Under the pieces are notes generated by a model that saw nothing but the letters and a program-made list of their open reading frames with translations, did no database searches and had not been told where the DNA came from. The position numbers were made by a program, and so were the translations under genes. From NCBI RefSeq assembly GCF_007115105.1, contig NZ_SULJ01000012.1:62001-126000 (forward strand): DNA of 64,000 nucleotides, read 5' to 3'. Shown piece after piece: positions 1-64,000 of the stretch; position 1 is the stretch's first letter, and every line of letters begins with the position of its first letter. Origin of the DNA: Clostridium sp. HBUAS56010 (GTDB lineage Bacteria; Bacillota; Clostridia; Lachnospirales; Lachnospiraceae).

Positions 1-63
1 GTGGCATATTCCAAAAAAGTTGCACATGCCATGGATGAATATATGAAGTCAAAAGAGGACTGA
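1..63 (+). CDS. C-terminal end of an unidentified protein (partial)
   Basis: An open frame enters the window at base 1 and stops with TGA at 61-63, giving the last 20 residues of a protein, rich in Lys and ending EYMKSKED. The next gene starts 5 bases later, so the two are probably co-transcribed. Too little is present to identify the family. Confidence 0.6.
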   Translation: MAYSKKVAHAMDEYMKSKED

Positions 64-68
64 TCCTG

Positions 69-977
69 ATGGATTACAGTAGTCTTATCAATCTTCAGGG
101 AATGCTTTTTCTTCTGGTTGCAGCAGGAATTATTCTCAGAAAGACGGGAATAATGCCAGAGAGCGCAAAGTCTGTTTTAACAGATCTGGTGATCTGGCTG
201 ATTCTTCCCTGCAACATTATCAGTTCTTTCTTTCTCCAGTTTAATCTGGAGATATTAAAAGGATTTCTGGTGATTCTCGTTATTGCCACGCTGATTCAGT
301 TTGGGTGTCTGATGATTGCCCGGACCTTTTATAACAGAGAATCTTCCGGAAGAAAAAAAGTGCTTCAATACGGAACCGTATGTTCCAATGCAGGTTTTAT
401 GGGCAATCCCATTGCAGAAGGCGTTTACGGAGCAGAAGGTCTTATGTATGCTTCCATATTTCTGGTTCCTCAGCGTATTGTCATGTGGTCGGCAGGGGTA
501 TCTTATTTCACAGAAAGCCCGAACCGAAAGGCAGTTGTAAAGAAGGTGTTGACACACCCCTGTATTATAGCTGTTTTTATCGGATTATTTTTTATGCTTA
601 CCCAATGGAGACTACCGGAATTTGTTGAGAATACCATAAGGAATATTGGTGGCTGTACCACTACCGTGTCCATGGTTTTAATAGGAACCATACTGGCAGA
701 AGTCAGGCCATCGTCTATGTTTGACCGGGCTATTGTGAAGTATACGGTTATCCGGCTTTTGTTCATTCCCCTTCTGGTGGTGGCAGCCTGCAGGCTGGTA
801 TCCGTAGATCCTCTCATTACAGGAGTGTCCGTACTTCTTACGGGAATGCCGGCTGGAAGTACCACAGCAATTCTGGCGGCAAAGTACGATGGAGATTATA
901 TTTTTGCGACAAAATGTGTGGTAGTGACCACACTGTTATCCTTAATTACCATCCCTTTCTGGTGTGTGGTTTTGTAA
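69..977 (+). CDS. AEC family transporter (auxin efflux carrier type)
   Basis: A 302-residue integral membrane protein with about ten hydrophobic segments, matching the length and layout of the AEC (PF03547) family, secondary carriers that move small organic anions such as malate or other carboxylates in bacteria. Visible family features are the N-terminal helix followed by the LILPCNIISSF segment, the central CSNAGFMGNPI segment (Asn-Gly-Phe-x-Gly-x-Pro is typical) and the C-terminal TGMPAGSTTAILA segment. A GAGGA ribosome site lies about 9 bases before the ATG. The substrate cannot be read from sequence. The gene ends in a strong terminator, so with the partial gene before it this forms a transcription unit separate from the adenosine deaminase gene. 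Confidence 0.85.
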   Translation: MDYSSLINLQGMLFLLVAAGIILRKTGIMPESAKSVLTDLVIWLILPCNIISSFFLQFNLEILKGFLVILVIATLIQFGCLMIARTFYNRESSGRKKVLQYGTVCSNAGFMGNPIAEGVYGAEGLMYASIFLVPQRIVMWSAGVSYFTESPNRKAVVKKVLTHPCIIAVFIGLFFMLTQWRLPEFVENTIRNIGGCTTTVSMVLIGTILAEVRPSSMFDRAIVKYTVIRLLFIPLLVVAACRLVSVDPLITGVSVLLTGMPAGSTTAILAAKYDGDYIFATKCVVVTTLLSLITIPFWCVVL

Positions 978-1009
978 AATGGCAGACGGTTTTATTCGTC
1001 TGCCATTTT
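976..1009 (+). terminator. Rho-independent terminator after the AEC transporter
   Basis: A perfect 13-bp stem (976-988 with 997-1009) and an 8-base loop. The stem begins with four A and ends with four T, so it could work on both strands. It overlaps the transporter stop codon. Confidence 0.85.
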
Positions 1010-1087
1010 CCGTGATTCAGAAAACCGATTGTTGACTGCTCCGGAATATGATAGAATATTTTTATTGAAGAAAAGGAGGGATCGTTG

Positions 1088-2080
1088 ATGAAACGACTCG
1101 AGACAGATTTACATTTGCATTTAGACGGATCCTTATCCCTTGATGTGATCAAACATCTGGCGGCTGAGACTGGATATGATTTTTTAGGACGGGAAATTAA
1201 AGAAAGTGTTTCTGTAGGAGATAATTGTGAAAGCCTGACAGACTATCTGAAATGTTTTGATTTACCAGGACAGCTTCTGCAGACCGAAGAAGCTTTGGAA
1301 CTGGCAGCAAAAGACTTAACAGAGCGTCTGGAAAAAGCGGGTGTGCTCTATGCGGAGATCCGGTTTGCGCCCCAGCTTCATATGCAGAAGGGACTGACCA
1401 AGGAAAAAGCGGTGGAAGCCGTAATCCGGGGAGTGGAAAAAGGAAGCGGACAATCTCCTTTTAAAGCTGGAATTTTACTCTGTTCTATGGTCAATGGATC
1501 GGACCGTGAGAATGAGGAGACATTTGAGATCGCCTCTTCTTATCTGGAAAAAGGAGTGGCAGGCGTGGATATTGCAGGTCCGGAAGGATTGCTGCCCATG
1601 AACCACTTTGAATCTCTGTTTCGAATCGCATATGAAAAAGACGTTCCTTTTACCATTCACGCAGGGGAATGCGGGGATAGTGAAAATATTAGAAAAGCAG
1701 TATCTTACGGTGCAAAGAGAATTGGTCATGGTTGTGCAGCCATTCACTCTGAATCATGTATGGAGCTTCTAAAAAAGGAAAAGATTACATTAGAGATGTG
1801 TGTAATCAGTAATTTGCAGACCAAGGCAGTTGCTTCCATCAAAGAGCACCCATTGAAGGCGTTTTATGACAGAGGCATCCGTGTAACTTATAACACGGAT
1901 AACATAACCGTTTCTGATACATCTCTGGAAAAGGAAGCAGAACTGATTAAGAAAAATATGGGATTTACCGAAGCAGATTTAAGGCAGATGAACCGTTATG
2001 CTCTGGAAGCAGCTTTTTTAAATGAGACAGAGAAAGAAAAAATAATTGCATTTTTCGACAATAATAACTATAATGAATGA
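1088..2080 (+). CDS. add: Adenosine deaminase
   Basis: A 330-residue amidohydrolase that converts adenosine (or deoxyadenosine) to inosine in purine salvage. Seen in sequence: the metal-binding HLHLDGS motif near residue 9, IHAGE with its His-Ala-Gly-Glu core around residue 190, the RIGHG motif, and NTDN near residue 276, where the family commonly shows TDDP. The first Asp (a metal ligand) is kept and the second is Asn; as far as I recall this is a recurrent variant in Firmicute deaminases, so substrate preference may differ slightly. I chose the ATG at 1088, seven bases after GGAGGG, over an in-frame TTG one codon earlier. It follows a strong terminator and precedes rel by 57 bases. Confidence 0.88.
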   Translation: MKRLETDLHLHLDGSLSLDVIKHLAAETGYDFLGREIKESVSVGDNCESLTDYLKCFDLPGQLLQTEEALELAAKDLTERLEKAGVLYAEIRFAPQLHMQKGLTKEKAVEAVIRGVEKGSGQSPFKAGILLCSMVNGSDRENEETFEIASSYLEKGVAGVDIAGPEGLLPMNHFESLFRIAYEKDVPFTIHAGECGDSENIRKAVSYGAKRIGHGCAAIHSESCMELLKKEKITLEMCVISNLQTKAVASIKEHPLKAFYDRGIRVTYNTDNITVSDTSLEKEAELIKKNMGFTEADLRQMNRYALEAAFLNETEKEKIIAFFDNNNYNE

Positions 2081-2137
2081 TAACTGCGTGTAAAAAAACG
2101 AGGAATACTGGGAATGCTACGAAAAAGGTGACGGTAT

Positions 2138-4462
2138 ATGGCGGACTATCCAATGGTAGATAAAGATAAGATGATAGCGATGGAAATGGAAAAAAGAGAA
2201 AAAGGAAGGCTGGATGCAGATTTAGAAGCGCCGGCAGATTTCACCAGCCCTGAAGTGCTGTATGAGGACCTGGTAAAAAGCATCAAGCGGTACCATCCTT
2301 CCGATGATCTGACCATGATAAAAAAGGCATATCAGATCGCATATGATGCGCATAAAGATCAGAAAAGGAAATCGGGTGAACCCTATATCATTCACCCTCT
2401 TTGTGTTGCGATTATTTTGGCAGATTTAGAGATGGATAAAGAAACCATAACAGCCGGTATTCTTCATGATGTAGTGGAAGACACCGTTATGACCCTTGAT
2501 GAGCTGAAAGCGGAATTCGGCGAGGAAGTGGCTCTTTTGGTGGACGGTGTTACGAAGCTGACTCAGATATCCTGGTCCATGGACAAGATGGAGCTTCAGG
2601 CAGAGAACCTGCGGAAGATGTTCCTTGCCATGGCAAAGGATATCCGGGTGATTATTATTAAACTGTCAGACCGGCTCCACAACATGCGTACGCTCCAGTA
2701 CATGAAACCGGAGAAGCAAAAGGACAAGGCAAGGGAAACCATGGAAATCTATGCTCCCATTGCCCACCGTCTTGGTATATCAAAGATTAAGATTGAACTG
2801 GATGATCTGTCTTTAAAATATCTGGACCCGGATACCTATTATGAACTGGCTGAGAAAATATCACTAAAAAAGGAAGCAAGGGAATACTTTGTAAAGAGCA
2901 TTGTCAGTGAAGTAGAGGAACATCTGCGCAATTCCGGAATAGAAGGGAAGGTAGATGGCCGTGTCAAACACTTTTTCAGCATTTATAAAAAGATGGTGAA
3001 TCAGAACAAGACGCTGGACCAGATCTATGATCTGTTTGCAGTCCGGATTATTGTGGAGAGTGTCAAGGATTGTTATGCAGCTCTTGGAGTCATCCATGAA
3101 CTGTATAAGCCTATTCCAGGACGGTTCAAAGACTACATTGCAATGCCGAAGCCTAACATGTACCAGTCTCTTCATACCACGTTAATTGGCAATAACGGGC
3201 AGCCTTTTGAGATTCAGATCCGTACTTATGAGATGCATCGCACCGCAGAATACGGAATTGCTGCACACTGGAAATATAAAGAGGGCGGCAGCGGACAGAT
3301 GGCAGCAGCGAGAGAAGAAGAAAAATTAAGCTGGCTGCGTCAGATCCTGGAATGGCAGAAGGATATGTCTGATAACATGGAATTTCTTAACATGGTAAAA
3401 GGCGATCTGGATCTGTTTTCTGATAGTGTTTACTGCTTTACTCCGTCAGGAGATGTGAAGAATCTTCCAAGCGGTTCCACTCCCATCGACTTTGCCTATT
3501 CCATTCACAGTGCAGTAGGAAATAAGATGGTAGGAGCCAGAGTCAATGGAAAGCTTGTCAATATTGAATATGTGATCCAGAACGGCGATCAGGTTGAGGT
3601 CATCACCTCCCAGAACAGCAAAGGTCCAAGCCGGGACTGGCTGAATATGGTAAAGAGCACCCAGGCAAAGAGTAAAATCAACCAGTGGTTTAAGACAGAA
3701 CTGAAGGAAGATAATATTCTTAAAGGGAAAGAGATGGTGGACCGTTACTGCAAGACAAAAGGAATTGTTTATTCCGATATAAACAAGCCGGAATATCAGG
3801 CCAAGGTCATGAAACGCTATGCGTTCAGGGACTGGGAATCGGTTCTTGCATCCATCGGGCACGGAGGCTTAAAAGAAGGCCAGGTCATCAATAAGATGAT
3901 TGATGAGCGGGACAAAAAACTGAAGAAGGAAGTTACGGACAATACCATTTTAAATGGGATTGAAGATATGAGTAACAAGCTGCCTATAAAAAGGCGCTCA
4001 GGAAGCGGGATTGTGGTAAAAGGCATCCACGATCTTGCCGTTCGTTTTTCCAAATGCTGCAGTCCGGTACCTGGGGATGAGATCGTTGGATTTGTAACCA
4101 GGGGAAGAGGAATTTCCATTCACCGAACGGATTGTGTGAACATTTTCAACCTGCCGGAAGATGAGAGAAACCGTCTTATTGATGCAGAGTGGCAGGAGCA
4201 GGAAGGCGACGATACCAAAGAACGGTATTCCACAGAAATCAAAATATTTGCCAATAACCGAATCGGCATGTTTGTTGATATATCAAAGGTGTTTACGGAG
4301 AGACAGATTGATATTACTTCCATGAACTCCCGAACCAACAAACAAGGCAAGGCTACCATCACCATGACCTTTGACATCCACGGTGTGGAGGAACTTGGAA
4401 AACTGGTTGATAAGCTGAGACAAATCGAGGGAGTTATAGACATTGAGAGGACTGCGGGATAA
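2138..4462 (+). CDS. relA: Bifunctional (p)ppGpp synthetase/hydrolase (Rel)
   Basis: A 774-residue long RSH enzyme that makes and degrades the stringent-response alarmone (p)ppGpp. Domains in order: an HD hydrolase domain (about residues 50-200) with ILHDVVEDT, indicating an intact hydrolase; the synthetase domain (about 250-370) with RVKHFFSIYKKM and EIQIRTYEMH; a TGS domain starting near residue 425 (VYCFTPSGD); a CC/zinc-finger-type region with FSKCCSPVPGD near residue 635; and a C-terminal ACT domain. Presence of both catalytic motifs and a single Rel layout is typical of Firmicutes. The ATG at 2138 follows AAAGGTGA. A short GC-rich hairpin overlaps its stop codon. Confidence 0.96.
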   Translation: MADYPMVDKDKMIAMEMEKREKGRLDADLEAPADFTSPEVLYEDLVKSIKRYHPSDDLTMIKKAYQIAYDAHKDQKRKSGEPYIIHPLCVAIILADLEMDKETITAGILHDVVEDTVMTLDELKAEFGEEVALLVDGVTKLTQISWSMDKMELQAENLRKMFLAMAKDIRVIIIKLSDRLHNMRTLQYMKPEKQKDKARETMEIYAPIAHRLGISKIKIELDDLSLKYLDPDTYYELAEKISLKKEAREYFVKSIVSEVEEHLRNSGIEGKVDGRVKHFFSIYKKMVNQNKTLDQIYDLFAVRIIVESVKDCYAALGVIHELYKPIPGRFKDYIAMPKPNMYQSLHTTLIGNNGQPFEIQIRTYEMHRTAEYGIAAHWKYKEGGSGQMAAAREEEKLSWLRQILEWQKDMSDNMEFLNMVKGDLDLFSDSVYCFTPSGDVKNLPSGSTPIDFAYSIHSAVGNKMVGARVNGKLVNIEYVIQNGDQVEVITSQNSKGPSRDWLNMVKSTQAKSKINQWFKTELKEDNILKGKEMVDRYCKTKGIVYSDINKPEYQAKVMKRYAFRDWESVLASIGHGGLKEGQVINKMIDERDKKLKKEVTDNTILNGIEDMSNKLPIKRRSGSGIVVKGIHDLAVRFSKCCSPVPGDEIVGFVTRGRGISIHRTDCVNIFNLPEDERNRLIDAEWQEQEGDDTKERYSTEIKIFANNRIGMFVDISKVFTERQIDITSMNSRTNKQGKATITMTFDIHGVEELGKLVDKLRQIEGVIDIERTAG

Positions 4463-4472
4463 CGCAGTTTTC
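4451..4472 (+). terminator. Weak intrinsic terminator overlapping the rel stop codon
   Basis: A six-bp stem ACTGCG/CGCAGT (4451-4456, 4463-4468) followed by TTTCTT. The rel stop codon lies in the loop. The stem is short, so read-through into the acyltransferase gene is likely. Confidence 0.4.
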
Positions 4473-4513
4473 TTAATTTATGCCGAAGAACCGGGATCGA
4501 AGGGAGAATTTGG

Positions 4514-5533
4514 ATGATACAGGGAGTTTATTATAATCCACATACGATCAGACAGGCAACGTTTTTCATGTTGCCGGTTCCAGGATCTGACCAGCAGTTT
4601 CCGCTGCTGCAGTTGGATACAGACAGCTATATTGTAGGTGCTGAGATCCAGTCCGGAATTAATTTTAACTACGGAGAAGGAGTTCATTGTATACAAATCG
4701 GCAGATATTCTGCGCTTGCAGAGAAGATAACATTCCTTGTTAATTTAAATCATGATTACAAATCAGTATATCAGGGAAGTCCCGGGTTTGCTCCAGGAAC
4801 AGCAAAAAGCAGACTGAGAAGGAAAGGTTCCGTTCTTATTCAGAATGATGTCTGGATTGGCCATGGAGCAACGATTTTAAGCGGAGTTACCATTCATAAC
4901 GGAGCCATTGTAGGCGCAGAAAGTGTGGTAACGAAGGAGGTTCCCCCCTATGCCATTGTAGCTGGGAATCCGGCAAAGATCATCGGATACCGGTTTGAAA
5001 AAGAGCAGAGAGAGGCATTGAATGCCATCGGCTGGTGGAACTGGGATTCCGATCTTTTGATGGAGCGGAGAGAGGATTTTGAAAAGCCAGTGGAATTGTT
5101 TATTAAAACTTATCAGGAAGAAGCAGACCGAATGTGGAATCAGGCAGTTCCCATTTATAGAAAAGAGGGGCGGAAGAATATTCTTCTTCTGATGGATGCG
5201 GAGGAACCTTTTCCAGTCTGGCCCAAAGTGTTGAATGAATACGTCTCTACACCAGGGCTGTGGTCCCAAACCAGACTTCTTCTTGGTATGTTTCCCCCGG
5301 CAGAGGAAAAGGGATACAGGCAGGTGGTGCTGGACTTTTTAAAGAATTTAAATAATCAGGAAGCGGAGATTATGATTCCAGAGGGAATCACAGAGGATAA
5401 TGTGAAGAATTTGTTTGCATCAGCCGATTACTTTGTTACCACAAGGCAGGAAAAGAATCTGTTGTGGACGGAATATGCCTGCCACTATGGAGCAGAGATA
5501 AGATACGGTACGGATATCCCTGTATTATCCTAA
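4514..5533 (+). CDS. CatB-like hexapeptide-repeat acyltransferase with an extra C-terminal domain
   Basis: A 339-residue protein. Residues about 30-170 form a left-handed beta-helix acyltransferase of the xenobiotic acetyltransferase type: hexapeptide turns are clear in QNDVWIGHGATILSGVTI, and the typical C-terminal signature AIVAGNPAKIIG follows. This fold transfers acetyl groups from acetyl-CoA, often to sugars or antibiotics. CatB-type enzymes are usually close to 210 residues; here about 120 more residues follow (from about 215), starting with KNILLLMDAEEPFPVWPKV, with alternating helices and strands that vaguely recall half of a glycosyltransferase Rossmann domain. I do not recognise that part. 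An AAGGGAG ribosome site precedes the ATG. Acceptor unknown. Confidence 0.75.
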   Translation: MIQGVYYNPHTIRQATFFMLPVPGSDQQFPLLQLDTDSYIVGAEIQSGINFNYGEGVHCIQIGRYSALAEKITFLVNLNHDYKSVYQGSPGFAPGTAKSRLRRKGSVLIQNDVWIGHGATILSGVTIHNGAIVGAESVVTKEVPPYAIVAGNPAKIIGYRFEKEQREALNAIGWWNWDSDLLMERREDFEKPVELFIKTYQEEADRMWNQAVPIYRKEGRKNILLLMDAEEPFPVWPKVLNEYVSTPGLWSQTRLLLGMFPPAEEKGYRQVVLDFLKNLNNQEAEIMIPEGITEDNVKNLFASADYFVTTRQEKNLLWTEYACHYGAEIRYGTDIPVLS

Positions 5534-5575
5534 AGGGTGAAATACATAGAGACTATAAAAGCTAGGAGAGAAGAT

Positions 5576-6220
5576 ATGAGTGATTTCAGAATAAAGACAT
5601 ATCCGGTAGGTCAGATCGGCACCAATTGCTATGTGGTTTACAGGGAGACCTGTAAAAAGGCAGTTATCATAGATCCTGGTGCACAGGGCGGTGATATTGC
5701 AGACCATTTAAAAGAACTTTCGGTAACTCCCGAGGCGATTTTTCTGACTCATGGACATTTTGACCATATTTTAGGAATTGAGGAACTGAAAAGAGAGTAT
5801 CCCGGAATTCCTGTTTATGCAGGAGACCAGGAAAAAGACCTTTTGTCCAATCCATCCATCAATTTGTCTGCAGGTTTTGGAGAAGCTTATTCCGTTCATG
5901 CGGATCAATATCTGGAAGACGGTGCCAGTGTAAAAGCAGGAGAGATCTCTTTTAAAGTGCTGCATACTCCTGGTCATACGAAAGGTTCTGTCTGCTATCT
6001 GATTCAGGACGAGGACGTTTTGATCAGCGGAGATACGCTTTTTCTGGAATCACTGGGCAGGACTGATTTCCCTACCGGAGATCAGTCCATGATTATAAAA
6101 TCCATTAGAGAACGTCTTTTCCCACTTCCTGGTGATACTCTTGTCTATCCGGGACATGGAGATATGACAACCATTGGACATGAAAAAACATATAACCCGG
6201 TTGCATTGTACAGAGGATAA
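5576..6220 (+). CDS. Metallo-beta-lactamase-fold hydrolase (glyoxalase II-like)
   Basis: A 214-residue MBL-fold protein with the canonical metal ligands: THGHFDHI (HxHxDH) near residue 62, HTPGHTKGS near residue 135, SGDTLF near 155 and a final GHG near 190. Proteins of this size and motif set are often hydroxyacylglutathione hydrolase-like thioesterases; the physiological substrate in thiol-poor Clostridia is uncertain. The frame is open from a GTG at 5537, but the ATG at 5576 is preceded by AGGAGAG at 5-base spacing and starts the conserved fold directly. It is followed after 10 bases by hemZ, so they are probably co-transcribed. Confidence 0.85.
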   Translation: MSDFRIKTYPVGQIGTNCYVVYRETCKKAVIIDPGAQGGDIADHLKELSVTPEAIFLTHGHFDHILGIEELKREYPGIPVYAGDQEKDLLSNPSINLSAGFGEAYSVHADQYLEDGASVKAGEISFKVLHTPGHTKGSVCYLIQDEDVLISGDTLFLESLGRTDFPTGDQSMIIKSIRERLFPLPGDTLVYPGHGDMTTIGHEKTYNPVALYRG

Positions 6221-6230
6221 GGATGAGAAT

Positions 6231-7685
6231 ATGATCGCATTAATACTTGATGACCAGTCCTTTGAACAGGATATCAGAGAACTGCTGATGGCATTTTACC
6301 CAGGAGAGAGTTTTTTACATGAGGAAGACCAAAGCCAGGAATTCCACCTGCTGGTTCACAGCCTTACAAAAGAAGACAGTTTTTTTCTTTCTATTAAAGA
6401 CATGGAAAAAGAAGTGGAGTGTTCCGATACCGTAATTGTGGATTTTTCCGATCGGTTTGAGACCAAGAACCGGATTAAGCGGATGCTCTATCTCATTGCA
6501 AATAAATTAACAAAAAAAACACTGCCATGGGGAACTTTAACAGGAATCCGCCCTACAAAGATTGCCATGGGAAAGCTGATGGAGTATGATAGAGAGGAAG
6601 AGGTTGCCGCTTATTTAAAGGAAACCTATCTTGCCAGCGATGCTAAAATCAGTTTGAGTATGGAGATTGCAAAGAGAGAGATGGAACTTTTATCCGGCAT
6701 TGATTATGTTCATGGATACAGTCTGTATATAGGAATTCCATTTTGCCCAACAACCTGTCTTTACTGCTCCTTTACCTCATTTCCCATAGCACAGTGGGAA
6801 AAACGGATGGAAGAATATCTGGAAGCTTTGTTTAAGGAGATGGATTATACGGCAGCAAAGATGGCAGGCAGATCCTTAGATACTGTCTACATTGGCGGAG
6901 GAACGCCAACCTCTCTTTCTGCTATGCACTTAGACCGCTTGATCGGCAGATTAAAAGAAACGTTTGATTTTCGCACGGTAAAGGAATTTACAGTGGAAGC
7001 GGGAAGACCGGACAGCATTACACAAGATAAGTTAAAGGTTCTGAAAAACCACGGAGTAAGCCGGATCTCCATCAATCCCCAGACCATGAAAGAGGAGACT
7101 CTTTCCTTAATTGGAAGAAGGCATTCTGTGGACATGGTAAAAGAGCAGTTTGCTTTAGCAAGATCTCTGGGCTTTGATAATATCAATATGGATTTAATCA
7201 TCGGACTTCCAGAAGAGGATTTAGAGGATGTGCGCCATACCATGGAAGAGATAAAAGCTTTGGGACCGGACAGCATTACGGTTCATTCCCTCGCAATAAA
7301 ACGGGCAGCAAGGCTTACCATGTTTAAGGAGAAGTATGGAGATTTAAAAATCACAGGAACTCAGGAGATGATTGATCTGACTGCAGCCTATGCCAGGGAG
7401 ATGGGACAGGTTCCCTATTATCTATACCGGCAGAAGAATATGGCAGGCAATTTTGAGAACGTTGGGTATTCCAAGCCAGGGAAAGCCTGCATTTATAACA
7501 TTTTGATTATGGAAGAAAAGCAGACCATTGTTGCACTTGGAGCAGGAACCAGCACCAAAGTTGTGTTTCCGTCAGAGAACCGGTTAGAACGGGTAGAGAA
7601 TGTGAAAGACGTGGATCAGTATATAAAAAGGATTGATGAAATGTTGGAAAGAAAAGAAAAAATGCTTGCAAAATTGGAAATGTAA
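6231..7685 (+). CDS. hemZ: HemZ-type radical SAM protein (coproporphyrinogen dehydrogenase-like)
   Basis: A 484-residue radical SAM protein. The cluster motif CPTTCLYC is at about residue 175, preceded by GYSLYIGIPF, and is followed by YIGGGTPTSL and an EAGRPDS segment as in the HemN/HemZ family. The roughly 170-residue N-terminal extension before the radical SAM core is the HemZ layout, as opposed to HemN or HemW. HemZ is linked to oxygen-independent coproporphyrinogen III oxidation, though in non-haem-making Clostridia the real reaction is unsettled. The frame is open from a TTG at 6174 inside the previous gene; I use the ATG at 6231, which lies 10 bases after that gene's stop. Confidence 0.85.
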   Translation: MIALILDDQSFEQDIRELLMAFYPGESFLHEEDQSQEFHLLVHSLTKEDSFFLSIKDMEKEVECSDTVIVDFSDRFETKNRIKRMLYLIANKLTKKTLPWGTLTGIRPTKIAMGKLMEYDREEEVAAYLKETYLASDAKISLSMEIAKREMELLSGIDYVHGYSLYIGIPFCPTTCLYCSFTSFPIAQWEKRMEEYLEALFKEMDYTAAKMAGRSLDTVYIGGGTPTSLSAMHLDRLIGRLKETFDFRTVKEFTVEAGRPDSITQDKLKVLKNHGVSRISINPQTMKEETLSLIGRRHSVDMVKEQFALARSLGFDNINMDLIIGLPEEDLEDVRHTMEEIKALGPDSITVHSLAIKRAARLTMFKEKYGDLKITGTQEMIDLTAAYAREMGQVPYYLYRQKNMAGNFENVGYSKPGKACIYNILIMEEKQTIVALGAGTSTKVVFPSENRLERVENVKDVDQYIKRIDEMLERKEKMLAKLEM

Positions 7686-7737
7686 TTTACAATAGAGGCA
7701 GGATCTGGTTATAAAATGAGAAAACGGAGTGAATAAA

Positions 7738-8997
7738 ATGGCATTGAAAAAGAAACCGGTTACCGGAATGAAAGACATTCTCCCCGCAGAGATGCAGGTG
7801 CGTGAATATGTGATGAAACAGATACGCGAAACCTACCAGACATTTGGATTTCATTCCATTGAGACTCCCTGTGTGGAGCATATTGAGAATCTCTCCAGCA
7901 AACAGGGGGGAGACAACGAGAAGCTGATCTTTAAGATCATGAAACGCGGTGAAAAGTTAGATTTAGAACATGCAGAAGAAGAGAATGATCTGGTCGATGG
8001 CGGACTTCGCTATGATCTGACCGTTCCTCTTTCCAGATATTATTCCAACAATGCAGCAGGTCTTCCTTCTCCATTTAAATCCCTGCAGATGGGAAGCGTA
8101 TGGAGAGCTGACCGTCCCCAGAAAGGGCGTTTCAGACAGTTTGTACAATGCGACATTGATATTCTTGGAGATGGCACAAGATTAGCGGAGATTGAACTGA
8201 TCCTGGCAACTACCACGCTCCTTGGCAAGATTGGATTTCACGGTTATACGGTTCGGATCAATGACCGGAATATCTTAAAAGGGATGGCGGCGTACTGCGG
8301 TTTTCCAGAAGAATCATACGATCAGGTATTTATTATTCTGGATAAGATGGACAAGATTGGCATGGATGGAGTCGCAAAAGAACTTTCTGAAGCAGGATAC
8401 GAAGAGGAAAAGATTAAGAAGTATCTGGCTCTCTTTGAATCAGCAACGAAAGACGCCAAAGGTGTCCGTGGTCTTGGTGCAACCTTAAAAGAAGTAATGG
8501 ACCCGGAACAGGCGGAGAATCTGGCTTCTATTATTGACAGCGTAGAGGAGATATCCACCAGTCAGTTTACCATGGAGTTTGACCCTACTCTTGTCAGAGG
8601 AATGTCTTATTATACGGGAACTATTTTTGAAATCCAGGTAGATGGATTCCCGGGATCAGTAGGCGGCGGCGGACGCTACGATAAGATGATCGGGAAGTTT
8701 ACCGGTATGGACACACCTGCCTGCGGATTTTCCATTGGATTTGAACGGATTATTACCATATTAATGGAGAATGGTTTCACAGTGCCAGGCAGCAATGAAA
8801 AAATGGCTTATTTAATTGAAAAAGGAGTAAGCAATCAGATCATCAGCCAGGCAATGAAAGAAGCCATGGAAGAACGTTCAAAGGGTGTGACGGTTCTGGT
8901 TTCCCAGATGAACAAGAATAAAAAGTTTCAGAAGGAAAATCTCATCAGCGAAGGATACACCCAGTTTAAGGAATTTTATAAAGAAGGATTGAAATAA
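7738..8997 (+). CDS. hisS: Histidine-tRNA ligase
   Basis: A 419-residue class II aminoacyl-tRNA synthetase that charges tRNA-His. Seen: the N-terminal GMKDILP segment common to HisRS, motif 2 region GRFRQFVQCDIDILG near residue 120, the HisRS signature around SYYTGTIFE near residue 285, and the GGGGRYDKM and CGFSIGFERI motif 3 region. A short anticodon-binding domain ends the protein. I use the ATG at 7738, eight bases after CGGAG, rather than the GTG three codons earlier. No T-box leader is visible before it. aspS follows after 64 bases, a pairing common in Firmicutes. Confidence 0.95.
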   Translation: MALKKKPVTGMKDILPAEMQVREYVMKQIRETYQTFGFHSIETPCVEHIENLSSKQGGDNEKLIFKIMKRGEKLDLEHAEEENDLVDGGLRYDLTVPLSRYYSNNAAGLPSPFKSLQMGSVWRADRPQKGRFRQFVQCDIDILGDGTRLAEIELILATTTLLGKIGFHGYTVRINDRNILKGMAAYCGFPEESYDQVFIILDKMDKIGMDGVAKELSEAGYEEEKIKKYLALFESATKDAKGVRGLGATLKEVMDPEQAENLASIIDSVEEISTSQFTMEFDPTLVRGMSYYTGTIFEIQVDGFPGSVGGGGRYDKMIGKFTGMDTPACGFSIGFERIITILMENGFTVPGSNEKMAYLIEKGVSNQIISQAMKEAMEERSKGVTVLVSQMNKNKKFQKENLISEGYTQFKEFYKEGLK

Positions 8998-9061
8998 AGA
9001 GACAGGAGGAATACCCAGGCATAGCAGTGTGCCGGAATATATGGGTAGAAAAGAGAAGAAT

Positions 9062-10852
9062 ATGGCAGAGTCAATGTTGGGATTAAAAAGATCCCATAGA
9101 TGCACAGAAGTTACCTCAGCCAATGCAGGCAGTGAAGTGACTGTAATGGGCTGGGTTCAGAAAAGCAGAAATAAAGGTGGAATTATTTTTGTGGATTTAA
9201 GAGACCGTTCCGGGCTTTTACAGATTATTTTTGAAGAAAGCGAATGTGGAACTGAGAACTTTTCAAAAGCAGAAAAGTTAAGAAGTGAATTTGTTGTTGC
9301 AGTGACTGGCATAGTAGAGAATCGGGCAGGCGGTATCAATGAACATCTTGCAACTGGTGCCATTGAGGTGCGGGCAAAGAGTTTAAGAATTCTGTCTGAA
9401 TCTGAGACTCCTCCATTTCCGATTGAAGAAAACAGCAAGACGAAAGAAGAACTTCGTTTAAAATACCGTTATCTGGATTTAAGAAGACCTGACATTCAAA
9501 AGAATATCAAGGTGAGAAGCCAGGTTGCCACTCTTACGAGAGCATTTCTTGCAGAAGAAGGTTTTCTGGAGATTGAGACACCTACTTTGATTAAAAGTAC
9601 ACCGGAAGGCGCCCGTGATTATCTGGTTCCAAGCCGTGTTCATCCAGGTTCTTTTTATGCTCTTCCCCAGTCCCCACAGCTTTACAAACAGTTATTGATG
9701 TGTTCTGGTTATGACCGTTACTTCCAGCTTGCCAGATGTTACCGGGATGAGGATCTGCGGGCAGACAGACAGCCGGAATTCACCCAGATTGATATGGAAC
9801 TTTCTTTTGTTGATGTGGATGATGTATTAGATGTCAACGAAAGGCTTCTGAAAAAGCTATTCAAAGAAATCTGTAATTATGAAATAGACCGTCCTCTGCT
9901 TCGGCTTACATGGAGAGAAGCTATGGATCGTTTTGGTTCCGATAAACCGGATATGCGTTTTGGCATGGAATTAAACGATGTATCTGACGTGGTAAAGAAT
10001 ACAGAATTTGCTGTATTTAAAGGCGCACTGGAGCAGGGCGGTTCCGTACGTGCCATCAATGCAAAAGGACAGGGCTCTATGCCTCGTAAAAAGATTGATG
10101 CACTTGTAGAATATGCAAAAGGCTTTGGAGCAAAAGGGCTGGCTTATCTGGCAATTCAGGAAGATGGAACTTATAAATGTTCTTTTGCAAAATTTATGTC
10201 CGAAGAAGAACTTCATGACCTGGTAAAAGCAATGGCTGGAGAACCAGGAGATCTTCTTTTATTTGCAGCGGACAAGGACAAGGTTGTATTTGATGTGCTG
10301 GGCAATCTGAGATTGGAACTGGCAAGGCAGCTTGATCTTTTAAAGAAAGATGACTTTAAGTTTTTATGGGTAACAGAGTTCCCGCTTTTGGAGTATTCCG
10401 AAGAACAGGGCCGTTACACAGCCATGCATCATCCATTTACCATGCCAATGGAAGAAGACTGGCATCTGATTGACAGTGACCCAGGTGCAGTTCGTGCCAA
10501 AGCATACGACATTGTATTAAATGGTACAGAGCTTGGAGGCGGATCAGTCCGCATCCACCAGGGAGACATTCAGTCTAAGATGTTTGAAGTGCTGGGCTTT
10601 ACAAAAGAGCAGGCGCAGGAACAGTTTGGATTTTTATTGGATGCGTTTAAATACGGAGTACCTCCCCACGCTGGTCTTGCTTATGGTCTGGACCGTGTGG
10701 TAATGCTGATGGTAGGTGCTGACAGCATCAGAGATGTAATGGCATTCCCAAAAGTAAAGGATGCTTCCTGTCTGATGTCAGAAGCCCCCGCTCCGGTTGA
10801 TCCAAAACAGCTTGAAGATCTGGGAATTGGAGTTACACAGGAAGAGGAATAA
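9062..10852 (+). CDS. aspS: Aspartate-tRNA ligase
   Basis: A class II aspartyl-tRNA synthetase of bacterial type, about 596 residues. Domains: N-terminal OB anticodon-binding fold (GWVQKSRNKGGIIFVDLRDR), catalytic core with motif 2 FQLARCYRDEDLRADRQPEFTQ (split over about residues 205-230), the bacteria-specific GAD insertion near 300-410, and motif 3 GLAYGLDRVVML near 540. The start is uncertain: the strongest SD (AGGAGG, 9004-9009) is too far from any in-frame start; I chose the ATG at 9062, with ATG 9074 and GTG 9029 as alternatives. It ends before a clear terminator, closing the housekeeping block. Confidence 0.95.
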   Translation: MAESMLGLKRSHRCTEVTSANAGSEVTVMGWVQKSRNKGGIIFVDLRDRSGLLQIIFEESECGTENFSKAEKLRSEFVVAVTGIVENRAGGINEHLATGAIEVRAKSLRILSESETPPFPIEENSKTKEELRLKYRYLDLRRPDIQKNIKVRSQVATLTRAFLAEEGFLEIETPTLIKSTPEGARDYLVPSRVHPGSFYALPQSPQLYKQLLMCSGYDRYFQLARCYRDEDLRADRQPEFTQIDMELSFVDVDDVLDVNERLLKKLFKEICNYEIDRPLLRLTWREAMDRFGSDKPDMRFGMELNDVSDVVKNTEFAVFKGALEQGGSVRAINAKGQGSMPRKKIDALVEYAKGFGAKGLAYLAIQEDGTYKCSFAKFMSEEELHDLVKAMAGEPGDLLLFAADKDKVVFDVLGNLRLELARQLDLLKKDDFKFLWVTEFPLLEYSEEQGRYTAMHHPFTMPMEEDWHLIDSDPGAVRAKAYDIVLNGTELGGGSVRIHQGDIQSKMFEVLGFTKEQAQEQFGFLLDAFKYGVPPHAGLAYGLDRVVMLMVGADSIRDVMAFPKVKDASCLMSEAPAPVDPKQLEDLGIGVTQEEE

Positions 10853-10886
10853 ATAGCAGCAGTTTTATTATCGTAGAATCAATAGG

Positions 10887-10915
10887 CCTGTCCCAATTCT
10901 TTGGGGCAGGTTTTT
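10887..10915 (+). terminator. Rho-independent terminator after aspS
   Basis: An eight-bp stem (10887-10894 with 10903-10910, one G-T pair), 8-base loop, then five T. Confidence 0.85.
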
Positions 10916-10935
10916 GCATAAGAGGAGGAAATAAC

Positions 10936-11466
10936 ATGGTATTACATCATTCACAGTCCCGTTTTGAAGAGATTTACGGGATTTATGAAGAATCATTCCC
11001 TGCTATTGAGCGGAGGACGAAAGAAGGACAGAAAGAGATCTTTGAAAATCCTTTCTACCGAATCCGTATTGTGGAAGAAGAGGGAAGAATTCTGGCATTT
11101 CTGGGATATTGGGATTTGGATACCTGTGTCTTTTTAGAACACCTTGCAACTACGAAAGAGTGCAGGGGAAAAGGTTATGGAAAACTGCTGGTAGAAGAGA
11201 CCATAAAGGAAACGGATAAGCCGGTATTTCTTGAGATTGAGCCAATTACACAGTCAGACCCCATGACCGGACGCAGAGCAGGATTTTATCAGAGACTTGG
11301 TTTTTTCCTGAATGATTTTGACTATATGCAGATGCCCTTAAAACCGGAAGATGAACCGGTAAAGCTTATGATTATGAGTTATGGACGTCCAATAACAAAA
11401 GATGAATTTCATTCTTATAAAAAGGAGATATATAGCCGGGTTTACGGAGTAGAAAAAGGAATTTAA
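10936..11466 (+). CDS. GNAT family N-acetyltransferase
   Basis: A 176-residue GNAT-fold protein. The acetyl-CoA pyrophosphate-binding loop is seen as CRGKGYGKLL near residue 77 (the R/Q-x-x-G-x-G/A motif), preceded by the beta strand CVFLEHLATTKE. Substrate unknown. A GAGGAGG ribosome site sits about 8 bases before the ATG, directly after the aspS terminator, so this starts a new unit. The glycosyltransferase pair follows on the same strand after 71 bases and could be co-transcribed. Confidence 0.8.
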   Translation: MVLHHSQSRFEEIYGIYEESFPAIERRTKEGQKEIFENPFYRIRIVEEEGRILAFLGYWDLDTCVFLEHLATTKECRGKGYGKLLVEETIKETDKPVFLEIEPITQSDPMTGRRAGFYQRLGFFLNDFDYMQMPLKPEDEPVKLMIMSYGRPITKDEFHSYKKEIYSRVYGVEKGI

Positions 11467-11537
11467 GATTTGTGTGGTTCACAGAACAAGTCCCAGTCGC
11501 ATATATTGGATTTAGTAGAATAAAAGGAGTTGTTCAA

Positions 11538-12650
11538 GTGAATCACTACAAAATATGTGTATATGCAATCAGTAAAAACGAAGAACAGTTTGTGGACCGC
11601 TGGATGGATGCTGTATCCGAAGCGGATCAGGTGATTGTAACAGATACTGGTTCCACGGACCATACGGTGGAAAAGCTTCGGGAGCGGGGAGCAATTGTAT
11701 ATGAAGAGAAGATTTCTCCCTGGCGTTTTGATACTGCCCGGAATGTGGCTATGGATCATGTGCCAGAAGATGCGGACATCTGTGTGTCCAATGATCTGGA
11801 TGAAGTTTTTGAGTCAGGGTGGAGAAAAAAACTGGAACAGTCATGGCAGAAAGGTCAGACAAAAGCCCGTTACATGTTTAATTTCAGTCTGAATTCTGAC
11901 GGAACACCAAGAAAGCAGTTCCCGATGGAGAAGATTCATATCAGACATGGATACCGTTGGGTTCACCCGGTTCATGAAGTATTAGAATACACAGGTAATA
12001 TTCCTGAAAAGTCTGTATGGGTAAATGGATTAATTCTTAATCATTATCCGGATCTAAAAAAACCAAGAAGTCAGTATCTACCCCTTCTGGAGTTGTCTGT
12101 AGCGGAGAATCCTTTTGATGACAGGGCAACTTTCTGGCTTGGCAGAGAGTATGTGTATCATGGAGATTATGAAAAGGCAATTCAGACTCTGAAAAAACAT
12201 CTCTTAATTCCCTCTGCAGTCTGGAAAGAAGAACGCAGTGCATCCATGCGCTTTATTGCCCATTCCTATGACCGGATTGGCAATAAAAAGGAAGCAAGAT
12301 CCTGGCTGTTCCGTGCTCTTGGAGAATGCCCGGAAGTAAGAGAACCTTATGTTGCTTTAGCAAAAGCTGCATATCTGGAACAGAACTGGCCTCTTTGCTA
12401 TGCCATGGCTGAACGGGGACTGACCATTACAGAAAGCACAGGAAGTTATCTGGTAGATCCCTATAGCTGGGGTTATGCTTTGTATGATTACTGTGCCATC
12501 AGCGGTTACCGGCTGGGAATGTTTGAAAAGGCGCTGGAATATGCAAAAAAAGCGCTGGAGAAAGATCCGGAAAATGAACGACTGAAAAACAATATTCTCC
12601 TTATTGAACAAAAATGCAAAACAGACAGAACCGAGGAGGTATCCTCATGA
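11538..12650 (+). CDS. Family 2 glycosyltransferase with TPR-like C-terminal half (first of tandem pair)
   Basis: A 370-residue protein. Residues 1-200 look like a GT-A (family 2) domain: KICVYAISKNEEQFVDRW at the start, TDTGSTDHTVE as nucleotide-binding loop, and a DLDE acidic motif near residue 91 in the DxD position. The second half contains repeated helical pairs with TPR character (for example YEKAIQTLKKHL and FEKALEYAKKALEKDPEN). It is a clear paralogue of the next gene, of equal length. It probably transfers sugar to protein or glycan; nearness to the flagellar locus makes flagellin a possible acceptor, which is inference. Start: GTG 11538, eight bases after AAGGAG; an upstream TTG frame lacks a ribosome site. 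Confidence 0.78.
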   Translation: MNHYKICVYAISKNEEQFVDRWMDAVSEADQVIVTDTGSTDHTVEKLRERGAIVYEEKISPWRFDTARNVAMDHVPEDADICVSNDLDEVFESGWRKKLEQSWQKGQTKARYMFNFSLNSDGTPRKQFPMEKIHIRHGYRWVHPVHEVLEYTGNIPEKSVWVNGLILNHYPDLKKPRSQYLPLLELSVAENPFDDRATFWLGREYVYHGDYEKAIQTLKKHLLIPSAVWKEERSASMRFIAHSYDRIGNKKEARSWLFRALGECPEVREPYVALAKAAYLEQNWPLCYAMAERGLTITESTGSYLVDPYSWGYALYDYCAISGYRLGMFEKALEYAKKALEKDPENERLKNNILLIEQKCKTDRTEEVSS

Positions 12651-13759
12651 AAAAGCTGAATATCTGTGTTTATGCAATCTGTAAGAATGAAGTTCAATTT
12701 GTAGACAAATGGATGGATTCCATGGCAGAAGCAGATTCCGTGGTGGTTACGGATACTGGCTCTGAGGACGGAACCGTTGAAAAATTAAGGGAACGGGGTG
12801 CCGTTGTTTATGTGGACGTTGTAAAGCCCTGGCGGTTTGATGTGGCAAGAAATCTTTCCCTGGATCATGTTCCCGATGATGTGGATATTTGTGTCTGTAC
12901 GGATTTGGATGAACTCTTTGAGCCGGGCTGGAGAAAGAATCTGGAAAAGGCATGGCAAAACCATAAACCAGTCCATCAGGGAGCGATTGCAAAAACCGGA
13001 AGATATTTATATAACTGGAGCCTGAAGCCAGATGGAACACCAGATGTGCAGTTTTATTATTTTAAAGTACATGAGCGTCATGGATTCCGTTGGAAATGTC
13101 CCATTCACGAGTTTGTACAGTATGTTGGACCTGTGCCTTTAGAAACTGTGTATATAGAAGGAATGGTTTTGAATCATTATCCGGATGCCAAAAAATCCCG
13201 TGGTTCCTATCTTCCTCTACTTGAACTTGCAGTGGAAGAAACCCCGGAAGATGAGCGGATGCGTTATTACCTGGGCAGAGAATATATGTATCGGGGGCAG
13301 TGGCAAAAAAGCATTGATACTTTAAAAGAATATTTAAATCTTCCTTCTGCCAACTGGGTGGATGAGCGTTGTGCAGCCATGCGATGGATTGCAAAATGCT
13401 ATCACCGGCTTCACGATGCCAAAGAAGCATATAACTGGTATTATAAAGCGATTGCAGAAGTTCCTGCCATGAGAGATCCCTATGTGGAATTTGCCAAGAT
13501 GTGTTATGAATTAAAAGACTGGTCCATGTGCTATTATCTGGCAGAAGAAGCATTAAAGATTAAAGAGAAATCCAGAACCTTTGTCAATCAGGGGTATTGC
13601 TGGGATCATACACCGGATGACCTTTGTGCCATTGCTGCATACCGAATGGGAATGTTTGAAGTGTCAGAGAAGCATGCAAAAAAAGCGTTGGAGCATGCTC
13701 CGGAAGATGAGCGTTTAAAAAATAATTTAAAACTGATTGCAGCAGCAGTTAATAGATAA
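12647..13759 (+). CDS. Family 2 glycosyltransferase with TPR-like C-terminal half (second of tandem pair)
   Basis: A 370-residue paralogue of the preceding gene with the same layout: KKLNICVYAICKNE start, TDTGSEDGTVEKL loop, DLDELFEPGW acidic motif near residue 91, then helical repeats such as FEVSEKHAKKALEHAPED. Its ATG overlaps the previous stop by four bases (ATGA) and has its own GAGGAGG site, so translation is coupled. Equal length and collinear motifs point to a tandem duplication; several substitutions in the acceptor-side region (after residue 110) suggest that the two have diverged in acceptor or donor use. Confidence 0.78.
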   Translation: MKKLNICVYAICKNEVQFVDKWMDSMAEADSVVVTDTGSEDGTVEKLRERGAVVYVDVVKPWRFDVARNLSLDHVPDDVDICVCTDLDELFEPGWRKNLEKAWQNHKPVHQGAIAKTGRYLYNWSLKPDGTPDVQFYYFKVHERHGFRWKCPIHEFVQYVGPVPLETVYIEGMVLNHYPDAKKSRGSYLPLLELAVEETPEDERMRYYLGREYMYRGQWQKSIDTLKEYLNLPSANWVDERCAAMRWIAKCYHRLHDAKEAYNWYYKAIAEVPAMRDPYVEFAKMCYELKDWSMCYYLAEEALKIKEKSRTFVNQGYCWDHTPDDLCAIAAYRMGMFEVSEKHAKKALEHAPEDERLKNNLKLIAAAVNR

Positions 13760-13783
13760 CCGGAGATAGCAGGTCCGGTTTCC

Positions 13784-13823
13784 ATACACGCCCAGTGGAG
13801 TGCAGACTCCGTTGGGCGTGTAT
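13784..13823 (+). terminator. Hairpin terminator after the glycosyltransferase pair
   Basis: A long stem (about 18 bp with wobble pairs, arms 13784-13801 and 13806-13823) around a short loop. The following T tract is weak (TTTGGTATT), so termination may be partial. Confidence 0.6.
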
Positions 13824-13903
13824 TTGGTATTAACGGAAATTTCACATCTTATAGTATTTTATTCCTTTTTCACAATTAATAGAAGAAGATGTTGAATAAA
13901 GAA

Positions 13904-13955
13904 CCTCCTTGTGATACCATGAGAGTGGTCAGTTATTTCAAATACAAGAAGGAGG
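13904..13955 (+). promoter_or_regulatory. kduI leader with anti-Shine-Dalgarno pairing
   Basis: CCTCCTT at 13904-13910 is perfectly complementary to AAGGAGG at 13949-13955, the ribosome site of kduI, with a GT-rich stretch between. The two could form a hairpin that hides the ribosome site. The pairing is seen; a regulatory role is inferred. Confidence 0.4.
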
Positions 13956-13965
13956 GTTTTAATAT

Positions 13966-14808
13966 ATGGATATCCGTTATTCAGCAAATCAGAGGGATTT
14001 TAAACGCTACACAACAGAAGAGACAAGGAATGAGTTTTTAATCGAAAATTTATACATTGCCAATGAAGTAGTTGCTGTGTACTCTCATGTAGACCGTATG
14101 GTTACGTTAGGCTGCATGCCCACGACAGAGACTGTTTCTATCGACAAGGGTATTGATATTTGGAAAAATTTTGGTACAAGCTATTTTCTTGAGAGACGCG
14201 AGGTTGGTATCTTTAATATCGGCGGAGCAGGAACCATTGTAGCAGATGGGGAAGAATTCAAGATGGGTTATAAAGATTGTTTATATATTACAAAAGGAAC
14301 AAAAGAGGTGACATTTGCAAGTGAAGATTCTTCCAAACCGGCAAAGTTTTATATGGTAAGTGCTCCGGCTCATAAGTCTTGCAAGACAACATTTATTCCA
14401 ATTGAAAAAGCAGCTAAGAAGCCTCTTGGTGCTATGGAAACCGCCAATAAGCGTGTCATCAACCAGTTTATTCATCCAGATGTGTTAGAGACCTGTCAGC
14501 TTTCTATGGGCATGACTGTTTTAGATGCGGGAAGCGTATGGAATACAATGCCATCCCATACCCATGAAAGACGCATGGAGATCTATATGTATTTTGAGAT
14601 CCCAGAGGACAATGTAGTATTCCACATGATGGGCGAAGGCAATGAGACCAGACACATTGTTATGCAGAATGAGCAGGCAGTCATCAGTCCTTCCTGGAGT
14701 ATTCACTCCGGAGCAGGTACAAGTAACTATACCTTTATCTGGGCAATGGGCGGAGAGAATCAGGCATTCGATGATATGGACAACATTCCTACCACAGAAT
14801 TAAGATAA
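13966..14808 (+). CDS. kduI: 5-dehydro-4-deoxy-D-glucuronate isomerase
   Basis: A 280-residue cupin-fold isomerase that interconverts 5-keto-4-deoxyuronate and 2,5-diketo-3-deoxygluconate during pectin/uronate or glycosaminoglycan degradation. Length fits KduI (about 278). Seen: the N-terminal DIRYSANQRDFKRY segment, RREVGIFNIGGAG, and the metal-binding MPSHTHERRMEIY stretch near residue 197 with its His-x-His and Glu. No other uronate genes are adjacent in the window, so it stands alone between two terminator-like hairpins. An AAGGAGG site precedes the ATG. Confidence 0.92.
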   Translation: MDIRYSANQRDFKRYTTEETRNEFLIENLYIANEVVAVYSHVDRMVTLGCMPTTETVSIDKGIDIWKNFGTSYFLERREVGIFNIGGAGTIVADGEEFKMGYKDCLYITKGTKEVTFASEDSSKPAKFYMVSAPAHKSCKTTFIPIEKAAKKPLGAMETANKRVINQFIHPDVLETCQLSMGMTVLDAGSVWNTMPSHTHERRMEIYMYFEIPEDNVVFHMMGEGNETRHIVMQNEQAVISPSWSIHSGAGTSNYTFIWAMGGENQAFDDMDNIPTTELR

Positions 14809-14819
14809 TAAAAATTGAA

Positions 14820-14853
14820 AGCAGATGTATCCCATTGGATGCATCTGCTTTTT
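14820..14853 (+). terminator. Rho-independent terminator after kduI
   Basis: Arms AGCAGATG (14820-14827) and CATCTGCT (14842-14849) followed by a run of T. Confidence 0.85.
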
Positions 14854-14924
14854 CTATGCCGGAAAAAGGAATACTGTTAAAGCTTCCGGGAAAAACTTCT
14901 ATGGAGACATTTCTCTGTAAATGA

Positions 14925-14974
14925 TGTGAAATCTCTGTGAAAATATAGAAATTCTTACTTTCATTTGCTACAAT
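14925..14974 (+). promoter_or_regulatory. Candidate promoter and response-regulator box of the two-component operon
   Basis: An extended -10 (TGCTACAAT, 14966-14974) with no good -35. In the place of the -35 region lie two direct repeats TGTGAAA at 14925-14931 and 14936-14942, an 11-base period with a 4-base gap, the layout of PhoB/OmpR-class binding boxes. The downstream regulator is of that class, so autoregulation is plausible. Confidence 0.45.
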
Positions 14975-15024
14975 AAATAAAATAGGGAATACATAGAGAG
15001 AATATCTGATTTCAGGAGGTTATA

Positions 15025-15702
15025 ATGGAACAGTTAAAGATATTGGTGGTTGATGATGAATCCAGAATGAGAAAACTGGTGAAAGACTTTTTAAGCATCA
15101 AGGGATTTACGGTGGTGGAAGCTGCGGACGGAGAAGAAGCGGTGGACGTGTTTTTTGAACAGAAAGACATTGTTTTAATCATTCTTGACGTGATGATGCC
15201 TAAAATGGATGGCTGGGAGACTCTCAGAACAATCCGCAAATACTCCCAGGTTCCTATTATCATGCTGACCGCAAGGGGAGAAGAGCGGGATGAGCTTCAG
15301 GGATTTGATCTTGGAGTGGATGAGTATATATCAAAGCCTTTCAGCCCTAAGATTTTAGTAGCCAGAGTGGAAGCCATTTTAAGAAGAAGCAATGCAGTTC
15401 CTGCTGATGAGGTGGAAGTAGGAGGAATCTGTATTGACAAAGCAGCACATCAGGTTACCATTGATGGTGCAAATATAGATCTGAGTTTTAAAGAGTTTGA
15501 ACTGCTTGCTTATTTTCTGGAGAATCAGGGAATTGCGCTCTCGAGAGAAAAAATTCTTAATAATGTATGGAATTATGATTATTTTGGAGATGCAAGAACC
15601 ATAGACACTCATGTGAAGAAGCTGCGCAGTAAAATGGGCGATAAAGGAGAGTATATTAAAACCATATGGGGTATGGGATATAAATTTGAGGTGAGTCAAT
15701 GA
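15025..15702 (+). CDS. OmpR/PhoB-family response regulator
   Basis: A 225-residue regulator. The receiver domain (1-120) has the acidic pair in LVVDDESRM, the phospho-acceptor Asp in IILDVMMPKMDGW near residue 54, Thr in IMLTARG and Lys in ISKPFSP. A winged-helix DNA-binding domain (about 130-223) ends with HVKKLRSKMGDKGEYIKTI and GMGYKFE, typical of OmpR/PhoB. An AGGAGG site precedes the ATG. It overlaps the kinase gene by four bases, so the two form a coupled two-component operon. The signal is unknown. Confidence 0.93.
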   Translation: MEQLKILVVDDESRMRKLVKDFLSIKGFTVVEAADGEEAVDVFFEQKDIVLIILDVMMPKMDGWETLRTIRKYSQVPIIMLTARGEERDELQGFDLGVDEYISKPFSPKILVARVEAILRRSNAVPADEVEVGGICIDKAAHQVTIDGANIDLSFKEFELLAYFLENQGIALSREKILNNVWNYDYFGDARTIDTHVKKLRSKMGDKGEYIKTIWGMGYKFEVSQ

Positions 15703-17231
15703 AACATTCCATCAAAGTGCGGTATGCCATGATTTTTGTTGGTCTGATGGCGTTTGTACTGATGTCAACCTGGTGTGTGAATACCTTGTTCCTGGAAAGT
15801 TTCTATACCAGCAATAAGGTGCGCATTTTAGAAAAGGCATACACTGAGATTGATGGTATGGTAACCCGGGCAAATAAAAATGGAAAAGGGATTATACAGT
15901 ACTATAAAGATACCTACGACCAGGATTATAAAAATGAGGGTCCGGCACAGAAGATGTTCCGTGCCATGGGCGAGAAATATAATCTGATGATGGTACTGAT
16001 TGACAGCACCACCGATGAGGCGCTGATGTCCACAAGCGGTGACCGGCAGTTTTTGAAGAACAGAGTGGAAGACTATATTTTTGGAAAAGATATGCCGGAT
16101 GCCAATGTACTGAAAAAACATGATAATTATGTCATCCAGAAGACTTATGACCATCGTTCGGATTCTTATTATCTGGAAAGCTGGGGATATTTCTCTGATA
16201 ATAAAACTATTTTTCTGGTATCCATTCCCCTTGCCAGTATTCGGGACAGCGTATCGCTTTCCAACCGTTTTCTGGCTTATGTGGGAGGAATCGCACTTTT
16301 AATAGGAAGTGGAATCATCTATCTGACGACCAAGAGGATTACATCTCCAATCCTTACCCTTGCTAATTTGTCAGAGAAAATGTCTGATCTTGATTTTGAT
16401 GTAAAATATAACGGTACAGAGATGGATGAGATCGGAATTCTTGGGAACAGCATGAATAAACTTTCTGACCGGTTGAAGGAAGCTATCGGAAAACTTAGGA
16501 CAGCCAATGAAGAGCTGCAAAAGGATATTGAAGAAAAGGTGAAGATTGATGAAATGCGAAAAGATTTCATTGCCAATGTTTCCCACGAGCTGAAAACTCC
16601 GATTGCTTTGATTCAGGGCTACGCAGAAGGTCTTACGGAAGGGATGGCGGAAGATCCGGAGAGCCGGGATTACTACTGTGAAGTTATTGTGGACGAAGCC
16701 AATAAGATGAACAAAATGGTCCGTCAGCTTTTGAATCTTACTGCGATTGAATTTAATGATAATATTCACAAAGACCGGTTTGATCTGGCGGAACTGATCC
16801 ATGGAGTTCTCAGTTCCGCTGAAATCTTAATTCAGCACAGCCAGGCATCTGTCAGTTTTGAAAATACCGGCTCCATCTACGTCTTCGCTGATGAATTTAA
16901 GATTGAAGAGGTTATCACCAACTATTTGAACAACGCTTTAAACCATCTTTCCGGCGAACGTGAGGTTGTTATAACTGCGGAAAAAAGCGGTGAAGAGGCG
17001 CTGGTAACCGTGTTTAATACGGGTCAATGGATTCCAGAGGAAGATTTACCGAAACTCTGGACAAAGTTCTTTAAAGTGGACAAAGCACACACAAGAGAAT
17101 ATGGAGGAAGTGGAATCGGACTTTCTATTGTAAAGGCGATTATGGACTCCCATGAAAAATCCTGTGGTGTGCGCAATGTAGTGGGCGGTGTAGAATTTTG
17201 GTTTACGCTGGATTGCTACCCGGAAGATTAA
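15699..17231 (+). CDS. Membrane sensor histidine kinase
   Basis: A 510-residue kinase and partner of the preceding regulator (ATGA overlap). Layout: TM1 about residues 8-30, an extracytoplasmic sensing region of about 150 residues rich in charged residues, TM2 about 190-210 (AYVGGIALLIGSGIIYL), a HAMP linker, then HisKA with FIANVSHELKTPIALIQG carrying the phospho-His near residue 295, and an HATPase domain with N box NYLNNALNH and G boxes such as YGGSGIGLSI. The extracellular part resembles no domain that I can name. A strong terminator follows. Confidence 0.92.
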   Translation: MKHSIKVRYAMIFVGLMAFVLMSTWCVNTLFLESFYTSNKVRILEKAYTEIDGMVTRANKNGKGIIQYYKDTYDQDYKNEGPAQKMFRAMGEKYNLMMVLIDSTTDEALMSTSGDRQFLKNRVEDYIFGKDMPDANVLKKHDNYVIQKTYDHRSDSYYLESWGYFSDNKTIFLVSIPLASIRDSVSLSNRFLAYVGGIALLIGSGIIYLTTKRITSPILTLANLSEKMSDLDFDVKYNGTEMDEIGILGNSMNKLSDRLKEAIGKLRTANEELQKDIEEKVKIDEMRKDFIANVSHELKTPIALIQGYAEGLTEGMAEDPESRDYYCEVIVDEANKMNKMVRQLLNLTAIEFNDNIHKDRFDLAELIHGVLSSAEILIQHSQASVSFENTGSIYVFADEFKIEEVITNYLNNALNHLSGEREVVITAEKSGEEALVTVFNTGQWIPEEDLPKLWTKFFKVDKAHTREYGGSGIGLSIVKAIMDSHEKSCGVRNVVGGVEFWFTLDCYPED

Positions 17232-17237
17232 TTGAAG

Positions 17238-17276
17238 AATCCCTGCCAGGACAAACGCCTGCCAGGGATTTTTTTT
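17238..17276 (+). terminator. Rho-independent terminator after the histidine kinase
   Basis: Arms of about 12 bp with one mismatch (17238-17250, 17258-17270) and an eight-T run. It lies between the convergent kinase and glycosyltransferase genes. Confidence 0.85.
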
Positions 17277-17280
17277 AACA

Positions 17281-19098
17281 TTATTCTGCTTTTATAACAA
17301 GGACAAAGTAACGGTTTAAATGTTCTGTACGGTCTTTCTTTAATTCCGCAGGCAGATTAGGTTCCAGTATGCCCTTTACTTTAACGCTTAAATCAGGTTT
17401 ATTTAGTATAAAGAGTGGTTCTGAGATGGGAATCAGGGTGAGGGAATGCTTTTCGTTTAACAATCGTTCCTCTTCCAATTCTTTTTTTATATGAAGCCCA
17501 TAGGGATTGTTTACATAAAATGATAGAACCCCTCCTGGCTTTAGTCTTTGTGTACATTCATTTAAAAGCTCTCTATAATCAGGGTAAAGAGATAAATCTT
17601 TTCCGATTATGATATATTGATATTCTCCTTGTGGAATATTTTTGTGCAGTTCAAAATTATTTTTTGAAACCAGCACAGTTGCGTCCAGAGGGGCAAGGTC
17701 ATCCAACAGATCAGGTTCACTTATGGCAAAAGAAAAGGAAGTCCGTTTTCCCAGCCTTTTTAACGAGGTTCTTAACTGAATTACATCAGCACCATACCCG
17801 GGATCTATTCCAAGAACAGGAGTGTCATGGGGTTGGTGGGAAAATGTGGATTCCAGATGCTCTAACAGGTAAGGGTCGTAACAAAAATTATTTCCCCATG
17901 GATCAACTCCGTGTTTTTTTATAAAGAGATTTCTTCCGTTTTGCAATGTACTGAACCGGACCTGCCCTTCCTTCCCGGAGACACTTCCAAAATGGTAACA
18001 CCAGGTGTCTTTGCATAATATCTGTTTGTAACCTGCTCTTCTTGCACGGAGGCTGAAATCATCATCCCAGAATTCCAGTGTATAGAAAAAACGGTCCGCA
18101 AAACCAATAGAGTTTACCTTTTCCACATCGTAAAGGGCGATAACCGGCATGAGACGGCATCGTTCTTCCCAAAGGTAAGGGGTTGGCGTGTTATGCTTTT
18201 TTCCTGTTTCTTCCGCATTTTCCGGTGTGAAATCAGCTACCATGCCCTGACGGTTGCTGGTATTGGGTGTGCTGGGAGCGACGGAGATAATATCAGGAGA
18301 GGACTGGATGCAGGTGAGCAGGTTATTCAGCCAGTTACTGGTCAGAATGGTATCATTGTTTACGAAAGCTGCATATTTTCCCTCACATACCCGGTACATG
18401 AGAGAGAAAATCATGGTTTTAACATTTTCTTTCAGCGTTATGATCTTACGGATTCCAAGTTCTTTAAAATATTCCTCTGTGCCATCGCTGGAGCCATCAT
18501 TTAAAAGAATCAGTTCCCAGGGTTTTCCGGATAAATCTGTATTTCTCATAAGACTTTCCAAACATTTTTTTGTGTATTCCAGTTTATTATAAACAGGAAT
18601 AAATATGGAAACTAAGTATTTTTCGCCTCTGTTTTCATAGGTGTTTTTATGATTCGGTATAAATTCCTCTTTGTAATACTGTTTCATCTTCTCTTTATCC
18701 GGGTAAACGGTGAGCCAGAAATAAGTATCTTCCTTCCATTCTTTAAAAAAAGGAATCAATTGAAATTCCACCATATCCTGTGCCTGGTTTATTAAATTAT
18801 TTTCCATAAATTCTCTGATTTTTTCCAGGGTCCATTTGATATTTTTGAACATGGCAGAATAAGATACAGGAAGATCTGCCATCTTGGGATCTTCACAAAA
18901 AGGTTCCAGTTCAGACAAAGCAATGGAGATAATCTTTAAATGACTTTTGCTATAGTCAATTGACCCGTTGCAAAGGGAAATATGCAGTTCACAGCTTGCA
19001 GTTGTCAGAAACTCCTGGAGCTTTATCACTTTATTGTATTGACTTTCATTCTCATCAGGAGAATTGATTTCGGGAAGTAATGTCTCAATAGGGTTCAT
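17281..19098 (-). CDS. Family 2 glycosyltransferase with methyltransferase-like C-terminal tail
   Basis: A 605-residue minus-strand protein in three parts. Residues 1-140 are a helical region that I do not recognise. Residues about 145-370 are a GT-A domain: VSIFIPVYNKLEYTKKCL, LLNDGSSDGTEE, FVNNDTIL in the DxD position, then an acceptor region with EFWDDDFSLRARRAGY. Residues about 420-560 look like a degenerate Rossmann methyltransferase: VLGIDPGYGADVIQL as a glycine-rich loop and RLKPGGVLSFYVNNPYG near 530. Such fusions occur in surface-glycan and flagellin-glycosylation loci; the position beside the flagellar cluster suggests but does not prove that. The ATG is preceded by GGAGG. Confidence 0.75.
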   Translation of the reverse strand: MNPIETLLPEINSPDENESQYNKVIKLQEFLTTASCELHISLCNGSIDYSKSHLKIISIALSELEPFCEDPKMADLPVSYSAMFKNIKWTLEKIREFMENNLINQAQDMVEFQLIPFFKEWKEDTYFWLTVYPDKEKMKQYYKEEFIPNHKNTYENRGEKYLVSIFIPVYNKLEYTKKCLESLMRNTDLSGKPWELILLNDGSSDGTEEYFKELGIRKIITLKENVKTMIFSLMYRVCEGKYAAFVNNDTILTSNWLNNLLTCIQSSPDIISVAPSTPNTSNRQGMVADFTPENAEETGKKHNTPTPYLWEERCRLMPVIALYDVEKVNSIGFADRFFYTLEFWDDDFSLRARRAGYKQILCKDTWCYHFGSVSGKEGQVRFSTLQNGRNLFIKKHGVDPWGNNFCYDPYLLEHLESTFSHQPHDTPVLGIDPGYGADVIQLRTSLKRLGKRTSFSFAISEPDLLDDLAPLDATVLVSKNNFELHKNIPQGEYQYIIIGKDLSLYPDYRELLNECTQRLKPGGVLSFYVNNPYGLHIKKELEEERLLNEKHSLTLIPISEPLFILNKPDLSVKVKGILEPNLPAELKKDRTEHLNRYFVLVIKAE

Positions 19099-19473
19099 GA
19101 TAAGGTCCTCCGGCGGATGGATTAAACGGGTTGCCAGGCAGGCGCATTTGCCTGCTGTTTTATTATATGAATAGAAGTCTCTTTTCTTGAGTAGAATCGG
19201 TTTAGACCTTAAAAAAAAGTCAAGAAGTTAAGATACTGATAAAAAGACATTATTCGACTAAAATCACTTATTATTTCAGGGGACGGTTTCGATATAAGTA
19301 TAGATATGGTAATAATTGGAAATATATAACCGGAATTTATGGTATGTAAGCATAAATTTTGTGTCTCACACTGTTTTTTGAATCACAGCCTGAGATAGTG
19401 AATGATTTTATAGATAGGTTTCGGTAATACAATAACCATCAGATGGTTATGAAAGAATGAAGGGGGGAGAGGT
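19099..19473. other. Intergenic region between the minus-strand glycosyltransferase and the HD-GYP gene
   Basis: A 375-base divergent region without a gene. It holds a 7-bp hairpin at 19137-19156 followed on the + strand by TGTTTTATT, a TATAAT-like -10 on the minus strand at 19162-19167 that could serve the glycosyltransferase, a FliA-type promoter candidate on the + strand at 19268-19295, and a small hairpin ATAACCAT/ATGGTTAT at 19432-19450 just before the HD-GYP ribosome site. I looked for a GEMM-type c-di-GMP riboswitch and did not see one. Confidence 0.6.
19268..19295 (+). promoter_or_regulatory. FliA (sigma-28)-type promoter candidate, HD-GYP gene
   Basis: TTAT (19268-19271), 16-base spacer, TTCGATAT (19288-19295). 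It fits the TTAW-N15/16-NNCGATAW pattern shared by five other sites in this window. Confidence 0.4.
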
Positions 19474-20511
19474 TTGTATAGAATATTGGCAATTGATAAC
19501 ACTTTATCTTGCTTTAAAGCGATGAATGACAGGCTTTTAGAACAATATGAAGTGTTTACCGCTGTTTCAGGAGCAATTGCATTTCAATACATGGATCGGG
19601 AACAGGTTGACTTGATTTTACTGGATACCGCTATTTCGCAACCGGACTGCTGGCAGATGATAGAACTTCTGGGATCCAATCCCAGGTATTCTGACATTCC
19701 AGTCATTGTCCTTGCGCCAAAAGCGGATCAGGAAGCGGAAGCCAAAAGTCTCAGACTGGGAGCTTATGATTTTATTACAAGACAGGTTTCAAAAGAGGTC
19801 TTTACGGCGAGAATCCAGAGAGTGCTGGAGATAAAGGGCCGTAATGGAACCATGAAGGAACAGCTATCCGAAAAAGCAAAAGAACTGGAGCGTGTTTTCC
19901 TTACATCAGTGAATGCCATGGCTGCGTTGATTGATGCGAGAGATCCCTATACAAAGGGCCATTCCGAACGAGTGGCTCATTATTCTGTATTGATTGCGGA
20001 GAATTTAGGCTGGAATAGGGAAGAGGTCAGAAGAATCTATGAGGCCGCCTTGCTCCATGATGTGGGAAAGATAGGTGTGCCGGACAGAATTCTTTTAAAA
20101 GCTTCGGAATTATCCAAAAGCGAGATGGAGATCATGAAGAACCATACGGTATTTGGTGCGGATATTTTAAAAGGAATTGAGAGAGTGAAAGATCTGGAAC
20201 TGGGAGCCAGATACCATCATGAACGTTTTGATGGGAAAGGATATCCGGAAGGGTTAAAAGGGGAGAAGATTCCTCTTATCGCCAGGATTATCTGTGTGGC
20301 GGATTCCTTTGATGCCATGAGCAGTGACCGGTGTTACAGATTAAAACTTCCCTTTGATAAAATCAGAAAAGAACTGCTGGCTGGATCAGGAACTCAGTTT
20401 GATCCCAAAGTGGTGTCTGCCTTCTTAAAATCCTGGGCTGAATTGTCCAATATAGAAGAAGAAATGCAAAAGAAAAGCGAAAGGTTTTCTATTTCGGACA
20501 GAGGAATATAA
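19474..20511 (+). CDS. HD-GYP domain protein with degenerate receiver domain
   Basis: A 345-residue protein. Residues 1-120 are receiver-like: Asp51 (LILLD) is kept, but the usual acidic pair is Asp-Asn (AIDN), the Thr/Ser position is Ala (IVLAPK) and the Lys position is Arg (ITRQ). Residues about 145-330 form an HD-GYP domain with LLHDVGKIGVPD, HHERFDGKGYPEG and ADSFDAMSSDR, the full set expected of a c-di-GMP phosphodiesterase. It may adjust c-di-GMP at the entrance to the flagellar locus; the receiver may not be phosphorylated in the normal way. The start is TTG 19474 after GGGGGGAG. A FliA-type promoter lies about 180 bases upstream. Confidence 0.85.
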   Translation: MYRILAIDNTLSCFKAMNDRLLEQYEVFTAVSGAIAFQYMDREQVDLILLDTAISQPDCWQMIELLGSNPRYSDIPVIVLAPKADQEAEAKSLRLGAYDFITRQVSKEVFTARIQRVLEIKGRNGTMKEQLSEKAKELERVFLTSVNAMAALIDARDPYTKGHSERVAHYSVLIAENLGWNREEVRRIYEAALLHDVGKIGVPDRILLKASELSKSEMEIMKNHTVFGADILKGIERVKDLELGARYHHERFDGKGYPEGLKGEKIPLIARIICVADSFDAMSSDRCYRLKLPFDKIRKELLAGSGTQFDPKVVSAFLKSWAELSNIEEEMQKKSERFSISDRGI

Positions 20512-20582
20512 GGATTATACAAATTGCCTTATAGAAAGGGCTATTATAACCAGTATTTGGATATTGGAGTACTAGAACTTTC

Positions 20583-20611
20583 TTGACATTATTTGTAATA
20601 AAATGTAAAAT
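20583..20611 (+). promoter_or_regulatory. Sigma-A-type promoter of the main flagellar operon
   Basis: A perfect -35 TTGACA (20583-20588), 17-base spacer and -10 TAAAAT (20606-20611). It lies about 130 bases before flgB and is the best vegetative promoter seen in the flagellar region. Confidence 0.75.
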
Positions 20612-20652
20612 AAAGTATGCCAAAAATTACAAAAAAATAATAATTTTGGAAT

Positions 20653-20705
20653 AGGTTGTCGAAATTTAACTGTATTTTCCGGGTTTAACAACCTGATATT
20701 TTTTT
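20653..20705 (+). promoter_or_regulatory. Attenuator-like stem-loop in the flgB leader
   Basis: AGGTTGT (20653-20659) pairs with ACAACCT (20688-20694), with a 28-base loop, followed five bases on by a seven-T run (20699-20705). It sits between the promoter and flgB, so it could act as a conditional terminator. A second weak A/T-rich hairpin (about 20619-20650) precedes it. No ligand-binding motif is recognised. Confidence 0.35.
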
Positions 20706-20744
20706 GATGTTTTACGGAAAGAAGTGAAAGTGAGGAACAGTCCA

Positions 20745-21125
20745 ATGAATTCAATATTTGGAAACAATATTTCCATGGCGGAAAAATCTCTGGATTATTT
20801 ATGGGCAAAACAGAAGATTACGCTCAATAATATCGCCAATGGAGAGACTCCTGGATACAAGGCACAGTATGTAACGTTTGAAGATGAGTTCCGCAAACGG
20901 CTGGTAGCAGGGAGAAAGGGTACATCTCAGGATATCGGCAATGTCATAGGAAGTTCCAGACACTTTATACGGAATAAGGAAGATGAATCTGCAAGGATGG
21001 ATGGAAACAACGTGAATATGGACGTGGAGAACGTGGAATTAGCCAGAACAACATTACAGTACCAATATGAACTGAATGCTTTAAACAGTGATATAAGCAG
21101 AATACGGACGATTATTAAAGGTTAA
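20745..21125 (+). CDS. flgB: Flagellar basal-body rod protein FlgB
   Basis: A 126-residue proximal rod protein. Rod signature near the N terminus: KITLNNIANGETPGYKAQYVTFEDEF (the NNIAN...TPGYK pattern, about residues 24-45); the C-terminal helix is ELARTTLQYQYELNALNSDI. The ATG at 20745 follows GAGGAA at 7-base spacing; an in-frame GTG at 20724 lacks a good site. It is followed directly by fliE, whereas flgC, normally between them, is 13 kb downstream. First gene of the long operon. Confidence 0.92.
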   Translation: MNSIFGNNISMAEKSLDYLWAKQKITLNNIANGETPGYKAQYVTFEDEFRKRLVAGRKGTSQDIGNVIGSSRHFIRNKEDESARMDGNNVNMDVENVELARTTLQYQYELNALNSDISRIRTIIKG

Positions 21126-21145
21126 AACAGGAGGTACATAATAAT

Positions 21146-21457
21146 ATGGAACAGATGTTCATTACACCCATCAGTCCCTGGAATTCGATTGGGAACATAG
21201 GAAGCGACAAAAAAGCAGCATCCGGACAGGCAGGAAGTGCTGTATTTCAGAATGTATTTAAAGAAGCAATTCAGAATGTTAAGGATACAGACAGAGATCT
21301 GGCTACTCAGGAATTTTTGCTTTCTACCGGACAGATTGACGATGCTCATACGGTTCCGGCAGCAGCAGCCAAAGCCCAGTTGTCCGTAGATCTTTTAGCA
21401 GCGCTTCGCAACAAAGCACTGGAGTCTTATAATGAGATCATGCGAATTAATATTTAA
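21146..21457 (+). CDS. fliE: Flagellar hook-basal body complex protein FliE
   Basis: A 103-residue FliE, the adaptor that joins the rod to the MS ring and export gate. Family features: FQNVFKEAIQNVKDTDRDL in the middle, and the C-terminal AAAAKAQLSVDLLAALRNKALESYNEIMRI pattern (positions about 68-101). The length matches FliE (100-110). An AGGAGG site precedes the ATG. It lies between flgB and fliF. Confidence 0.93.
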   Translation: MEQMFITPISPWNSIGNIGSDKKAASGQAGSAVFQNVFKEAIQNVKDTDRDLATQEFLLSTGQIDDAHTVPAAAAKAQLSVDLLAALRNKALESYNEIMRINI

Positions 21458-21483
21458 GATGGATAACGGGGCGGACAGATGCT

Positions 21484-23133
21484 ATGGAGAAAATTAAGGA
21501 ATTACTGAGCAGTATTAACAGCAGAACAAAGAAGATCATGATCGCCGGCATTGTTGGCGTTTGTGTAGTAGCAGGAGCGGTAATCATTGCCTTATCAATG
21601 CGGGAAAAACCCTTTGATGTCATGTTTAACGGTGTGGGCAGTGAAGAAGCAAAACAGATTATAGGAAAGCTGCAGGAAGACGGTATATCCTATCAGTATA
21701 AGAATGGTGACATTTTAGTACCGACGGGGCAGATGGATATTACCAGAGCAAAGCTTGTTTCTGAAGGGTATCCAAAAAGTGGTTTTACATACGATGTATT
21801 TAAGAATAATGTTAATTTAATGACTACAGATTCCGATCGTCAGACGTTCAAACTTTACGATCTGGAGACAAGAGTAGGATCTACCATTCAGCTTTTTGAT
21901 GGTGTAAAAGAAGCATATGTTACGATAGCCCTGGGAGAAACTTCCAAATATGCGCTGTCTGAGGATAGTGAGAAGGAAGCGAGTGCCCAGGCTGTTGTCG
22001 TTATGAAGGATGGAGGTTCTCCCACGCAGGAGCAGGCAAAGTCCATTCAGCTTCTTATTTCCAGAAGTATCCCTGGAATGGTGATTGATAACGTTGCTGT
22101 TTTTGATGGCAATGGACGCGAGGTTTCTGTTAATTCAGAAGAAGAGAATGAAGATAACGGAAAAGCCAGTGAAGAAATCGCAAAGGTCATTGAGGATCAG
22201 ATATCAGCAAAGGTCATCAATGTTCTGGGACCTGTATATGGGAATGGAAATGTACGGGTTTCTGCAAAGTGTACGGTTAATATGGATAAGCTGGTCCGGG
22301 AGAGCATTGTATACAATACTCCTGACAGAATTAATGACCAGGATAAGACGGGCATTATATCAGAAGAAAACATTGGCAGGGAGTTTTCCGGCGACAGGCA
22401 GACGGCGTCTGGTGTGGCGGGATCAGAGGCAAATGCTGATATTCCGGAATATAATGCAGGGGAAACGGGAACGGGAGCAGATGGTTCCTACGCTTCCAGT
22501 AGTCTGAACAGAAAGTATCTTATTAACCAGATTAAGGAACAAGGTCAGGTGAATCCGGGAACTCTGGAGAACCTTACAGTTTCTGTCGTGGTCAACGGAA
22601 CTGATTTCGGTACATTGAATGCAGATGATATTCGGAATCTTGCGGGGAATGCTGCGGGGATTGCCCAGGCGGACAGAGCAGAAAAGATTACTGCAGTTGC
22701 AGCACCTTTCTATACCGTTGATGTTCCAGGAGAACCGGATGCTCCGGTTGAAGCAGCAACAGGAGGGCTTATCATAAACCAGTGGATACTTATTGCAGCA
22801 GCCGTTGGCGTATTATTGCTTGTGCTGATTATTGTATTGGCGATCAGATACAGGAATAAGAAAAAGGCAATGATTGCAGATACAGAGGAAAGTCAGGAAG
22901 ATGTTCCGGTTGTTCCTGAGATTCCAGAGGAAGAGGAAGAAGAGATAGAAGAACCAGAAGAGGAAGAAGAGCCAGTGGAAGAGGAGGAAGAGGAACCGGA
23001 GATATTTGTTCCAGAAGTGGACCGGGGTGCAGAGCTGCGTGAGAATGTCCGGGATTTTGCGGAACAGAATCCGGAGATTTCAGCTCAGTTGCTGAAAACA
23101 TGGTTGAACGGAGGGGAAAACAATGACAACTAA
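21484..23133 (+). CDS. fliF: Flagellar MS-ring protein FliF
   Basis: A 549-residue MS-ring protein with an N-terminal TM (about 20-40), ring-building motifs in the periplasmic-equivalent region (IQLLISRSIPGM, DQISAKVINVLGPVYG), and a second TM at about 433-453. Residues about 476-508 are almost entirely Glu with Pro and Val, an unusually long acidic linker before the C-terminal FliG-binding segment (RENVRDFAEQNPEISAQLLKTWL, about 520-543). The ribosome site is poor. It overlaps fliG by 11 bases, consistent with fixed FliF:FliG stoichiometry. Confidence 0.95.
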   Translation: MEKIKELLSSINSRTKKIMIAGIVGVCVVAGAVIIALSMREKPFDVMFNGVGSEEAKQIIGKLQEDGISYQYKNGDILVPTGQMDITRAKLVSEGYPKSGFTYDVFKNNVNLMTTDSDRQTFKLYDLETRVGSTIQLFDGVKEAYVTIALGETSKYALSEDSEKEASAQAVVVMKDGGSPTQEQAKSIQLLISRSIPGMVIDNVAVFDGNGREVSVNSEEENEDNGKASEEIAKVIEDQISAKVINVLGPVYGNGNVRVSAKCTVNMDKLVRESIVYNTPDRINDQDKTGIISEENIGREFSGDRQTASGVAGSEANADIPEYNAGETGTGADGSYASSSLNRKYLINQIKEQGQVNPGTLENLTVSVVVNGTDFGTLNADDIRNLAGNAAGIAQADRAEKITAVAAPFYTVDVPGEPDAPVEAATGGLIINQWILIAAAVGVLLLVLIIVLAIRYRNKKKAMIADTEESQEDVPVVPEIPEEEEEEIEEPEEEEEPVEEEEEEPEIFVPEVDRGAELRENVRDFAEQNPEISAQLLKTWLNGGENNDN

Positions 23134-24127
23134 CCTGAGACCAGAGCAGAAAGCAGCAACTGTTATTGTTTCGCTTGGTGTTGAAAAGGCATCTAAGATC
23201 TATAAATATCTTTCAGAAGAAGAGATTGAGAAACTGACAGTTGAAGTTGCTAAACTTGGGCATATAGAGGCGAAAACCACAGAAGAAGTGTTGGACGATT
23301 TTTATAAGACCTGTCTGACCCAGAAGGTGGTTACAGACGGAGGACTGGAATATGCCAAAACAGTTCTGGAGAAAGCGTTTGGTGAAAGTACAGCCAGCAA
23401 TCTGCTTCAGAAAGTGAACCAGTCCTTAAAGTCCAGATCCTTTGGATTTATCCGAAACAGCGATTCCAAGAATCTTTTCTCGATTTTACAGCATGAAAGA
23501 GCGCAGACCATAGCGCTGGTTCTTTCCTATACAACAGAAGATATGACAGCGGAGCTGATCTCAGCCCTTTCCCCTGAAAAACGTCTCAAAGTAGTTGAGG
23601 CGATTGCGAGAATGGAAAGTGCATCTCCGGAAGGAATAAAGATTGTAGAAGATGAGATTAAAAGAAAGTTCTCGGGAATTATTACAACAGATTATACAAC
23701 GGTCGGCGGTATCGATTATATTGCAAACGTTATGAACCGTATGGACAGAGGCAACGAAAAACTTATCTTCGAGGAATTGGGAAAGAAAGATGCAGACCTG
23801 GCAGATACCATCCGCAAGAAGATGTTCGTATTCGAAGATATTGTTACCATGGACAATCGCTCCATTCAGCGTTTTATCCGCGAGTGCGATTTGAAAGATA
23901 TGGTTTATGCTCTTAAAGGAGCCAATGAGCAGATTGCCGATGCTATTTTCGCCAACATGTCCAGCCGTATGAAGGAAAGCGTTCAGTCTGATATGGAAGT
24001 TACTGTAAACGTTCGTGTCAAGGATGTCCAGGAAGCACAGCAGAGAATCGTTGCTGCCATCAGACGTTTGGAAGAAGAAGGTGAGCTGATCATCAGCAAG
24101 GGTGGAAAGGATGATATCATTGCCTAA
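23123..24127 (+). CDS. fliG: Flagellar motor switch protein FliG
   Basis: A 334-residue switch-complex protein: N-terminal FliF-binding domain, middle and C-terminal ARM domains, and the torque helix. The C-terminal charged helix region reads DIVTMDNRSIQRFIREC; the usual motif has two Asp before Arg-Ser, and here the second is Asn. The FliM-contact motif usually written EHPQ reads ERAQ (in QHERAQTIALVLS, about residue 115). Both departures are seen directly; their effect is not known. Start: ATG with GGAGGGG upstream, inside the end of fliF. Confidence 0.95.
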   Translation: MTTNLRPEQKAATVIVSLGVEKASKIYKYLSEEEIEKLTVEVAKLGHIEAKTTEEVLDDFYKTCLTQKVVTDGGLEYAKTVLEKAFGESTASNLLQKVNQSLKSRSFGFIRNSDSKNLFSILQHERAQTIALVLSYTTEDMTAELISALSPEKRLKVVEAIARMESASPEGIKIVEDEIKRKFSGIITTDYTTVGGIDYIANVMNRMDRGNEKLIFEELGKKDADLADTIRKKMFVFEDIVTMDNRSIQRFIRECDLKDMVYALKGANEQIADAIFANMSSRMKESVQSDMEVTVNVRVKDVQEAQQRIVAAIRRLEEEGELIISKGGKDDIIA

Positions 24128-24941
24128 TATTGTGAAAGGTAGAGAAACTGCCGAACGGGTTATGAATTACGATTTCAATAAAACCTTTGATGACATAGTT
24201 AAAATTCCTCCCCAAAAAGAGGAAGAACCTATTCCCGAAATAGAAGTAGAGGAAGAACCTGTTGCAGAGCCAGTTATAGATTATGAAGCCATACGGCTTC
24301 GGGAAGAAGCGGAGACTTTGTTTCAGCAGGCTGCAGAAGCCTATGAGAAAGCTCAAAGAGAGTCAGAAGAGATTCTTTCCAGTGCTGGCGAAGAAGCTGA
24401 AAAGATCTGCATAGAGGCAAAAGAGAATGGTTACAGGGAAGGTTATGATGCAGGGCTTTTAGAAGGAACGGATAAAGCGTACCAGGATCATAAGATGGAA
24501 CTTGATCAGCAGTTAGAACAATTTAAAACCGAATTTAAAGCTTCTATTGAAAATGTAACCCGGGAAAAGGACAAGCTTCTTGAAAAATACATTGATGATT
24601 TAAAGAAGATCACCATGTCCATTGCAGAAAAGGTGATACAGACCAGTTTGAAATCCAGTGGTGAGATTATTAAACGTATGATCGTATCGGCTGCCGGCAA
24701 ATTAAAGAAGACCCAATGGGTAAAGATTTATGTTTCTCAAAAAGATGCAGGAATGATGATACAGGGAGATGTGGGACTATTGAATGAATTGTCCCATGTA
24801 TCCGGTAATATTAAGATCATATCCATGGATCATGCAGAGGATGGAACCTGCATCATTGAGCTTCCGGAAGAGGTTATTGATGTCAGCGTGAATACCCAGA
24901 TTGAGAATATTAAGGGTATTTTAAACAATGCCAGACTATAG
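24111..24941 (+). CDS. fliH: Flagellar export stator protein FliH
   Basis: A FliH-type regulator of the FliI ATPase, about 276 residues. Seen: an acidic Pro/Glu linker at the N terminus, a long coiled coil (EEAETLFQQAAEAYEKAQ onward, about 65-165), a GYREGYDAG segment and a C-terminal globular part (SIAEKVIQTSLKSSGEII onward) like V-ATPase subunit E. Start uncertain: ATG 24111 overlaps fliG by 17 bases; TTG 24120 has a better-spaced AAAGGA site and gives a start MPNIVKGRE. Lies between fliG and fliI as expected. Confidence 0.88.
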   Translation: MISLPNIVKGRETAERVMNYDFNKTFDDIVKIPPQKEEEPIPEIEVEEEPVAEPVIDYEAIRLREEAETLFQQAAEAYEKAQRESEEILSSAGEEAEKICIEAKENGYREGYDAGLLEGTDKAYQDHKMELDQQLEQFKTEFKASIENVTREKDKLLEKYIDDLKKITMSIAEKVIQTSLKSSGEIIKRMIVSAAGKLKKTQWVKIYVSQKDAGMMIQGDVGLLNELSHVSGNIKIISMDHAEDGTCIIELPEEVIDVSVNTQIENIKGILNNARL

Positions 24942-24951
24942 GGGGAATCCG

Positions 24952-26253
24952 ATGTTTAAGGAACTATCTGATCTCATTATGAAGACAGAGACAATCGACC
25001 ACATTGGAAAGATTGAGAATATTGTAGGGATGTCTATGGAGGCATCTGGAGGCAAAGCCAGTATCGGAGATATTGCTTATATCTATAATGAGGATAAAAA
25101 AGAACAGATTCCGGTAGAGGTAGTTGGCTTTAAAGATGACAAGATTCAGCTCATGGCTTATGAGAATATGAATGGAATTGCTGCAGGCAGTTTTGTCCGT
25201 AATACCAAACGGCGGTTGAAGATACCCGTAGGAGATTTTTTAAGAGGACGGATTATTGATGCAAAAGGGGAACCGATGGATGGAAAAGGTCCTTTTGAAT
25301 CCCCCAAATTTTACTATGTGGAGAATCCATACATAAACCCAATGACCCGTCCTCCGATTTCTGAAAAGCTGGAGTTTGGTGTAAAAGCAATTGATGGAAT
25401 GAATACCATTGGTAAAGGGCAGCGTATCGGAATCTTTGCAGGCAGTGGTGTAGGTAAGAGTACACTGCTTGGAATGATTGCAAGAAACGTAAAGGCGGAT
25501 ATCAATGTTGTCGCTCTTGTAGGAGAGCGAGGACGTGAGGTTCGGGAATTTATTGAAAAAGACCTGGGACCGGAAGGTATGAAACGGTCTGTTTTAGTGG
25601 TGGCGACTTCGGATCAGCCTGCCATGCTTCGCATGAAGTGTCCTCTGGTGGCAACTACCATTGCAGAATATTTTAAGAATCAGGGGAAAGATGTATTGCT
25701 TATGATGGATTCCCTTACCCGGTTTGCTATGGCGCAAAGAGAGATTGGCCTTGCGATTGGTGAGCCACCGGTAGCCAGAGGATACACTCCTTCTATTTAC
25801 GCAGAATTTCCAAAGCTTCTGGAACGAAGCGGGAATTTTGCAGAAGGCTCTATTACAGGGATTTATACTGTTTTGGTGGAAGGAGATGACACCAATGAGC
25901 CGATTGCGGATACGGTCAGAGGTATTGTTGACGGGCATATTGTGCTGAGCAGAAAGCTGGCCAATGCAAACCATTTCCCGGCTATTGATGTGAGTGCCAG
26001 TATTTCCCGTCTGATGACAAATATTGTATCGGACGAGCACAGGAAGATGGCTTCTCAGATCAGAGATATTTTGAGCATCTACGAAAAAAACGAAGATCTG
26101 ATATCCATTGGTGCTTACAAAAGTGGTACGAATCCCAAATTGGATGTAGCAATTGCCAAGATTGACAAGATCAATGAGTTTTTGTGTCAGGGAATTAAGG
26201 AAAACAACAGCTATGAAGAGATACTTGATCAGATGAAAGAAATATTAAATTAA
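24952..26253 (+). CDS. fliI: Flagellum-specific ATPase FliI
   Basis: A 433-residue F1-beta-like ATPase that energises substrate unloading at the flagellar export gate. Walker A GSGVGKSTLL near residue 165, LVGERGREVREF, Walker B LLMMDSLTRFAMAQRE near 245, and the FliI/T3SS hallmark EPPVARGYTPS. The ATG at 24952 follows AGGGGG; the in-frame ATG at 24928 lies inside fliH without a site. Between fliH and fliJ in the usual order. Confidence 0.96.
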   Translation: MFKELSDLIMKTETIDHIGKIENIVGMSMEASGGKASIGDIAYIYNEDKKEQIPVEVVGFKDDKIQLMAYENMNGIAAGSFVRNTKRRLKIPVGDFLRGRIIDAKGEPMDGKGPFESPKFYYVENPYINPMTRPPISEKLEFGVKAIDGMNTIGKGQRIGIFAGSGVGKSTLLGMIARNVKADINVVALVGERGREVREFIEKDLGPEGMKRSVLVVATSDQPAMLRMKCPLVATTIAEYFKNQGKDVLLMMDSLTRFAMAQREIGLAIGEPPVARGYTPSIYAEFPKLLERSGNFAEGSITGIYTVLVEGDDTNEPIADTVRGIVDGHIVLSRKLANANHFPAIDVSASISRLMTNIVSDEHRKMASQIRDILSIYEKNEDLISIGAYKSGTNPKLDVAIAKIDKINEFLCQGIKENNSYEEILDQMKEILN

Positions 26254-26275
26254 GATACAGGAAAGCAGGAAGCAG

Positions 26276-26725
26276 ATGAAGAAGTTTCATTTTCCGTTGG
26301 ATACCGTTTTGAATTATAAGGATCAGGCTTTGGATAATTTAAAAAGCGAGCATGCACAGATCATTGCGCAGATCGCCCAGCAGGAACAAACGCTCAGCGC
26401 ATTGGCAGAGCAGAGAAAAAGCGCCTGCTTCCGTTTTAAAGAGGAAACCCGCTGTGGTATGACCGTTAATGTAATGCGCGAATATGAGAGCTATATTACG
26501 TTTGTACAGCAGAAGATTGTTACAGAAGAAAAGATGCTTAAAAGGCTTCAGAAAAAAGAAGAACAAAAACGCATGGAAGTGGTCGAAGCCAGAAAAGAAA
26601 AGACCTCCATTGAGAAGTTAAAAGAAAAGAAGCTTGAACAGTACAACAAAGAAGTGACACGGAGTGAAGAACTTTTTATTGAGGAATTTGTTTCTAATAC
26701 CATGTCAGTACAGGGAAGAAGGTAG
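26276..26725 (+). CDS. fliJ: Flagellar export protein FliJ
   Basis: A 149-residue, almost wholly coiled-coil protein rich in Lys, Glu and Gln with the FliJ start FHFPLDTVLNYKDQALDNLK. FliJ is the gamma-like stalk of the FliI ring and helps couple proton flow to export. It directly follows fliI, with AGGAAGCAG as ribosome site. Confidence 0.88.
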   Translation: MKKFHFPLDTVLNYKDQALDNLKSEHAQIIAQIAQQEQTLSALAEQRKSACFRFKEETRCGMTVNVMREYESYITFVQQKIVTEEKMLKRLQKKEEQKRMEVVEARKEKTSIEKLKEKKLEQYNKEVTRSEELFIEEFVSNTMSVQGRR

Positions 26726-26795
26726 TCTGTGTGGGAAACCATACAGTTACCATAGATAATAATGCCGGAGGGCAGAGGAGAAAGGAGGGATTATA

Positions 26796-28004
26796 GTGGA
26801 GATGAAGACTGCATATACGGACCTGGTTGACAGATCTGTGTCCGGGACCCAGAAAAAGACCTTGAAGTCAGAAGGAAATGTTTCTGGATTTAAAAGCTTA
26901 TTAAAGAACAGAGATCAGAAAAAGCAGGCAGAAGACAAAGGGAAGGATATTCAGACCGTTTCTGAAGCCACACTGCCTTATAACAATGGAACTGCATCTG
27001 AGCCTTTAAAAGAGGAACAGTCATTGGGAAAACAGGGAGTATTAGGAGTTCAAAGTCCTGGAGAAGATGGTTTTGTTACAAAAGACCAGCTTGCCAGTGA
27101 AGAAAACGCCGCTCTTTTCGGCACAATAGATCCGATGAGTCTATTCCGTTCTATGGAAGTAAATGGGCAAAAAGGTACAGGCGAGAGTGCAGATTCCAGT
27201 GAGAACATGGCTGAAATGATTGCAGCATCAGAGAAAGTATCCGGTTTTCTTTTAAAGGGGCAGGATTTAATGCCGAAGAGTGATTCTGTTACTGGTTCTG
27301 AAATTTCAAACCAGGGCGAAGAACAGATTTCTTCCTTACAGCAGGAAGGAACAGAGAGATCCTTTGAGAATCTGATATTTGGTGATGCTCATAAAAAAGC
27401 GGGAATTTCTCTGAGTGAGGATAATGGAGAAGATTTAAAACCTTCTGGTTCTGAAAAGGAAGACGCAGGTTTACAGAATATGGTGGATGCTATCCGTAGC
27501 AGAATCCCCCAATCCTCAGATGGGATTCACAACAGCAAACAGGATATTGTGACGGTATCTGTTAATGAGAGCAATCCCCAGGAACTGGAGACCAGGTTAT
27601 CAGAACAGATTTTAAGCCAGATCCGTACTGGAAACCAGAATCTGGAACTTCAATTAGAACCTCATAATTTAGGAAAAATCCTGCTTAAAATTTCTTATCA
27701 CAGGGATCAGGTCAATGTATCTATCGTTTGTTCTGAAAGCAAGACGTTAAAGCTTATTTCACAGTCAGCCAGTGAGATTGGTTCAATGTTGGAGAATAAT
27801 ATGGAACGTCCGTTTCAGGTTGTTGTTGACAAACAGCAGGCGGATTATCTGGATAATCAACAGCATGGCCGTCAGGAAGGCGGGCAGAACCAGCATCAGA
27901 ACCAACAAAAAGGATCCGATGATCATCGGGAAGATTTTTTACAGAAATTAAGGCTGGGAATTCTTGATTCTGACCAGGAAGAATATTTTGGAAAAATCAT
28001 ATAA
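26796..28004 (+). CDS. fliK: Flagellar hook-length control protein FliK
   Basis: A 402-residue protein with a long low-complexity, Ser/Gln/Glu-rich N-terminal part (the molecular ruler) and a C-terminal FliK domain (about 265-345): LELQLEPHNLGKILLKISY is the LRLxPxxLGxVxV-type signature. It ends with a Gln-rich tail. It sets hook length and switches export specificity. GTG start at 26796 after AGGAGGG. Between fliJ and flgD as usual. Confidence 0.9.
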   Translation: MEMKTAYTDLVDRSVSGTQKKTLKSEGNVSGFKSLLKNRDQKKQAEDKGKDIQTVSEATLPYNNGTASEPLKEEQSLGKQGVLGVQSPGEDGFVTKDQLASEENAALFGTIDPMSLFRSMEVNGQKGTGESADSSENMAEMIAASEKVSGFLLKGQDLMPKSDSVTGSEISNQGEEQISSLQQEGTERSFENLIFGDAHKKAGISLSEDNGEDLKPSGSEKEDAGLQNMVDAIRSRIPQSSDGIHNSKQDIVTVSVNESNPQELETRLSEQILSQIRTGNQNLELQLEPHNLGKILLKISYHRDQVNVSIVCSESKTLKLISQSASEIGSMLENNMERPFQVVVDKQQADYLDNQQHGRQEGGQNQHQNQQKGSDDHREDFLQKLRLGILDSDQEEYFGKII

Positions 28005-28016
28005 GGAGGAAAAAGA

Positions 28017-28544
28017 ATGGCAGTTGATGGATTAGGTGCACTAGCAGGAAGTAAGAATTCTGTAACTGGAGAGGTAAGCACTAAGAAGAACAGTGAATTA
28101 AGTACAGAAAGCTTTTTCCGGCTCTTAGCCGCTCAGTTACAGAATCAGGATATGTCCAGTCCTATGGATAACTCAGAGATGATGACCCAGATGACTCAGA
28201 TCGCTATGATGCAGGCGATGGATAACTTCTCTACAGCCATGAATGATTTCGCACAGGTTAATACCATAAACTATGGAACTTCCATGATTGGCAAAAAGGT
28301 TCTCGTTGCAACCGTGGACAAAGATGGTAACGTTGTTAATAAAGAAGGAGTAGTAGCGAGAGTGGATATATATAACGGCGCTCCAACTCTTTTTCTGGAA
28401 GGCGACTCTACCAATGGATATCCAGTGTCTGGTATCATGAGCGTGTATGATAAAGCAGAGACGGCGGTACCAGATACTGATAATAAAGAAACCGACGGTG
28501 CTGACGGTGGGGAGTCGAAAACGGATTTGGCAGATAAAGAATAA
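28017..28544 (+). CDS. flgD: Flagellar hook-cap protein FlgD
   Basis: A 175-residue hook scaffolding protein. The N-terminal signature FFRLLAAQLQNQDMSSPMDN (about residues 37-56) and MMTQMTQIAMMQAM match FlgD; the C-terminal part is short, as in other Firmicute FlgD proteins. It caps the growing hook and is lost at hook completion. AGGAGG precedes the ATG; 12 bases after fliK. Confidence 0.92.
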   Translation: MAVDGLGALAGSKNSVTGEVSTKKNSELSTESFFRLLAAQLQNQDMSSPMDNSEMMTQMTQIAMMQAMDNFSTAMNDFAQVNTINYGTSMIGKKVLVATVDKDGNVVNKEGVVARVDIYNGAPTLFLEGDSTNGYPVSGIMSVYDKAETAVPDTDNKETDGADGGESKTDLADKE

Positions 28545-28555
28545 AAAGACAGGCG

Positions 28556-28939
28556 ATGATAAGCATGATCAGTAAGTTGAATCAATATGAAGATGTCAGA
28601 CAGTTAAAAATGCGAAGTTCTGCAGCGGCATCAGAATGTGGCAGTAACTTTAGTGATTTGCTTCATAGCCGCATTAATCAGAAGGAAGACCTTCAGTTTT
28701 CCCGTCATGCGGCAGAGCGGGCAAAGGAAAGAGGGATTGATATGTCTGATTCATTTTTAAGTGACTTACAATCCGCTGTTGAAAAGGCCCGGACAAAAGG
28801 AGCGAAAGATGTGGTGATTATCAGCGAGAGAGGGGCATTTATTGTAAATGTACCCAATAATACAGTGGTAACTACCATATCTGGGAATGAAATGAAAGAT
28901 AATATTTTTACTAAAATTGACAGTGCCGTTTTATTATAG
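28556..28939 (+). CDS. TIGR02530-type flagellar operon protein
   Basis: A 127-residue protein found between flgD and flgE in Firmicute flagellar operons. The family core is clear: FSRHAAERAKERGIDMS followed by LQSAVEKARTKGAKDVVII and a final TVVTTISGNEMKDNIFTKID. Its exact role is not established; position suggests help in hook assembly or export. Ribosome site GACAGGCG is weak. Confidence 0.85.
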   Translation: MISMISKLNQYEDVRQLKMRSSAAASECGSNFSDLLHSRINQKEDLQFSRHAAERAKERGIDMSDSFLSDLQSAVEKARTKGAKDVVIISERGAFIVNVPNNTVVTTISGNEMKDNIFTKIDSAVLL

Positions 28940-29024
28940 CTGGACCTTGTATGGAGGCTTATTCTGTACATCTGATTGATGGCAGGAGAACGGCGAGGCA
29001 ATATACAGAAGGGAAAAAAAGAAT

Positions 29025-30635
29025 ATGGTTAGATCAATGTTCGCTGGTGTAGCAGGTCTTAGAACACATCAGTCAAAGATGGATGTTATTGGTAACAATA
29101 TAGCAAATGTTAATACATGGGGATATAAAGCTGCAAATATGTCATTTAGAGATGCAATGTATCAATCCACATCTTCCGGATCAGCAGGAAGTACAAAGAA
29201 TGGAGGATACGGTGCAATTAATGGCAATCAGATTGGATACGGTGTTACCACCGGTTCCATCTCTTATGATTTTGATACTGGTGCAGTTTCACCTTCTTCC
29301 AGAGGTCTGGACTGTATGATTGAAGGCAGCGGATTCTTTCTTGTTGGTCCTATGCTTATGGATGGAAATATAAGTCTTGATACGGATGATGCAGTTAAAT
29401 CAAGTGGCTTATATCTGTCCAGGGTTGGTAAATTCGAAGTAGATCCCAATGGATATCTGGTAGATGACAGTGGTAACTATGTTTATGGTTTTATGAACGG
29501 TAATTATTCTGGTGATCCTGAATTTGCAAAAGGTTCCCTGTCACCTTTGAAACTTCCTACCAATGCAGATATGGAGCAGTTAACTAAGAATAAGGGCAGT
29601 GAAGGCGTAAGCGCTGCAAAAACAAAATATGAAGCAGCACTGGCTGCAGCTACTGCTGCAAGCCTTGCAGTAGGAAATGCAAGACAGGCACTTTTTGATG
29701 CTCAGACGGTTTATGATAACGCTTTAGAGACGAATAAAATTGATGATTTTACAACAGCGAGGGATAAAGCTTTAGAAGAAATGGAACAAGCTTATTCAGA
29801 ATATAAGAATAACACAGAAGGCACTCCTGCTGAAATTGCAGCAAGAAAAAAAGATTATACGGATAAAAAACTGGTTTATGATAAAGCTGAGTTTGACTTA
29901 ACTGTAGCGAAGTCTAAAATCAACTTAAAAGAAGAGAGTAAAGATTACCCAGAAGCAACATTAACCACCATTTTCAGTGATTATGAAGCTGCATATAATG
30001 CATTGCAGGCAGCGGTTCCAGGCACAGTAGCTTATGAAACCGCCAATAAAACATTAACTGATACCCAGAATGCCATGAAAGAGGCAATGAAGGCTCTTTC
30101 TGTTACAGAGCCAGGGTCCATACAGGATAAACTGACTGCTGCAAAGTTAGCAGTTAAGTCTGCAGATGCAAAATTAACAGCAGCCAATGACCTGGTTAAA
30201 ACAGAAAAAGGTAACTTGACCCAGGCAGAGAATGCCAATGCAGAGAAGCAGGAAAATTCAGCAAAGAAGCCGGACGAAAGAGCAACATTTACCAATTATA
30301 AAATCCAGGAAGATGGAACCATCGTAGGAACGGCTGATGATAATTCCATGATCGTTATTGGTAAGATTGCACTTGGAAGTGTTTCCAACCCTGGTGGTCT
30401 TGAAAAGGAAAGCGGTTATTATTATTCCGTAGGAGCCAGTGCAGGAAATGTCAGTGTTTTCGAGCCAGGCGGCGTTCAGGGTAAGATTAAGGGAAATGCT
30501 CTTGAGATGGCAAAGGTTGACCTTGCTACAGAGATGACAGACATGATCACCACCCAGAGAGGTTTCCAGGCAAACTCCAAGATTATCACAGTCACTGACC
30601 AGATGTTAGAAGAACTGGTTAATATGAAACGATAA
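29025..30635 (+). CDS. flgE: Flagellar hook protein FlgE with helical central insertion
   Basis: A 536-residue hook subunit. The N terminus (SMFAGVAGLRTHQSKMDVIGNNIANVNT pattern, residues 3-30) and C terminus (LATEMTDMITTQRGFQANSKI, from about 502) are standard. Between about residues 180 and 420 the usual beta-rich D2/D3 domains are absent; instead there is an Ala-, Lys- and Glu-rich stretch predicted to be helical (segments such as YEAALAAATAASLAVGNARQ and KLTAAKLAVKSADAKLTAAN). The surface-exposed part of the hook would therefore be helical bundles or coiled coils. A strong 10-bp hairpin follows the stop codon. Confidence 0.93.
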   Translation: MVRSMFAGVAGLRTHQSKMDVIGNNIANVNTWGYKAANMSFRDAMYQSTSSGSAGSTKNGGYGAINGNQIGYGVTTGSISYDFDTGAVSPSSRGLDCMIEGSGFFLVGPMLMDGNISLDTDDAVKSSGLYLSRVGKFEVDPNGYLVDDSGNYVYGFMNGNYSGDPEFAKGSLSPLKLPTNADMEQLTKNKGSEGVSAAKTKYEAALAAATAASLAVGNARQALFDAQTVYDNALETNKIDDFTTARDKALEEMEQAYSEYKNNTEGTPAEIAARKKDYTDKKLVYDKAEFDLTVAKSKINLKEESKDYPEATLTTIFSDYEAAYNALQAAVPGTVAYETANKTLTDTQNAMKEAMKALSVTEPGSIQDKLTAAKLAVKSADAKLTAANDLVKTEKGNLTQAENANAEKQENSAKKPDERATFTNYKIQEDGTIVGTADDNSMIVIGKIALGSVSNPGGLEKESGYYYSVGASAGNVSVFEPGGVQGKIKGNALEMAKVDLATEMTDMITTQRGFQANSKIITVTDQMLEELVNMKR

Positions 30636-30657
30636 TTCATAAGTCATTGAATAAGCC

Positions 30658-30682
30658 GGAAGAGGCAGAAGTTGCCTCTTCC
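30658..30682 (+). repeat. Perfect 10-bp stem-loop between flgE and flbD
   Basis: Arms 30658-30667 and 30673-30682 with a five-base loop; no T tract follows. It is more likely an mRNA 3'-end stabiliser or processing site for the highly expressed hook mRNA than a terminator. Confidence 0.6.
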
Positions 30683-30701
30683 AGATTAGGGGGATCATGC
30701 T

Positions 30702-30905
30702 GTGATACGTTTAACGAGACTTAATGATGAAGAATTCGTGGTCAATTGCATGCAGATTGAACGGATTGAGTCTATACCGGAATCCAATGTAATATTAGCC
30801 AATGGCAAACATTACGTTGTAAAAGAAAGTGTAGATGAGATTATTGACCGGGTTGTGGAATATAATGCAAAGATCTATGCACTGGCACAGACCATGAAAC
30901 AATAA
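30702..30905 (+). CDS. flbD: FlbD family flagellar protein
   Basis: A 67-residue protein: MIRLTRLNDEEFVVNCMQIE start, then ANGKHYVVKESVDEIIDRVVEY, matching the short FlbD family found before motA in Firmicute operons (in Bacillus the SwrD protein, which raises motor torque). GTG start at 30702 after AGGGGGA. Confidence 0.85.
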   Translation: MIRLTRLNDEEFVVNCMQIERIESIPESNVILANGKHYVVKESVDEIIDRVVEYNAKIYALAQTMKQ

Positions 30906-30935
30906 TCGGAAAGTAATAAGATTGGGAGGTCATTC

Positions 30936-31730
30936 ATGGATGTATCTTTGATTGTAGGGTGGATATTGGGGGCTGTTCTGATTGTTTTGGGGATTGGAAT
31001 AGAAAGAATTGTTAATTTTGTTGATATACCCAGTATTATCATCGTCATCGGAGGAACGGCGGCGGCACTTATTGCCAGTTATCCATTCAGAATGCTTGCT
31101 CAGATGCCAAAACATATTGGAATTATGCTGGGGAACCAGAAATACGATGCAGGTGACGTAATCTACAAATTTGCTGATATGGCACAGACCGCAAGGAAAA
31201 GAGGGTTGCTGGTATTAGAGGAGCAGGCGGTTGCAATCGAGGACCCATTTTTAAAACAGAGTGTTATGCTGATTGTGGATGCAATTGATGGGGAACGTAT
31301 CCGGGAGATTCTGGAGGGAGAAGTAAACGCATTGATTGACCGTCATGATCAGCAGATTAGTATGTATGAACGATGTACCTCACTTGCCCCGGCTTTTGGA
31401 CTGGCAGGAACCCTGGTTGGTTTAGTCAATATGTTAAAAGGTATTAATTTTGAACAGGGACCTATGGGAATCGGTGCAGATATGTCTCTGGCGCTTGTTG
31501 CTACCTTTTACGGCTGTATTCTTGCTCATCTGGTGTTTGCCCCTATGGCAAGAAAACTAAAGATCCGTAATGAAGAAGAGATTCTCTACCGGCGTATTAT
31601 TATTGAAGGTGTATTATCCGTACAGGCTGGCGATAATCCCAAGTTTTTGATAGAAAAGCTTTTTTCATACTTATCCCAGAGTCAGCAGAAGAAATTTATG
31701 AACAACAGAGGTGCCGGAGGATATGATTAA
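30936..31730 (+). CDS. motA: Flagellar motor stator protein MotA
   Basis: A 264-residue four-TM stator subunit. Conserved parts are present: the cytoplasmic loop with ARKRGLLVLEEQ (the Arg and Glu that face FliG), TM3 with APAFGLAGTLVGLVNML including the essential Pro, and TM4 with LALVATFYGCILAHLVFAP with the second Pro. MotA therefore looks functional. It overlaps motB. TGGGAGG site before the ATG. Confidence 0.94.
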   Translation: MDVSLIVGWILGAVLIVLGIGIERIVNFVDIPSIIIVIGGTAAALIASYPFRMLAQMPKHIGIMLGNQKYDAGDVIYKFADMAQTARKRGLLVLEEQAVAIEDPFLKQSVMLIVDAIDGERIREILEGEVNALIDRHDQQISMYERCTSLAPAFGLAGTLVGLVNMLKGINFEQGPMGIGADMSLALVATFYGCILAHLVFAPMARKLKIRNEEEILYRRIIIEGVLSVQAGDNPKFLIEKLFSYLSQSQQKKFMNNRGAGGYD

Positions 31731-32505
31731 AAAACATAAAAAGCAGGAAGAATCAGGAGGGCTGCCGGATACATATGGTGGAATCGTTACGTTGCTTTTA
31801 TGCTTTTTTATCCTGATATATTCAGTTTCTTATGTTGACCAGAATAAATGGAAGATGCTGGTTGGAAACTTAAATCCCGCAGCAGTGGAGAGCAGCAGTG
31901 CCGATGTACAATCATTGAGTGGAGAGGAAGAGGAATCTTCTGCATACGCTGTTTCTGAAAATGGTGATATTACAGATTTTAATCAGCTCTATCCGGCTTT
32001 AAAGCAGGTGATTGAAGCGCGGAATATGCAGGAGGGTGTGGAATCTGTTTCTGGTAATGGATTCACATTTCTTTCGTTTCGTAATTCTGTGTTTTTTGAT
32101 GGGGAAGGCTCGGTTCTCCGGCAGGAAGGAAAGGAATTTCTGGACCAGATTGCTGGTACATTAACAAGGGCAGACCGCACCATAAAAGAAGTGAAGGTTT
32201 TAAGTCATACTTCTCAGAAAGATCCGGGAAAACCTAATAATATCCGCAATGACCGAATGCTGTCGGCACAGCGATCTGCGGAACTGGTTATTTACCTTCA
32301 AAGCAGGAATGCAGTTTCTCCAGAAAAGCTGGTAAGCCTGAGTTTTGGTCAGTACCGTCCCATAGCACCAGTTGATTCAGAGGCTGGAAAAGAGAAAAAT
32401 GGCAGGCTGGAAGTCCTTATCACCCAGAGTGATACAGCAGAGAATTCTCTGGAAGAATATTACAACCAGATTTATCATCAGAGTCAGTTAGAAACGGACA
32501 ATTAA
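31723..32505 (+). CDS. motB: MotB-type stator protein lacking the canonical membrane Asp
   Basis: A 260-residue MotB: a short basic cytoplasmic tail, one TM (about 19-40), a linker, and an OmpA-like peptidoglycan domain (about 120-245). In MotB the start of the TM reads Tyr-x-Asp-hydrophobic-x-Thr-Leu; here it is TYGGIVTLLLCFF, so the ion-binding Asp is Gly20 (codon GGA at 31780). The nearest acid is Asp16, one helical turn earlier. In the outer domain the usual GHTD reads SHTS and NRR reads NGR. All other family features are kept. ATG 31723 overlaps motA by eight bases; a GTG at 31711 is an alternative. Confidence 0.9.
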   Translation: MIKKHKKQEESGGLPDTYGGIVTLLLCFFILIYSVSYVDQNKWKMLVGNLNPAAVESSSADVQSLSGEEEESSAYAVSENGDITDFNQLYPALKQVIEARNMQEGVESVSGNGFTFLSFRNSVFFDGEGSVLRQEGKEFLDQIAGTLTRADRTIKEVKVLSHTSQKDPGKPNNIRNDRMLSAQRSAELVIYLQSRNAVSPEKLVSLSFGQYRPIAPVDSEAGKEKNGRLEVLITQSDTAENSLEEYYNQIYHQSQLETDN

Positions 32506-32527
32506 ATAAAAAGCGGGAGTGAAACAG

Positions 32528-33547
32528 ATGGCTGAAGTATTATCCCAAAGTCAAATTGATGCACTGCTCAATTCCCTGCAGGGAACTGATGAGCCTATCG
32601 ATGAGATTGATAAAAAAGGAAATGAAACAAAATATAGGAAGTATGATTTTTACAGTCCTAAAAAGTTTACAAAAGATAAACTGAAGATATTAAAGAGTAT
32701 ATTTGATAATTACTCCAGAATTGCCGGTTCGCAGATCAACGGGCTATTTCGTACTTCAAGTGAATTATCCGTTATTACGGTAGAGGAACAACGGTATTAT
32801 GAATTTGGGAATGCCCTGAATGATAATGACGTTTTGACAATTGTCGATGTAACCATGCCTAATGTTGCCCAGGGACCGCCTCTTTTAATCAATGCCAGTA
32901 TGAGCCTGATGTTAAGTCTGATGGACCGCATGCTGGGGGGGGTTGGGGAAGAAGCAGATGTTGATGAATATTATACTTACACAGAGATCGAAATGGCTCT
33001 GTACCGGAGAGTGATTCAGTATCTGATTGGAGCATTAAAGGATTCCTGGTCGACTTATATTGACTTAAATTTCGAACTGAACAGACTGGAGGAAAATCCG
33101 GGAATGTTTCAGGAGATTGGTGTAGATGAGACCATTGTAATTGTCGTAATTGATGTGGAATTAAAGGAATGTACGGGCAGGCTGAATGTATGTATTCCAG
33201 GAACCTTGCTTTCCAATATTTTCTCCATCATGGACAAGAGAAAACACAGTGCCATGGGCGATGAATTTAAGAGCCAGGATAACAGGCAGGATATCTTTAA
33301 CAGCATCAAAGGATCGGATCTTCTGGTTCGTGCCAAAGTTGGAGATGCCATGATCACACTTGATGATATTTATAATCTTCATGTGGGAGATGTGGTCAAT
33401 CTAAACACACCAAAGGATTCTGACATAGAAATTTATGTTGAAGAACAGCCATGGTTTAAAGGCCAGTTGGGTGTTCATAAACGGAATGTTGCGGTGCAGA
33501 TTGATGAGTTAGCTGACAATGGAAATTACCAGACCGGTGAAAACTGA
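32528..33547 (+). CDS. fliM: Flagellar motor switch protein FliM
   Basis: A 339-residue switch protein. The N-terminal CheY-P-binding peptide is VLSQSQIDALLNSL (about residues 4-17). The CheC-like middle domain contains DRMLGGVGEEAD near residue 135, where the FliG-contact motif is usually GGPG; the variable position is Val here. The C-terminal FliN-like domain reads VGDAMITLDDIYNLHVGDVV near 275. The ATG at 32528 follows GGGAG at 10 bases; the GTG at 32519 is too close. fliL, often between motB and fliM, is not present. Confidence 0.95.
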   Translation: MAEVLSQSQIDALLNSLQGTDEPIDEIDKKGNETKYRKYDFYSPKKFTKDKLKILKSIFDNYSRIAGSQINGLFRTSSELSVITVEEQRYYEFGNALNDNDVLTIVDVTMPNVAQGPPLLINASMSLMLSLMDRMLGGVGEEADVDEYYTYTEIEMALYRRVIQYLIGALKDSWSTYIDLNFELNRLEENPGMFQEIGVDETIVIVVIDVELKECTGRLNVCIPGTLLSNIFSIMDKRKHSAMGDEFKSQDNRQDIFNSIKGSDLLVRAKVGDAMITLDDIYNLHVGDVVNLNTPKDSDIEIYVEEQPWFKGQLGVHKRNVAVQIDELADNGNYQTGEN

Positions 33548-33597
33548 GTCAGGGATTATATAAAGTAATATAGGATAATAAAAGGAGATGTAAAGAA

Positions 33598-33957
33598 ATG
33601 GCAAAAATATTATTAGTAGATGATGCAGCATTTATGAGAATGATGATTAAGGACACCTTAACTAAAAATGGATACACAGACCTATATGAAGCGTCTGATG
33701 GAGCCCAGGCAGTTCAGATGTTTGCAGAAGTGAATCCAGACCTGGTAATCATGGACATTACCATGCCGAATATGGACGGTCTGGAAGCGTTAAAAGTAAT
33801 CAAATCAAAAGCACCAGATGCAGCCGTAGTTATGTGTTCTGCCATGGGTCAGGAAAGTATGGTAATTGAAGCAATCAAATCCGGAGCAAAGGATTTCATT
33901 GTAAAGCCATTTAAGCCAGACCGTATTCTTAAAACTGTTTCCGGAATTATCGGCTAA
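33598..33957 (+). CDS. cheY: Chemotaxis response regulator CheY
   Basis: A 119-residue single receiver domain with all functional residues: acidic pair in LLVDDAAF, phospho-acceptor Asp in LVIMDITMPNMDG near residue 54, Ser in VVMCSAMGQ and Lys in IVKPFKPDR. CheY-P binds FliM and probably FliY to change rotation. It lies between fliM and flgC rather than after fliY as in Bacillus. AAAGGAG precedes the ATG. Confidence 0.93.
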   Translation: MAKILLVDDAAFMRMMIKDTLTKNGYTDLYEASDGAQAVQMFAEVNPDLVIMDITMPNMDGLEALKVIKSKAPDAAVVMCSAMGQESMVIEAIKSGAKDFIVKPFKPDRILKTVSGIIG

Positions 33958-33980
33958 GCAGACATCTAAGGAGGATACTT

Positions 33981-34427
33981 ATGTCGTTTTTGAGTTCTAT
34001 GAACATCAGCGCATCGGCTATGACAGCACAGCGTCTTCGCCTGGATGTCGCATCTGAGAATATTGCTAATATCGATACAACAAGAACAGAAGCAGGCGGC
34101 CCTTACCGGAGAAAAATGGTAGTACTTGAAGCCAGAAATGAAAATAATTTCAAAAAGGTGCTGATGAATGCGGCAGGGAAAAGCCGGCAGCAAAGTACAG
34201 GCGGCGTCAGAGTTTCTCAGATCATAGAGGATACCAGTCCTTTAAAGTCTGTATATAACCCGGAACATCCGGATGCAGATGAGAATGGCTATGTACAGAT
34301 GCCTAATGTAGATTTGATTAAAGAGACTGTGGACAGCATGTCTGCCACCAGGTCCTATGAAGCCAATATAACAGCATTTAACGCCATAAAGATGATGGCT
34401 TCCAAGGCATTGGAAATCGGGAAATAA
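33981..34427 (+). CDS. flgC: Flagellar basal-body rod protein FlgC
   Basis: A 148-residue rod protein: SSMNISASAMTAQRLRLDVASENIANIDTT pattern (residues 5-34), then RRKMVVLEAR, and a C-terminal VDLIKETVDSMSATRSYEANITAFNAIK typical of FlgC (MRDMIVASRSYEANV in others). Normally flgC sits between flgB and fliE; here it is about 12.9 kb downstream, between cheY and fliY. Sequence looks intact. AAGGAGG ribosome site. Confidence 0.92.
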   Translation: MSFLSSMNISASAMTAQRLRLDVASENIANIDTTRTEAGGPYRRKMVVLEARNENNFKKVLMNAAGKSRQQSTGGVRVSQIIEDTSPLKSVYNPEHPDADENGYVQMPNVDLIKETVDSMSATRSYEANITAFNAIKMMASKALEIGK

Positions 34428-34477
34428 GGCAAAAAATGGCATAGAGGGCTAAATGAGTATAAAGGGAGAAAAGTTGT

Positions 34478-35821
34478 ATGGATTCGAAGAATTTTAGCGC
34501 ATTTGAGATTGATGCCATAGGTGAGATTTTAAATATAAGCCTGGGTGCCTCAGCCACTGCAGTATCCAACTTGCTCGATGCCAGAGTTGATATTACAACA
34601 CCAGTGGTCAGGGTTTTAACGAGAGAAGAATTTGAAATTTCAAACCTGGAACCAGCAGTTGGAGTAGAGATTACATATATTGCAGGACTAAGCGGAAGCA
34701 ACATCATGCTGTTAAAGAAACATGATGTAAAGATAATCGTAGACATGATGATGGGAATGGAAACCCCAGAAGAAGAGTTCGAGTTAAATGAACTCAATAT
34801 CAGTGCGATTTGTGAAGTTATGAATCAGATGATGGGAGCGTCTGCAACGGCTCTGTCTGAATTCTTAACGAAATCAGTTAATATTTCCACACCAAGCTCA
34901 TTTGAGATTTCCGATATAGATGATTTTAAGAATAAATACTATAAGACAAATGAGATTATGGTGGTTGTAGGTTTTACATTAAAAATTGCAGACCGGTTGG
35001 AAAGTGAATTTATCAATGTAATGCCTCCAGAACTTGCAAAAGAGCTGGTTGGAGGATTTTTCACACAGGAAAGCCAGGACCAGGAACCGGAACTGAGACA
35101 TGAAGAGGAGAAACCGGTAGTAGAATCCTCAGGGAATGCAATGCTGTCCCAGGCTGAGATAGAGAGACTTTTAGCTGAAAGTGCAGCTTCAAAGGTAGAA
35201 GAACCAAAGGTAGAAGAGCCAAAGCCAGAACCAGAACCGGTAATAGAACCATCAGGCGGAGTGATGTCTCAGGCTGAGATTGAGAAACTTTTGGCTGGCA
35301 GCCAGGCTGCAGAGCCGCCTAAAACAGTACAGCCTCCACAGGCAGCACCGGTAACAGGAGGACAGATGTCAGAAAACGATAACTCATCCATGCAGCAGCT
35401 TATGGCACAGATCCAGATGCAGCAGCAAATGATGAATCAGATGCAGCAGATGATTTTACAGTTACAAAATGGACAGCAGAATACGGGCAGAGATGTAACT
35501 GAACCGAAAAAGATCAATGTTAAACCAGTTCCGCAGAAAGATTTAAAGGACAATGCCGGAAGTTATGAAGAACAGGAAGAAAACAGAGAATTGATTATGG
35601 GAGTGCCGCTGGAAGTTTCTGTAGAAATCGGCAGAACCAGAAAGCTGGTAAAAGATATTCTGGAATTTACAAAAGGTTCCCTTGTTGTTCTTGATAAATT
35701 AGCAGGAGATCAGGTTGATCTTTATGTAAATGGGCGTTGTATTGCAAAAGGCGATGTAGTAGTTGTTGATGACAACTTTGGTATTCGTATCACAGAGATT
35801 GTAAAAGGAAATATCATGTAG
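34478..35821 (+). CDS. fliY: Flagellar motor switch phosphatase FliY (CheC domain plus FliN domain)
   Basis: A 447-residue FliY. Residues 1-205 are a CheC-type CheY-P phosphatase domain with two ExxN sites: IGEILNISLGASATAVS (Glu16, Asn19) and ICEVMNQMMGASATALS (about 112). The last 70 residues are FliN-like (MGVPLEVSVEIGRTRKLVKDIL onward). The linker carries two copies of the FliM/FliY-type CheY-binding motif, MLSQAEIERLLAES (about 221-234) and VMSQAEIEKLLAGS (about 261-274), and then a Met/Gln-rich helix. In Bacillus FliY a single motif is at the N terminus; here the N terminus starts directly with the phosphatase domain. Confidence 0.93.
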   Translation: MDSKNFSAFEIDAIGEILNISLGASATAVSNLLDARVDITTPVVRVLTREEFEISNLEPAVGVEITYIAGLSGSNIMLLKKHDVKIIVDMMMGMETPEEEFELNELNISAICEVMNQMMGASATALSEFLTKSVNISTPSSFEISDIDDFKNKYYKTNEIMVVVGFTLKIADRLESEFINVMPPELAKELVGGFFTQESQDQEPELRHEEEKPVVESSGNAMLSQAEIERLLAESAASKVEEPKVEEPKPEPEPVIEPSGGVMSQAEIEKLLAGSQAAEPPKTVQPPQAAPVTGGQMSENDNSSMQQLMAQIQMQQQMMNQMQQMILQLQNGQQNTGRDVTEPKKINVKPVPQKDLKDNAGSYEEQEENRELIMGVPLEVSVEIGRTRKLVKDILEFTKGSLVVLDKLAGDQVDLYVNGRCIAKGDVVVVDDNFGIRITEIVKGNIM

Positions 35822-35838
35822 AGAGGAAGTGGCAGTCA

Positions 35839-36198
35839 TTGAACAGTGTTTTAAGTCTGGCATCGGTGCTGATTCTTACCATTCTGATTCTGTACTTAAG
35901 CTATGTATTTACGAAAAGTCTGGGAAAGGGCATCGGATTAAAACGTGGGGGGACATGTATGCAGATGCTGGACAGGCTTCCGCTGGGGCAGGATAAGGCG
36001 GTTGCAGTTGTTCGAATGGGAAGCCATTACTACCTGATAGGAATTGCTTCTTCACAGATTACACTTCTGGCGGAAGTATCAGAGGAAGATATAAATATAG
36101 AAAACAAGGGTACTGACACAACAGAAACAATAGAAGGGTACCCGGATTTTAAAAAGCTATTAAAGAAATATACAGACAGACATAAGAAAGATCAGTAA
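35839..36198 (+). CDS. fliO: Flagellar biosynthetic protein FliO
   Basis: A 119-residue protein with one N-terminal TM (about 5-25) and a cytoplasmic part with MLDRLPLGQDKAVAVVRMGSHYYLIGI pattern (residues about 42-70), the FliO signature. FliO helps assemble the FliP ring. The start is TTG 35839 after GAGAGGAAG. Directly before fliP. Confidence 0.85.
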   Translation: MNSVLSLASVLILTILILYLSYVFTKSLGKGIGLKRGGTCMQMLDRLPLGQDKAVAVVRMGSHYYLIGIASSQITLLAEVSEEDINIENKGTDTTETIEGYPDFKKLLKKYTDRHKKDQ

Positions 36199-36209
36199 GG
36201 AGGAACAGA

Positions 36210-36872
36210 ATGAATACAGATGCCTTAGTTAACATTAACGGCGGACGGGTGCCAACGCTTGAACTTTTTCTCGTTCTGACCATTATTTCATTGCTGCCTT
36301 CTATTTTAGTGATGATGACGTCCTTTACCAGGATTGTCATTATCTTGTCTTTTACCAGAAATGCACTTGGAATCCAGCAGACACCTCCTAACATGGTTTT
36401 GGTAGGAATTGCATTGTTTTTAACCCTGTTTATTATGGACCCTGTGATAAAGGATATTAATACCAATGCTTATCAGCCCTATGTAAAAGAAGAGATAAAA
36501 CAGGACGAGGCACTGAAACGGGCAGAGGTTCCCATGAAGAGATTTATGCTCAAACAGACGGAGACGTCTACCCTCAATGTTTTTATGGACCTGTCCAAAA
36601 CAGAAAAACCTGAAAATTTGGAAGAACTTCCTATGACAGTTGTGATTCCTTCCTTTATGACATCAGAACTAAAGCGGGCATTCACTGCAGGATTTATGAT
36701 CTTCTTGCCGTTTATGCTGGTAGATATTATTGTATCCAGTACGCTGATGTCCATGGGTATGGTAATGCTTCCTCCCGCAATGATCTCCTTGCCGTTTAAG
36801 CTTCTTTTATTTGTAACGGTCAACGGATGGGAATTATTATTTACCAATCTGGTTAAAAGCTTTCATTACTGA
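36210..36872 (+). CDS. fliP: Flagellar export gate protein FliP
   Basis: A 220-residue export gate subunit with four TM segments. Clear signatures: MMTSFTRIVIILSFTRNALG with QQTPPNMVLVGIALFLT following (about 34-74), and IDIIV/STLMSMGMVMLPPAMISLPFKLLLF near the C terminus (about 170-205). No cleavable signal peptide is evident. AGGAGG precedes the ATG. Confidence 0.95.
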   Translation: MNTDALVNINGGRVPTLELFLVLTIISLLPSILVMMTSFTRIVIILSFTRNALGIQQTPPNMVLVGIALFLTLFIMDPVIKDINTNAYQPYVKEEIKQDEALKRAEVPMKRFMLKQTETSTLNVFMDLSKTEKPENLEELPMTVVIPSFMTSELKRAFTAGFMIFLPFMLVDIIVSSTLMSMGMVMLPPAMISLPFKLLLFVTVNGWELLFTNLVKSFHY

Positions 36873-36886
36873 CAGGAGGAGTAAAG

Positions 36887-37147
36887 ATGACAGAAGTTGC
36901 GCTTAGCAGTCTTATGTACGAGATGTTCGGGATGGCTGTAAGGCTTGCTGGTCCCGTTTTAATCATAAGTATGATTATTGGTATTATCATATCTATTTTA
37001 CAGGCAGCTACTCAGATTCATGAACAGACCATTACATTTGTACCAAAACTTCTGGTAATCGGTCTGGTGTTGTTAATCATGGGAAGCAATATGATGGAAA
37101 TGCTTGGCGATTATACGATTCATATATTTAATACAATGCTGGGATAG
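36887..37147 (+). CDS. fliQ: Flagellar export gate protein FliQ
   Basis: An 86-residue, two-TM export gate subunit; ILQAATQIHEQTITFVPKL (about residues 37-55) is the family hallmark. 14 bases after fliP, with AGGAGG as ribosome site. Confidence 0.95.
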   Translation: MTEVALSSLMYEMFGMAVRLAGPVLIISMIIGIIISILQAATQIHEQTITFVPKLLVIGLVLLIMGSNMMEMLGDYTIHIFNTMLG

Positions 37148-37173
37148 ATAAAAGCAGGGAAAGGAAGAGTTAA

Positions 37174-37935
37174 ATGCCGGATGTAGGACAGATGATGCTG
37201 TTGTCCCTGATTTTTATGAGAATGTCAGGATTTATCCTGCTGAATCCTATTTTGGGAAGAAAGAATATTCCGGTGCAGGTGAAAAGCGGAATGGTAATGG
37301 TATTTACTCTTCTCGTTTATTCCTTCTCCTTTGCACAGGTTCCGGAGCCGGTCAATTCGATAGAATATGCCGTACTTCTTATAAAAGAATTTGCCATGGG
37401 ATATGCCATAGGGTTTGTAATAGATCTTTTTTTACTGGTCATTACATTTGCAGGTTCCATTATTGATTTTCAGATGGGACTGTCTATGTCTACCATATTT
37501 GATCCCCAAAGCAACGCACAGATTGCTTTAAGCGGCAGTGTTTATCACGCATATTTTATGTTGCTATTTTTCGCTGTAGATGGACATCTGGCACTTTTTA
37601 AACTGCTTCTTACTTCGGCTGAGATCGTTCCGTACGGGCAGGTGTTATTTGGACCACAGGTTGCGTGGGCGCTGGTAGAAGTGTTCATTCATTGTATCGT
37701 TATGGCGGTTAAATTTGCATTTCCTATTATGGCAATCGAATTTCTGACAGAAATAGCGGTTGGAATTTTAATGAAAATCATTCCTCAGATTAATGTGTTT
37801 GTAGTGAATATACAAGCAAAGTTAATCATTGGTTTGTTAATGCTTGTTTTTCTGTTTTCCCCCATGTCTGATTATCTGGGTGATATTATAAGTCAGATGC
37901 TTTTAACTGTAGAGAGTGTGATTCGCCTTTTATAA
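37174..37935 (+). CDS. fliR: Flagellar export gate protein FliR
   Basis: A 253-residue membrane protein with six or more TM segments. Family parts: FMRMSGFILLNPILGRKNIP near residue 10, the IDFQMGLSMSTIFDPQ loop near residue 96 and INVFVVNIQAKLIIGL near residue 206. It completes the P5Q4R1 gate. GGAAGAG precedes the ATG. Confidence 0.94.
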   Translation: MPDVGQMMLLSLIFMRMSGFILLNPILGRKNIPVQVKSGMVMVFTLLVYSFSFAQVPEPVNSIEYAVLLIKEFAMGYAIGFVIDLFLLVITFAGSIIDFQMGLSMSTIFDPQSNAQIALSGSVYHAYFMLLFFAVDGHLALFKLLLTSAEIVPYGQVLFGPQVAWALVEVFIHCIVMAVKFAFPIMAIEFLTEIAVGILMKIIPQINVFVVNIQAKLIIGLLMLVFLFSPMSDYLGDIISQMLLTVESVIRLL

Positions 37936-37959
37936 ATGCAAAGGATGTGAGAAACCAAA

Positions 37960-39021
37960 ATGGCTGAGGGATCAAAGACTGAGAAAGCCACCCCGAAAAA
38001 ACGGCGGGACGAACGAAAAAAGGGACGTGTTGCAATCAGTAAAGATGTGGTTATGATTGCATCCCTTCTTGGAACATTCATTATGCTTAAGATGCTGTTT
38101 CCACTGATTTACCGGACTATACGGGATTATATGATCAAGTATTTAAGCCTTGCACCCATGGTTGAAACCGTGTCTGATTATACAAAAAGTGCTTATATAG
38201 ATACGGTGACAGCAGTGTTAAAAGGAGCGGTTCCCATACTTGTGGTTTCCATGGTGTTGGCAGTCATTGGAACCGGAGTACAGACTAAATTTATTTTCAC
38301 AAAAAAGAATCTGGTTCCTCAGTTCAACCGGCTTAATCCATTAAAAGGGATTAAGAATATTCTGTCACTGAAAAGTCTGGTAGAATTGCTGAAAAATCTT
38401 GTAAAGATTATTGTCCTTGTCATTATTCTTTATCAGATTATCATGGCGGATCTGCGGGGAATATCCAGAACCATTGATATGGATTTCAGAGAATCCGCTG
38501 TTTATGTTCTGGATGCTGTAATGCAGATGGTATATAAGGTGTCAATTGTGTTTCTTGGAGTTGCAGGCTTCGATTATTTTTATCAGTGGTGGGATTACGA
38601 ACGCCAGATGAAGATGTCAAAGCAGGAGTTGAAAGAAGAATATAAACAAACAGAAGGAAATCCGGAGATTAAAGGAAGAATCCGGAATCTGCAAAGGGAA
38701 AGAGCGAAATCCCGTATGATGCAGGCAGTTCCTTCCGCAGATGTTATCATTCGTAACCCGACCCATTATGCGGTGGCTCTGCGCTACGATCTTGATAAGG
38801 ACAATGCACCGGTTATGGTTGCAAAAGGGCAGGATGAGCTGGCACTTAGAATTGTGGCAATGGGAGAGGAACATGGAGTCTATGTGCTGGAGAATAAGCC
38901 ATTAGCCCGCGGCATTTTTGCCAGTACGCAGGTTGGGGCGGAGATACCTCCGGAGTACTATGGTATGGTAGCGGAGATTTTGGTTTTCGTATACCGTATG
39001 AATAACAAAATCATAGAATAG
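37960..39021 (+). CDS. flhB: Flagellar export switch protein FlhB
   Basis: A 353-residue protein: basic N terminus (SKTEKATPKKRRDERKKG), four TM segments and a cytoplasmic C-terminal domain with the autocleavage motif NPTHYAVALRY near residue 267. Self-cleavage at Asn-Pro lets the gate switch from rod/hook to filament substrates together with FliK. Follows fliR by 24 bases. Confidence 0.95.
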   Translation: MAEGSKTEKATPKKRRDERKKGRVAISKDVVMIASLLGTFIMLKMLFPLIYRTIRDYMIKYLSLAPMVETVSDYTKSAYIDTVTAVLKGAVPILVVSMVLAVIGTGVQTKFIFTKKNLVPQFNRLNPLKGIKNILSLKSLVELLKNLVKIIVLVIILYQIIMADLRGISRTIDMDFRESAVYVLDAVMQMVYKVSIVFLGVAGFDYFYQWWDYERQMKMSKQELKEEYKQTEGNPEIKGRIRNLQRERAKSRMMQAVPSADVIIRNPTHYAVALRYDLDKDNAPVMVAKGQDELALRIVAMGEEHGVYVLENKPLARGIFASTQVGAEIPPEYYGMVAEILVFVYRMNNKIIE

Positions 39022-39061
39022 AAAAAGCAGAAGAGATACTTGAAAGAAATGGTGTAAAAGA

Positions 39062-41131
39062 ATGAAGAGTTTACTGAAAAATTCCGTAGTTGTATTTGTC
39101 ATTGCGATTGTACTTCTGTTGATTATTCCATTGCCTCCATTCCTTATGGACGTAATGATTATCATAAATATTGCCCTTTCCATGATTATCTTACTGATAA
39201 GCATGAATATCAGGGAGCCATTGGAATTTTCCATATTTCCCTCATTGCTCTTAATTACTACTTTACTGAGGCTGGGACTGAATGTCTCCTCTACCCGTAA
39301 TATTTTAGCACATCAGGGGTCGTCCGGTCAGGTAATTAAGGCATTTGGTGATTTCGTTCTACAGGGAAATATCGTTGTTGGGTTTATTATATTCATAATC
39401 ATTGTATTAATGAACTTTCTTGTTATTACAAAAGGTACGGAACGTGTATCAGAAGTGGCAGCCAGATTCACCCTGGATGCCATGCCTGGAAAACAGATGG
39501 CGATTGATGCTGATTTAAGTTCTGGTCTTATTAATGAGCAGGAAGCAAAACTCAGACGATATAAGATTCAGAAAGAAGCCGATTTTTACGGTGCAATGGA
39601 TGGTGCCACCAAATTTGTAAAAGGTGATGCAATCATGGCGATTGTAATCACAGCAATCAACTTTATTGGTGGTGCAGTCATTGGTGTAGTACAGTCAAGC
39701 CTTCCTTTCTCACAGGTGCTGACGATTTACAGCATTGCAACGGTAGGTGATGGACTGGTTTCCCAGATTCCTTCCCTTTTAATTGCAACCGCAACTGGTA
39801 TGATTGTTACCAGAGCCGTATCAGAGGGCAGTCTGAATGAAGATGTGTCCGCACAGTTTTTGGCACAGCCCAAAGCCATTATGTTTACCGGTTTTGTTAT
39901 GGTTGTATTGATGCTGGTTCCCGGAATGCCCAAATTACAGCTTGCAGTGATGGCTGTTGTGTTAGTCGGCTGTGGATATCAGTTAGAACGGAGAGTCAAA
40001 AGAGCAGCCATCAGAGAAGAGGCATCAGAGACTGCCCAGGCAATGGAAGAAGCCGCCCAGGCACCTTCTGACGAAGAATCCTATTATCGTGACGTAAACA
40101 ATGTCTATTCCCTGATTAATGTAGAACCCATTGAGATGGAATTTGGCTATAGTCTGATTCCGCTGATTGATGAGACCAGCGGCGGCAAGATGATTAACCG
40201 GATCGTCATTTTCAGAAGGCAATATGCACAGGATATGGGATTTGTCATTCCTTCTGTCAGACTTAGGGACAGTTCCAGTTTAAATACCAATCAGTATGTA
40301 ATCAAAATACGAGGAGAAGAAGTATCCAAAGGGGAGATCCTGGTAGACTATTATCTGGCTTTAGAGCCACCTGTATTGTCCGGTGAAGTTGATGGAATTG
40401 AAACCATTGAACCAGCTTATGGAATTCCAAGTAAATGGATTCGCCCAGAGAATAAAGAGATGGCAGAAATTTATGGGTATACCGTAATTGATCCGCTTTC
40501 TGTTATGCTTACCCATCTGTCAGAAACCATCAAGCAGCACGCTCATGAATTACTTGGAAGGCAGGAGGTGATGCAGTTGTTGGATAATGTGAAAAAACAA
40601 TCTGCAGAGCTGGTGGATGAACTATTTCCTGGACAGTTTACATATGGAAACCTTCAAAAAATCCTTCATAATCTGGTAAAAGAAGGTGTCCCGATTAAAG
40701 ACATGGAAACGATTTTAGAGACGATCTTAGATTCACTTCCAGTTACCAGAGATATGGATGTAATAACTGAAAATATCAGAATTGCCTTAAAGAGAACCAT
40801 TACCAGAATGTTCTGCGACGGAGGCCAGATGAAAGTGCTGACTCTGGATGCGGATCTGGAAAAGAATATTATAAGCAGTATGGCGAAGGGGGAGCAGGGT
40901 GTGTATCTTGCTTTAAGCCCTGATGTAATGCAATCGGTAATTGTACAGATGGGAGAGCAGATTAAGAAGTTCAGTGACCTGAATCAGAAACCAGTGGTTT
41001 TAACAAGTCAGGTTGTCAGACTGTATTTTTATCGCCTGATTGAGCAGTTCTATCCCAATGTATATGTCCTTTCATTTAATGAGATTGCAAATAATATTCA
41101 AATTCAGGCAGTCGGAAATATTACCGTTTGA
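39062..41131 (+). CDS. flhA: Flagellar export platform protein FlhA
   Basis: A 689-residue protein with eight N-terminal TM segments (to about residue 310) including the FHIPEP-type motif region FTLDAMPGKQMAIDADLSSGLI near residue 140, and a large cytoplasmic ring domain that docks chaperone-substrate complexes. Downstream neighbours usually include flhF and flhG; here the sigma-factor gene follows at once. Confidence 0.95.
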   Translation: MKSLLKNSVVVFVIAIVLLLIIPLPPFLMDVMIIINIALSMIILLISMNIREPLEFSIFPSLLLITTLLRLGLNVSSTRNILAHQGSSGQVIKAFGDFVLQGNIVVGFIIFIIIVLMNFLVITKGTERVSEVAARFTLDAMPGKQMAIDADLSSGLINEQEAKLRRYKIQKEADFYGAMDGATKFVKGDAIMAIVITAINFIGGAVIGVVQSSLPFSQVLTIYSIATVGDGLVSQIPSLLIATATGMIVTRAVSEGSLNEDVSAQFLAQPKAIMFTGFVMVVLMLVPGMPKLQLAVMAVVLVGCGYQLERRVKRAAIREEASETAQAMEEAAQAPSDEESYYRDVNNVYSLINVEPIEMEFGYSLIPLIDETSGGKMINRIVIFRRQYAQDMGFVIPSVRLRDSSSLNTNQYVIKIRGEEVSKGEILVDYYLALEPPVLSGEVDGIETIEPAYGIPSKWIRPENKEMAEIYGYTVIDPLSVMLTHLSETIKQHAHELLGRQEVMQLLDNVKKQSAELVDELFPGQFTYGNLQKILHNLVKEGVPIKDMETILETILDSLPVTRDMDVITENIRIALKRTITRMFCDGGQMKVLTLDADLEKNIISSMAKGEQGVYLALSPDVMQSVIVQMGEQIKKFSDLNQKPVVLTSQVVRLYFYRLIEQFYPNVYVLSFNEIANNIQIQAVGNITV

Positions 41132-41166
41132 CATGGGGTTATGTCAGAAAGGCAGTGTTAGTCGGA

Positions 41167-41943
41167 ATGGAACAAGATTTTAGCCAATATACCAATGAAG
41201 ATTTACTAATTAAATATAAACGGACAAAGGATATTAAGATCAAGCATGAACTTGTGATGCGCTATATGTATATGGTTAAGAGCATATCAATCCAGATGCG
41301 GGATGTCTATTTAAGCTTTGCGCAGGTGGAAGACATTGTAAATGAAGGTGTGCTGACGATCATGGCTGGAATTGAGAAATTTGATCCGGAGCTGAATGTC
41401 AAGTTCGAGACATATATTTCCAAGCGGATAAGAGGTATGATCATTGATATGGCAAGAAAGCAGGACTGGATTCCAAGAAGTGTGAGAAAAAATGCCAAAG
41501 ATCTTGATAATGCAGCAATGGAATTGTGCAATCGTCTTGGACGGTTTCCTTCACCTAAGGAGATTGCAGACCATATGGGGGTCAGTTTAGATAAGTATCA
41601 GGAGGCACTTGGAAAGACTAACATTTACAGTGTTCTGTCCCTGGACATGGTTTTAGAAGCTGGAAATGAGAATAAAAAAGTTCTTCAGCTTCCTTCCATT
41701 AATGAAAATGATCAGCCGGAAGACCATTATTTGCAGGAAGAGTTTAAACAAGTTTTAGTTTCTGCTATAAATAATTTAAAAGAAAACGAACAAAAGGTTA
41801 TCTCTTTGTACTATATGGACGAATTAAATATGAAGGAGATTGCTCATGTGATGAGCGTCAGCGAGCCGAGAATTTCGCAGATTCACTCCAATGCCATACA
41901 AAAACTGCGTTTATATCTGAATGATTTTATGAACGGGAAGTAA
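41167..41943 (+). CDS. fliA: Flagellar sigma factor FliA/SigD (sigma-28)
   Basis: A 258-residue sigma-70 family protein of the FliA/WhiG group. Region 2: EDIVNEGVLTIMAGIEKFDPELNVKFETYISKRIRGMIID pattern (about 52-91), followed by RKQDWIPRSVRKNAKDL; region 3: FPSPKEIADHMGVSLDKYQ; region 4: LYYMDELNMKEIAHVMSVSEPRISQIHS near 215-240. It would transcribe late genes (fliD, flgM, cheV here). The frame is open from a TTG at 41128 that overlaps the flhA stop; I prefer the ATG at 41167 by comparison with SigD length (254), although its ribosome site is weak. Confidence 0.93.
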   Translation: MEQDFSQYTNEDLLIKYKRTKDIKIKHELVMRYMYMVKSISIQMRDVYLSFAQVEDIVNEGVLTIMAGIEKFDPELNVKFETYISKRIRGMIIDMARKQDWIPRSVRKNAKDLDNAAMELCNRLGRFPSPKEIADHMGVSLDKYQEALGKTNIYSVLSLDMVLEAGNENKKVLQLPSINENDQPEDHYLQEEFKQVLVSAINNLKENEQKVISLYYMDELNMKEIAHVMSVSEPRISQIHSNAIQKLRLYLNDFMNGK

Positions 41944-41958
41944 GAAAGGGGACAAAAT

Positions 41959-42762
41959 ATGTTTCAGGGATTTTATAATCTGGCTTCTGGAATGCTTTAC
42001 CAGAACCGGAATTTGAATACAATCAGTAATAATATGGTCAATGTGAGTACTCCGGGGTATAAGTCTGACCGTATGGTCAGCACAACCTTTAAAGATGAGA
42101 TGCGTTACCGCAGCGGTAATCTGAATAGGGGGAATGCCACCCAGATTGGTTCCATGTCTATGATCCGTGCTGTTGGAATAACCAGCACCAGCCATAATCA
42201 GGGTAATGTAGAAGAAACTGGAGGGAATTTGGATTTTGCACTGACAAAACCCGGATTTTTTGCGGTTCAGGATACTGCTGGGAACCGAATTTATACCAGA
42301 AACGGTTCTTTTCAGATTGATCAGGACGGATATCTTAGTTTATCCTCATTAGGAAGAGTCCTGGGAGAAGACGGGAACCCCATTGAGATGACTTCCGATC
42401 ATATCTCAGTTGATAAATCAGGCAATATTTATGAAGTTCCGTTAAAAGGTCTGGGCGGTGAGGAAGAGAATGATTCGGATTCAGAACAGGAACCTCAATT
42501 GATCGGCAAACTGGGAGTATTTGATTTTGCCGATTATAACCAGCTTGTGAAAGGCAATAACGGGACATTTACATCTGCTGCCGATGCCGACGCAGTAGAT
42601 GGGGGAATTCAGTGGAAATCCATAGAAAGGTCCAACATTGATCCCATTGACGAGATGACCGGCATGATGAGCAGCCAGAGAGCTTCTCAAAGTGCAGCAC
42701 AGGTACTGAAAATGTATGATCAGCTTATGGGTAAGATTGTAAGTGATATCGGAAGAGTATAG
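41959..42762 (+). CDS. flgF: Flagellar hook-basal body rod protein, FlgF/FlhO type
   Basis: A 267-residue distal rod protein: FYNLASGMLYQNRNLNTISNNMVNVSTPGYKSDR pattern (about 4-37) at the N terminus and a C-terminal MTGMMSSQRASQSAAQVLKMYDQ. A short acidic insert (EEENDSDSEQEPQ, about 157-170) interrupts the middle domain. It corresponds to flhO in the Bacillus flhO-flhP pair; FlgF versus FlgG assignment rests on gene order. AAAGGGG ribosome site. Confidence 0.85.
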   Translation: MFQGFYNLASGMLYQNRNLNTISNNMVNVSTPGYKSDRMVSTTFKDEMRYRSGNLNRGNATQIGSMSMIRAVGITSTSHNQGNVEETGGNLDFALTKPGFFAVQDTAGNRIYTRNGSFQIDQDGYLSLSSLGRVLGEDGNPIEMTSDHISVDKSGNIYEVPLKGLGGEEENDSDSEQEPQLIGKLGVFDFADYNQLVKGNNGTFTSAADADAVDGGIQWKSIERSNIDPIDEMTGMMSSQRASQSAAQVLKMYDQLMGKIVSDIGRV

Positions 42763-42774
42763 GAGGTATAGGGA

Positions 42775-43548
42775 ATGAATCAATCCTTTTACATAGGGGC
42801 TTTGGGAGCTGGCAATCAACAGACCAGGCTCAACATTGTATCCAATAATATTGCAAATGTCAACACCGTTGGGTTTAAGTCCCAATACGGTGTATTTTCT
42901 GACTTAATCTATTCACAGGTAAGGAATGCTCAGGGACAGGATGCCGCAAAATCAGGAAGCGGATCAAAGATTGATACCATAAAGTCGAATATGAGCACGA
43001 TGCCATATCAGACAACGGGAATAGATCATGATTACGCCATTGCAGGAGACGGTTTTTTTATGCTGAAGGATCCCGTTACAGGTGATGTGACTTATTCAAG
43101 AGATGGACGTTTTCAGCTTGCAAAGACAGAAGATAAATTCTTTCTGGTTAATACGGAGGGAAAGAGAGTCCTTAATATGGACAAAGAAGAGATTTCCTAC
43201 GATATTAAGCCCACATCCTATCCGGAGGAGGAAGAGGAAGCGGAAGATGACGAAACCGAAGAGTTGGATGAGGGGGAACATGATCCCCGTGCCATCGGTG
43301 TTTATACCTTTTCCAGAATGGATGGAATTCAAAGTGTAGGTGGAAATGGTTTTGCCGTTTCCGCAAAGAATGGAGAACCGATTCTTCTTGAGAATGCAAA
43401 AGTTGTAAAGGGTGCTTTGGAGAATTCCGGTACGGATTTTGCTCTGGAGATGACCAGAATGATGGAAGCACAGAGAGCGTATTCTTATGCGTTAAAGATG
43501 GTTCAGACTTCCGATGAGGTGGAATCTACAATTAATTCATTGCGGTAA
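42775..43548 (+). CDS. flgG: Flagellar hook-basal body rod protein, FlgG/FlhP type
   Basis: A 257-residue paralogue of the previous protein: NIVSNNIANVNTVGFKSQYG near residue 22, DHDYAIAGDGFFML near 83, and the C-terminal LEMTRMMEAQRAYSYALKMVQTSDE. It also carries an acidic insert, here longer (EEEEEAEDDETEELDEGEHD, about 145-165), at the matching place before a Phe-containing strand. Twelve bases after its partner, with AGGAGG as ribosome site. Confidence 0.85.
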   Translation: MNQSFYIGALGAGNQQTRLNIVSNNIANVNTVGFKSQYGVFSDLIYSQVRNAQGQDAAKSGSGSKIDTIKSNMSTMPYQTTGIDHDYAIAGDGFFMLKDPVTGDVTYSRDGRFQLAKTEDKFFLVNTEGKRVLNMDKEEISYDIKPTSYPEEEEEAEDDETEELDEGEHDPRAIGVYTFSRMDGIQSVGGNGFAVSAKNGEPILLENAKVVKGALENSGTDFALEMTRMMEAQRAYSYALKMVQTSDEVESTINSLR

Positions 43549-43577
43549 GGAGTAGCAGGAAGGAAAGAGGCGATTAA

Positions 43578-44204
43578 ATGAAGATAAGACGTTATGATGA
43601 AATGAATGGATTGGGTCTTGATCTGATTCGTGAGATCGGCAGTATTGGAACTGGTAATTCCGCAACTGCCTTATCATCCTTGCTTAATAAATCAGTACGC
43701 ATGACGCTTCCTGATGTTCAGATTTTAGGATATAACGAAGCGATTAAATTCCTTGGAGATCCTGAGGAGATTGTAGCAGCCATTCTGGTAAAGATGACCG
43801 GAGAGATAAACGGTCTTATGCTGTTCATCCTGAAACTTGATTTTATTAATGAGGTATTAAGCAGTGTCATGCAAAAAGAGATTGAGGACTATTATCAGTT
43901 AAATGTAATAGAGACATCAGCTCTTGAAGAGATCGGTAATATTATTATTTCATCTTATGTCAATGCAATGTCAACACTGAGTGATGTGGCAATTAATTTG
44001 TCAGTACCCGATACGGCAGTGAATATGTTAGGCGGAATATTAAGCGTTCCGATGGTAGAATTTGGCTACCAGACAGATAAGATGATGATGATCAGCGGAC
44101 AGTTTCTCATTGATGGAAAAGAACTCCACAGCGACCTTCTCATGATGCCTGATATTGAGTCATTAAACTTTCTCATGGAAAAACTGGGGATTACGAATGG
44201 ATAA
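43578..44204 (+). CDS. cheC: CheY-P phosphatase CheC
   Basis: A 208-residue CheC. It removes phosphate from CheY and binds CheD. Each half has an active-site helix: the first reads IREIGSIGTGNSATALS (about residues 18-34), where the ExxN signature is Glu-Ile-Gly-Ser, so the Asn is Ser (one base change from Asn); the second reads LEEIGNIIISSYVNAMS (about 115) with Glu and Asn intact. So one site may be weakened. It overlaps cheD by eight bases. Confidence 0.93.
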   Translation: MKIRRYDEMNGLGLDLIREIGSIGTGNSATALSSLLNKSVRMTLPDVQILGYNEAIKFLGDPEEIVAAILVKMTGEINGLMLFILKLDFINEVLSSVMQKEIEDYYQLNVIETSALEEIGNIIISSYVNAMSTLSDVAINLSVPDTAVNMLGGILSVPMVEFGYQTDKMMMISGQFLIDGKELHSDLLMMPDIESLNFLMEKLGITNG

Positions 44205-44679
44205 ACAGATTACAGTAGGAATTGCAGATATGAAATTTGCCAGGCAGGAAGGGACCTTGATTACTTATGCACTTGGGTCCTGCATTGGCATAAGTCTGTA
44301 TGACCCGATGATTAAGCTGGGAGCGCTTGTGCACATTATGCTTCCAGAAGTATACGGAACAGGGGACGGAAATGTATTCAAATATGCGGATACAGGATTG
44401 GCTGAGACTTTTCGCAAGATTGAAATCATGGGAGCCAGGAAAAACAGATTGATTGCTAAAATAGCCGGAGGTGCCAAGATGTTCCAGCTCCAGGGGAACA
44501 GCACTCTTGGCAATATCGGAGCCAGGAACATTGTCAGTGTAAAACAGATATTAAAGACAGCAGGAATCCGTCTTACAGCCGAAGATGTAGGTGAGAATTA
44601 TGCCCGTACCATGTCGGTGAATTTATGCACGGGAGAGGTCCGGATTCGTACATATGGGAGAGCTGAAATTGTTTTGTAA
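44197..44679 (+). CDS. cheD: Chemoreceptor glutamine deamidase CheD
   Basis: A 160-residue CheD that deamidates receptor glutamines and is controlled by CheC. The catalytic triad region is seen: YALGSCIGISLYD with the nucleophilic Cys near residue 29, LVHIMLPE with the His near residue 46, and a Thr further on. KIAGGAKMFQL is the family middle motif. Start overlaps the end of cheC. Confidence 0.93.
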   Translation: MDKQITVGIADMKFARQEGTLITYALGSCIGISLYDPMIKLGALVHIMLPEVYGTGDGNVFKYADTGLAETFRKIEIMGARKNRLIAKIAGGAKMFQLQGNSTLGNIGARNIVSVKQILKTAGIRLTAEDVGENYARTMSVNLCTGEVRIRTYGRAEIVL

Positions 44680-44682
44680 GCA

Positions 44683-44710
44683 TTATGAACTGGCAGAAGA
44701 ATGTCGATAA
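44683..44710 (+). promoter_or_regulatory. FliA (sigma-28)-type promoter candidate, cheV
   Basis: TTAT (44683-44686), 16-base spacer, GTCGATAA (44703-44710), about 45 bases before the cheV start. The same -35 and -10 words recur before fliD. Confidence 0.5.
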
Positions 44711-44762
44711 GTGAGTAGGCAGGTGTTTTTGCTGGATTATATTGGGATAAAGGAGAAAAAAT

Positions 44763-45683
44763 ATGGCAGAAACAGAGATTTTGTTAGAATCAGGGACCAA
44801 TGAGATTGAAATAATGGAATTTACCATTTATGGTGAATTATATGGAATCAATGTTGCAAAAGTACGTGAGATTATGATGTCAGATAAGGTAAAACCTATC
44901 CCGCATGCCCATCCTTCTGTAGAAGGTATTTTTAAACCAAGGGATCTTTTACTTACGGTTATTGATCTTCCTCATTATTTGACTGGAAGTGAAACAGAGA
45001 AGCAGGCGAAGGATCTATTCATTGTTACGAATTTTAATAAGCTTCATATTGCTTTTCGTGTTCATAGCGTCGTTGGAATCAGCCGTATATCCTGGAAGAA
45101 TATCCAGAAGCCTGATGATACCATCAGCAGAGGAGATGAAGGGGTAGCTACTGGCATTGCTCAGTGCGGAGAAGATCTTGTTACCATTCTGGATTTTGAA
45201 AAGATTGTAGCGGATATTGCGCCGGAGACTGGAATCCAGTTAGATGAGATTAGCAAACTGGGCAAAAGAACAGAAGTGAATTGCCCTATTCTGATTGCAG
45301 AAGATTCTATTCTCTTAACAAAGATGATAGAGGCTGCACTGAAAAAGGCCGGTTATGATAATTTAACCTTTAAAAATAATGGTCAGGAAGCCTGGAATTA
45401 TCTTGAGAAGGTTCGTGATGATTCCGATCTGGATAGTAAGGTAAATCTGATTATTACAGATATTGAGATGCCCGAGATGGATGGACATCGTTTGACAAAG
45501 CTGGTAAAGGATGATCCTAAGTTAAAACATATTCCATTGATTATTTTCTCTTCTATGATTAATGATGAATTAATGGTAAAAGGGAAGAAGCTGGGCGCAA
45601 ATGAGCAGTTAAGTAAGCCAGAGATTGGACATCTGGTAGAAGTTATTGATCATCTGATTCAGGGGAGGACTAAGAATGGATAA
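44763..45683 (+). CDS. cheV: Chemotaxis coupling protein CheV (CheW domain plus receiver)
   Basis: A 306-residue protein: an N-terminal CheW-like domain (about 10-155, with IEIMEFTIYGELYGINVAKVREI pattern) and a receiver domain (about 170-300) with LIAEDSILL, the phospho-acceptor Asp in LIITDIEMPEMDGH near residue 235, Ser in IIFSSMI and Lys in LSKPEIG. It links receptors to CheA and tunes adaptation. It has its own FliA-type promoter and overlaps the next gene by eight bases. Confidence 0.94.
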   Translation: MAETEILLESGTNEIEIMEFTIYGELYGINVAKVREIMMSDKVKPIPHAHPSVEGIFKPRDLLLTVIDLPHYLTGSETEKQAKDLFIVTNFNKLHIAFRVHSVVGISRISWKNIQKPDDTISRGDEGVATGIAQCGEDLVTILDFEKIVADIAPETGIQLDEISKLGKRTEVNCPILIAEDSILLTKMIEAALKKAGYDNLTFKNNGQEAWNYLEKVRDDSDLDSKVNLIITDIEMPEMDGHRLTKLVKDDPKLKHIPLIIFSSMINDELMVKGKKLGANEQLSKPEIGHLVEVIDHLIQGRTKNG

Positions 45684-46959
45684 ATATGTCACCCGACAAC
45701 CGATTAAGGCATTAAAAGAAGACAGAATTGTCGGATATGAAGTATTGTTCCAGAAAGACTATAATTCTATTTACAGCAGTTCTGATGTAGCAGTCGCTGA
45801 TACGATTTCAGACTTTCTTATGCAAAATTCTGATAGCTTTGCAGATGATAAACTGACCTTTGTCACCTTTACTCCTGCACTGCTGTTCCGAAACACTCCA
45901 AAGATTTTTGACAAAGAAAAAATGGTGATTCAGATTGAAGATCATGTGATGATTCATCCTCTTGCACCAACTATTATCCGGAAATACAAAGCAGAAGGAT
46001 ATAAGTTTGCTATCAATGATTTTCAGTTTTCTCCCAGCTATTTTGCAATGCTGGACTTTGCCACTTATGTTAAGATTGATATTGCTAATAAGCGTGATCC
46101 GAAAGATAGATTATCTCTGGTAAATATTGTTAATACTATGAAAGGTCTTGACAAAAAGTGCATAGCAACCGGTGTAAAGGAAAAAGAAGACTATGAACTT
46201 GCACTGGAGATTGATGCAGATTTTGTGGAAGGCAGTTATGTAGCAGAAGTGCTGGCGAAAAAAGTAAACCGCATGGAGTTCCTTCAGGGGAATTTCTTTC
46301 AGCTAGTTGTGGAAGTGTCAAAAGATGAACCAGATATTGAACAGATAGAAGCAATCATAAGCCGTGATGCTGCTCTTAGTTATGCACTCTTAAAGATTGT
46401 GAATTCCGCATATTTTGCCCTGCGATGCAGAGTATCTTCTATCCGGCAGGCATTGATTATTATGGGAATCAGCCAGTTAAAGCAGTGGGTATATCTGTTG
46501 AGCTTTAACAACAATAACCATCACGATCAGGCATTAGAAGCAATTATGAAGATATCATTTTTAAGAGCTAATTTTGCTATGGCTCTTTCCGATCACATCT
46601 GTGATTTTCCAATTCTTCGTTCAGAAGCTTATATGATGGGAATGTTCTCAACATTACAATTTATGATTAATGCACCAGTTGACGAGATTCTTGCTGAGAT
46701 TCCGGTTGCTCAGGAGATAAAAGAGGCACTAACAGATAAGACAGGAGTCTGTGGAACTTTATATAAACTTATTCTCAGTTATGAGAATGCGGAGTGGAAG
46801 AATGTTAAGTCATATTCCGATGAATTATGCCTTCCTTCCGGATTACTTGCACAGACCTACATGGATTGTGTTGATGCTGTTAACGAGATATGGAATAGTC
46901 TGATTATCAGTGCAGATCAGGAAGTTGAACCAATAGAAGAAGAAAAAACCCACGCCTAA
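45676..46959 (+). CDS. EAL-HDOD signalling protein with degenerate EAL domain
   Basis: A 427-residue protein. Residues 1-190 resemble an EAL domain, but the EAL signature is EVL (GYEVLFQ) and the other metal-binding acids are not evident, so phosphodiesterase activity is unlikely. Residues about 200-390 are an HDOD domain (LLKIVNSAYFALRCRVSSIRQAL pattern, about 237-260; IMGISQLKQWVYLL). Proteins of this layout act as protein-interaction regulators, some of them in motility control (CdgJ type). Translational overlap with cheV points to a chemotaxis or motility role. Its stop codon lies in the loop of a bidirectional terminator. Confidence 0.85.
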   Translation: MDKYVTRQPIKALKEDRIVGYEVLFQKDYNSIYSSSDVAVADTISDFLMQNSDSFADDKLTFVTFTPALLFRNTPKIFDKEKMVIQIEDHVMIHPLAPTIIRKYKAEGYKFAINDFQFSPSYFAMLDFATYVKIDIANKRDPKDRLSLVNIVNTMKGLDKKCIATGVKEKEDYELALEIDADFVEGSYVAEVLAKKVNRMEFLQGNFFQLVVEVSKDEPDIEQIEAIISRDAALSYALLKIVNSAYFALRCRVSSIRQALIIMGISQLKQWVYLLSFNNNNHHDQALEAIMKISFLRANFAMALSDHICDFPILRSEAYMMGMFSTLQFMINAPVDEILAEIPVAQEIKEALTDKTGVCGTLYKLILSYENAEWKNVKSYSDELCLPSGLLAQTYMDCVDAVNEIWNSLIISADQEVEPIEEEKTHA

Positions 46960-46972
46960 TGGTGTGGGTTTT
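46945..46972. terminator. Bidirectional terminator holding both convergent stop codons in its loop
   Basis: Twelve-bp stem (46945-46956 with 46961-46972, one G-T pair) and a TAAT tetraloop. The arms are AAAACCCAC... and ...GTGGGTTTT, so each strand ends in T. The + strand stop TAA (46957-46959) and the minus-strand stop TAG (46956-46958) of the two genes overlap at the loop. Confidence 0.85.
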
Positions 46973-47756
46973 GTTTTACCGTAAAACAGGATTTTGTAAG
47001 TTCCACAATGACCTGCTGTGCATACCGATTGGTATAAAAGTTTAAAAGCGGAGATGCGGATGAAGAGTCAACCACAATATATTTAGGAGACAATTTTGTC
47101 AGTGTCAGTGCAGTAATGTCTGCAAGGCAGCGTCCGCAGGAACAGGTATCGAATTTGGCTGCATAATCTTTCGTCATGGATTTAACAATGTATTCCATAA
47201 CATTCAGATACTGGTATGTAGGGGAATCAGCCTCTGGTATGGATTGTGCCGCAATTACCTCATCGGAAAAATCCTTTTTCGGTGTCAAGTCTTCTGTTTG
47301 GGAAGCAACCGGTTCTGTAGGCTCCTCTACCTCTGAATTCTCCGTCTTGAAATCTTCTATATCCGGTTCATCCAGTGTTTCAACCGGATTCATTGTTTCG
47401 GATACGGGTATTTCTGAATCTGGTTCCGGCAATTGTGTTTCTGCATCAGTCTTTTCAAGTGCTTCTGCAGATAATGATTCCTCTTCTTCTAACTGCTCAC
47501 GAATCAGCTCAGATACAGGGTCAGGTGCAGAAGAGGACATGTCTATGATTGATATGGGGGAAGGGGTTAAAGGACCTTCCTGGGTTTGAATAGAGGCTTG
47601 ATGAGCCAATACGGTAAGTTCTTTAATTGTTTCAGGGGAATCTGCAGTCAGGGTAGCAGCAAGGTTTTCTTTTGCAGCTTCTGATTTGGAAGATTCCGGT
47701 TCGTCACCAGCCAACAAATTCATAACATGGGCAGTTTTACTACTTTTTCTAGCCAC
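46956..47756 (-). CDS. ComFB-domain protein with long acidic linker, partner of ParA
   Basis: A 266-residue protein. Residues 1-18 are basic with a short hydrophobic helix (MARKSSKTAHVMNLLAG), residues about 20-180 are low-complexity and rich in Glu, Ser, Pro and Thr, and residues 181-266 form a ComFB domain (PF10719): YLNVMEYIVKSMTKDY, then three cysteines C205, C207 and C210 in TCSCGRCLADITALTLTKL, then KYIV. ComFB domains have been reported as cyclic-dinucleotide receptors in some bacteria. The gene follows parA by 25 bases on the same strand; the basic N-terminal peptide is a plausible ParA contact (inference). GTG start after GAGGAG. Confidence 0.8.
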   Translation of the reverse strand: MARKSSKTAHVMNLLAGDEPESSKSEAAKENLAATLTADSPETIKELTVLAHQASIQTQEGPLTPSPISIIDMSSSAPDPVSELIREQLEEEESLSAEALEKTDAETQLPEPDSEIPVSETMNPVETLDEPDIEDFKTENSEVEEPTEPVASQTEDLTPKKDFSDEVIAAQSIPEADSPTYQYLNVMEYIVKSMTKDYAAKFDTCSCGRCLADITALTLTKLSPKYIVVDSSSASPLLNFYTNRYAQQVIVELTKSCFTVKQNPHH

Positions 47757-47781
47757 GGTTTTGAACTCCTCTCATGATATA

Positions 47782-48555
47782 TTAATTTTTACGCTGATGG
47801 ATTAGTTTTAGAACCTCATCAACCAATGCCTGGAAATCCAATGCGGGATTGGATCGGGGGGCATAGTCCAGTAAGCTCTCGCCCTGTGCAGGTGCCTCCG
47901 CAACACTGACACTGGAACGGATATGGGTTTCAAATACAACAGTACCAATCTGAGCAGCAATATCCTGAGCCATTTCTTTCACTTCTTTGGAAAGCAAAGT
48001 TCTGGAATTATATTTATTGAGCAGAATGCCAAGAACATCCAGATTGGGGTTTACAGAGGCACGTACTGTGTTAATGGTTTCTTTTATCTGAGAAACACCT
48101 AACAGACTCAAAATTTCCGGAATCATGGGAATAATCAGATAATCCGCTGCCGCATATGCGTTCACAGTCAGAATATTTAATGCGGGAGGGGTATCAATAA
48201 TAATGTAGTCATAATAACCTGCTACAGTAGAAAGAATGTTTTTTAACATGCTTTCCCGCTGTTTTCCGGTAAATTCCAACTCGGCACTGCTTAACAGAAT
48301 ATTGGATGAGATAACATCACAGTACTTTGAGGAGCGAATTGCTTCCTGTAAAGTTGCCGTTCCCTTAAAAACTTCATATATAGTAGCACAGGATTCGATC
48401 TCCAGACCAAGGCTGAAACCTAAGTTACCCTGTGGATCTAAATCGACAGCCAGAACTCTCTTCTGCTTCATAGCCAGACCGCAGGCAATCGAGCAGGAAG
48501 TGGTTGTTTTGCCTACGCCGCCCTTTTGATTTGTAATGGTAATTACCGTGGACAA
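47782..48555 (-). CDS. ParA/Soj-family ATPase
   Basis: A 257-residue deviant-Walker ATPase. Walker A NQKGGVGKTTTSC with the signature Lys at residue 9 or so, Walker A' VDLDPQGNLGFSLG, Walker B YDYIIIDTPPALNILTVNA, and a C-terminal Arg/Lys-bearing segment. It lacks the C-terminal amphipathic helix of MinD and any N-terminal FlhG motif, so it resembles Soj-type nucleoid-binding ParA. No ParB is adjacent; the partner appears to be the ComFB protein. I chose TTG 48555 (GGAGGT, 7-base spacing); the longer frame from ATG 48570 would place that Shine-Dalgarno inside the coding sequence. Confidence 0.85.
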   Translation of the reverse strand: MSTVITITNQKGGVGKTTTSCSIACGLAMKQKRVLAVDLDPQGNLGFSLGLEIESCATIYEVFKGTATLQEAIRSSKYCDVISSNILLSSAELEFTGKQRESMLKNILSTVAGYYDYIIIDTPPALNILTVNAYAAADYLIIPMIPEILSLLGVSQIKETINTVRASVNPNLDVLGILLNKYNSRTLLSKEVKEMAQDIAAQIGTVVFETHIRSSVSVAEAPAQGESLLDYAPRSNPALDFQALVDEVLKLIHQRKN

Positions 48556-48579
48556 CTTCAATACCTCCATTCGTAAATT

Positions 48580-48598
48580 AAGATAATACTATTATCTT
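48580..48598. repeat. Inverted repeat between parA and fliD
   Basis: AAGATAA (48580-48586), five bases, TTATCTT (48592-48598): a perfect dyad in the divergent promoter region, overlapping the proposed -35 of fliD. It could be an operator. Confidence 0.4.
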
Positions 48599-48619
48599 TA
48601 GTATACAGTATGTCGATAA
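48592..48619 (+). promoter_or_regulatory. FliA (sigma-28)-type promoter candidate, fliD operon
   Basis: TTAT (48592-48595), 16-base spacer, GTCGATAA (48612-48619), the same words and spacing as the cheV site. About 77 bases before the fliD start. Confidence 0.5.
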
Positions 48620-48696
48620 ATAAGTATAGTAAAAACAAGAAAAAAACCGATTTTTGTCGAAGGATCGGCTTTGTAATAATAGAAAGGAGCTTATAT

Positions 48697-51141
48697 ATGG
48701 CAAGTGTATCAAGCAGTACCAGTGGTGTCGGTTCAGCATCCAGTCTTAGAGGATTTGGAGGGCTTAGCAGCGGTCTGGACAGGGATAGCCTTATTGAAGG
48801 AATGACAGCCGCGACCAGAGCCAAGATTGCCAAGCAGCAAAAGAGCAGGCAGTCTTTATTATGGAAACAGGAGGCTTACCAGTCTGTCAGCTCTAAGCTG
48901 GTAGAATTTGCGAACAAATATACCTCATATCTTAATCCAACTACAAATTTATCAAGCCCAAGTTTTTGGGGGCGAAGCAGTATAACAGCTTTAGGAGAGA
49001 ATGAAAAATATGTAAAGGTTACCGGCAGTTCTCCTTCAGTTAACACCATCTCCGTTGCGGGAGTGAAGCAGATGGCACAGCAGGCTTCCAAGGTTTCCAA
49101 AGGGGCCGTATCTGGTTCTGCACTTTCCACTGGCGGCATTAATATGGGAAAAGCTTCTGTAAGTAATTTAGAGGGTGGATATATAACCTTTCAATATGGA
49201 AGTAAGACTTACAGCGTTGATATGCTCACTGGTGAAGATTATGATTATTCCACTAGTGAAGGGATTACTTCTGCAATAAAGGAATCCTTAAAGAAGGTTA
49301 CAATCGGCAATGGCCAGACTTTAGGGGATGTCATTCAGGTTTCTGTTACCGGAGAGAATGAAGACATGAGGTTAGAGTTTAAGCTGAATGAAAAGGATAC
49401 GAACAGCCTTTGGGTTGCAGGAGGTAATGAAAAAGCGCTGGACGCACTTGGTTTTTCCAATATTAAGAGTATGAGCGATGAAGAACGCAGAATTGACAGC
49501 AATGGTTTTTCGGAATTAGTAAAAGGAAAACAGCAGGTCCTTTCTCAAGAACTGTCTTTTGCAGAACGTGTTGCAGATAAGAGTATGTCCTTTACATATA
49601 ACGGAGTTACTAAGAGTATAAAGTTTGGCAGTCAAGAAGAAATAGAAAAATTGTTTCAGGGAAAAACTGATGCAGAGGCACTGGATCTGGTTGCTGAAGA
49701 TATGCAGAAGAAGTTGGATGACCAGTTTGGTAAGGACAGAATTGATGTAAGAGCTAATGGAGAAAAGTTAGAGTTTAGGGCAATGATCCCAGGTAGCAGA
49801 GGTGAAGAGACAGATGAAAATGGGAATATACAAAAAACCATTAAAGTTGATTATTCTTCCATTCTTTCTATTTCTTCAGCGGACCGCGGGATTTTAGGCA
49901 GCAATGGTGCATTAAATGTATCCAATGGCGCGTCAAATCGCCTGAATCTTGATGTTTCTATTTTGAATTCAGGGTTGGATTCCTTAGCAGGGTCAGACAA
50001 GAAAAAAAGCGATCCTCTGAAAATTAAAATTAACGATGTCGAGATTACGGGGCTGACCTATGGAAGCAGTGTGAATGAAATTATGAATGCAATTAATTCA
50101 TCTGATGCAGGCGTAAAGGTCAGTTATTTAAAGAACGCAGATAAATTCATTTTTGAGTCTACGGTTGATGGGGCTGCCGGACGTGTAAAGTTTGAAAGTA
50201 CGGAAGAATATAAAGATATGTCTGGAATTTTTGGTACAAATTTTTCAGAAACAGAAGGTCTGGATGCGATTGTTTCCGTTAAATATGGCACAAACTCCGA
50301 TCCAATCGAATTGGTCAGGGGCAGTAATTCCTTTAATTTAGATGGACTTAACATTACAGTTAGCGGTACCTTTGGCTATAAAGAAGACAATACTATTGAT
50401 AAAACTCAGGAAGTGACTTTTAGTGGAAAAGCTGATGGAGACAAGATTGTAAATGCTTTGAATGATATGATTAAGGATTATAATGAGATCATTGAGCTTG
50501 TGAATAAGCAGCTGACAAAAAAGCCAAACCGGGATTATTCTCCTTTAACAGAAGACCAGAAGAATGAAATGACAGAAGACCAGATTAAAAATTGGGAAGA
50601 TAAGGCAAAGGAAGGAATACTGTTTAATGACAGCGAGTTAAGGTCCTTATCCGATAGCTTACGCTTTATATTTGATGCTGGTTCAGATGACAAAGCATTA
50701 TTAAGCTCCTTTGGAATTTCCACTTCCTCCAATTACGGGGATAAAGGAAAGCTTGTCTTCAATGAAACTGAATTCCGTGCTGCTTTAGAGTCAAGACCAG
50801 AAGATATTCAAAAGATTTTTACAAAGAAAGAAGACACTTCTGATGGACAGAGTGATGGATTAATGGCAAAATTGACAGAGATTACAGACCGTTATGCTTC
50901 CACAAAGGGGGCGGTAAAGGGAACTTTAATCGAAAAAGCCGGTTCAGTCTATGCGCCAAGCAATGTGTTGAGTAACACGTTACAGAAGTCCATTGACAGT
51001 ATTGATAAGTATATCAAACAGCTTCAAACTCGTTTATCAGATGAAAATGATCGTTATATAAAGCAATTCACCAATTTGGAAAAAGTAATTTCTCAGATGA
51101 ATTCCCAAAGTAGTTGGCTGAATTCATCATTAGGCGGTTAA
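48697..51141 (+). CDS. fliD: Flagellar filament cap protein FliD
   Basis: An 814-residue filament cap. N-terminal FliD motif RGFGGLSSGLDRDSLIEGM (about 18-36), a KQQKSRQSLLWKQEAYQSV coiled segment, large variable beta-rich middle, and the C-terminal FliD domain (ALNDMIKDYNEIIELVNKQL, then IDKYIKQLQTRLSDENDRYIKQF). It is long for FliD (450-700 in many species), mainly in the middle. I chose the ATG at 48697 after AAAGGAG; the upstream 29 codons of open frame run through the leader. Confidence 0.93.
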   Translation: MASVSSSTSGVGSASSLRGFGGLSSGLDRDSLIEGMTAATRAKIAKQQKSRQSLLWKQEAYQSVSSKLVEFANKYTSYLNPTTNLSSPSFWGRSSITALGENEKYVKVTGSSPSVNTISVAGVKQMAQQASKVSKGAVSGSALSTGGINMGKASVSNLEGGYITFQYGSKTYSVDMLTGEDYDYSTSEGITSAIKESLKKVTIGNGQTLGDVIQVSVTGENEDMRLEFKLNEKDTNSLWVAGGNEKALDALGFSNIKSMSDEERRIDSNGFSELVKGKQQVLSQELSFAERVADKSMSFTYNGVTKSIKFGSQEEIEKLFQGKTDAEALDLVAEDMQKKLDDQFGKDRIDVRANGEKLEFRAMIPGSRGEETDENGNIQKTIKVDYSSILSISSADRGILGSNGALNVSNGASNRLNLDVSILNSGLDSLAGSDKKKSDPLKIKINDVEITGLTYGSSVNEIMNAINSSDAGVKVSYLKNADKFIFESTVDGAAGRVKFESTEEYKDMSGIFGTNFSETEGLDAIVSVKYGTNSDPIELVRGSNSFNLDGLNITVSGTFGYKEDNTIDKTQEVTFSGKADGDKIVNALNDMIKDYNEIIELVNKQLTKKPNRDYSPLTEDQKNEMTEDQIKNWEDKAKEGILFNDSELRSLSDSLRFIFDAGSDDKALLSSFGISTSSNYGDKGKLVFNETEFRAALESRPEDIQKIFTKKEDTSDGQSDGLMAKLTEITDRYASTKGAVKGTLIEKAGSVYAPSNVLSNTLQKSIDSIDKYIKQLQTRLSDENDRYIKQFTNLEKVISQMNSQSSWLNSSLGG

Positions 51142-51158
51142 GGACGGCGGTGTAAATA

Positions 51159-51536
51159 ATGAATATGAACGGCTATCAGCAATATAAGCAGCAATCAGTC
51201 AATACAATGACCTCCGGAGAGATGTTGACGCTTTTATTTGATGAATTATTAAAGCGTATGACAAGAGCAGATCTTTCTCTGCAAAAGAAAGATTATGTGG
51301 TTTTCGAAGAATCTATTCAGCGCTCCATTGATATTGTAACCTATTTAAAAGATACTCTTGATTTTAAATATGAAATAAGTTCTGAATTGAAACGATTATA
51401 TGACTTTTTTCTCTATGAGTTTAGTCGGATTAAAGCAGGAAGAAACTCTGCTCTTATTGGAGAACTGCGCCCTTTAGTAATAGATTTACGGGATACATTT
51501 AAGGAAGCACAACGATTAAGCAGCGAGAGAGCATAG
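51159..51536 (+). CDS. fliS: Flagellin export chaperone FliS
   Basis: A 125-residue helical chaperone: YQQYKQQSVNTMTSGEMLTLLFDELLKRM pattern (about 5-33) is the FliS signature, and the C-terminal GRNSALIGELRPLVIDLRDTF fits. It binds the C-terminal helix of flagellin and, with FliW, controls free flagellin. Seventeen bases after fliD. Confidence 0.92.
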   Translation: MNMNGYQQYKQQSVNTMTSGEMLTLLFDELLKRMTRADLSLQKKDYVVFEESIQRSIDIVTYLKDTLDFKYEISSELKRLYDFFLYEFSRIKAGRNSALIGELRPLVIDLRDTFKEAQRLSSERA

Positions 51537-51544
51537 TAGGAGCA

Positions 51545-51573
51545 GGCTGGAGGGGACAGTATCCTCTCCAGCC
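51545..51573 (+). terminator. Stem-loop between fliS and the next chaperone-like gene
   Basis: Arms 51545-51556 and 51562-51573 (12 bp, one wobble) with loop CAGTA; followed only by ATTTAT, so termination may be partial and set the level of the downstream gene. Confidence 0.55.
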
Positions 51574-51609
51574 ATTTATAAATGATTGGAATTATTTCAG
51601 GAGGCATAT

Positions 51610-52005
51610 ATGGAAGAAGAGATGTTGATTGAAATTTTAAAAGAAATGCAGAAGAAGTATCAAAGCATAAGTGAGATTGAACGGATAACCCGTGAGATTG
51701 CGGAAGCTCTGTCCCGAAATGACCAGACAACCGTACAGATTCTTCTAGGGATGCGTCAGGAAGAGATGGATTCTGCGGATATCAGCGAGAAAAATATCAG
51801 AATTCTATTATCTGTGTTAACGCCTGAAGACGCACTGCAGATTGGAAAGTGGCTAAAAGGCAGTGCTGAGACTATACCAGAGAATGTGTTTGCCAGAAAA
51901 CTGGTGGAGAAGGGGAAAAGTCTTCATATGCAGCTGCAGCGGACCATTGATCTGGACCGCCATATCAACATGCGTTTAGCAGGAAAGGATTCTTACTATC
52001 AATAA
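51610..52005 (+). CDS. Small helical protein, probable FliT/FlgN-like flagellar chaperone
   Basis: A 131-residue, highly helical, charged protein (EEEMLIEILKEMQKKYQ start; SEIERITREIAEAL; LHMQLQRTIDLDRHINMRL end). I find no certain family match. Size, helical content and place after fliD-fliS suggest a FliT- or FlgN-like export chaperone. ATG 51610 follows AGGAGG; a TTG at 51586 is less likely. It abuts the convergent peptidase gene with no gap. Confidence 0.65.
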   Translation: MEEEMLIEILKEMQKKYQSISEIERITREIAEALSRNDQTTVQILLGMRQEEMDSADISEKNIRILLSVLTPEDALQIGKWLKGSAETIPENVFARKLVEKGKSLHMQLQRTIDLDRHINMRLAGKDSYYQ

Positions 52006-52728
52006 TCACTGTCCTGGGGGAAGACTAATTGCCCATAATGGTCCGCCATTGGAGGCTCTGCGGTTTAATTCTTTCAAAATGATAGCAGGATCCCAGTCGA
52101 TCATTGTATTCTCGAAACTGTTTGGATCTGCAATCCGAAGTTTCCCTTCATCGGTCATACGGGTAATGATCAGGAAATGCCCTCTCTGTGTAAAGTGCCC
52201 CCTTCGGACCAGTGCAACAACCAGATGTCCCGAGTCCAGAACCTCCTTAATTCCATTGACAGAGTAGTCCCGAATGGGTCTGGCTTCAATTCCGTATGCA
52301 GCAGATACATCTGAAATCAGGCGATGATAAGAGCCATCTCCAGGAGCCCAGCATCTGTTGGCAGCAGCCCAGTCCGCAGTGTTAGGGGGCAAGACCTGGT
52401 TTCCCGTCAGACTGGTAACTAGCATGGCCATGATTGTAGGTCCGCAGCCATAGATGGAAAGAGGATCTGTCCCGCCCCACAGATAATCTCCCCAGCGGGA
52501 ATCGCCCTGATTATAATAGGTAAGAGGGCCAGAGACGCTGTCAAGCATTACGTCATATCTACCTTCCTGTGGAATATCTGCATAAATGGAGAGGTCTTCC
52601 GGAACATTTGCTTCCACTGCATTCACCATTTGCTTTTCTGCATTTGAATAATTGGCAGTAAAAGTAGTGGTAAAAGGAACTGCAGTTAGTAATAACGTTT
52701 TAAATATAATATTATAAAATCCACTCAC
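52006..52728 (-). CDS. Secreted C39-like (papain-fold) cysteine peptidase
   Basis: A 240-residue protein with an N-terminal hydrophobic signal (IIFKTLLLTAVPFTTTFTA). The rest matches the peptidase C39_2 family: YNQGDSRWGDYLWGG, catalytic Cys in IYGCGPTIMAMLV near residue 96, His in RGHFLIITRM near residue 188, and a following Asp in IADPNSF. It would act outside the cell; the substrate is unknown. The start is GTG 52728 after AAAGGTGA; an earlier GTG at 52737 overlaps that site. A FliA-type promoter candidate lies 43 bases upstream, which would place the peptidase in the late flagellar set. Confidence 0.85.
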   Translation of the reverse strand: MSGFYNIIFKTLLLTAVPFTTTFTANYSNAEKQMVNAVEANVPEDLSIYADIPQEGRYDVMLDSVSGPLTYYNQGDSRWGDYLWGGTDPLSIYGCGPTIMAMLVTSLTGNQVLPPNTADWAAANRCWAPGDGSYHRLISDVSAAYGIEARPIRDYSVNGIKEVLDSGHLVVALVRRGHFTQRGHFLIITRMTDEGKLRIADPNSFENTMIDWDPAIILKELNRRASNGGPLWAISLPPGQ

Positions 52729-52770
52729 TGAATTCACCTTTTCTAAATAATATATTGATGTCTACAATAT

Positions 52771-52798
52771 TTATCGTACGAATCCCTGACTAAGTTAA
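52771..52798 (-). promoter_or_regulatory. FliA-type promoter candidate for the C39-like peptidase
   Basis: Read on the minus strand: TTAA (52798-52795), 16-base spacer, TACGATAA (52778-52771). It shares its palindromic TTAA with the divergent promoter. Confidence 0.45.
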
Positions 52799-52821
52799 GA
52801 TATTTACATAGAAACCGATAT
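52795..52821 (+). promoter_or_regulatory. FliA-type promoter candidate for the nucleotidyltransferase-like gene
   Basis: TTAA (52795-52798), 15-base spacer, ACCGATAT (52814-52821), close to the Bacillus SigD -10 (GCCGATAT). About 170 bases of leader follow before the gene. Confidence 0.5.
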
Positions 52822-52993
52822 ATAAATGTAAGATGTAACTTAATTCGTGACAAATAATAAAAAAATGCTATAATGAATGATATAATTGTTTCCATCAATG
52901 AATTGTGACAGGAATATAATATTGTAGTTTCATTGATAGATGATTGCCGGTGAGTCATTGGGCTTCCGGCAGCTTTAAGGATGGAAGAGAGTA

Positions 52994-54349
52994 ATGAGAA
53001 TAGGATACGAAGAACGATATTTAATGACAGTACTATCCACTGTTATGAATCAAAAAGCAACTCCAGAGCCGATGCGTCAGTTAGATTGGAACAAGATGTT
53101 TCGGATCGCAGATTATCATCATGTTGCCCATTTGGTATATTACGGAATTATGGGTTTAGATGAAGCCATTCCTCAGTCTGTCCGAAAGCGTTTCTTTGAA
53201 AAGTATTTACAGGGAGTTCATCGGGTAGATCGCCTTGGAAAGGCAGAAAAGCAGTTAAAGTCTTTGCTGGAAAAAGAAAAAGTGAATTGTTTCTTTCTGG
53301 ATTATTCAGAGACGGCGAAGTCATATCCGATTGAGGAGATGTGCTGCCGGGAATTTATTGAAGTAGGATCAGATAAAAAAGGAACTGGAATAATTGCAGA
53401 TAAGCTTCGGGTCAGAGACTTTTTGGAACGCCCTACAGAAGATGATGGATTTTTATATTACCGCATTCCGGGTATTAAAATATTCTTTTATAACTTTAAT
53501 ATTTTTATAAGCCGTCAAATGAGAAAATATTATAAAAAATTATTGGCAGGTGCCTCCGCTAAAAAAGACTGCAGACATGTGAGAGAGATAGGACCCGATG
53601 ACAAGTATATATTCTATATGTGCCGCTTAACAGATTGTTATGCCAAGGGAGAGATTAGTCTCAATCAGATTATTGATTTCTGGATTTTCTATAAAAAAAA
53701 TGCAGAAGATTTCACTTGGAAATATATTTATGAGAAATTAAAGAAGCTTAAGATTGATGTGTTTGCAGAAAAATTAGAGTATCTGGTTCTGCGATGGTTA
53801 GGAAGTGGAGCAGGTACGGAAAATGGCGAAATCTACGATGCAATGGAATCTTATATTCTGTCAAAAGGAATAGAAGGAAGAGATGTCAGCTCCCAGTTCC
53901 TTCCATTAATTAAGACGGTTGCAGATTGTTATGCACGCAATCAGAGGGCAGAAAAGCTGATGAAGTTTTTGGAATGGACATTTCCAGAGAGGGCTTATAT
54001 GGAGACCATTTACCCGGTTCTGGAGAGGAATGGAATGCTTCTGCCTTTGTTCTGGGTTTTAAGATTGATTCGTTATGGGCTTCGCATATGCTATAGCAGA
54101 TTCAGAGAACATGTATTGTTAGAGATTATAAAAGGAATAAATTCCGTGAAATCCTTCTTTCTAAAACTAAAACTGCGGCTACCAAATCCCAAGACGAGAA
54201 GAGCCTCTCCGTTGGAGGAAGCGCAGAAAATACAAGATGATGAAGTCAAAGAGGCAGAGCTTGAGGAAGAAGGATCAGACCAGGAGATAGAAGTAGAAGA
54301 AAACAAAGAAGTAGAAGAGAATAAAGAAACAGCGGAGATCCTTAAATAG
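52994..54349 (+). CDS. Nucleotidyltransferase-like protein (NTP_transf_5-like), function unknown
   Basis: A 451-residue protein. The first 250 residues recall the NTP_transf_5 (PF14907) group: MRQLDWNKMFRIADYHHVAHLVYYGIM, a segment around VNCFFLDYSETAKSYP where active members carry a KG..l motif, and ECCREF-like and DFWIFYKK segments. The catalytic acids of the family are not clear, so it may be degenerate. The last 50 residues are almost all Glu, Asp and Lys. Such proteins occur in surface-glycan loci; here it sits among late flagellar genes with a FliA-type promoter. Weak ribosome site (GGAAGAGAG). Confidence 0.6.
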   Translation: MRIGYEERYLMTVLSTVMNQKATPEPMRQLDWNKMFRIADYHHVAHLVYYGIMGLDEAIPQSVRKRFFEKYLQGVHRVDRLGKAEKQLKSLLEKEKVNCFFLDYSETAKSYPIEEMCCREFIEVGSDKKGTGIIADKLRVRDFLERPTEDDGFLYYRIPGIKIFFYNFNIFISRQMRKYYKKLLAGASAKKDCRHVREIGPDDKYIFYMCRLTDCYAKGEISLNQIIDFWIFYKKNAEDFTWKYIYEKLKKLKIDVFAEKLEYLVLRWLGSGAGTENGEIYDAMESYILSKGIEGRDVSSQFLPLIKTVADCYARNQRAEKLMKFLEWTFPERAYMETIYPVLERNGMLLPLFWVLRLIRYGLRICYSRFREHVLLEIIKGINSVKSFFLKLKLRLPNPKTRRASPLEEAQKIQDDEVKEAELEEEGSDQEIEVEENKEVEENKETAEILK

Positions 54350-54365
54350 ATTAAGTTTCTCCGCT
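54331..54365. terminator. Terminator between the convergent nucleotidyltransferase-like gene and csrA
   Basis: AGCGGAGA (54331-54338) pairs with TCTCCGCT (54358-54365), followed on the + strand by TTCTTTCTTT. It overlaps the ends of both genes and may serve both strands. Confidence 0.7.
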
Positions 54366-54602
54366 TTCTTTCTTTATTTGAAACAGTTTATTGATTTTAT
54401 TGATAGAATCTGGACTCAGAACAGCAGAGGCAGCTTCCTGATTGGCAGAAGCAGCCTCAATCAGCTCTGAACGCAGGATCGGAACATCTCTTGGAGCATC
54501 AATTGCCAGCTTAACCCAGTCGCTGCCTACCTCTACAACAGTCACACGGACATTATCACCGATTGTAAGTTCCTGCCCTTTTTTTCTTTGAAGAATAAGC
54601 AT
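54351..54602 (-). CDS. csrA: Carbon storage regulator CsrA
   Basis: An 83-residue RNA-binding dimer: MLILQRKKGQELTIGDNVRVTVVEV and VKLAIDAPRDVPILRSEL are the full CsrA core (residues 1-50), followed by a longer than usual tail with INKINKLFQIKKESG. CsrA blocks the flagellin mRNA ribosome site and is antagonised by FliW, encoded one base upstream. AAGGAG precedes the ATG. Confidence 0.95.
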   Translation of the reverse strand: MLILQRKKGQELTIGDNVRVTVVEVGSDWVKLAIDAPRDVPILRSELIEAASANQEAASAVLSPDSINKINKLFQIKKESGET

Positions 54603-54603
54603 T

Positions 54604-55050
54604 TTATTTCTCCTTTTTTACAAAGTCTTTAATTGAGTGCCGGAATTTATAAAGTGCATTATCCAGAATAATCTGGCGGGCATGCCTTGTGTCTGTGTTT
54701 ACTGCAATAGGGCATTTTAAATTAACCGTGCTGTCTTCCATGGAATCATGTATCACACAGATAACATAGTATGAGATATTATCTTCGCTGTAATCGGCGC
54801 CTAAAAGCGCTTTATCATCCTCTGATAAAACAGGTGCGTAGTCTGGGTAAAGCTGAAACGGGTTCATTATAATAAATGATACACCGCTTTCCTCAACAGA
54901 CTGAAGTGAGATAAGGGCATCACTGTTATCCTGAAAAGCCAGGGGCACATAGTCTTTTAAATGAGAAAAACCAAAAAGTCCATCAGAAAAATGAATGAGT
55001 TCTTTATCGGAACAGGTAATAGTGCCAAAATATTGTGTTTTGATTTCCAT
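54604..55050 (-). CDS. fliW: Flagellar assembly factor FliW
   Basis: A 148-residue FliW: FSDGLFGFSHLKDYVPL near residue 20, FIIMNPFQLYPDYAPVLS near 60 and LKCPIAVNTDTRHARQIIL near 113 are family signatures. FliW binds either flagellin or CsrA and so couples flagellin translation to export. The ATG at 55050 follows GGAGG; an upstream frame start overlaps the previous gene without a site. One base separates it from csrA. Confidence 0.94.
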   Translation of the reverse strand: MEIKTQYFGTITCSDKELIHFSDGLFGFSHLKDYVPLAFQDNSDALISLQSVEESGVSFIIMNPFQLYPDYAPVLSEDDKALLGADYSEDNISYYVICVIHDSMEDSTVNLKCPIAVNTDTRHARQIILDNALYKFRHSIKDFVKKEK

Positions 55051-55069
55051 AGAAACCTCCGAGATTTCA

Positions 55070-55684
55070 TTATGCAAGCACATCTACTGGAGCGTGATTA
55101 AAATGTTCTGCAGCGCTTGGGGGAACGTACATAGGGTTACCGATATATTCAATCTGCACATCTGGCATCTGGGTAATGGAGATCTGCACATTACCAGGCA
55201 CAAACTCAAAATCTCCTTTTGCAACTCTAAATTCAAAACTTAACCGGTCCATCTGGTATTGCATGGATAAATCTGGGGCTGACCATTCAATATCTGGTCC
55301 GGTCGTAGGTAAAAATGTCAATCCAAACTCACCAGTAGGCATTTGAGCGCGTTGACTGTTAATCTGGTCAAGGGGATTAGAAATTCTTGGATCTAATAAC
55401 ATTGCACTCTCCTCTGCATAAGATGCCGTAGCTTCCTGAGCCGCCTGTATGCCGTCTCTGGCAGAACGGCGGACACTTTCCATTGTAGTAGGACATACGG
55501 AATTGCGGGCATCATATGTATCCAAACGTAATTTAGTTGGACGGCTTTCGATTTCCATACCGCCTTTTTCTTTTGACGCCAACAGGTCCCCTTTGGATTT
55601 TGAATATTCCAAACGGGCTCTGGTGACGTTCAACTCATATTTCATAGGTATAGTAGTGATTTTTAATAAAGGTTTCATGTTCAT
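55070..55684 (-). CDS. DUF6470 family protein (YviE-like)
   Basis: A 204-residue protein of the group found between flgL and fliW in Bacillus (YviE). Features seen: LKITTIPMKYELNVTRARLEY start, RPTKLRLDTYDARNSV near residue 48, then a helical QAAQEATASYAEESAML and a beta-rich end with VQISITQMPDVQIEYIGNP. Its role is not established; the conserved position suggests help in filament or junction assembly. Seventeen bases after flgL; GGGGG ribosome site. Confidence 0.8.
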   Translation of the reverse strand: MNMKPLLKITTIPMKYELNVTRARLEYSKSKGDLLASKEKGGMEIESRPTKLRLDTYDARNSVCPTTMESVRRSARDGIQAAQEATASYAEESAMLLDPRISNPLDQINSQRAQMPTGEFGLTFLPTTGPDIEWSAPDLSMQYQMDRLSFEFRVAKGDFEFVPGNVQISITQMPDVQIEYIGNPMYVPPSAAEHFNHAPVDVLA

Positions 55685-55700
55685 ATACCCCCAATCAAGT

Positions 55701-56711
55701 CTATTTCATAAAATCAATAAAGGACGGAGACAAAATAGAAGTTCCTACTTTCAATGCGGCATTATAAGCATATTGATTCCACATATAGTCACTGATTGCT
55801 TCTGCCATATCAATACCCTCTACGCTTTCCATCTGTTCCTGTAAAGCAATATCTGTGTTTTCAAGGCGATCTTTGGTAGTGCTTAAAAATTCGGACTTAA
55901 CACCTAATTCAGTAATATTATTTAATAAACCGGAGCTTACATTCTCAAATTTTCCCATAAGTTTTCTGTAGCTTTCTGCATCAAATTCTTCCTGTTCCAG
56001 TAAGTCAGCCAATTGTCCGGAGAGTACAATGGCATTATTGCTCATGCCATCTTTATCTTTTCCGTATCCAATAGCATTGATCCCCGGAAGAGACATATCA
56101 AAAGCACTTGAAGGGACAACACTGTTCCATTCGTCTGTAGAAAGCCCCATTCCCAGATCTACATATAAGTTCTCTTTGGAAAAGTTCCGCAACTGGGCGA
56201 AATCATCTGTCCCATTCGCAGCATCTACATTAACGTCCCGGTAAGTAAGGGTACCATCATCTAACAAATTAAAAGGTGGGTTTTTCCCGTCTGTTCCAGC
56301 AAATAAGAAGGTGTCTTCATAGGTGGAATTAAGGCTCAATACCATGGATTTCTGGAACTGACGGATAGCAGAAGCATATCCTTGTCTTACTTCCTTCGTC
56401 TGATTGGTTCCATTCAGTACCTGTATGCTATAGTCTTTGCTGATTGTCTTGACGATGTCAGAAACCTGTCTTAAGGAATCTTCCTGTCCATCCTGCCGGG
56501 ACTGAACGTCTTTAAGCATACTTAGATTATCCTGGTTTTTGTAGTATTTACGGTGTAACTGGGAAGCTCTGGCAGCTCCGCCAGGGTCCTGAGCCGCGGA
56601 GGTAAACCTGCGATTCGTCATAACACGGTCTCTGGAAGTATTTAAAGTGCCAATTGTTGTTGCAAGATTACTTTTATAATTGCGTATAATTGCATTGGTT
56701 GTTATTCGCAT
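55701..56711 (-). CDS. flgL: Flagellar hook-filament junction protein FlgL
   Basis: A 336-residue junction protein: MRITTNAIIRNYKSNLATTIG start, a DPGGAARASQLHRKYYKNQ segment near residue 42, FLFAGTDGKNPPF near 137, and a C-terminal helix ending ISDYMWNQYAYNAALKVGTSIL. Follows flgK by 12 bases. AGGAGGAAT ribosome site. Confidence 0.94.
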   Translation of the reverse strand: MRITTNAIIRNYKSNLATTIGTLNTSRDRVMTNRRFTSAAQDPGGAARASQLHRKYYKNQDNLSMLKDVQSRQDGQEDSLRQVSDIVKTISKDYSIQVLNGTNQTKEVRQGYASAIRQFQKSMVLSLNSTYEDTFLFAGTDGKNPPFNLLDDGTLTYRDVNVDAANGTDDFAQLRNFSKENLYVDLGMGLSTDEWNSVVPSSAFDMSLPGINAIGYGKDKDGMSNNAIVLSGQLADLLEQEEFDAESYRKLMGKFENVSSGLLNNITELGVKSEFLSTTKDRLENTDIALQEQMESVEGIDMAEAISDYMWNQYAYNAALKVGTSILSPSFIDFMK

Positions 56712-56722
56712 GTTTATTCCTC

Positions 56723-58753
56723 CTATCTGCCAACGATGCCGGTATTATTGATCAGAACATCCAATGCCTGGTCAAGGGTCGTCATAAGGCGGGCGGCAGC
56801 AGTATAAGACCTCTGATACTGCATAAGATTAATTCCTTCCTCATCAAGAGATACTCCTGAGACAGAATCTTTATTATTAGAAGTTTCTTTTAAAACAGAA
56901 ATATGATTATTTAAAACAGAAGCATTTTTTGAACTATCAATTCCCTGATTATTCTCAAGTGTGGAATAACATTGAGAGAAGTTACCGGTGTAGTAGGATA
57001 TGATTCCGGTTTTTGTCTCTCCCTTTTCATCCTTATAAGAGTACTCATAATTAAATTCCCTGTCATCCGTCAAAGATTTAAGCATAAGAATAATATTATC
57101 ATTGGCTGTGGAACCTGCATCTTTATCGTGGGAAGCAATGATATGAATGCTGTTGCTCATCCAGTCGTCAGATATTTTGATATTACCGGCATTAAAGGTT
57201 CTGGTGCCGTCTGAGGTTTGGAATAAATCGTAGTTTTTAATATTTAAAGGGTTTGCACTATACTGGATAGAGATATTCTGGTTATCCTGGTTTTTAAAAC
57301 TTTTTTTGGTTATCTCGGTATTTGCCGGCAATACCTCTGTGCTTGTCCAGGTGAGAGCCTTTAAATCTTCATCATAGGACCAGGAACCTTCCACTGGTTC
57401 CTCATTTACCATTAAAGTTAAATTTTTTTCTTTTTTATTCAATTCAGCGGCCAGATTTTTCAGGGAATCTTCCAAAGTATCTCCAAGTTTAATGGTATTA
57501 CCTTCTCCATCTCCAAACATGTAATGCTCACCATTAATTTCTATCATCTCATGCTTTAAGTAGTTGCCGGAAGCGGTTTGAAAGCCAAAAGAAAACTGAG
57601 CCTTTTCTGAACCGCTGGTAATCATCTCTTTTGCAGTGCCAAGAGAAGGAGAACCAGTAACACCTTTATATGGAGTTGTATTCTGGTTTAGCTTATTAAA
57701 TGTATTGGCAAAGGTCTGTACGAAAGAATCGAAAGATTTCTCATAATACCCAAGCCCTCTGTAATCACTTGGAGGATTGTCCAGTTCTCCGGATTTATTC
57801 AGCATATCAACGGTACCCTGTAAAGTACCTTCTCTTAAAAGATTTGTGATGTCAATACTCATGGAAGGATCGGGAGACTTGGTGGGGTAGTTGGTTGCTG
57901 GCAGTAAAGAAATGGACACGGTTCCATCTTCCTGAGCTTTGGCATACATGGTAGCGAAGTTTTCTCCGTGTTCCCCTGCAGTAAGGTCATAAGTCAGTCC
58001 ATTTGATCCAGTAAAGCTGACTACAGGATAATTATATTTTGCTCCATTTGCAATCACTACTTCTTTATAAGAGACATTAATAGGAAGATAGCCTGCAAGT
58101 TCATCTAGTTTGCTGTTTCGCTCATCCATCATTTCAAGAGAAGGATTCCCAAGCATTTGATTCTTCCAGATGGCATCATTCAACTCTCCAATATTGGAAA
58201 GCAGACTGTTGATGGTAGGAATTGTAGTGTCTTCCAGACTGCTGATATTCTCCGCACGGGTACTCTTTAAATCAGCCGCTTTCTGATGTATGTAGTTGAT
58301 GAGAATCTGGCTGCGGGAACGGACAATGCTGTCAAATTCAGTGCTGTTTGCATTGGAAGATAACTTGTCTAAACTGCTGCTCAAATCGCTGAGAGCTTTT
58401 TTTAGAGCATCTTTATCGGTTTCATCAAATATATCAGCCAACTGATCAAGAACTGCCTGGTGAGCGTCTGCTGTTCCGACCTTTGCAACCTGATTGCGGT
58501 ATTGAACGTCAAGAAACTGGTCACGTATCTGAGAGATGTTGCTGACCTCAACTCCGTAGCCAATTTTGGAAGCCGGACTGCTGCCATATATGCTGCCGCC
58601 TTTTAAATTCAAGCTGACAAGATCTACCTGCTGTCTGGTATATCCTGTTGTATTAATATTTGCGATATTCTGACCGGTTACATCAAGGGACCGCTGACTT
58701 GCAGCCATGGCAAGACGGGCAGTGGTGAAACTGGCAAATGTAGATCGTGTCAT
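56723..58753 (-). CDS. flgK: Flagellar hook-associated protein FlgK
   Basis: A 676-residue junction protein: TARLAMAASQRSLDVTGQNIANINTTGYTRQQ pattern (about 9-40), DIFDETDKDALKKALSDLSSSLDKLS near residue 95, and the C-terminal EEGINLMQYQRSYTAAARLMTTLDQ. I chose the ATG at 58753 with GGGAGG six bases upstream; an ATG 15 bases earlier overlaps that site. Its start overlaps the flgN stop. Confidence 0.94.
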   Translation of the reverse strand: MTRSTFASFTTARLAMAASQRSLDVTGQNIANINTTGYTRQQVDLVSLNLKGGSIYGSSPASKIGYGVEVSNISQIRDQFLDVQYRNQVAKVGTADAHQAVLDQLADIFDETDKDALKKALSDLSSSLDKLSSNANSTEFDSIVRSRSQILINYIHQKAADLKSTRAENISSLEDTTIPTINSLLSNIGELNDAIWKNQMLGNPSLEMMDERNSKLDELAGYLPINVSYKEVVIANGAKYNYPVVSFTGSNGLTYDLTAGEHGENFATMYAKAQEDGTVSISLLPATNYPTKSPDPSMSIDITNLLREGTLQGTVDMLNKSGELDNPPSDYRGLGYYEKSFDSFVQTFANTFNKLNQNTTPYKGVTGSPSLGTAKEMITSGSEKAQFSFGFQTASGNYLKHEMIEINGEHYMFGDGEGNTIKLGDTLEDSLKNLAAELNKKEKNLTLMVNEEPVEGSWSYDEDLKALTWTSTEVLPANTEITKKSFKNQDNQNISIQYSANPLNIKNYDLFQTSDGTRTFNAGNIKISDDWMSNSIHIIASHDKDAGSTANDNIILMLKSLTDDREFNYEYSYKDEKGETKTGIISYYTGNFSQCYSTLENNQGIDSSKNASVLNNHISVLKETSNNKDSVSGVSLDEEGINLMQYQRSYTAAARLMTTLDQALDVLINNTGIVGR

Positions 58754-59175
58754 AATTGTCCTCCCCATTCTGGTTTATGTGGTGCAGCTCCTTCAGAGGA
58801 ACTGCTTAATATATGATTTATCTTATGTAGGTTTAATTCAATCATTGTGCGGGCACTGTCATTTGTTTCCTGGAAGAAATCAACATAATGGGAAAGAGTA
58901 GAAAACAGTTGTTTTAATTCATTATGCTGTTTTCCAGATGTCCTTTTCAGTATTTCCTGAAAAGAAAGACCGTTGAAGCCAAGCTTTTCCTGACAAATCT
59001 CTCTTTTGCGGTCCAGACCCTTGAGCTTTAAAATAGAAGCCTGTTCCCGGTTCATACATTCCTCTACATGGGTAATGCGATTCTTTTTAACCGCATCCAG
59101 TTTGAGCTGTTCTATCTGAGTCAGTTCCTTGAATAATTCAGTTAAATCCTCAATGACAGTCATAAATTCATCCAT
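58750..59175 (-). CDS. flgN: FlgN-type flagellar chaperone
   Basis: A 141-residue helical protein matching the FlgN (PF05130) pattern: LTELFKELTQIEQLKLDAVKKN near the start, ECMNREQASILKLKGLDRKRE in the middle and a C-terminal helical hairpin. FlgN chaperones FlgK and FlgL for export, which fits its place just before flgK. Its ATG overlaps the flgM stop by one base (TAATG). Confidence 0.85.
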   Translation of the reverse strand: MDEFMTVIEDLTELFKELTQIEQLKLDAVKKNRITHVEECMNREQASILKLKGLDRKREICQEKLGFNGLSFQEILKRTSGKQHNELKQLFSTLSHYVDFFQETNDSARTMIELNLHKINHILSSSSEGAAPHKPEWGGQL

Positions 59176-59492
59176 TATAAATCCGCTCCTTTGTATAAAA
59201 GAATCTTTTCTGCAATCTTGTTTGCATCCACCTGATAAGTTCCTTCTTGAATCTGCTGTTTTAAAAGGCTCAGCTTTTCCTCAGCAGCAGGTTGTTTTAT
59301 CTCTTTTACTAAGAGATTTTTCAGTTCAGATACAAACTTTGAGTCTATTTCTTCCGGTGATGCAGATCGGATAGTAATTTCATCATAATTGTTTTTTAAG
59401 GACTCCGAAGAATCAATCCCGGAGGGCGCCTGATTTTGTTGTATCATGGATGTATTATATAGCGTACTTAAATAATTCTGTGAAATACGCAT
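59175..59492 (-). CDS. flgM: Anti-sigma-28 factor FlgM
   Basis: A 105-residue protein: disordered N-terminal half, then EIDSKFVSELKNLLVKEIKQ and LSLLKQQIQEGTYQVDANKIAEKILLY (about 75-101), the FlgM sigma-binding helices. It holds FliA inactive until the hook is complete. It heads the flgM-flgN-flgK-flgL-DUF6470-fliW-csrA run and has a good FliA-type promoter, a classic feedback arrangement. AAAGGAG ribosome site. Confidence 0.92.
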   Translation of the reverse strand: MRISQNYLSTLYNTSMIQQNQAPSGIDSSESLKNNYDEITIRSASPEEIDSKFVSELKNLLVKEIKQPAAEEKLSLLKQQIQEGTYQVDANKIAEKILLYKGADL

Positions 59493-59539
59493 TGAATGAC
59501 TCCTTTCTAAGAGCTTACTATACCAATGTTCTATTTATA

Positions 59540-59566
59540 TTATCGTCATGAATAAAAAAATATTAA
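59540..59566 (-). promoter_or_regulatory. FliA (sigma-28)-type promoter candidate, flgM operon
   Basis: Read on the minus strand: TTAA (59566-59563), 15-base A/T-rich spacer, GACGATAA (59547-59540), about 48 bases before the flgM start. Confidence 0.55.
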
Positions 59567-59590
59567 CTTTAGAATCGTCAATTCTTATAT

Positions 59591-60643
59591 TTAAAGTGCG
59601 TATAGGTGTTTCAACAAAACTCTGGATATATTGGCACATGAAGCCTGGGTAACAATGGCATTAATGTTATAGGCAACCATAGGCATACCATACACAACAC
59701 AGCTTTCTGCATCCTGGCCAATGGTGAATGCTCCTTTCTTCTTCATCTGAAGCAATCCTTCCGCTCCGTCTTTTCCCATCCCGGTCATGATAATTCCAAC
59801 AGAATTAGGACCTGCAGTATCTGCTATGGATTGAAAAAGCACATCAACAGAGGGACGGTGTCCGCTTACCTTTTCTCCAGAAAAACAATTCACAGTATAG
59901 CGGTTGCCCATGCGGACTACTTTCATCTGCAGGTCACCTGGGGCAATAAGTACCTGGCCTCTTTCGATAGAATCCCCGCTTTGCGCTTCTTTTACTCTCA
60001 TATGGCATAAACGGTTTAAGCGGTCCGCATACATTTTTGTAAACCCCTCAGGCATATGCTGGGTTACTAAAATACCAGGGGTATCGGCAGGCAGATCTTT
60101 TAAAACCTGAAGTGTAGCTTCTGTCCCGCCTGTAGAAGCACCAATGGCAATGATTGTGTTATACGCATTGAGGGAAAATGGTTTTTGCCCTCCAGCCGGA
60201 TTGCCTGTAAGAGCGGGAGCGGGAGGAGCAGCATTCTGAGGAACTTTAATAGTTGCTCTGGAAGCAATGAAAATCTTCCCCATAAGGGTACTTAAAAAAA
60301 TGCTGGAAGAGTTACTCAGACTCATGTCTGGCTTTCTTACAAAATCAACGGCACCTGCAGAGAGTGCCTCAAAAACATTTAAGTTTAGGGAAGAAACCAA
60401 AATAACAGGTACTTTATATTTGGGTAAAAGTTTTTTGACAAATTCAATCCCATTGATACGGGGCATCTCAACATCTACCGTTACAACATCAGGTTTCAAA
60501 AGTGGAATTTTTCGTTCTGCATCAAATGCGTCAACTGCATATCCAATTATTTCAATATTAGGATTTTTAGAAAGGTTATCAATCAGCACTTTGCGAAAGA
60601 GCAAAGAATCATCTACGATAAAAACCCGGATTTTTTCATTCAT
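59591..60643 (-). CDS. cheB: Chemotaxis response regulator methylesterase CheB
   Basis: A 350-residue protein: receiver domain (1-115; VFIVDDSLLF, phospho-acceptor Asp in VVTVDVEMPRINGIEF near residue 57) and a C-terminal methylesterase domain with the Ser in IAIGASTGGTEA near residue 170, His in VTQHMPEGF and Asp in MTGMGKDGAEGL near 290. It demethylates and deamidates receptors. Last gene of the cheA-cheW-cheR-cheB run, 137 bases after cheR. GGAG before the ATG. Confidence 0.95.
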   Translation of the reverse strand: MNEKIRVFIVDDSLLFRKVLIDNLSKNPNIEIIGYAVDAFDAERKIPLLKPDVVTVDVEMPRINGIEFVKKLLPKYKVPVILVSSLNLNVFEALSAGAVDFVRKPDMSLSNSSSIFLSTLMGKIFIASRATIKVPQNAAPPAPALTGNPAGGQKPFSLNAYNTIIAIGASTGGTEATLQVLKDLPADTPGILVTQHMPEGFTKMYADRLNRLCHMRVKEAQSGDSIERGQVLIAPGDLQMKVVRMGNRYTVNCFSGEKVSGHRPSVDVLFQSIADTAGPNSVGIIMTGMGKDGAEGLLQMKKKGAFTIGQDAESCVVYGMPMVAYNINAIVTQASCANISRVLLKHLYAL

Positions 60644-60780
60644 AATTCACTCCATTCTTGGCAGATAAACATTGCCAGGCAGATGTAAGTTTTCATTCTA
60701 TCTGAAATTTTCAAATCTGTGTAATAGAAAATCCATTTACCGGAGGAAACCAGCAGTAAATAGATTTTATATTAAACAGA

Positions 60781-61593
60781 TTATTCTTTTCGGTAAGTTG
60801 CCGGCATGATATACTTGAAAGGAGTTTTTTCTTTATTAATAGTCTCAGAATGTCCGATCAGCAGATATCCTCCCGGTGCAGAAGCATCGTAAAAACGTTG
60901 GATCAAACCGTCTTTGGTATTCTGATCAAAATATATCATAACATTTCTACAGAAAATCACATCAAATTTCAAACGAAACCGTATGGGGTCCATCAGATTG
61001 AATGTTTGAAAGATCACATTGGATTTGATGGAGGGCGCAACCGTGTAGATCCCCTGTTCCTCCGTTTTTGCAAAATACTTTGATCTCCAGGAAGGAGAGA
61101 GGTTTTTTAATGATTCTTCGTCGTAGACTGCCTGCTTTGCAGCCTTTAACGCATTTTGTGAAATATCCGTAGCCAGGACCCTGGTATCCCAGAGGGCGGC
61201 TTGCGCCCCCAGGGCTTCCTTTAAGATCATGGAAATGGTATAAGGCTCTTCTCCGGAAGAGCAGCCAGCACTCCAGATGCTTAAAACTTTATTTTTCTTT
61301 GTACTTAACAGATGAGGCAGAATGGTATCTCTCAAGAAATTAAAATGAGCTTCTTCTCTCATAAAATAAGTATAATTCGTTGTAAGTTTATTCAGCATTA
61401 CTTCCAGATCAGCAGGATTTTTCGATGAAGTAACGTGGTCTATATAATCGGTAAATGAAGTATAGCCCAGAGAAATAATTGTGTTTGACAATCGTCCCAT
61501 AATTAACTGCATCTTTTTTGATAAGTCAATGCCGTAATTTTTCTTCACGAACTGAACGAGCCTTGTGAAGTCTTGCTGAGAAAGTGTTAACAT
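60781..61593 (-). CDS. cheR: Chemotaxis protein methyltransferase CheR
   Basis: A 270-residue SAM-dependent methyltransferase that methylates receptor glutamates. N-terminal helical domain (YGIDLSKKMQLIMGRL), then a Rossmann domain with LSIWSAGCSSGEEPYTISMIL near residue 105, RVLATDISQNAL, and VIFCRNVMIYFD near 210. Fifteen bases after cheW. Confidence 0.95.
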   Translation of the reverse strand: MLTLSQQDFTRLVQFVKKNYGIDLSKKMQLIMGRLSNTIISLGYTSFTDYIDHVTSSKNPADLEVMLNKLTTNYTYFMREEAHFNFLRDTILPHLLSTKKNKVLSIWSAGCSSGEEPYTISMILKEALGAQAALWDTRVLATDISQNALKAAKQAVYDEESLKNLSPSWRSKYFAKTEEQGIYTVAPSIKSNVIFQTFNLMDPIRFRLKFDVIFCRNVMIYFDQNTKDGLIQRFYDASAPGGYLLIGHSETINKEKTPFKYIMPATYRKE

Positions 61594-61607
61594 AGAGAAG
61601 CCGTCCT

Positions 61608-62105
61608 TTATGAGTTATTAACTAAAGTTTCACAATCCATTAACAGAACCACTTTATTGTCTGGCATGGATATCATACCGCTTACCAGTTCTTCACGGTT
61701 ATTGGCAGGAACAGAAGAGATCTGTGAATAGTCAATATCCAGAACTTGCTCAACAGAGTCCACAATGATACCGATAAAAACAGAATCTACATTTAATACA
61801 ATCACACAGGTTGCATTGGTGTATTCGATTGCAGGTTTTCCAAGCCTTAAGCGGATATCAATAATCGGCACGATCTGACCTCTTAGATTGATAACACCCT
61901 TTATGTAATTTGGAAGCATAGGCATGGTTGTAATAACATGATTGGTAATAATCTCTATAATATAGTTGGTGCTTACCCCAAAGGTCAGATTATCCGTCCG
62001 AAAGGTCAGATAACGTTCTGTTGCCTGTGAACTTTCAGCGTTTAATTTTTCCATGACTTCATAATCTGAAGCGGCTGTTTTGGTTTGTGTATTTTCTGCT
62101 GACAT
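61608..62105 (-). CDS. cheW: Chemotaxis coupling protein CheW
   Basis: A 165-residue CheW fold: RYLTFRTDNLTFGVSTNYIIEII near residue 31, MPNYIKGVINLRGQIVPIIDIRLRLG pattern near 70 (the hallmark), and VDSVEQVLDIDYSQISSVP. It bridges receptors and CheA. GGAGGAA before the ATG; 21 bases after cheA. Confidence 0.95.
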   Translation of the reverse strand: MSAENTQTKTAASDYEVMEKLNAESSQATERYLTFRTDNLTFGVSTNYIIEIITNHVITTMPMLPNYIKGVINLRGQIVPIIDIRLRLGKPAIEYTNATCVIVLNVDSVFIGIIVDSVEQVLDIDYSQISSVPANNREELVSGMISMPDNKVVLLMDCETLVNNS

Positions 62106-62126
62106 TTAAATTCCTCCAATTCCCAA

Positions 62127-64000
62127 TTAGTATTGATTATGTGCTGCAGCATACAGATTAAGAACGTCCAGTATGATGCTGATATTTCCGTCACCAAGAA
62201 TGGTACAGCCGCTGATTCCCGAATCCTTGATATTAAAGCTGTTTAAATAGGTTGGGAGCGGTTTTACCACCACCTGCTGCTCTCCAAGAAGATCATCGAC
62301 GAACAGGCAGCAGGACTTATCTCCTGATTCCACCCATACAAGGATTCCTTCTTCAATGTTGGTGACTTCTGTCTCAATATTATAAAGGTCATGAATTCGG
62401 ATAATCGGATAAAACTGATCCATACATTTAATGATCTCATTGCCTTCTGTATCGTAGATGACTTCTTCATTCTTTACCTTAAAGGACTGACGGATATTGG
62501 CAATCGGGATGGTGAATACAGACTTACCGACTGCGATCTCCATACCGTCTACAATTGCCATGGTAAGCGGTATCTTTAAAGTTGTACACATGCCTTTTCC
62601 TAATTCACTTGTAATGGTAACGGTTCCGCCAATTGTCTCCACATTTTTCTTTACAACATCCATACCAACACCACGTCCGGAGTATTCGGTAACCACTTCG
62701 TTGGTGGAAAAACCAGGGGCAAGAAGAAGTGCAAGAATTTCTTTCTGCGTATATTCATTTTCCGGTTTTGTAAGAATTCCATTTTTCCGTGCTTTTGCCA
62801 TAACACCGGCTGGATCCACGCCGCGCCCGTCATCCTGTATGGAAATAATTACTTCGTTGGTTGTATGACTGGCTGATAAAGTGATCTCACCCTGAGGATT
62901 TTTCCCTGCGGCAATACGTTCCTCTGCGCTGTCTTCAATTCCATGATCCATAGAGTTTCTTACAATGTGCATAATGGGATCACCAATGCTGTCTACAATG
63001 GATTTATCAACTTCTGTATTCTCACCTACAATGGTAAGGCGTACATCTTTTTTCAGCTTCTGCTTCATGTCTCTTACGATTCGGTTCATCTTCTGGAAAA
63101 CCCCGGAGACAGGCACCATGCGCAGAGACATAACGATATCCTGAAGATCATCAGTAAGTTTACGGAGCTGTCTGGTAGCCTTTAAAAAGCTGTCCATATT
63201 TTTCAGATTCTGAATGTCAGGAGAAGAAGTTACCATGGATTCCGTAATAACGATTTCTCCTACAAGTGCAACAAGATTATCTAACTTGGCCAGGTTCACA
63301 CTAATCAGATTTTGTTTATTCGGTGTCTGATGACCGGAAGCGGCAGCCGGAGTACTGGGAGCAGCAGTTTCCCGTGCTGTAGGAGCAGCGGCAGCCGGTG
63401 AAGCAGCAACTTCAGCGCTGGAGATATTTTTAACACGGACATTTTCAATAAGTTCATAAGAACGGATATTATTGGAATTGTTGATCAGAGAGATGGCAGA
63501 ATCTGCATCTTCACGGGATTCTAATGTGATGAAAAATCCCTTCTCTATGATTGTAGTACAAGTTTGACTGTTTGTCTCTATATCTTTCGGATAAAACCCG
63601 AATTCCAAACCTGATTCTTTTAATGAAGTAATAAGCATGAATGCACGGAGATTCTCCATTCCGCATCCTTCATCAAAGAACAGACGCAGAAAATAAGCAG
63701 CTTTATCATCCGGACATTCTGCAAGGTCCATTCTGATTTCATCTAAGCTGACAGCCGGAGTGTCTGATGTTTTGGAACTTTCTGTTTCTTTTTTTGTATC
63801 AGCAGCAGGTTTCATCTGATCAGCAACCGGCTCTTTTGTGCTTTGCTGGGGGCCATCCTTGCTTATTTTTTTCAGGAAGCTATTAATTTCCTCGGTCAGA
63901 TTGTCGACATTATCACTAAGTGGTTCATTGTTTTCAATCTTTGAAACCTCTGCACGAAGCATATCGGTAGAACGGAACATTAAATCGAAAAGGATGCTTT
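62127..64000 (-). CDS. cheA: Chemotaxis histidine kinase CheA (5' end outside the window)
   Basis: The 3' 624 codons of cheA; the frame remains open to the window edge, where the visible residues (SILFDLMFRSTDMLRAEV) look like the last helices of the HPt domain, so the phospho-His is beyond the window. Then follow a P2 CheY/CheB-binding domain (about 100-190 from the edge), an Ala/Pro/Thr linker, the P3 dimerisation helices (LISVNLAKLDNLVALVGEIVI), the P4 ATP-binding domain (N box HIVRNSMDHGIED, G1 DDGRGVD, G2 GRGVGMDVV) and a P5 CheW-like domain. The ATG at 63980 is internal, not the true start. Confidence 0.95.
   Translation of the reverse strand, partial: SILFDLMFRSTDMLRAEVSKIENNEPLSDNVDNLTEEINSFLKKISKDGPQQSTKEPVADQMKPAADTKKETESSKTSDTPAVSLDEIRMDLAECPDDKAAYFLRLFFDEGCGMENLRAFMLITSLKESGLEFGFYPKDIETNSQTCTTIIEKGFFITLESREDADSAISLINNSNNIRSYELIENVRVKNISSAEVAASPAAAAPTARETAAPSTPAAASGHQTPNKQNLISVNLAKLDNLVALVGEIVITESMVTSSPDIQNLKNMDSFLKATRQLRKLTDDLQDIVMSLRMVPVSGVFQKMNRIVRDMKQKLKKDVRLTIVGENTEVDKSIVDSIGDPIMHIVRNSMDHGIEDSAEERIAAGKNPQGEITLSASHTTNEVIISIQDDGRGVDPAGVMAKARKNGILTKPENEYTQKEILALLLAPGFSTNEVVTEYSGRGVGMDVVKKNVETIGGTVTITSELGKGMCTTLKIPLTMAIVDGMEIAVGKSVFTIPIANIRQSFKVKNEEVIYDTEGNEIIKCMDQFYPIIRIHDLYNIETEVTNIEEGILVWVESGDKSCCLFVDDLLGEQQVVVKPLPTYLNSFNIKDSGISGCTILGDGNISIILDVLNLYAAAHNQY

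Follow-up and report, generated by a model that had tools for sequence, protein, structure and literature searches.

The window (the whole stretch of 64,000 nucleotides from Clostridium sp. HBUAS56010 that was analysed) contains a flagellar operon in which Pfam identifies fliG, fliI, fliK, flgD, a Flagellar_put gene, a flgE-like gene, motA, motB, fliM, a flgC-like rod gene, a fliY-like gene, and fliO (Table 1). Further operon genes (cheY, fliP, etc.) were named by reading the translations. As in the other genomes compared, motA and motB are adjacent and on one strand; in the window they overlap by 8 bases, and in the 21 other genomes listed a gap of 38–84 bases separates them. The flgE-like gene, by eye, has a long Ala/Lys/Glu-rich, coiled-coil-like middle, and it ranks with the operon's less conserved genes (48–63% identity in the genus genomes compared).

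Table 1. Positions in the window of the genes, motifs, and residues discussed
Feature	Positions	Strand	Basis or remark
fliG, rotor partner of stators	23123..24127	+	PF01706, PF14842, PF14841
Flagellar_put gene, operon control gene	28556-28939		Pfam
flgE-like hook gene, 536 aa	29025-30635		
motA, partner of motB	30936..31730	+	PF01618, 1.3e-26
MotA cytoplasmic loop 84-98, expected to meet FliG	31185..31229	+	Charges kept; loop role from part of PMC7564593
MotA Leu156-Ala157 (PomA M155-I156 positions)	31401..31406	+	Changed only in the Asp-less clade
MotA Ala189 (PomA T185 position)	31500..31502	+	Thr in 16/16 Asp-bearing copies compared
motB, Asp-less, flagellar operon, 260 aa	31723..32505	+	ORF and domains; orthologues aligned
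MotB codon 16, GAT (Asp16), one helical turn before codon 20	31768..31770	+	Genus-wide
MotB codon 20, GGA (Gly), ion-binding Asp column	31780..31782	+	Alignment to solved chains
MotB 161-164, SHTS, peptidoglycan-binding motif	32203..32214	+	GHTS in other aligned genus copies
MotB 226-228, NGR, second peptidoglycan-binding motif	32398..32406	+	NRR in other aligned copies
fliM, next gene, no fliL between	32519..33547	+	PF02154, PF01052

The window MotB has the two domains of a stator B subunit, namely MotB_plug (PF13677, 40.5 bits, 2.1e-10, cut-off 24) and a C-terminal OmpA-like domain (PF00691, 38.9 bits, 1.2e-9, cut-off 27.2), shares 58–68% identity with its orthologues in the genus, and stands in the same gene order beside motA. 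It lacks the transmembrane ion-binding Asp of such subunits: residues 17–26 read TYGGIVTLLL, and in an alignment to the solved chains 6ysf (which reads TFSD), 8ucs, and 6ysl, Gly20 falls on the Asp column, as expected from the original prediction that Tyr-x-Asp is replaced here. In NCBIfam the pair matches MotP and MotS best, in each case under the curated cut-off. A structure model of MotB (built from the window protein and 12 of 14 loci of named records that contain this MotB; mean pLDDT 64.7) is good in the periplasmic domain only and uninformative on the ion site; the best match of its predicted fold is the periplasmic domain of Bacillus subtilis MotS, with MotB and PomB domains also matched.

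Loss of the aspartate in one clade

A search of 41 genomes found MotB orthologues in 24 of the 25 genomes of the genus, apparently Lacrimispora; in the remaining one (G005, 82% complete) only another MotB type was found. Asp is present in 18 of the 24 orthologues (TYGD) and absent from six, being replaced by Gly in four (TYGG in G000, G017, G022, and G024) and by Val in two (TYGV in G007 and G011), with the codons GGA, GGT, and GTT. In a tree built from 10 other flagellar proteins (2980 columns, rooted on an outgroup, G040, that has only three of the ten and a long branch), these six genomes form a single clade with a support of 96, sister to the rest of the genus (82). The outgroup MotB has Asp, and the simplest history is a single loss followed by further change.

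Six genomes, two residues, and three codons rule out a sequencing or assembly error; a single read error had already been thought unlikely from the GGA codon. A strain-specific pseudogene, for which close relatives with a normal Asp would have spoken, is rejected on the same evidence: the nearest relatives are themselves Asp-less and their frames are open, that of G022 ending about five codons early. Loss of flagella is likewise rejected as a reason, with a Flagellin_N match in all 25 genomes of the genus (weak in G005; the best match in the window genome stops at a contig end) and fliG and fliM of full length. FliL was considered as a missing partner. The family (PF03748) was found in none of the 25 genus genomes, four control genomes gave a match, and its absence throughout the genus is thus not tied to the loss of Asp.

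The peptidoglycan-binding motifs of MotB are GHTD and NRR. The original prediction was right that the window protein departs from both, with SHTS and NGR; GHTS in place of GHTD, however, is found genus-wide, including in Asp-bearing copies, and only the changes from G to S and from NRR to NGR are confined to the window among the copies aligned (as is W14L in the orthologue alignment). GHTS and NRR occur both in the rest of the clade and in Asp-bearing relatives, so these motifs do not separate the clade.

The 58 MotB_plug matches in the 25 genus genomes comprise 24 operon copies and 34 others; all were read, and Asp is present in 34 of the 34 non-operon copies. In the order, 189 of 295 genomes surveyed had a match, and 60 segments were sampled, mostly one per genus, from the better-scoring matches listed; all 60 have Asp (45 read by script and 15 by eye). 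Because absence of the Asp lowers the score, the reading was extended to seven multi-copy genomes and to four whose best score was weak, which yielded 15 further segments with Asp and two fragments (L113 and L115) that end before the column. Outside the genus, then, all 75 segments that could be read in the order have Asp, in a non-random sample among the matches listed, and no other Asp-less MotB was seen in the 11 weak-scoring or multi-copy genomes, where L113 and L115 stop short of the column. Six orthologues from other families (L025–L030) have Asp too. A passage of PMC10374538 calls the stator Asp universally conserved among stator families, and the listings and opening lines of abstracts in an open-access library gave no natural MotB without it.

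Other stators, selection, and a possible decay

The window genome has two further motAB pairs (L031 and L032), both with Asp, so that the search for a second motAB proposed with the original prediction was answered twice over. The MotB of L031 reads PYSDLMTLLL, GHTDN, and NRR, and that of L032 TYSDMITLLL, GNTAD, and NRR. By eye, the surrounding genes (19 kb read around each) look like metabolic or housekeeping ones. By the PomA residues, L031 is of the H+ type (Ala at the T158 and T185 positions), and L032 has Ala at T185 only. As a separate observation, the L032 MotB (9445–10143, minus strand) has GNTAD in place of GHTD while keeping its Asp and NRR.

All five near-complete Asp-less genomes have both extra pair types, with Asp in 10 of 10, and three motA each; in G011 (67% complete) only the Asp-less pair was found. 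Four Asp-bearing genomes (G002, G010, G012, and G013) have the operon pair only. Two Asp-bearing operon stators look broken, by a stop in motB in G003 (L085) and a short motA in G004 (L078); these genomes are tree neighbours that both have other stators, and an assembly error is possible. In G023 (L077) other genes are short as well, and a faulty assembly probably explains its short motA. Redundancy may mean that the operon stator can be spared, but the Asp-less clade has retained its pair.

It is possible, if rather unlikely, that the operon pair is redundant and slowly decaying: it would have lost its function given the two other stators, and its frames would persist through their place inside a needed operon, the shortness of the time passed, or the harm done by a broken pair. 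Branch codon models were fitted with our own script to 14 of the 25 genomes, including four of the six Asp-less ones; the neutral branch leading to G000 approaches saturation, a regional fit with a negative likelihood ratio (MotA 1–60, G000 class) is poorly optimised, and pairwise counts were made as a guard against such weaknesses. For MotB, dN/dS is 0.170 on Asp-less branches and 0.106 on the others (2dL 9.08), and fixing it at 1 costs a 2dL of 153; for MotA the values are 0.050 and 0.071 (2dL 3.37), and neutrality costs a 2dL of 400. With dN/dS well under 1 and neutrality strongly rejected, motA and motB of the Asp-less clade are under purifying selection.

The 1.6-fold rise in MotB is what one might expect of decay, and it is concentrated in residues 86–260 (0.158 in Asp-less branches versus 0.087 in others, 2dL 9.1), the only regional result to stand after correction for multiple tests. 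Relaxation, where seen, is therefore periplasmic and spares the membrane core: MotB 1–50 (0.082 versus 0.139, 2dL 1.3) and TM3–TM4 of MotA (146–205; 0.022 versus 0.064, 2dL 4.8) show none, and the rest of MotA gave 0.067 versus 0.142 (1–60, 2dL 4.2), 0.047 versus 0.028 (61–145, 2dL 1.3), and 0.090 versus 0.059 (206–264, 2dL 1.3). The Flagellar_put gene rises likewise in the clade (0.134 versus 0.076, 2dL 4.54), so a modest rise is not peculiar to MotB. The other control genes gave 0.085 versus 0.065 for fliM (2dL 2.54), 0.048 versus 0.072 for fliR (4.11), 0.088 versus 0.130 for flgD (3.20), and 0.032 versus 0.018 for cheY (1.62).

Pairwise counts within the clade gave MotB values of 0.148 (G022–G024, dS 0.12), 0.179 (G007–G024, dS 0.55), and 0.195 (G007–G022), together with 0.282 (G007–G011, 4 and 4 changes) and 0 (G017–G024, 0 and 4), both from small counts; eight Asp-bearing pairs fall at 0.042–0.160, and flgD (0.06–0.44) and flgE (0.06–0.28) of the same genomes span the MotB values. 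MotA lies at 0.038–0.042 in four clade pairs, with one replacement and no synonymous change between G017 and G024. Against decay, then, dN/dS stays far under 1 in MotB and in MotA is as low as elsewhere, recent pairs included, and the Asp-less state is older than the split of three lineages. Decay would agree with the window-only W14L, SHTS, and NGR, with the early stop in G022, with the broken look of the Asp-bearing stators in G003 and G004, and with the lesser retention in MotB of positions invariant among Asp-bearing copies: 105 of 163 are kept in all six Asp-less copies, compared with 139 of 174 in MotA. (These comparisons used 17 Asp-bearing copies for MotB, the broken one of G003 being left out, and 16 for MotA, without the short ones of G004 and G023.)

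When the stem of the clade is set apart, MotA has a dN/dS of 0.24 on the stem and 0.05 within the clade (2dL 6.41), a result that depends on the rooting; MotB shows no such difference (2dL 0.38) and fliM a weaker one (2dL 3.74). In the MotA protein tree, too, the stem is long (0.46, versus 0.05 in the ten-protein tree), and together these indicate fast change of MotA around the loss of Asp and tight constraint since.

MotA, Asp16, and the path of the ion

The original prediction took the neighbouring MotA to be normal; this did not quite hold, with clade-specific changes at the positions of PomA M155, I156, and T185. Aligned to PomA, MotA M156 corresponds to M155 and T189 to T185, and the changes of the clade include M156L, I157A/V, V185L/T, I188L/V, and T189A/S. 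The T185 position is Ala in five and Ser in one of the Asp-less copies and Thr in 16 of 16 Asp-bearing ones, so that of the three Thr typical of Na+-type A subunits (T158, T185, and T186), all present in the 16 Asp-bearing copies, the clade keeps the first and last and has lost T185 in six of six. According to part of PMC10374538, a PomA T185A mutant is non-motile and an M155L mutant retains 80% of motility. Among the positions kept in the clade are MotA Pro152 (E. coli P173), Thr159, and Thr190, and MotB Thr17 (PomB T21). The charges that face FliG are also in place: the loop reads ARKRGLL(V/I)LEEQA in the six Asp-less copies and ARKKGLLVLEEQA in the 16 Asp-bearing ones.

Conduction of ions through a site shifted to Asp16, the only acid close to the lost one, was the other possibility raised by the original prediction. 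The unit would then be a working stator, perhaps with the help of a water molecule, and would still make torque. Asp16 is indeed there, in six of six Asp-less copies, in which residues 14 and 15 vary; it is equally fixed in 17 of 17 Asp-bearing copies compared in the genus, the broken one of G003 again being left out, and, among the matches listed, it occurs in 5 of the 60 sampled MotB of other families, all of family f17, and in G040 of the same family. Its conservation is therefore not tied to the loss: it was present beforehand, and Asp16 is rejected as a new compensating residue. A new acid in the membrane segments of MotA is rejected as a replacement too, none being found in the clade, where the clade-only acids (at 102, 249, 263, and 264) all lie outside those segments.

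A shifted site is nevertheless conceivable, since Asp16, one turn toward the cytoplasm, aligns with PomB G20; in a passage of PMC10374538, G20 (by its carbonyl, at Na+ site 1) and T21 are Na+ ligands. The retention of Thr17, Pro152, Thr159, and Thr190 within a strongly constrained membrane core is in keeping with it, and so is the extra carboxylate of E. coli MotA P173D, which restores proton flow in the D32N channel (part of PMC4030992); Pro152 being still Pro in the clade, that type of bypass is absent here. The loss of Thr at the T185 position speaks against it. The MotB of E. coli, Borrelia, and Salmonella is not known to have an acid four residues before the ion-binding Asp. Their D-to-N mutants nonetheless count against a shifted site as well: neither E. 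coli D32N nor Borrelia D24N is motile (sections of PMC6663468), nor is Salmonella D33N (a section of PMC7564593). With no positive support for it, we regard a site moved to Asp16 as unlikely. That a natural stator drives rotation from an ion gradient although its transmembrane Asp is gone, by Asp16 or any other route, we consider slightly more doubtful still; if true, it would break the central rule of 5:2 rotary motors.

A stator that may no longer conduct

The Asp-less copy probably no longer powers the motor, and our tentative preference is for a non-conducting stator that would sit at the rotor beside working stators and act as a brake or limit the torque. The operon pair would be of Na+-type ancestry, its ion pathway dismantled in the ancestor of one clade by loss of the MotB carboxylate (Asp to Gly or Val) and of one hydroxyl of the MotA Na+ site. 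Kept by selection, the pair would be expressed and assemble as a MotA5–MotB2 unit unable to pump ions, occupy some of the stator places round the rotor beside the two Asp-bearing stators, and lower or tune the torque in the manner of a brake, clutch, or idler. A torque limiter of this kind fits best with the kept rotor-facing loop, the constrained membrane core, the lack of a replacement acid, the degraded Na+ site, and the two other stators taken together. The inactive or regulatory stator with another MotAB elsewhere, also foreseen by the original prediction, gains from the other pairs and from purifying selection; the inactivity itself is what we infer.

Several observations pull the other way. 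The faster MotB, mainly in its periplasmic part, and the peptidoglycan-motif changes of the window fit decay, and the strong constraint may come from a need to avoid the damage that a jammed or leaky unit would do. A dead channel would have no need of Asp16, Thr17, and MotA Pro152 beside the ion path, yet all three remain fixed. Mutants made at the Asp offer both precedent and objection. The Pseudomonas MotB-D30A strain swims less than the deletion, possibly as a dominant negative through competition with MotCD (part of PMC12288467), and Borrelia D24N is still found in motors, with about 7 stators per motor on average compared with about 16, a retention that the authors suggest is linked to the spirochete collar (part of PMC6663468). 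E. coli D32A, by contrast, loses motor occupancy and Salmonella D33N dissociates faster, as cited in a passage of PMC12288467.

A non-motor or mixed role, in which MotA or MotB of this pair works with subunits of the other stators or serves as peptidoglycan-bound support or as a surface sensor, is very unlikely. MotA is held more tightly than MotB, as such a role might predict, though likewise in Asp-bearing relatives, and in Pseudomonas surface signalling is changed in mutants of the stator Asp (part of PMC12288467); on the other side, motA and motB are adjacent, on one strand, and of matching type (MotP and MotS), with no sign of cross-pairing.

If a non-conducting stator is set beside known systems, the nearest are MotP/MotS of Bacillus and PomA/PomB of Vibrio, to which the pair is tied by its best NCBIfam matches (below cut-offs), by the MotS-like predicted fold, and by Asp-bearing orthologues that keep the Asp and the three PomA-type Thr (16 of 16); unlike those systems, the clade has neither the Asp of the B subunit nor, at the T185 position, the Thr of the A subunit. 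In the multi-stator motors of B. subtilis and P. aeruginosa every stator type known is ion-driven. The likeness to them is that several stator types are encoded in one genome; B. subtilis combines MotAB and MotPS, and P. aeruginosa MotAB and MotCD, on one rotor (part of PMC5380961), and the Pseudomonas stators are thought to compete for places (part of PMC12288467). The laboratory mutants E. coli D32N/A, Salmonella D33N, Borrelia D24N, and Pseudomonas D30A lost the same residue, and in the parts of the sources cited above some of them are still found at the motor and others act as dominant negatives; unlike these made, motility-impairing changes, the loss in the clade is a natural one, shared throughout, in a pair that selection keeps alongside other stators. 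A clade in which the Asp is lost, the MotA side has changed, and both genes are under selection is a natural experiment: either the carboxylate is able to shift, or a stator that does not conduct has a use as a built-in brake or idler.

Two further kinds of MotB-like protein came up in the order. A third MotB type, WQDSYSDLMTDLLAIF, carries an additional Asp one turn beyond the canonical residue and occurs in two families of the order (L089 in G008, L092 in G014, L195 in G006, and L190 in G069). Three MotB-like proteins with weak MotB_plug scores (L114 in G313, L187 in G203, and L188 in G236) read WQSYSDMMAALLLxF and perhaps belong to a non-flagellar 5:2 motor.
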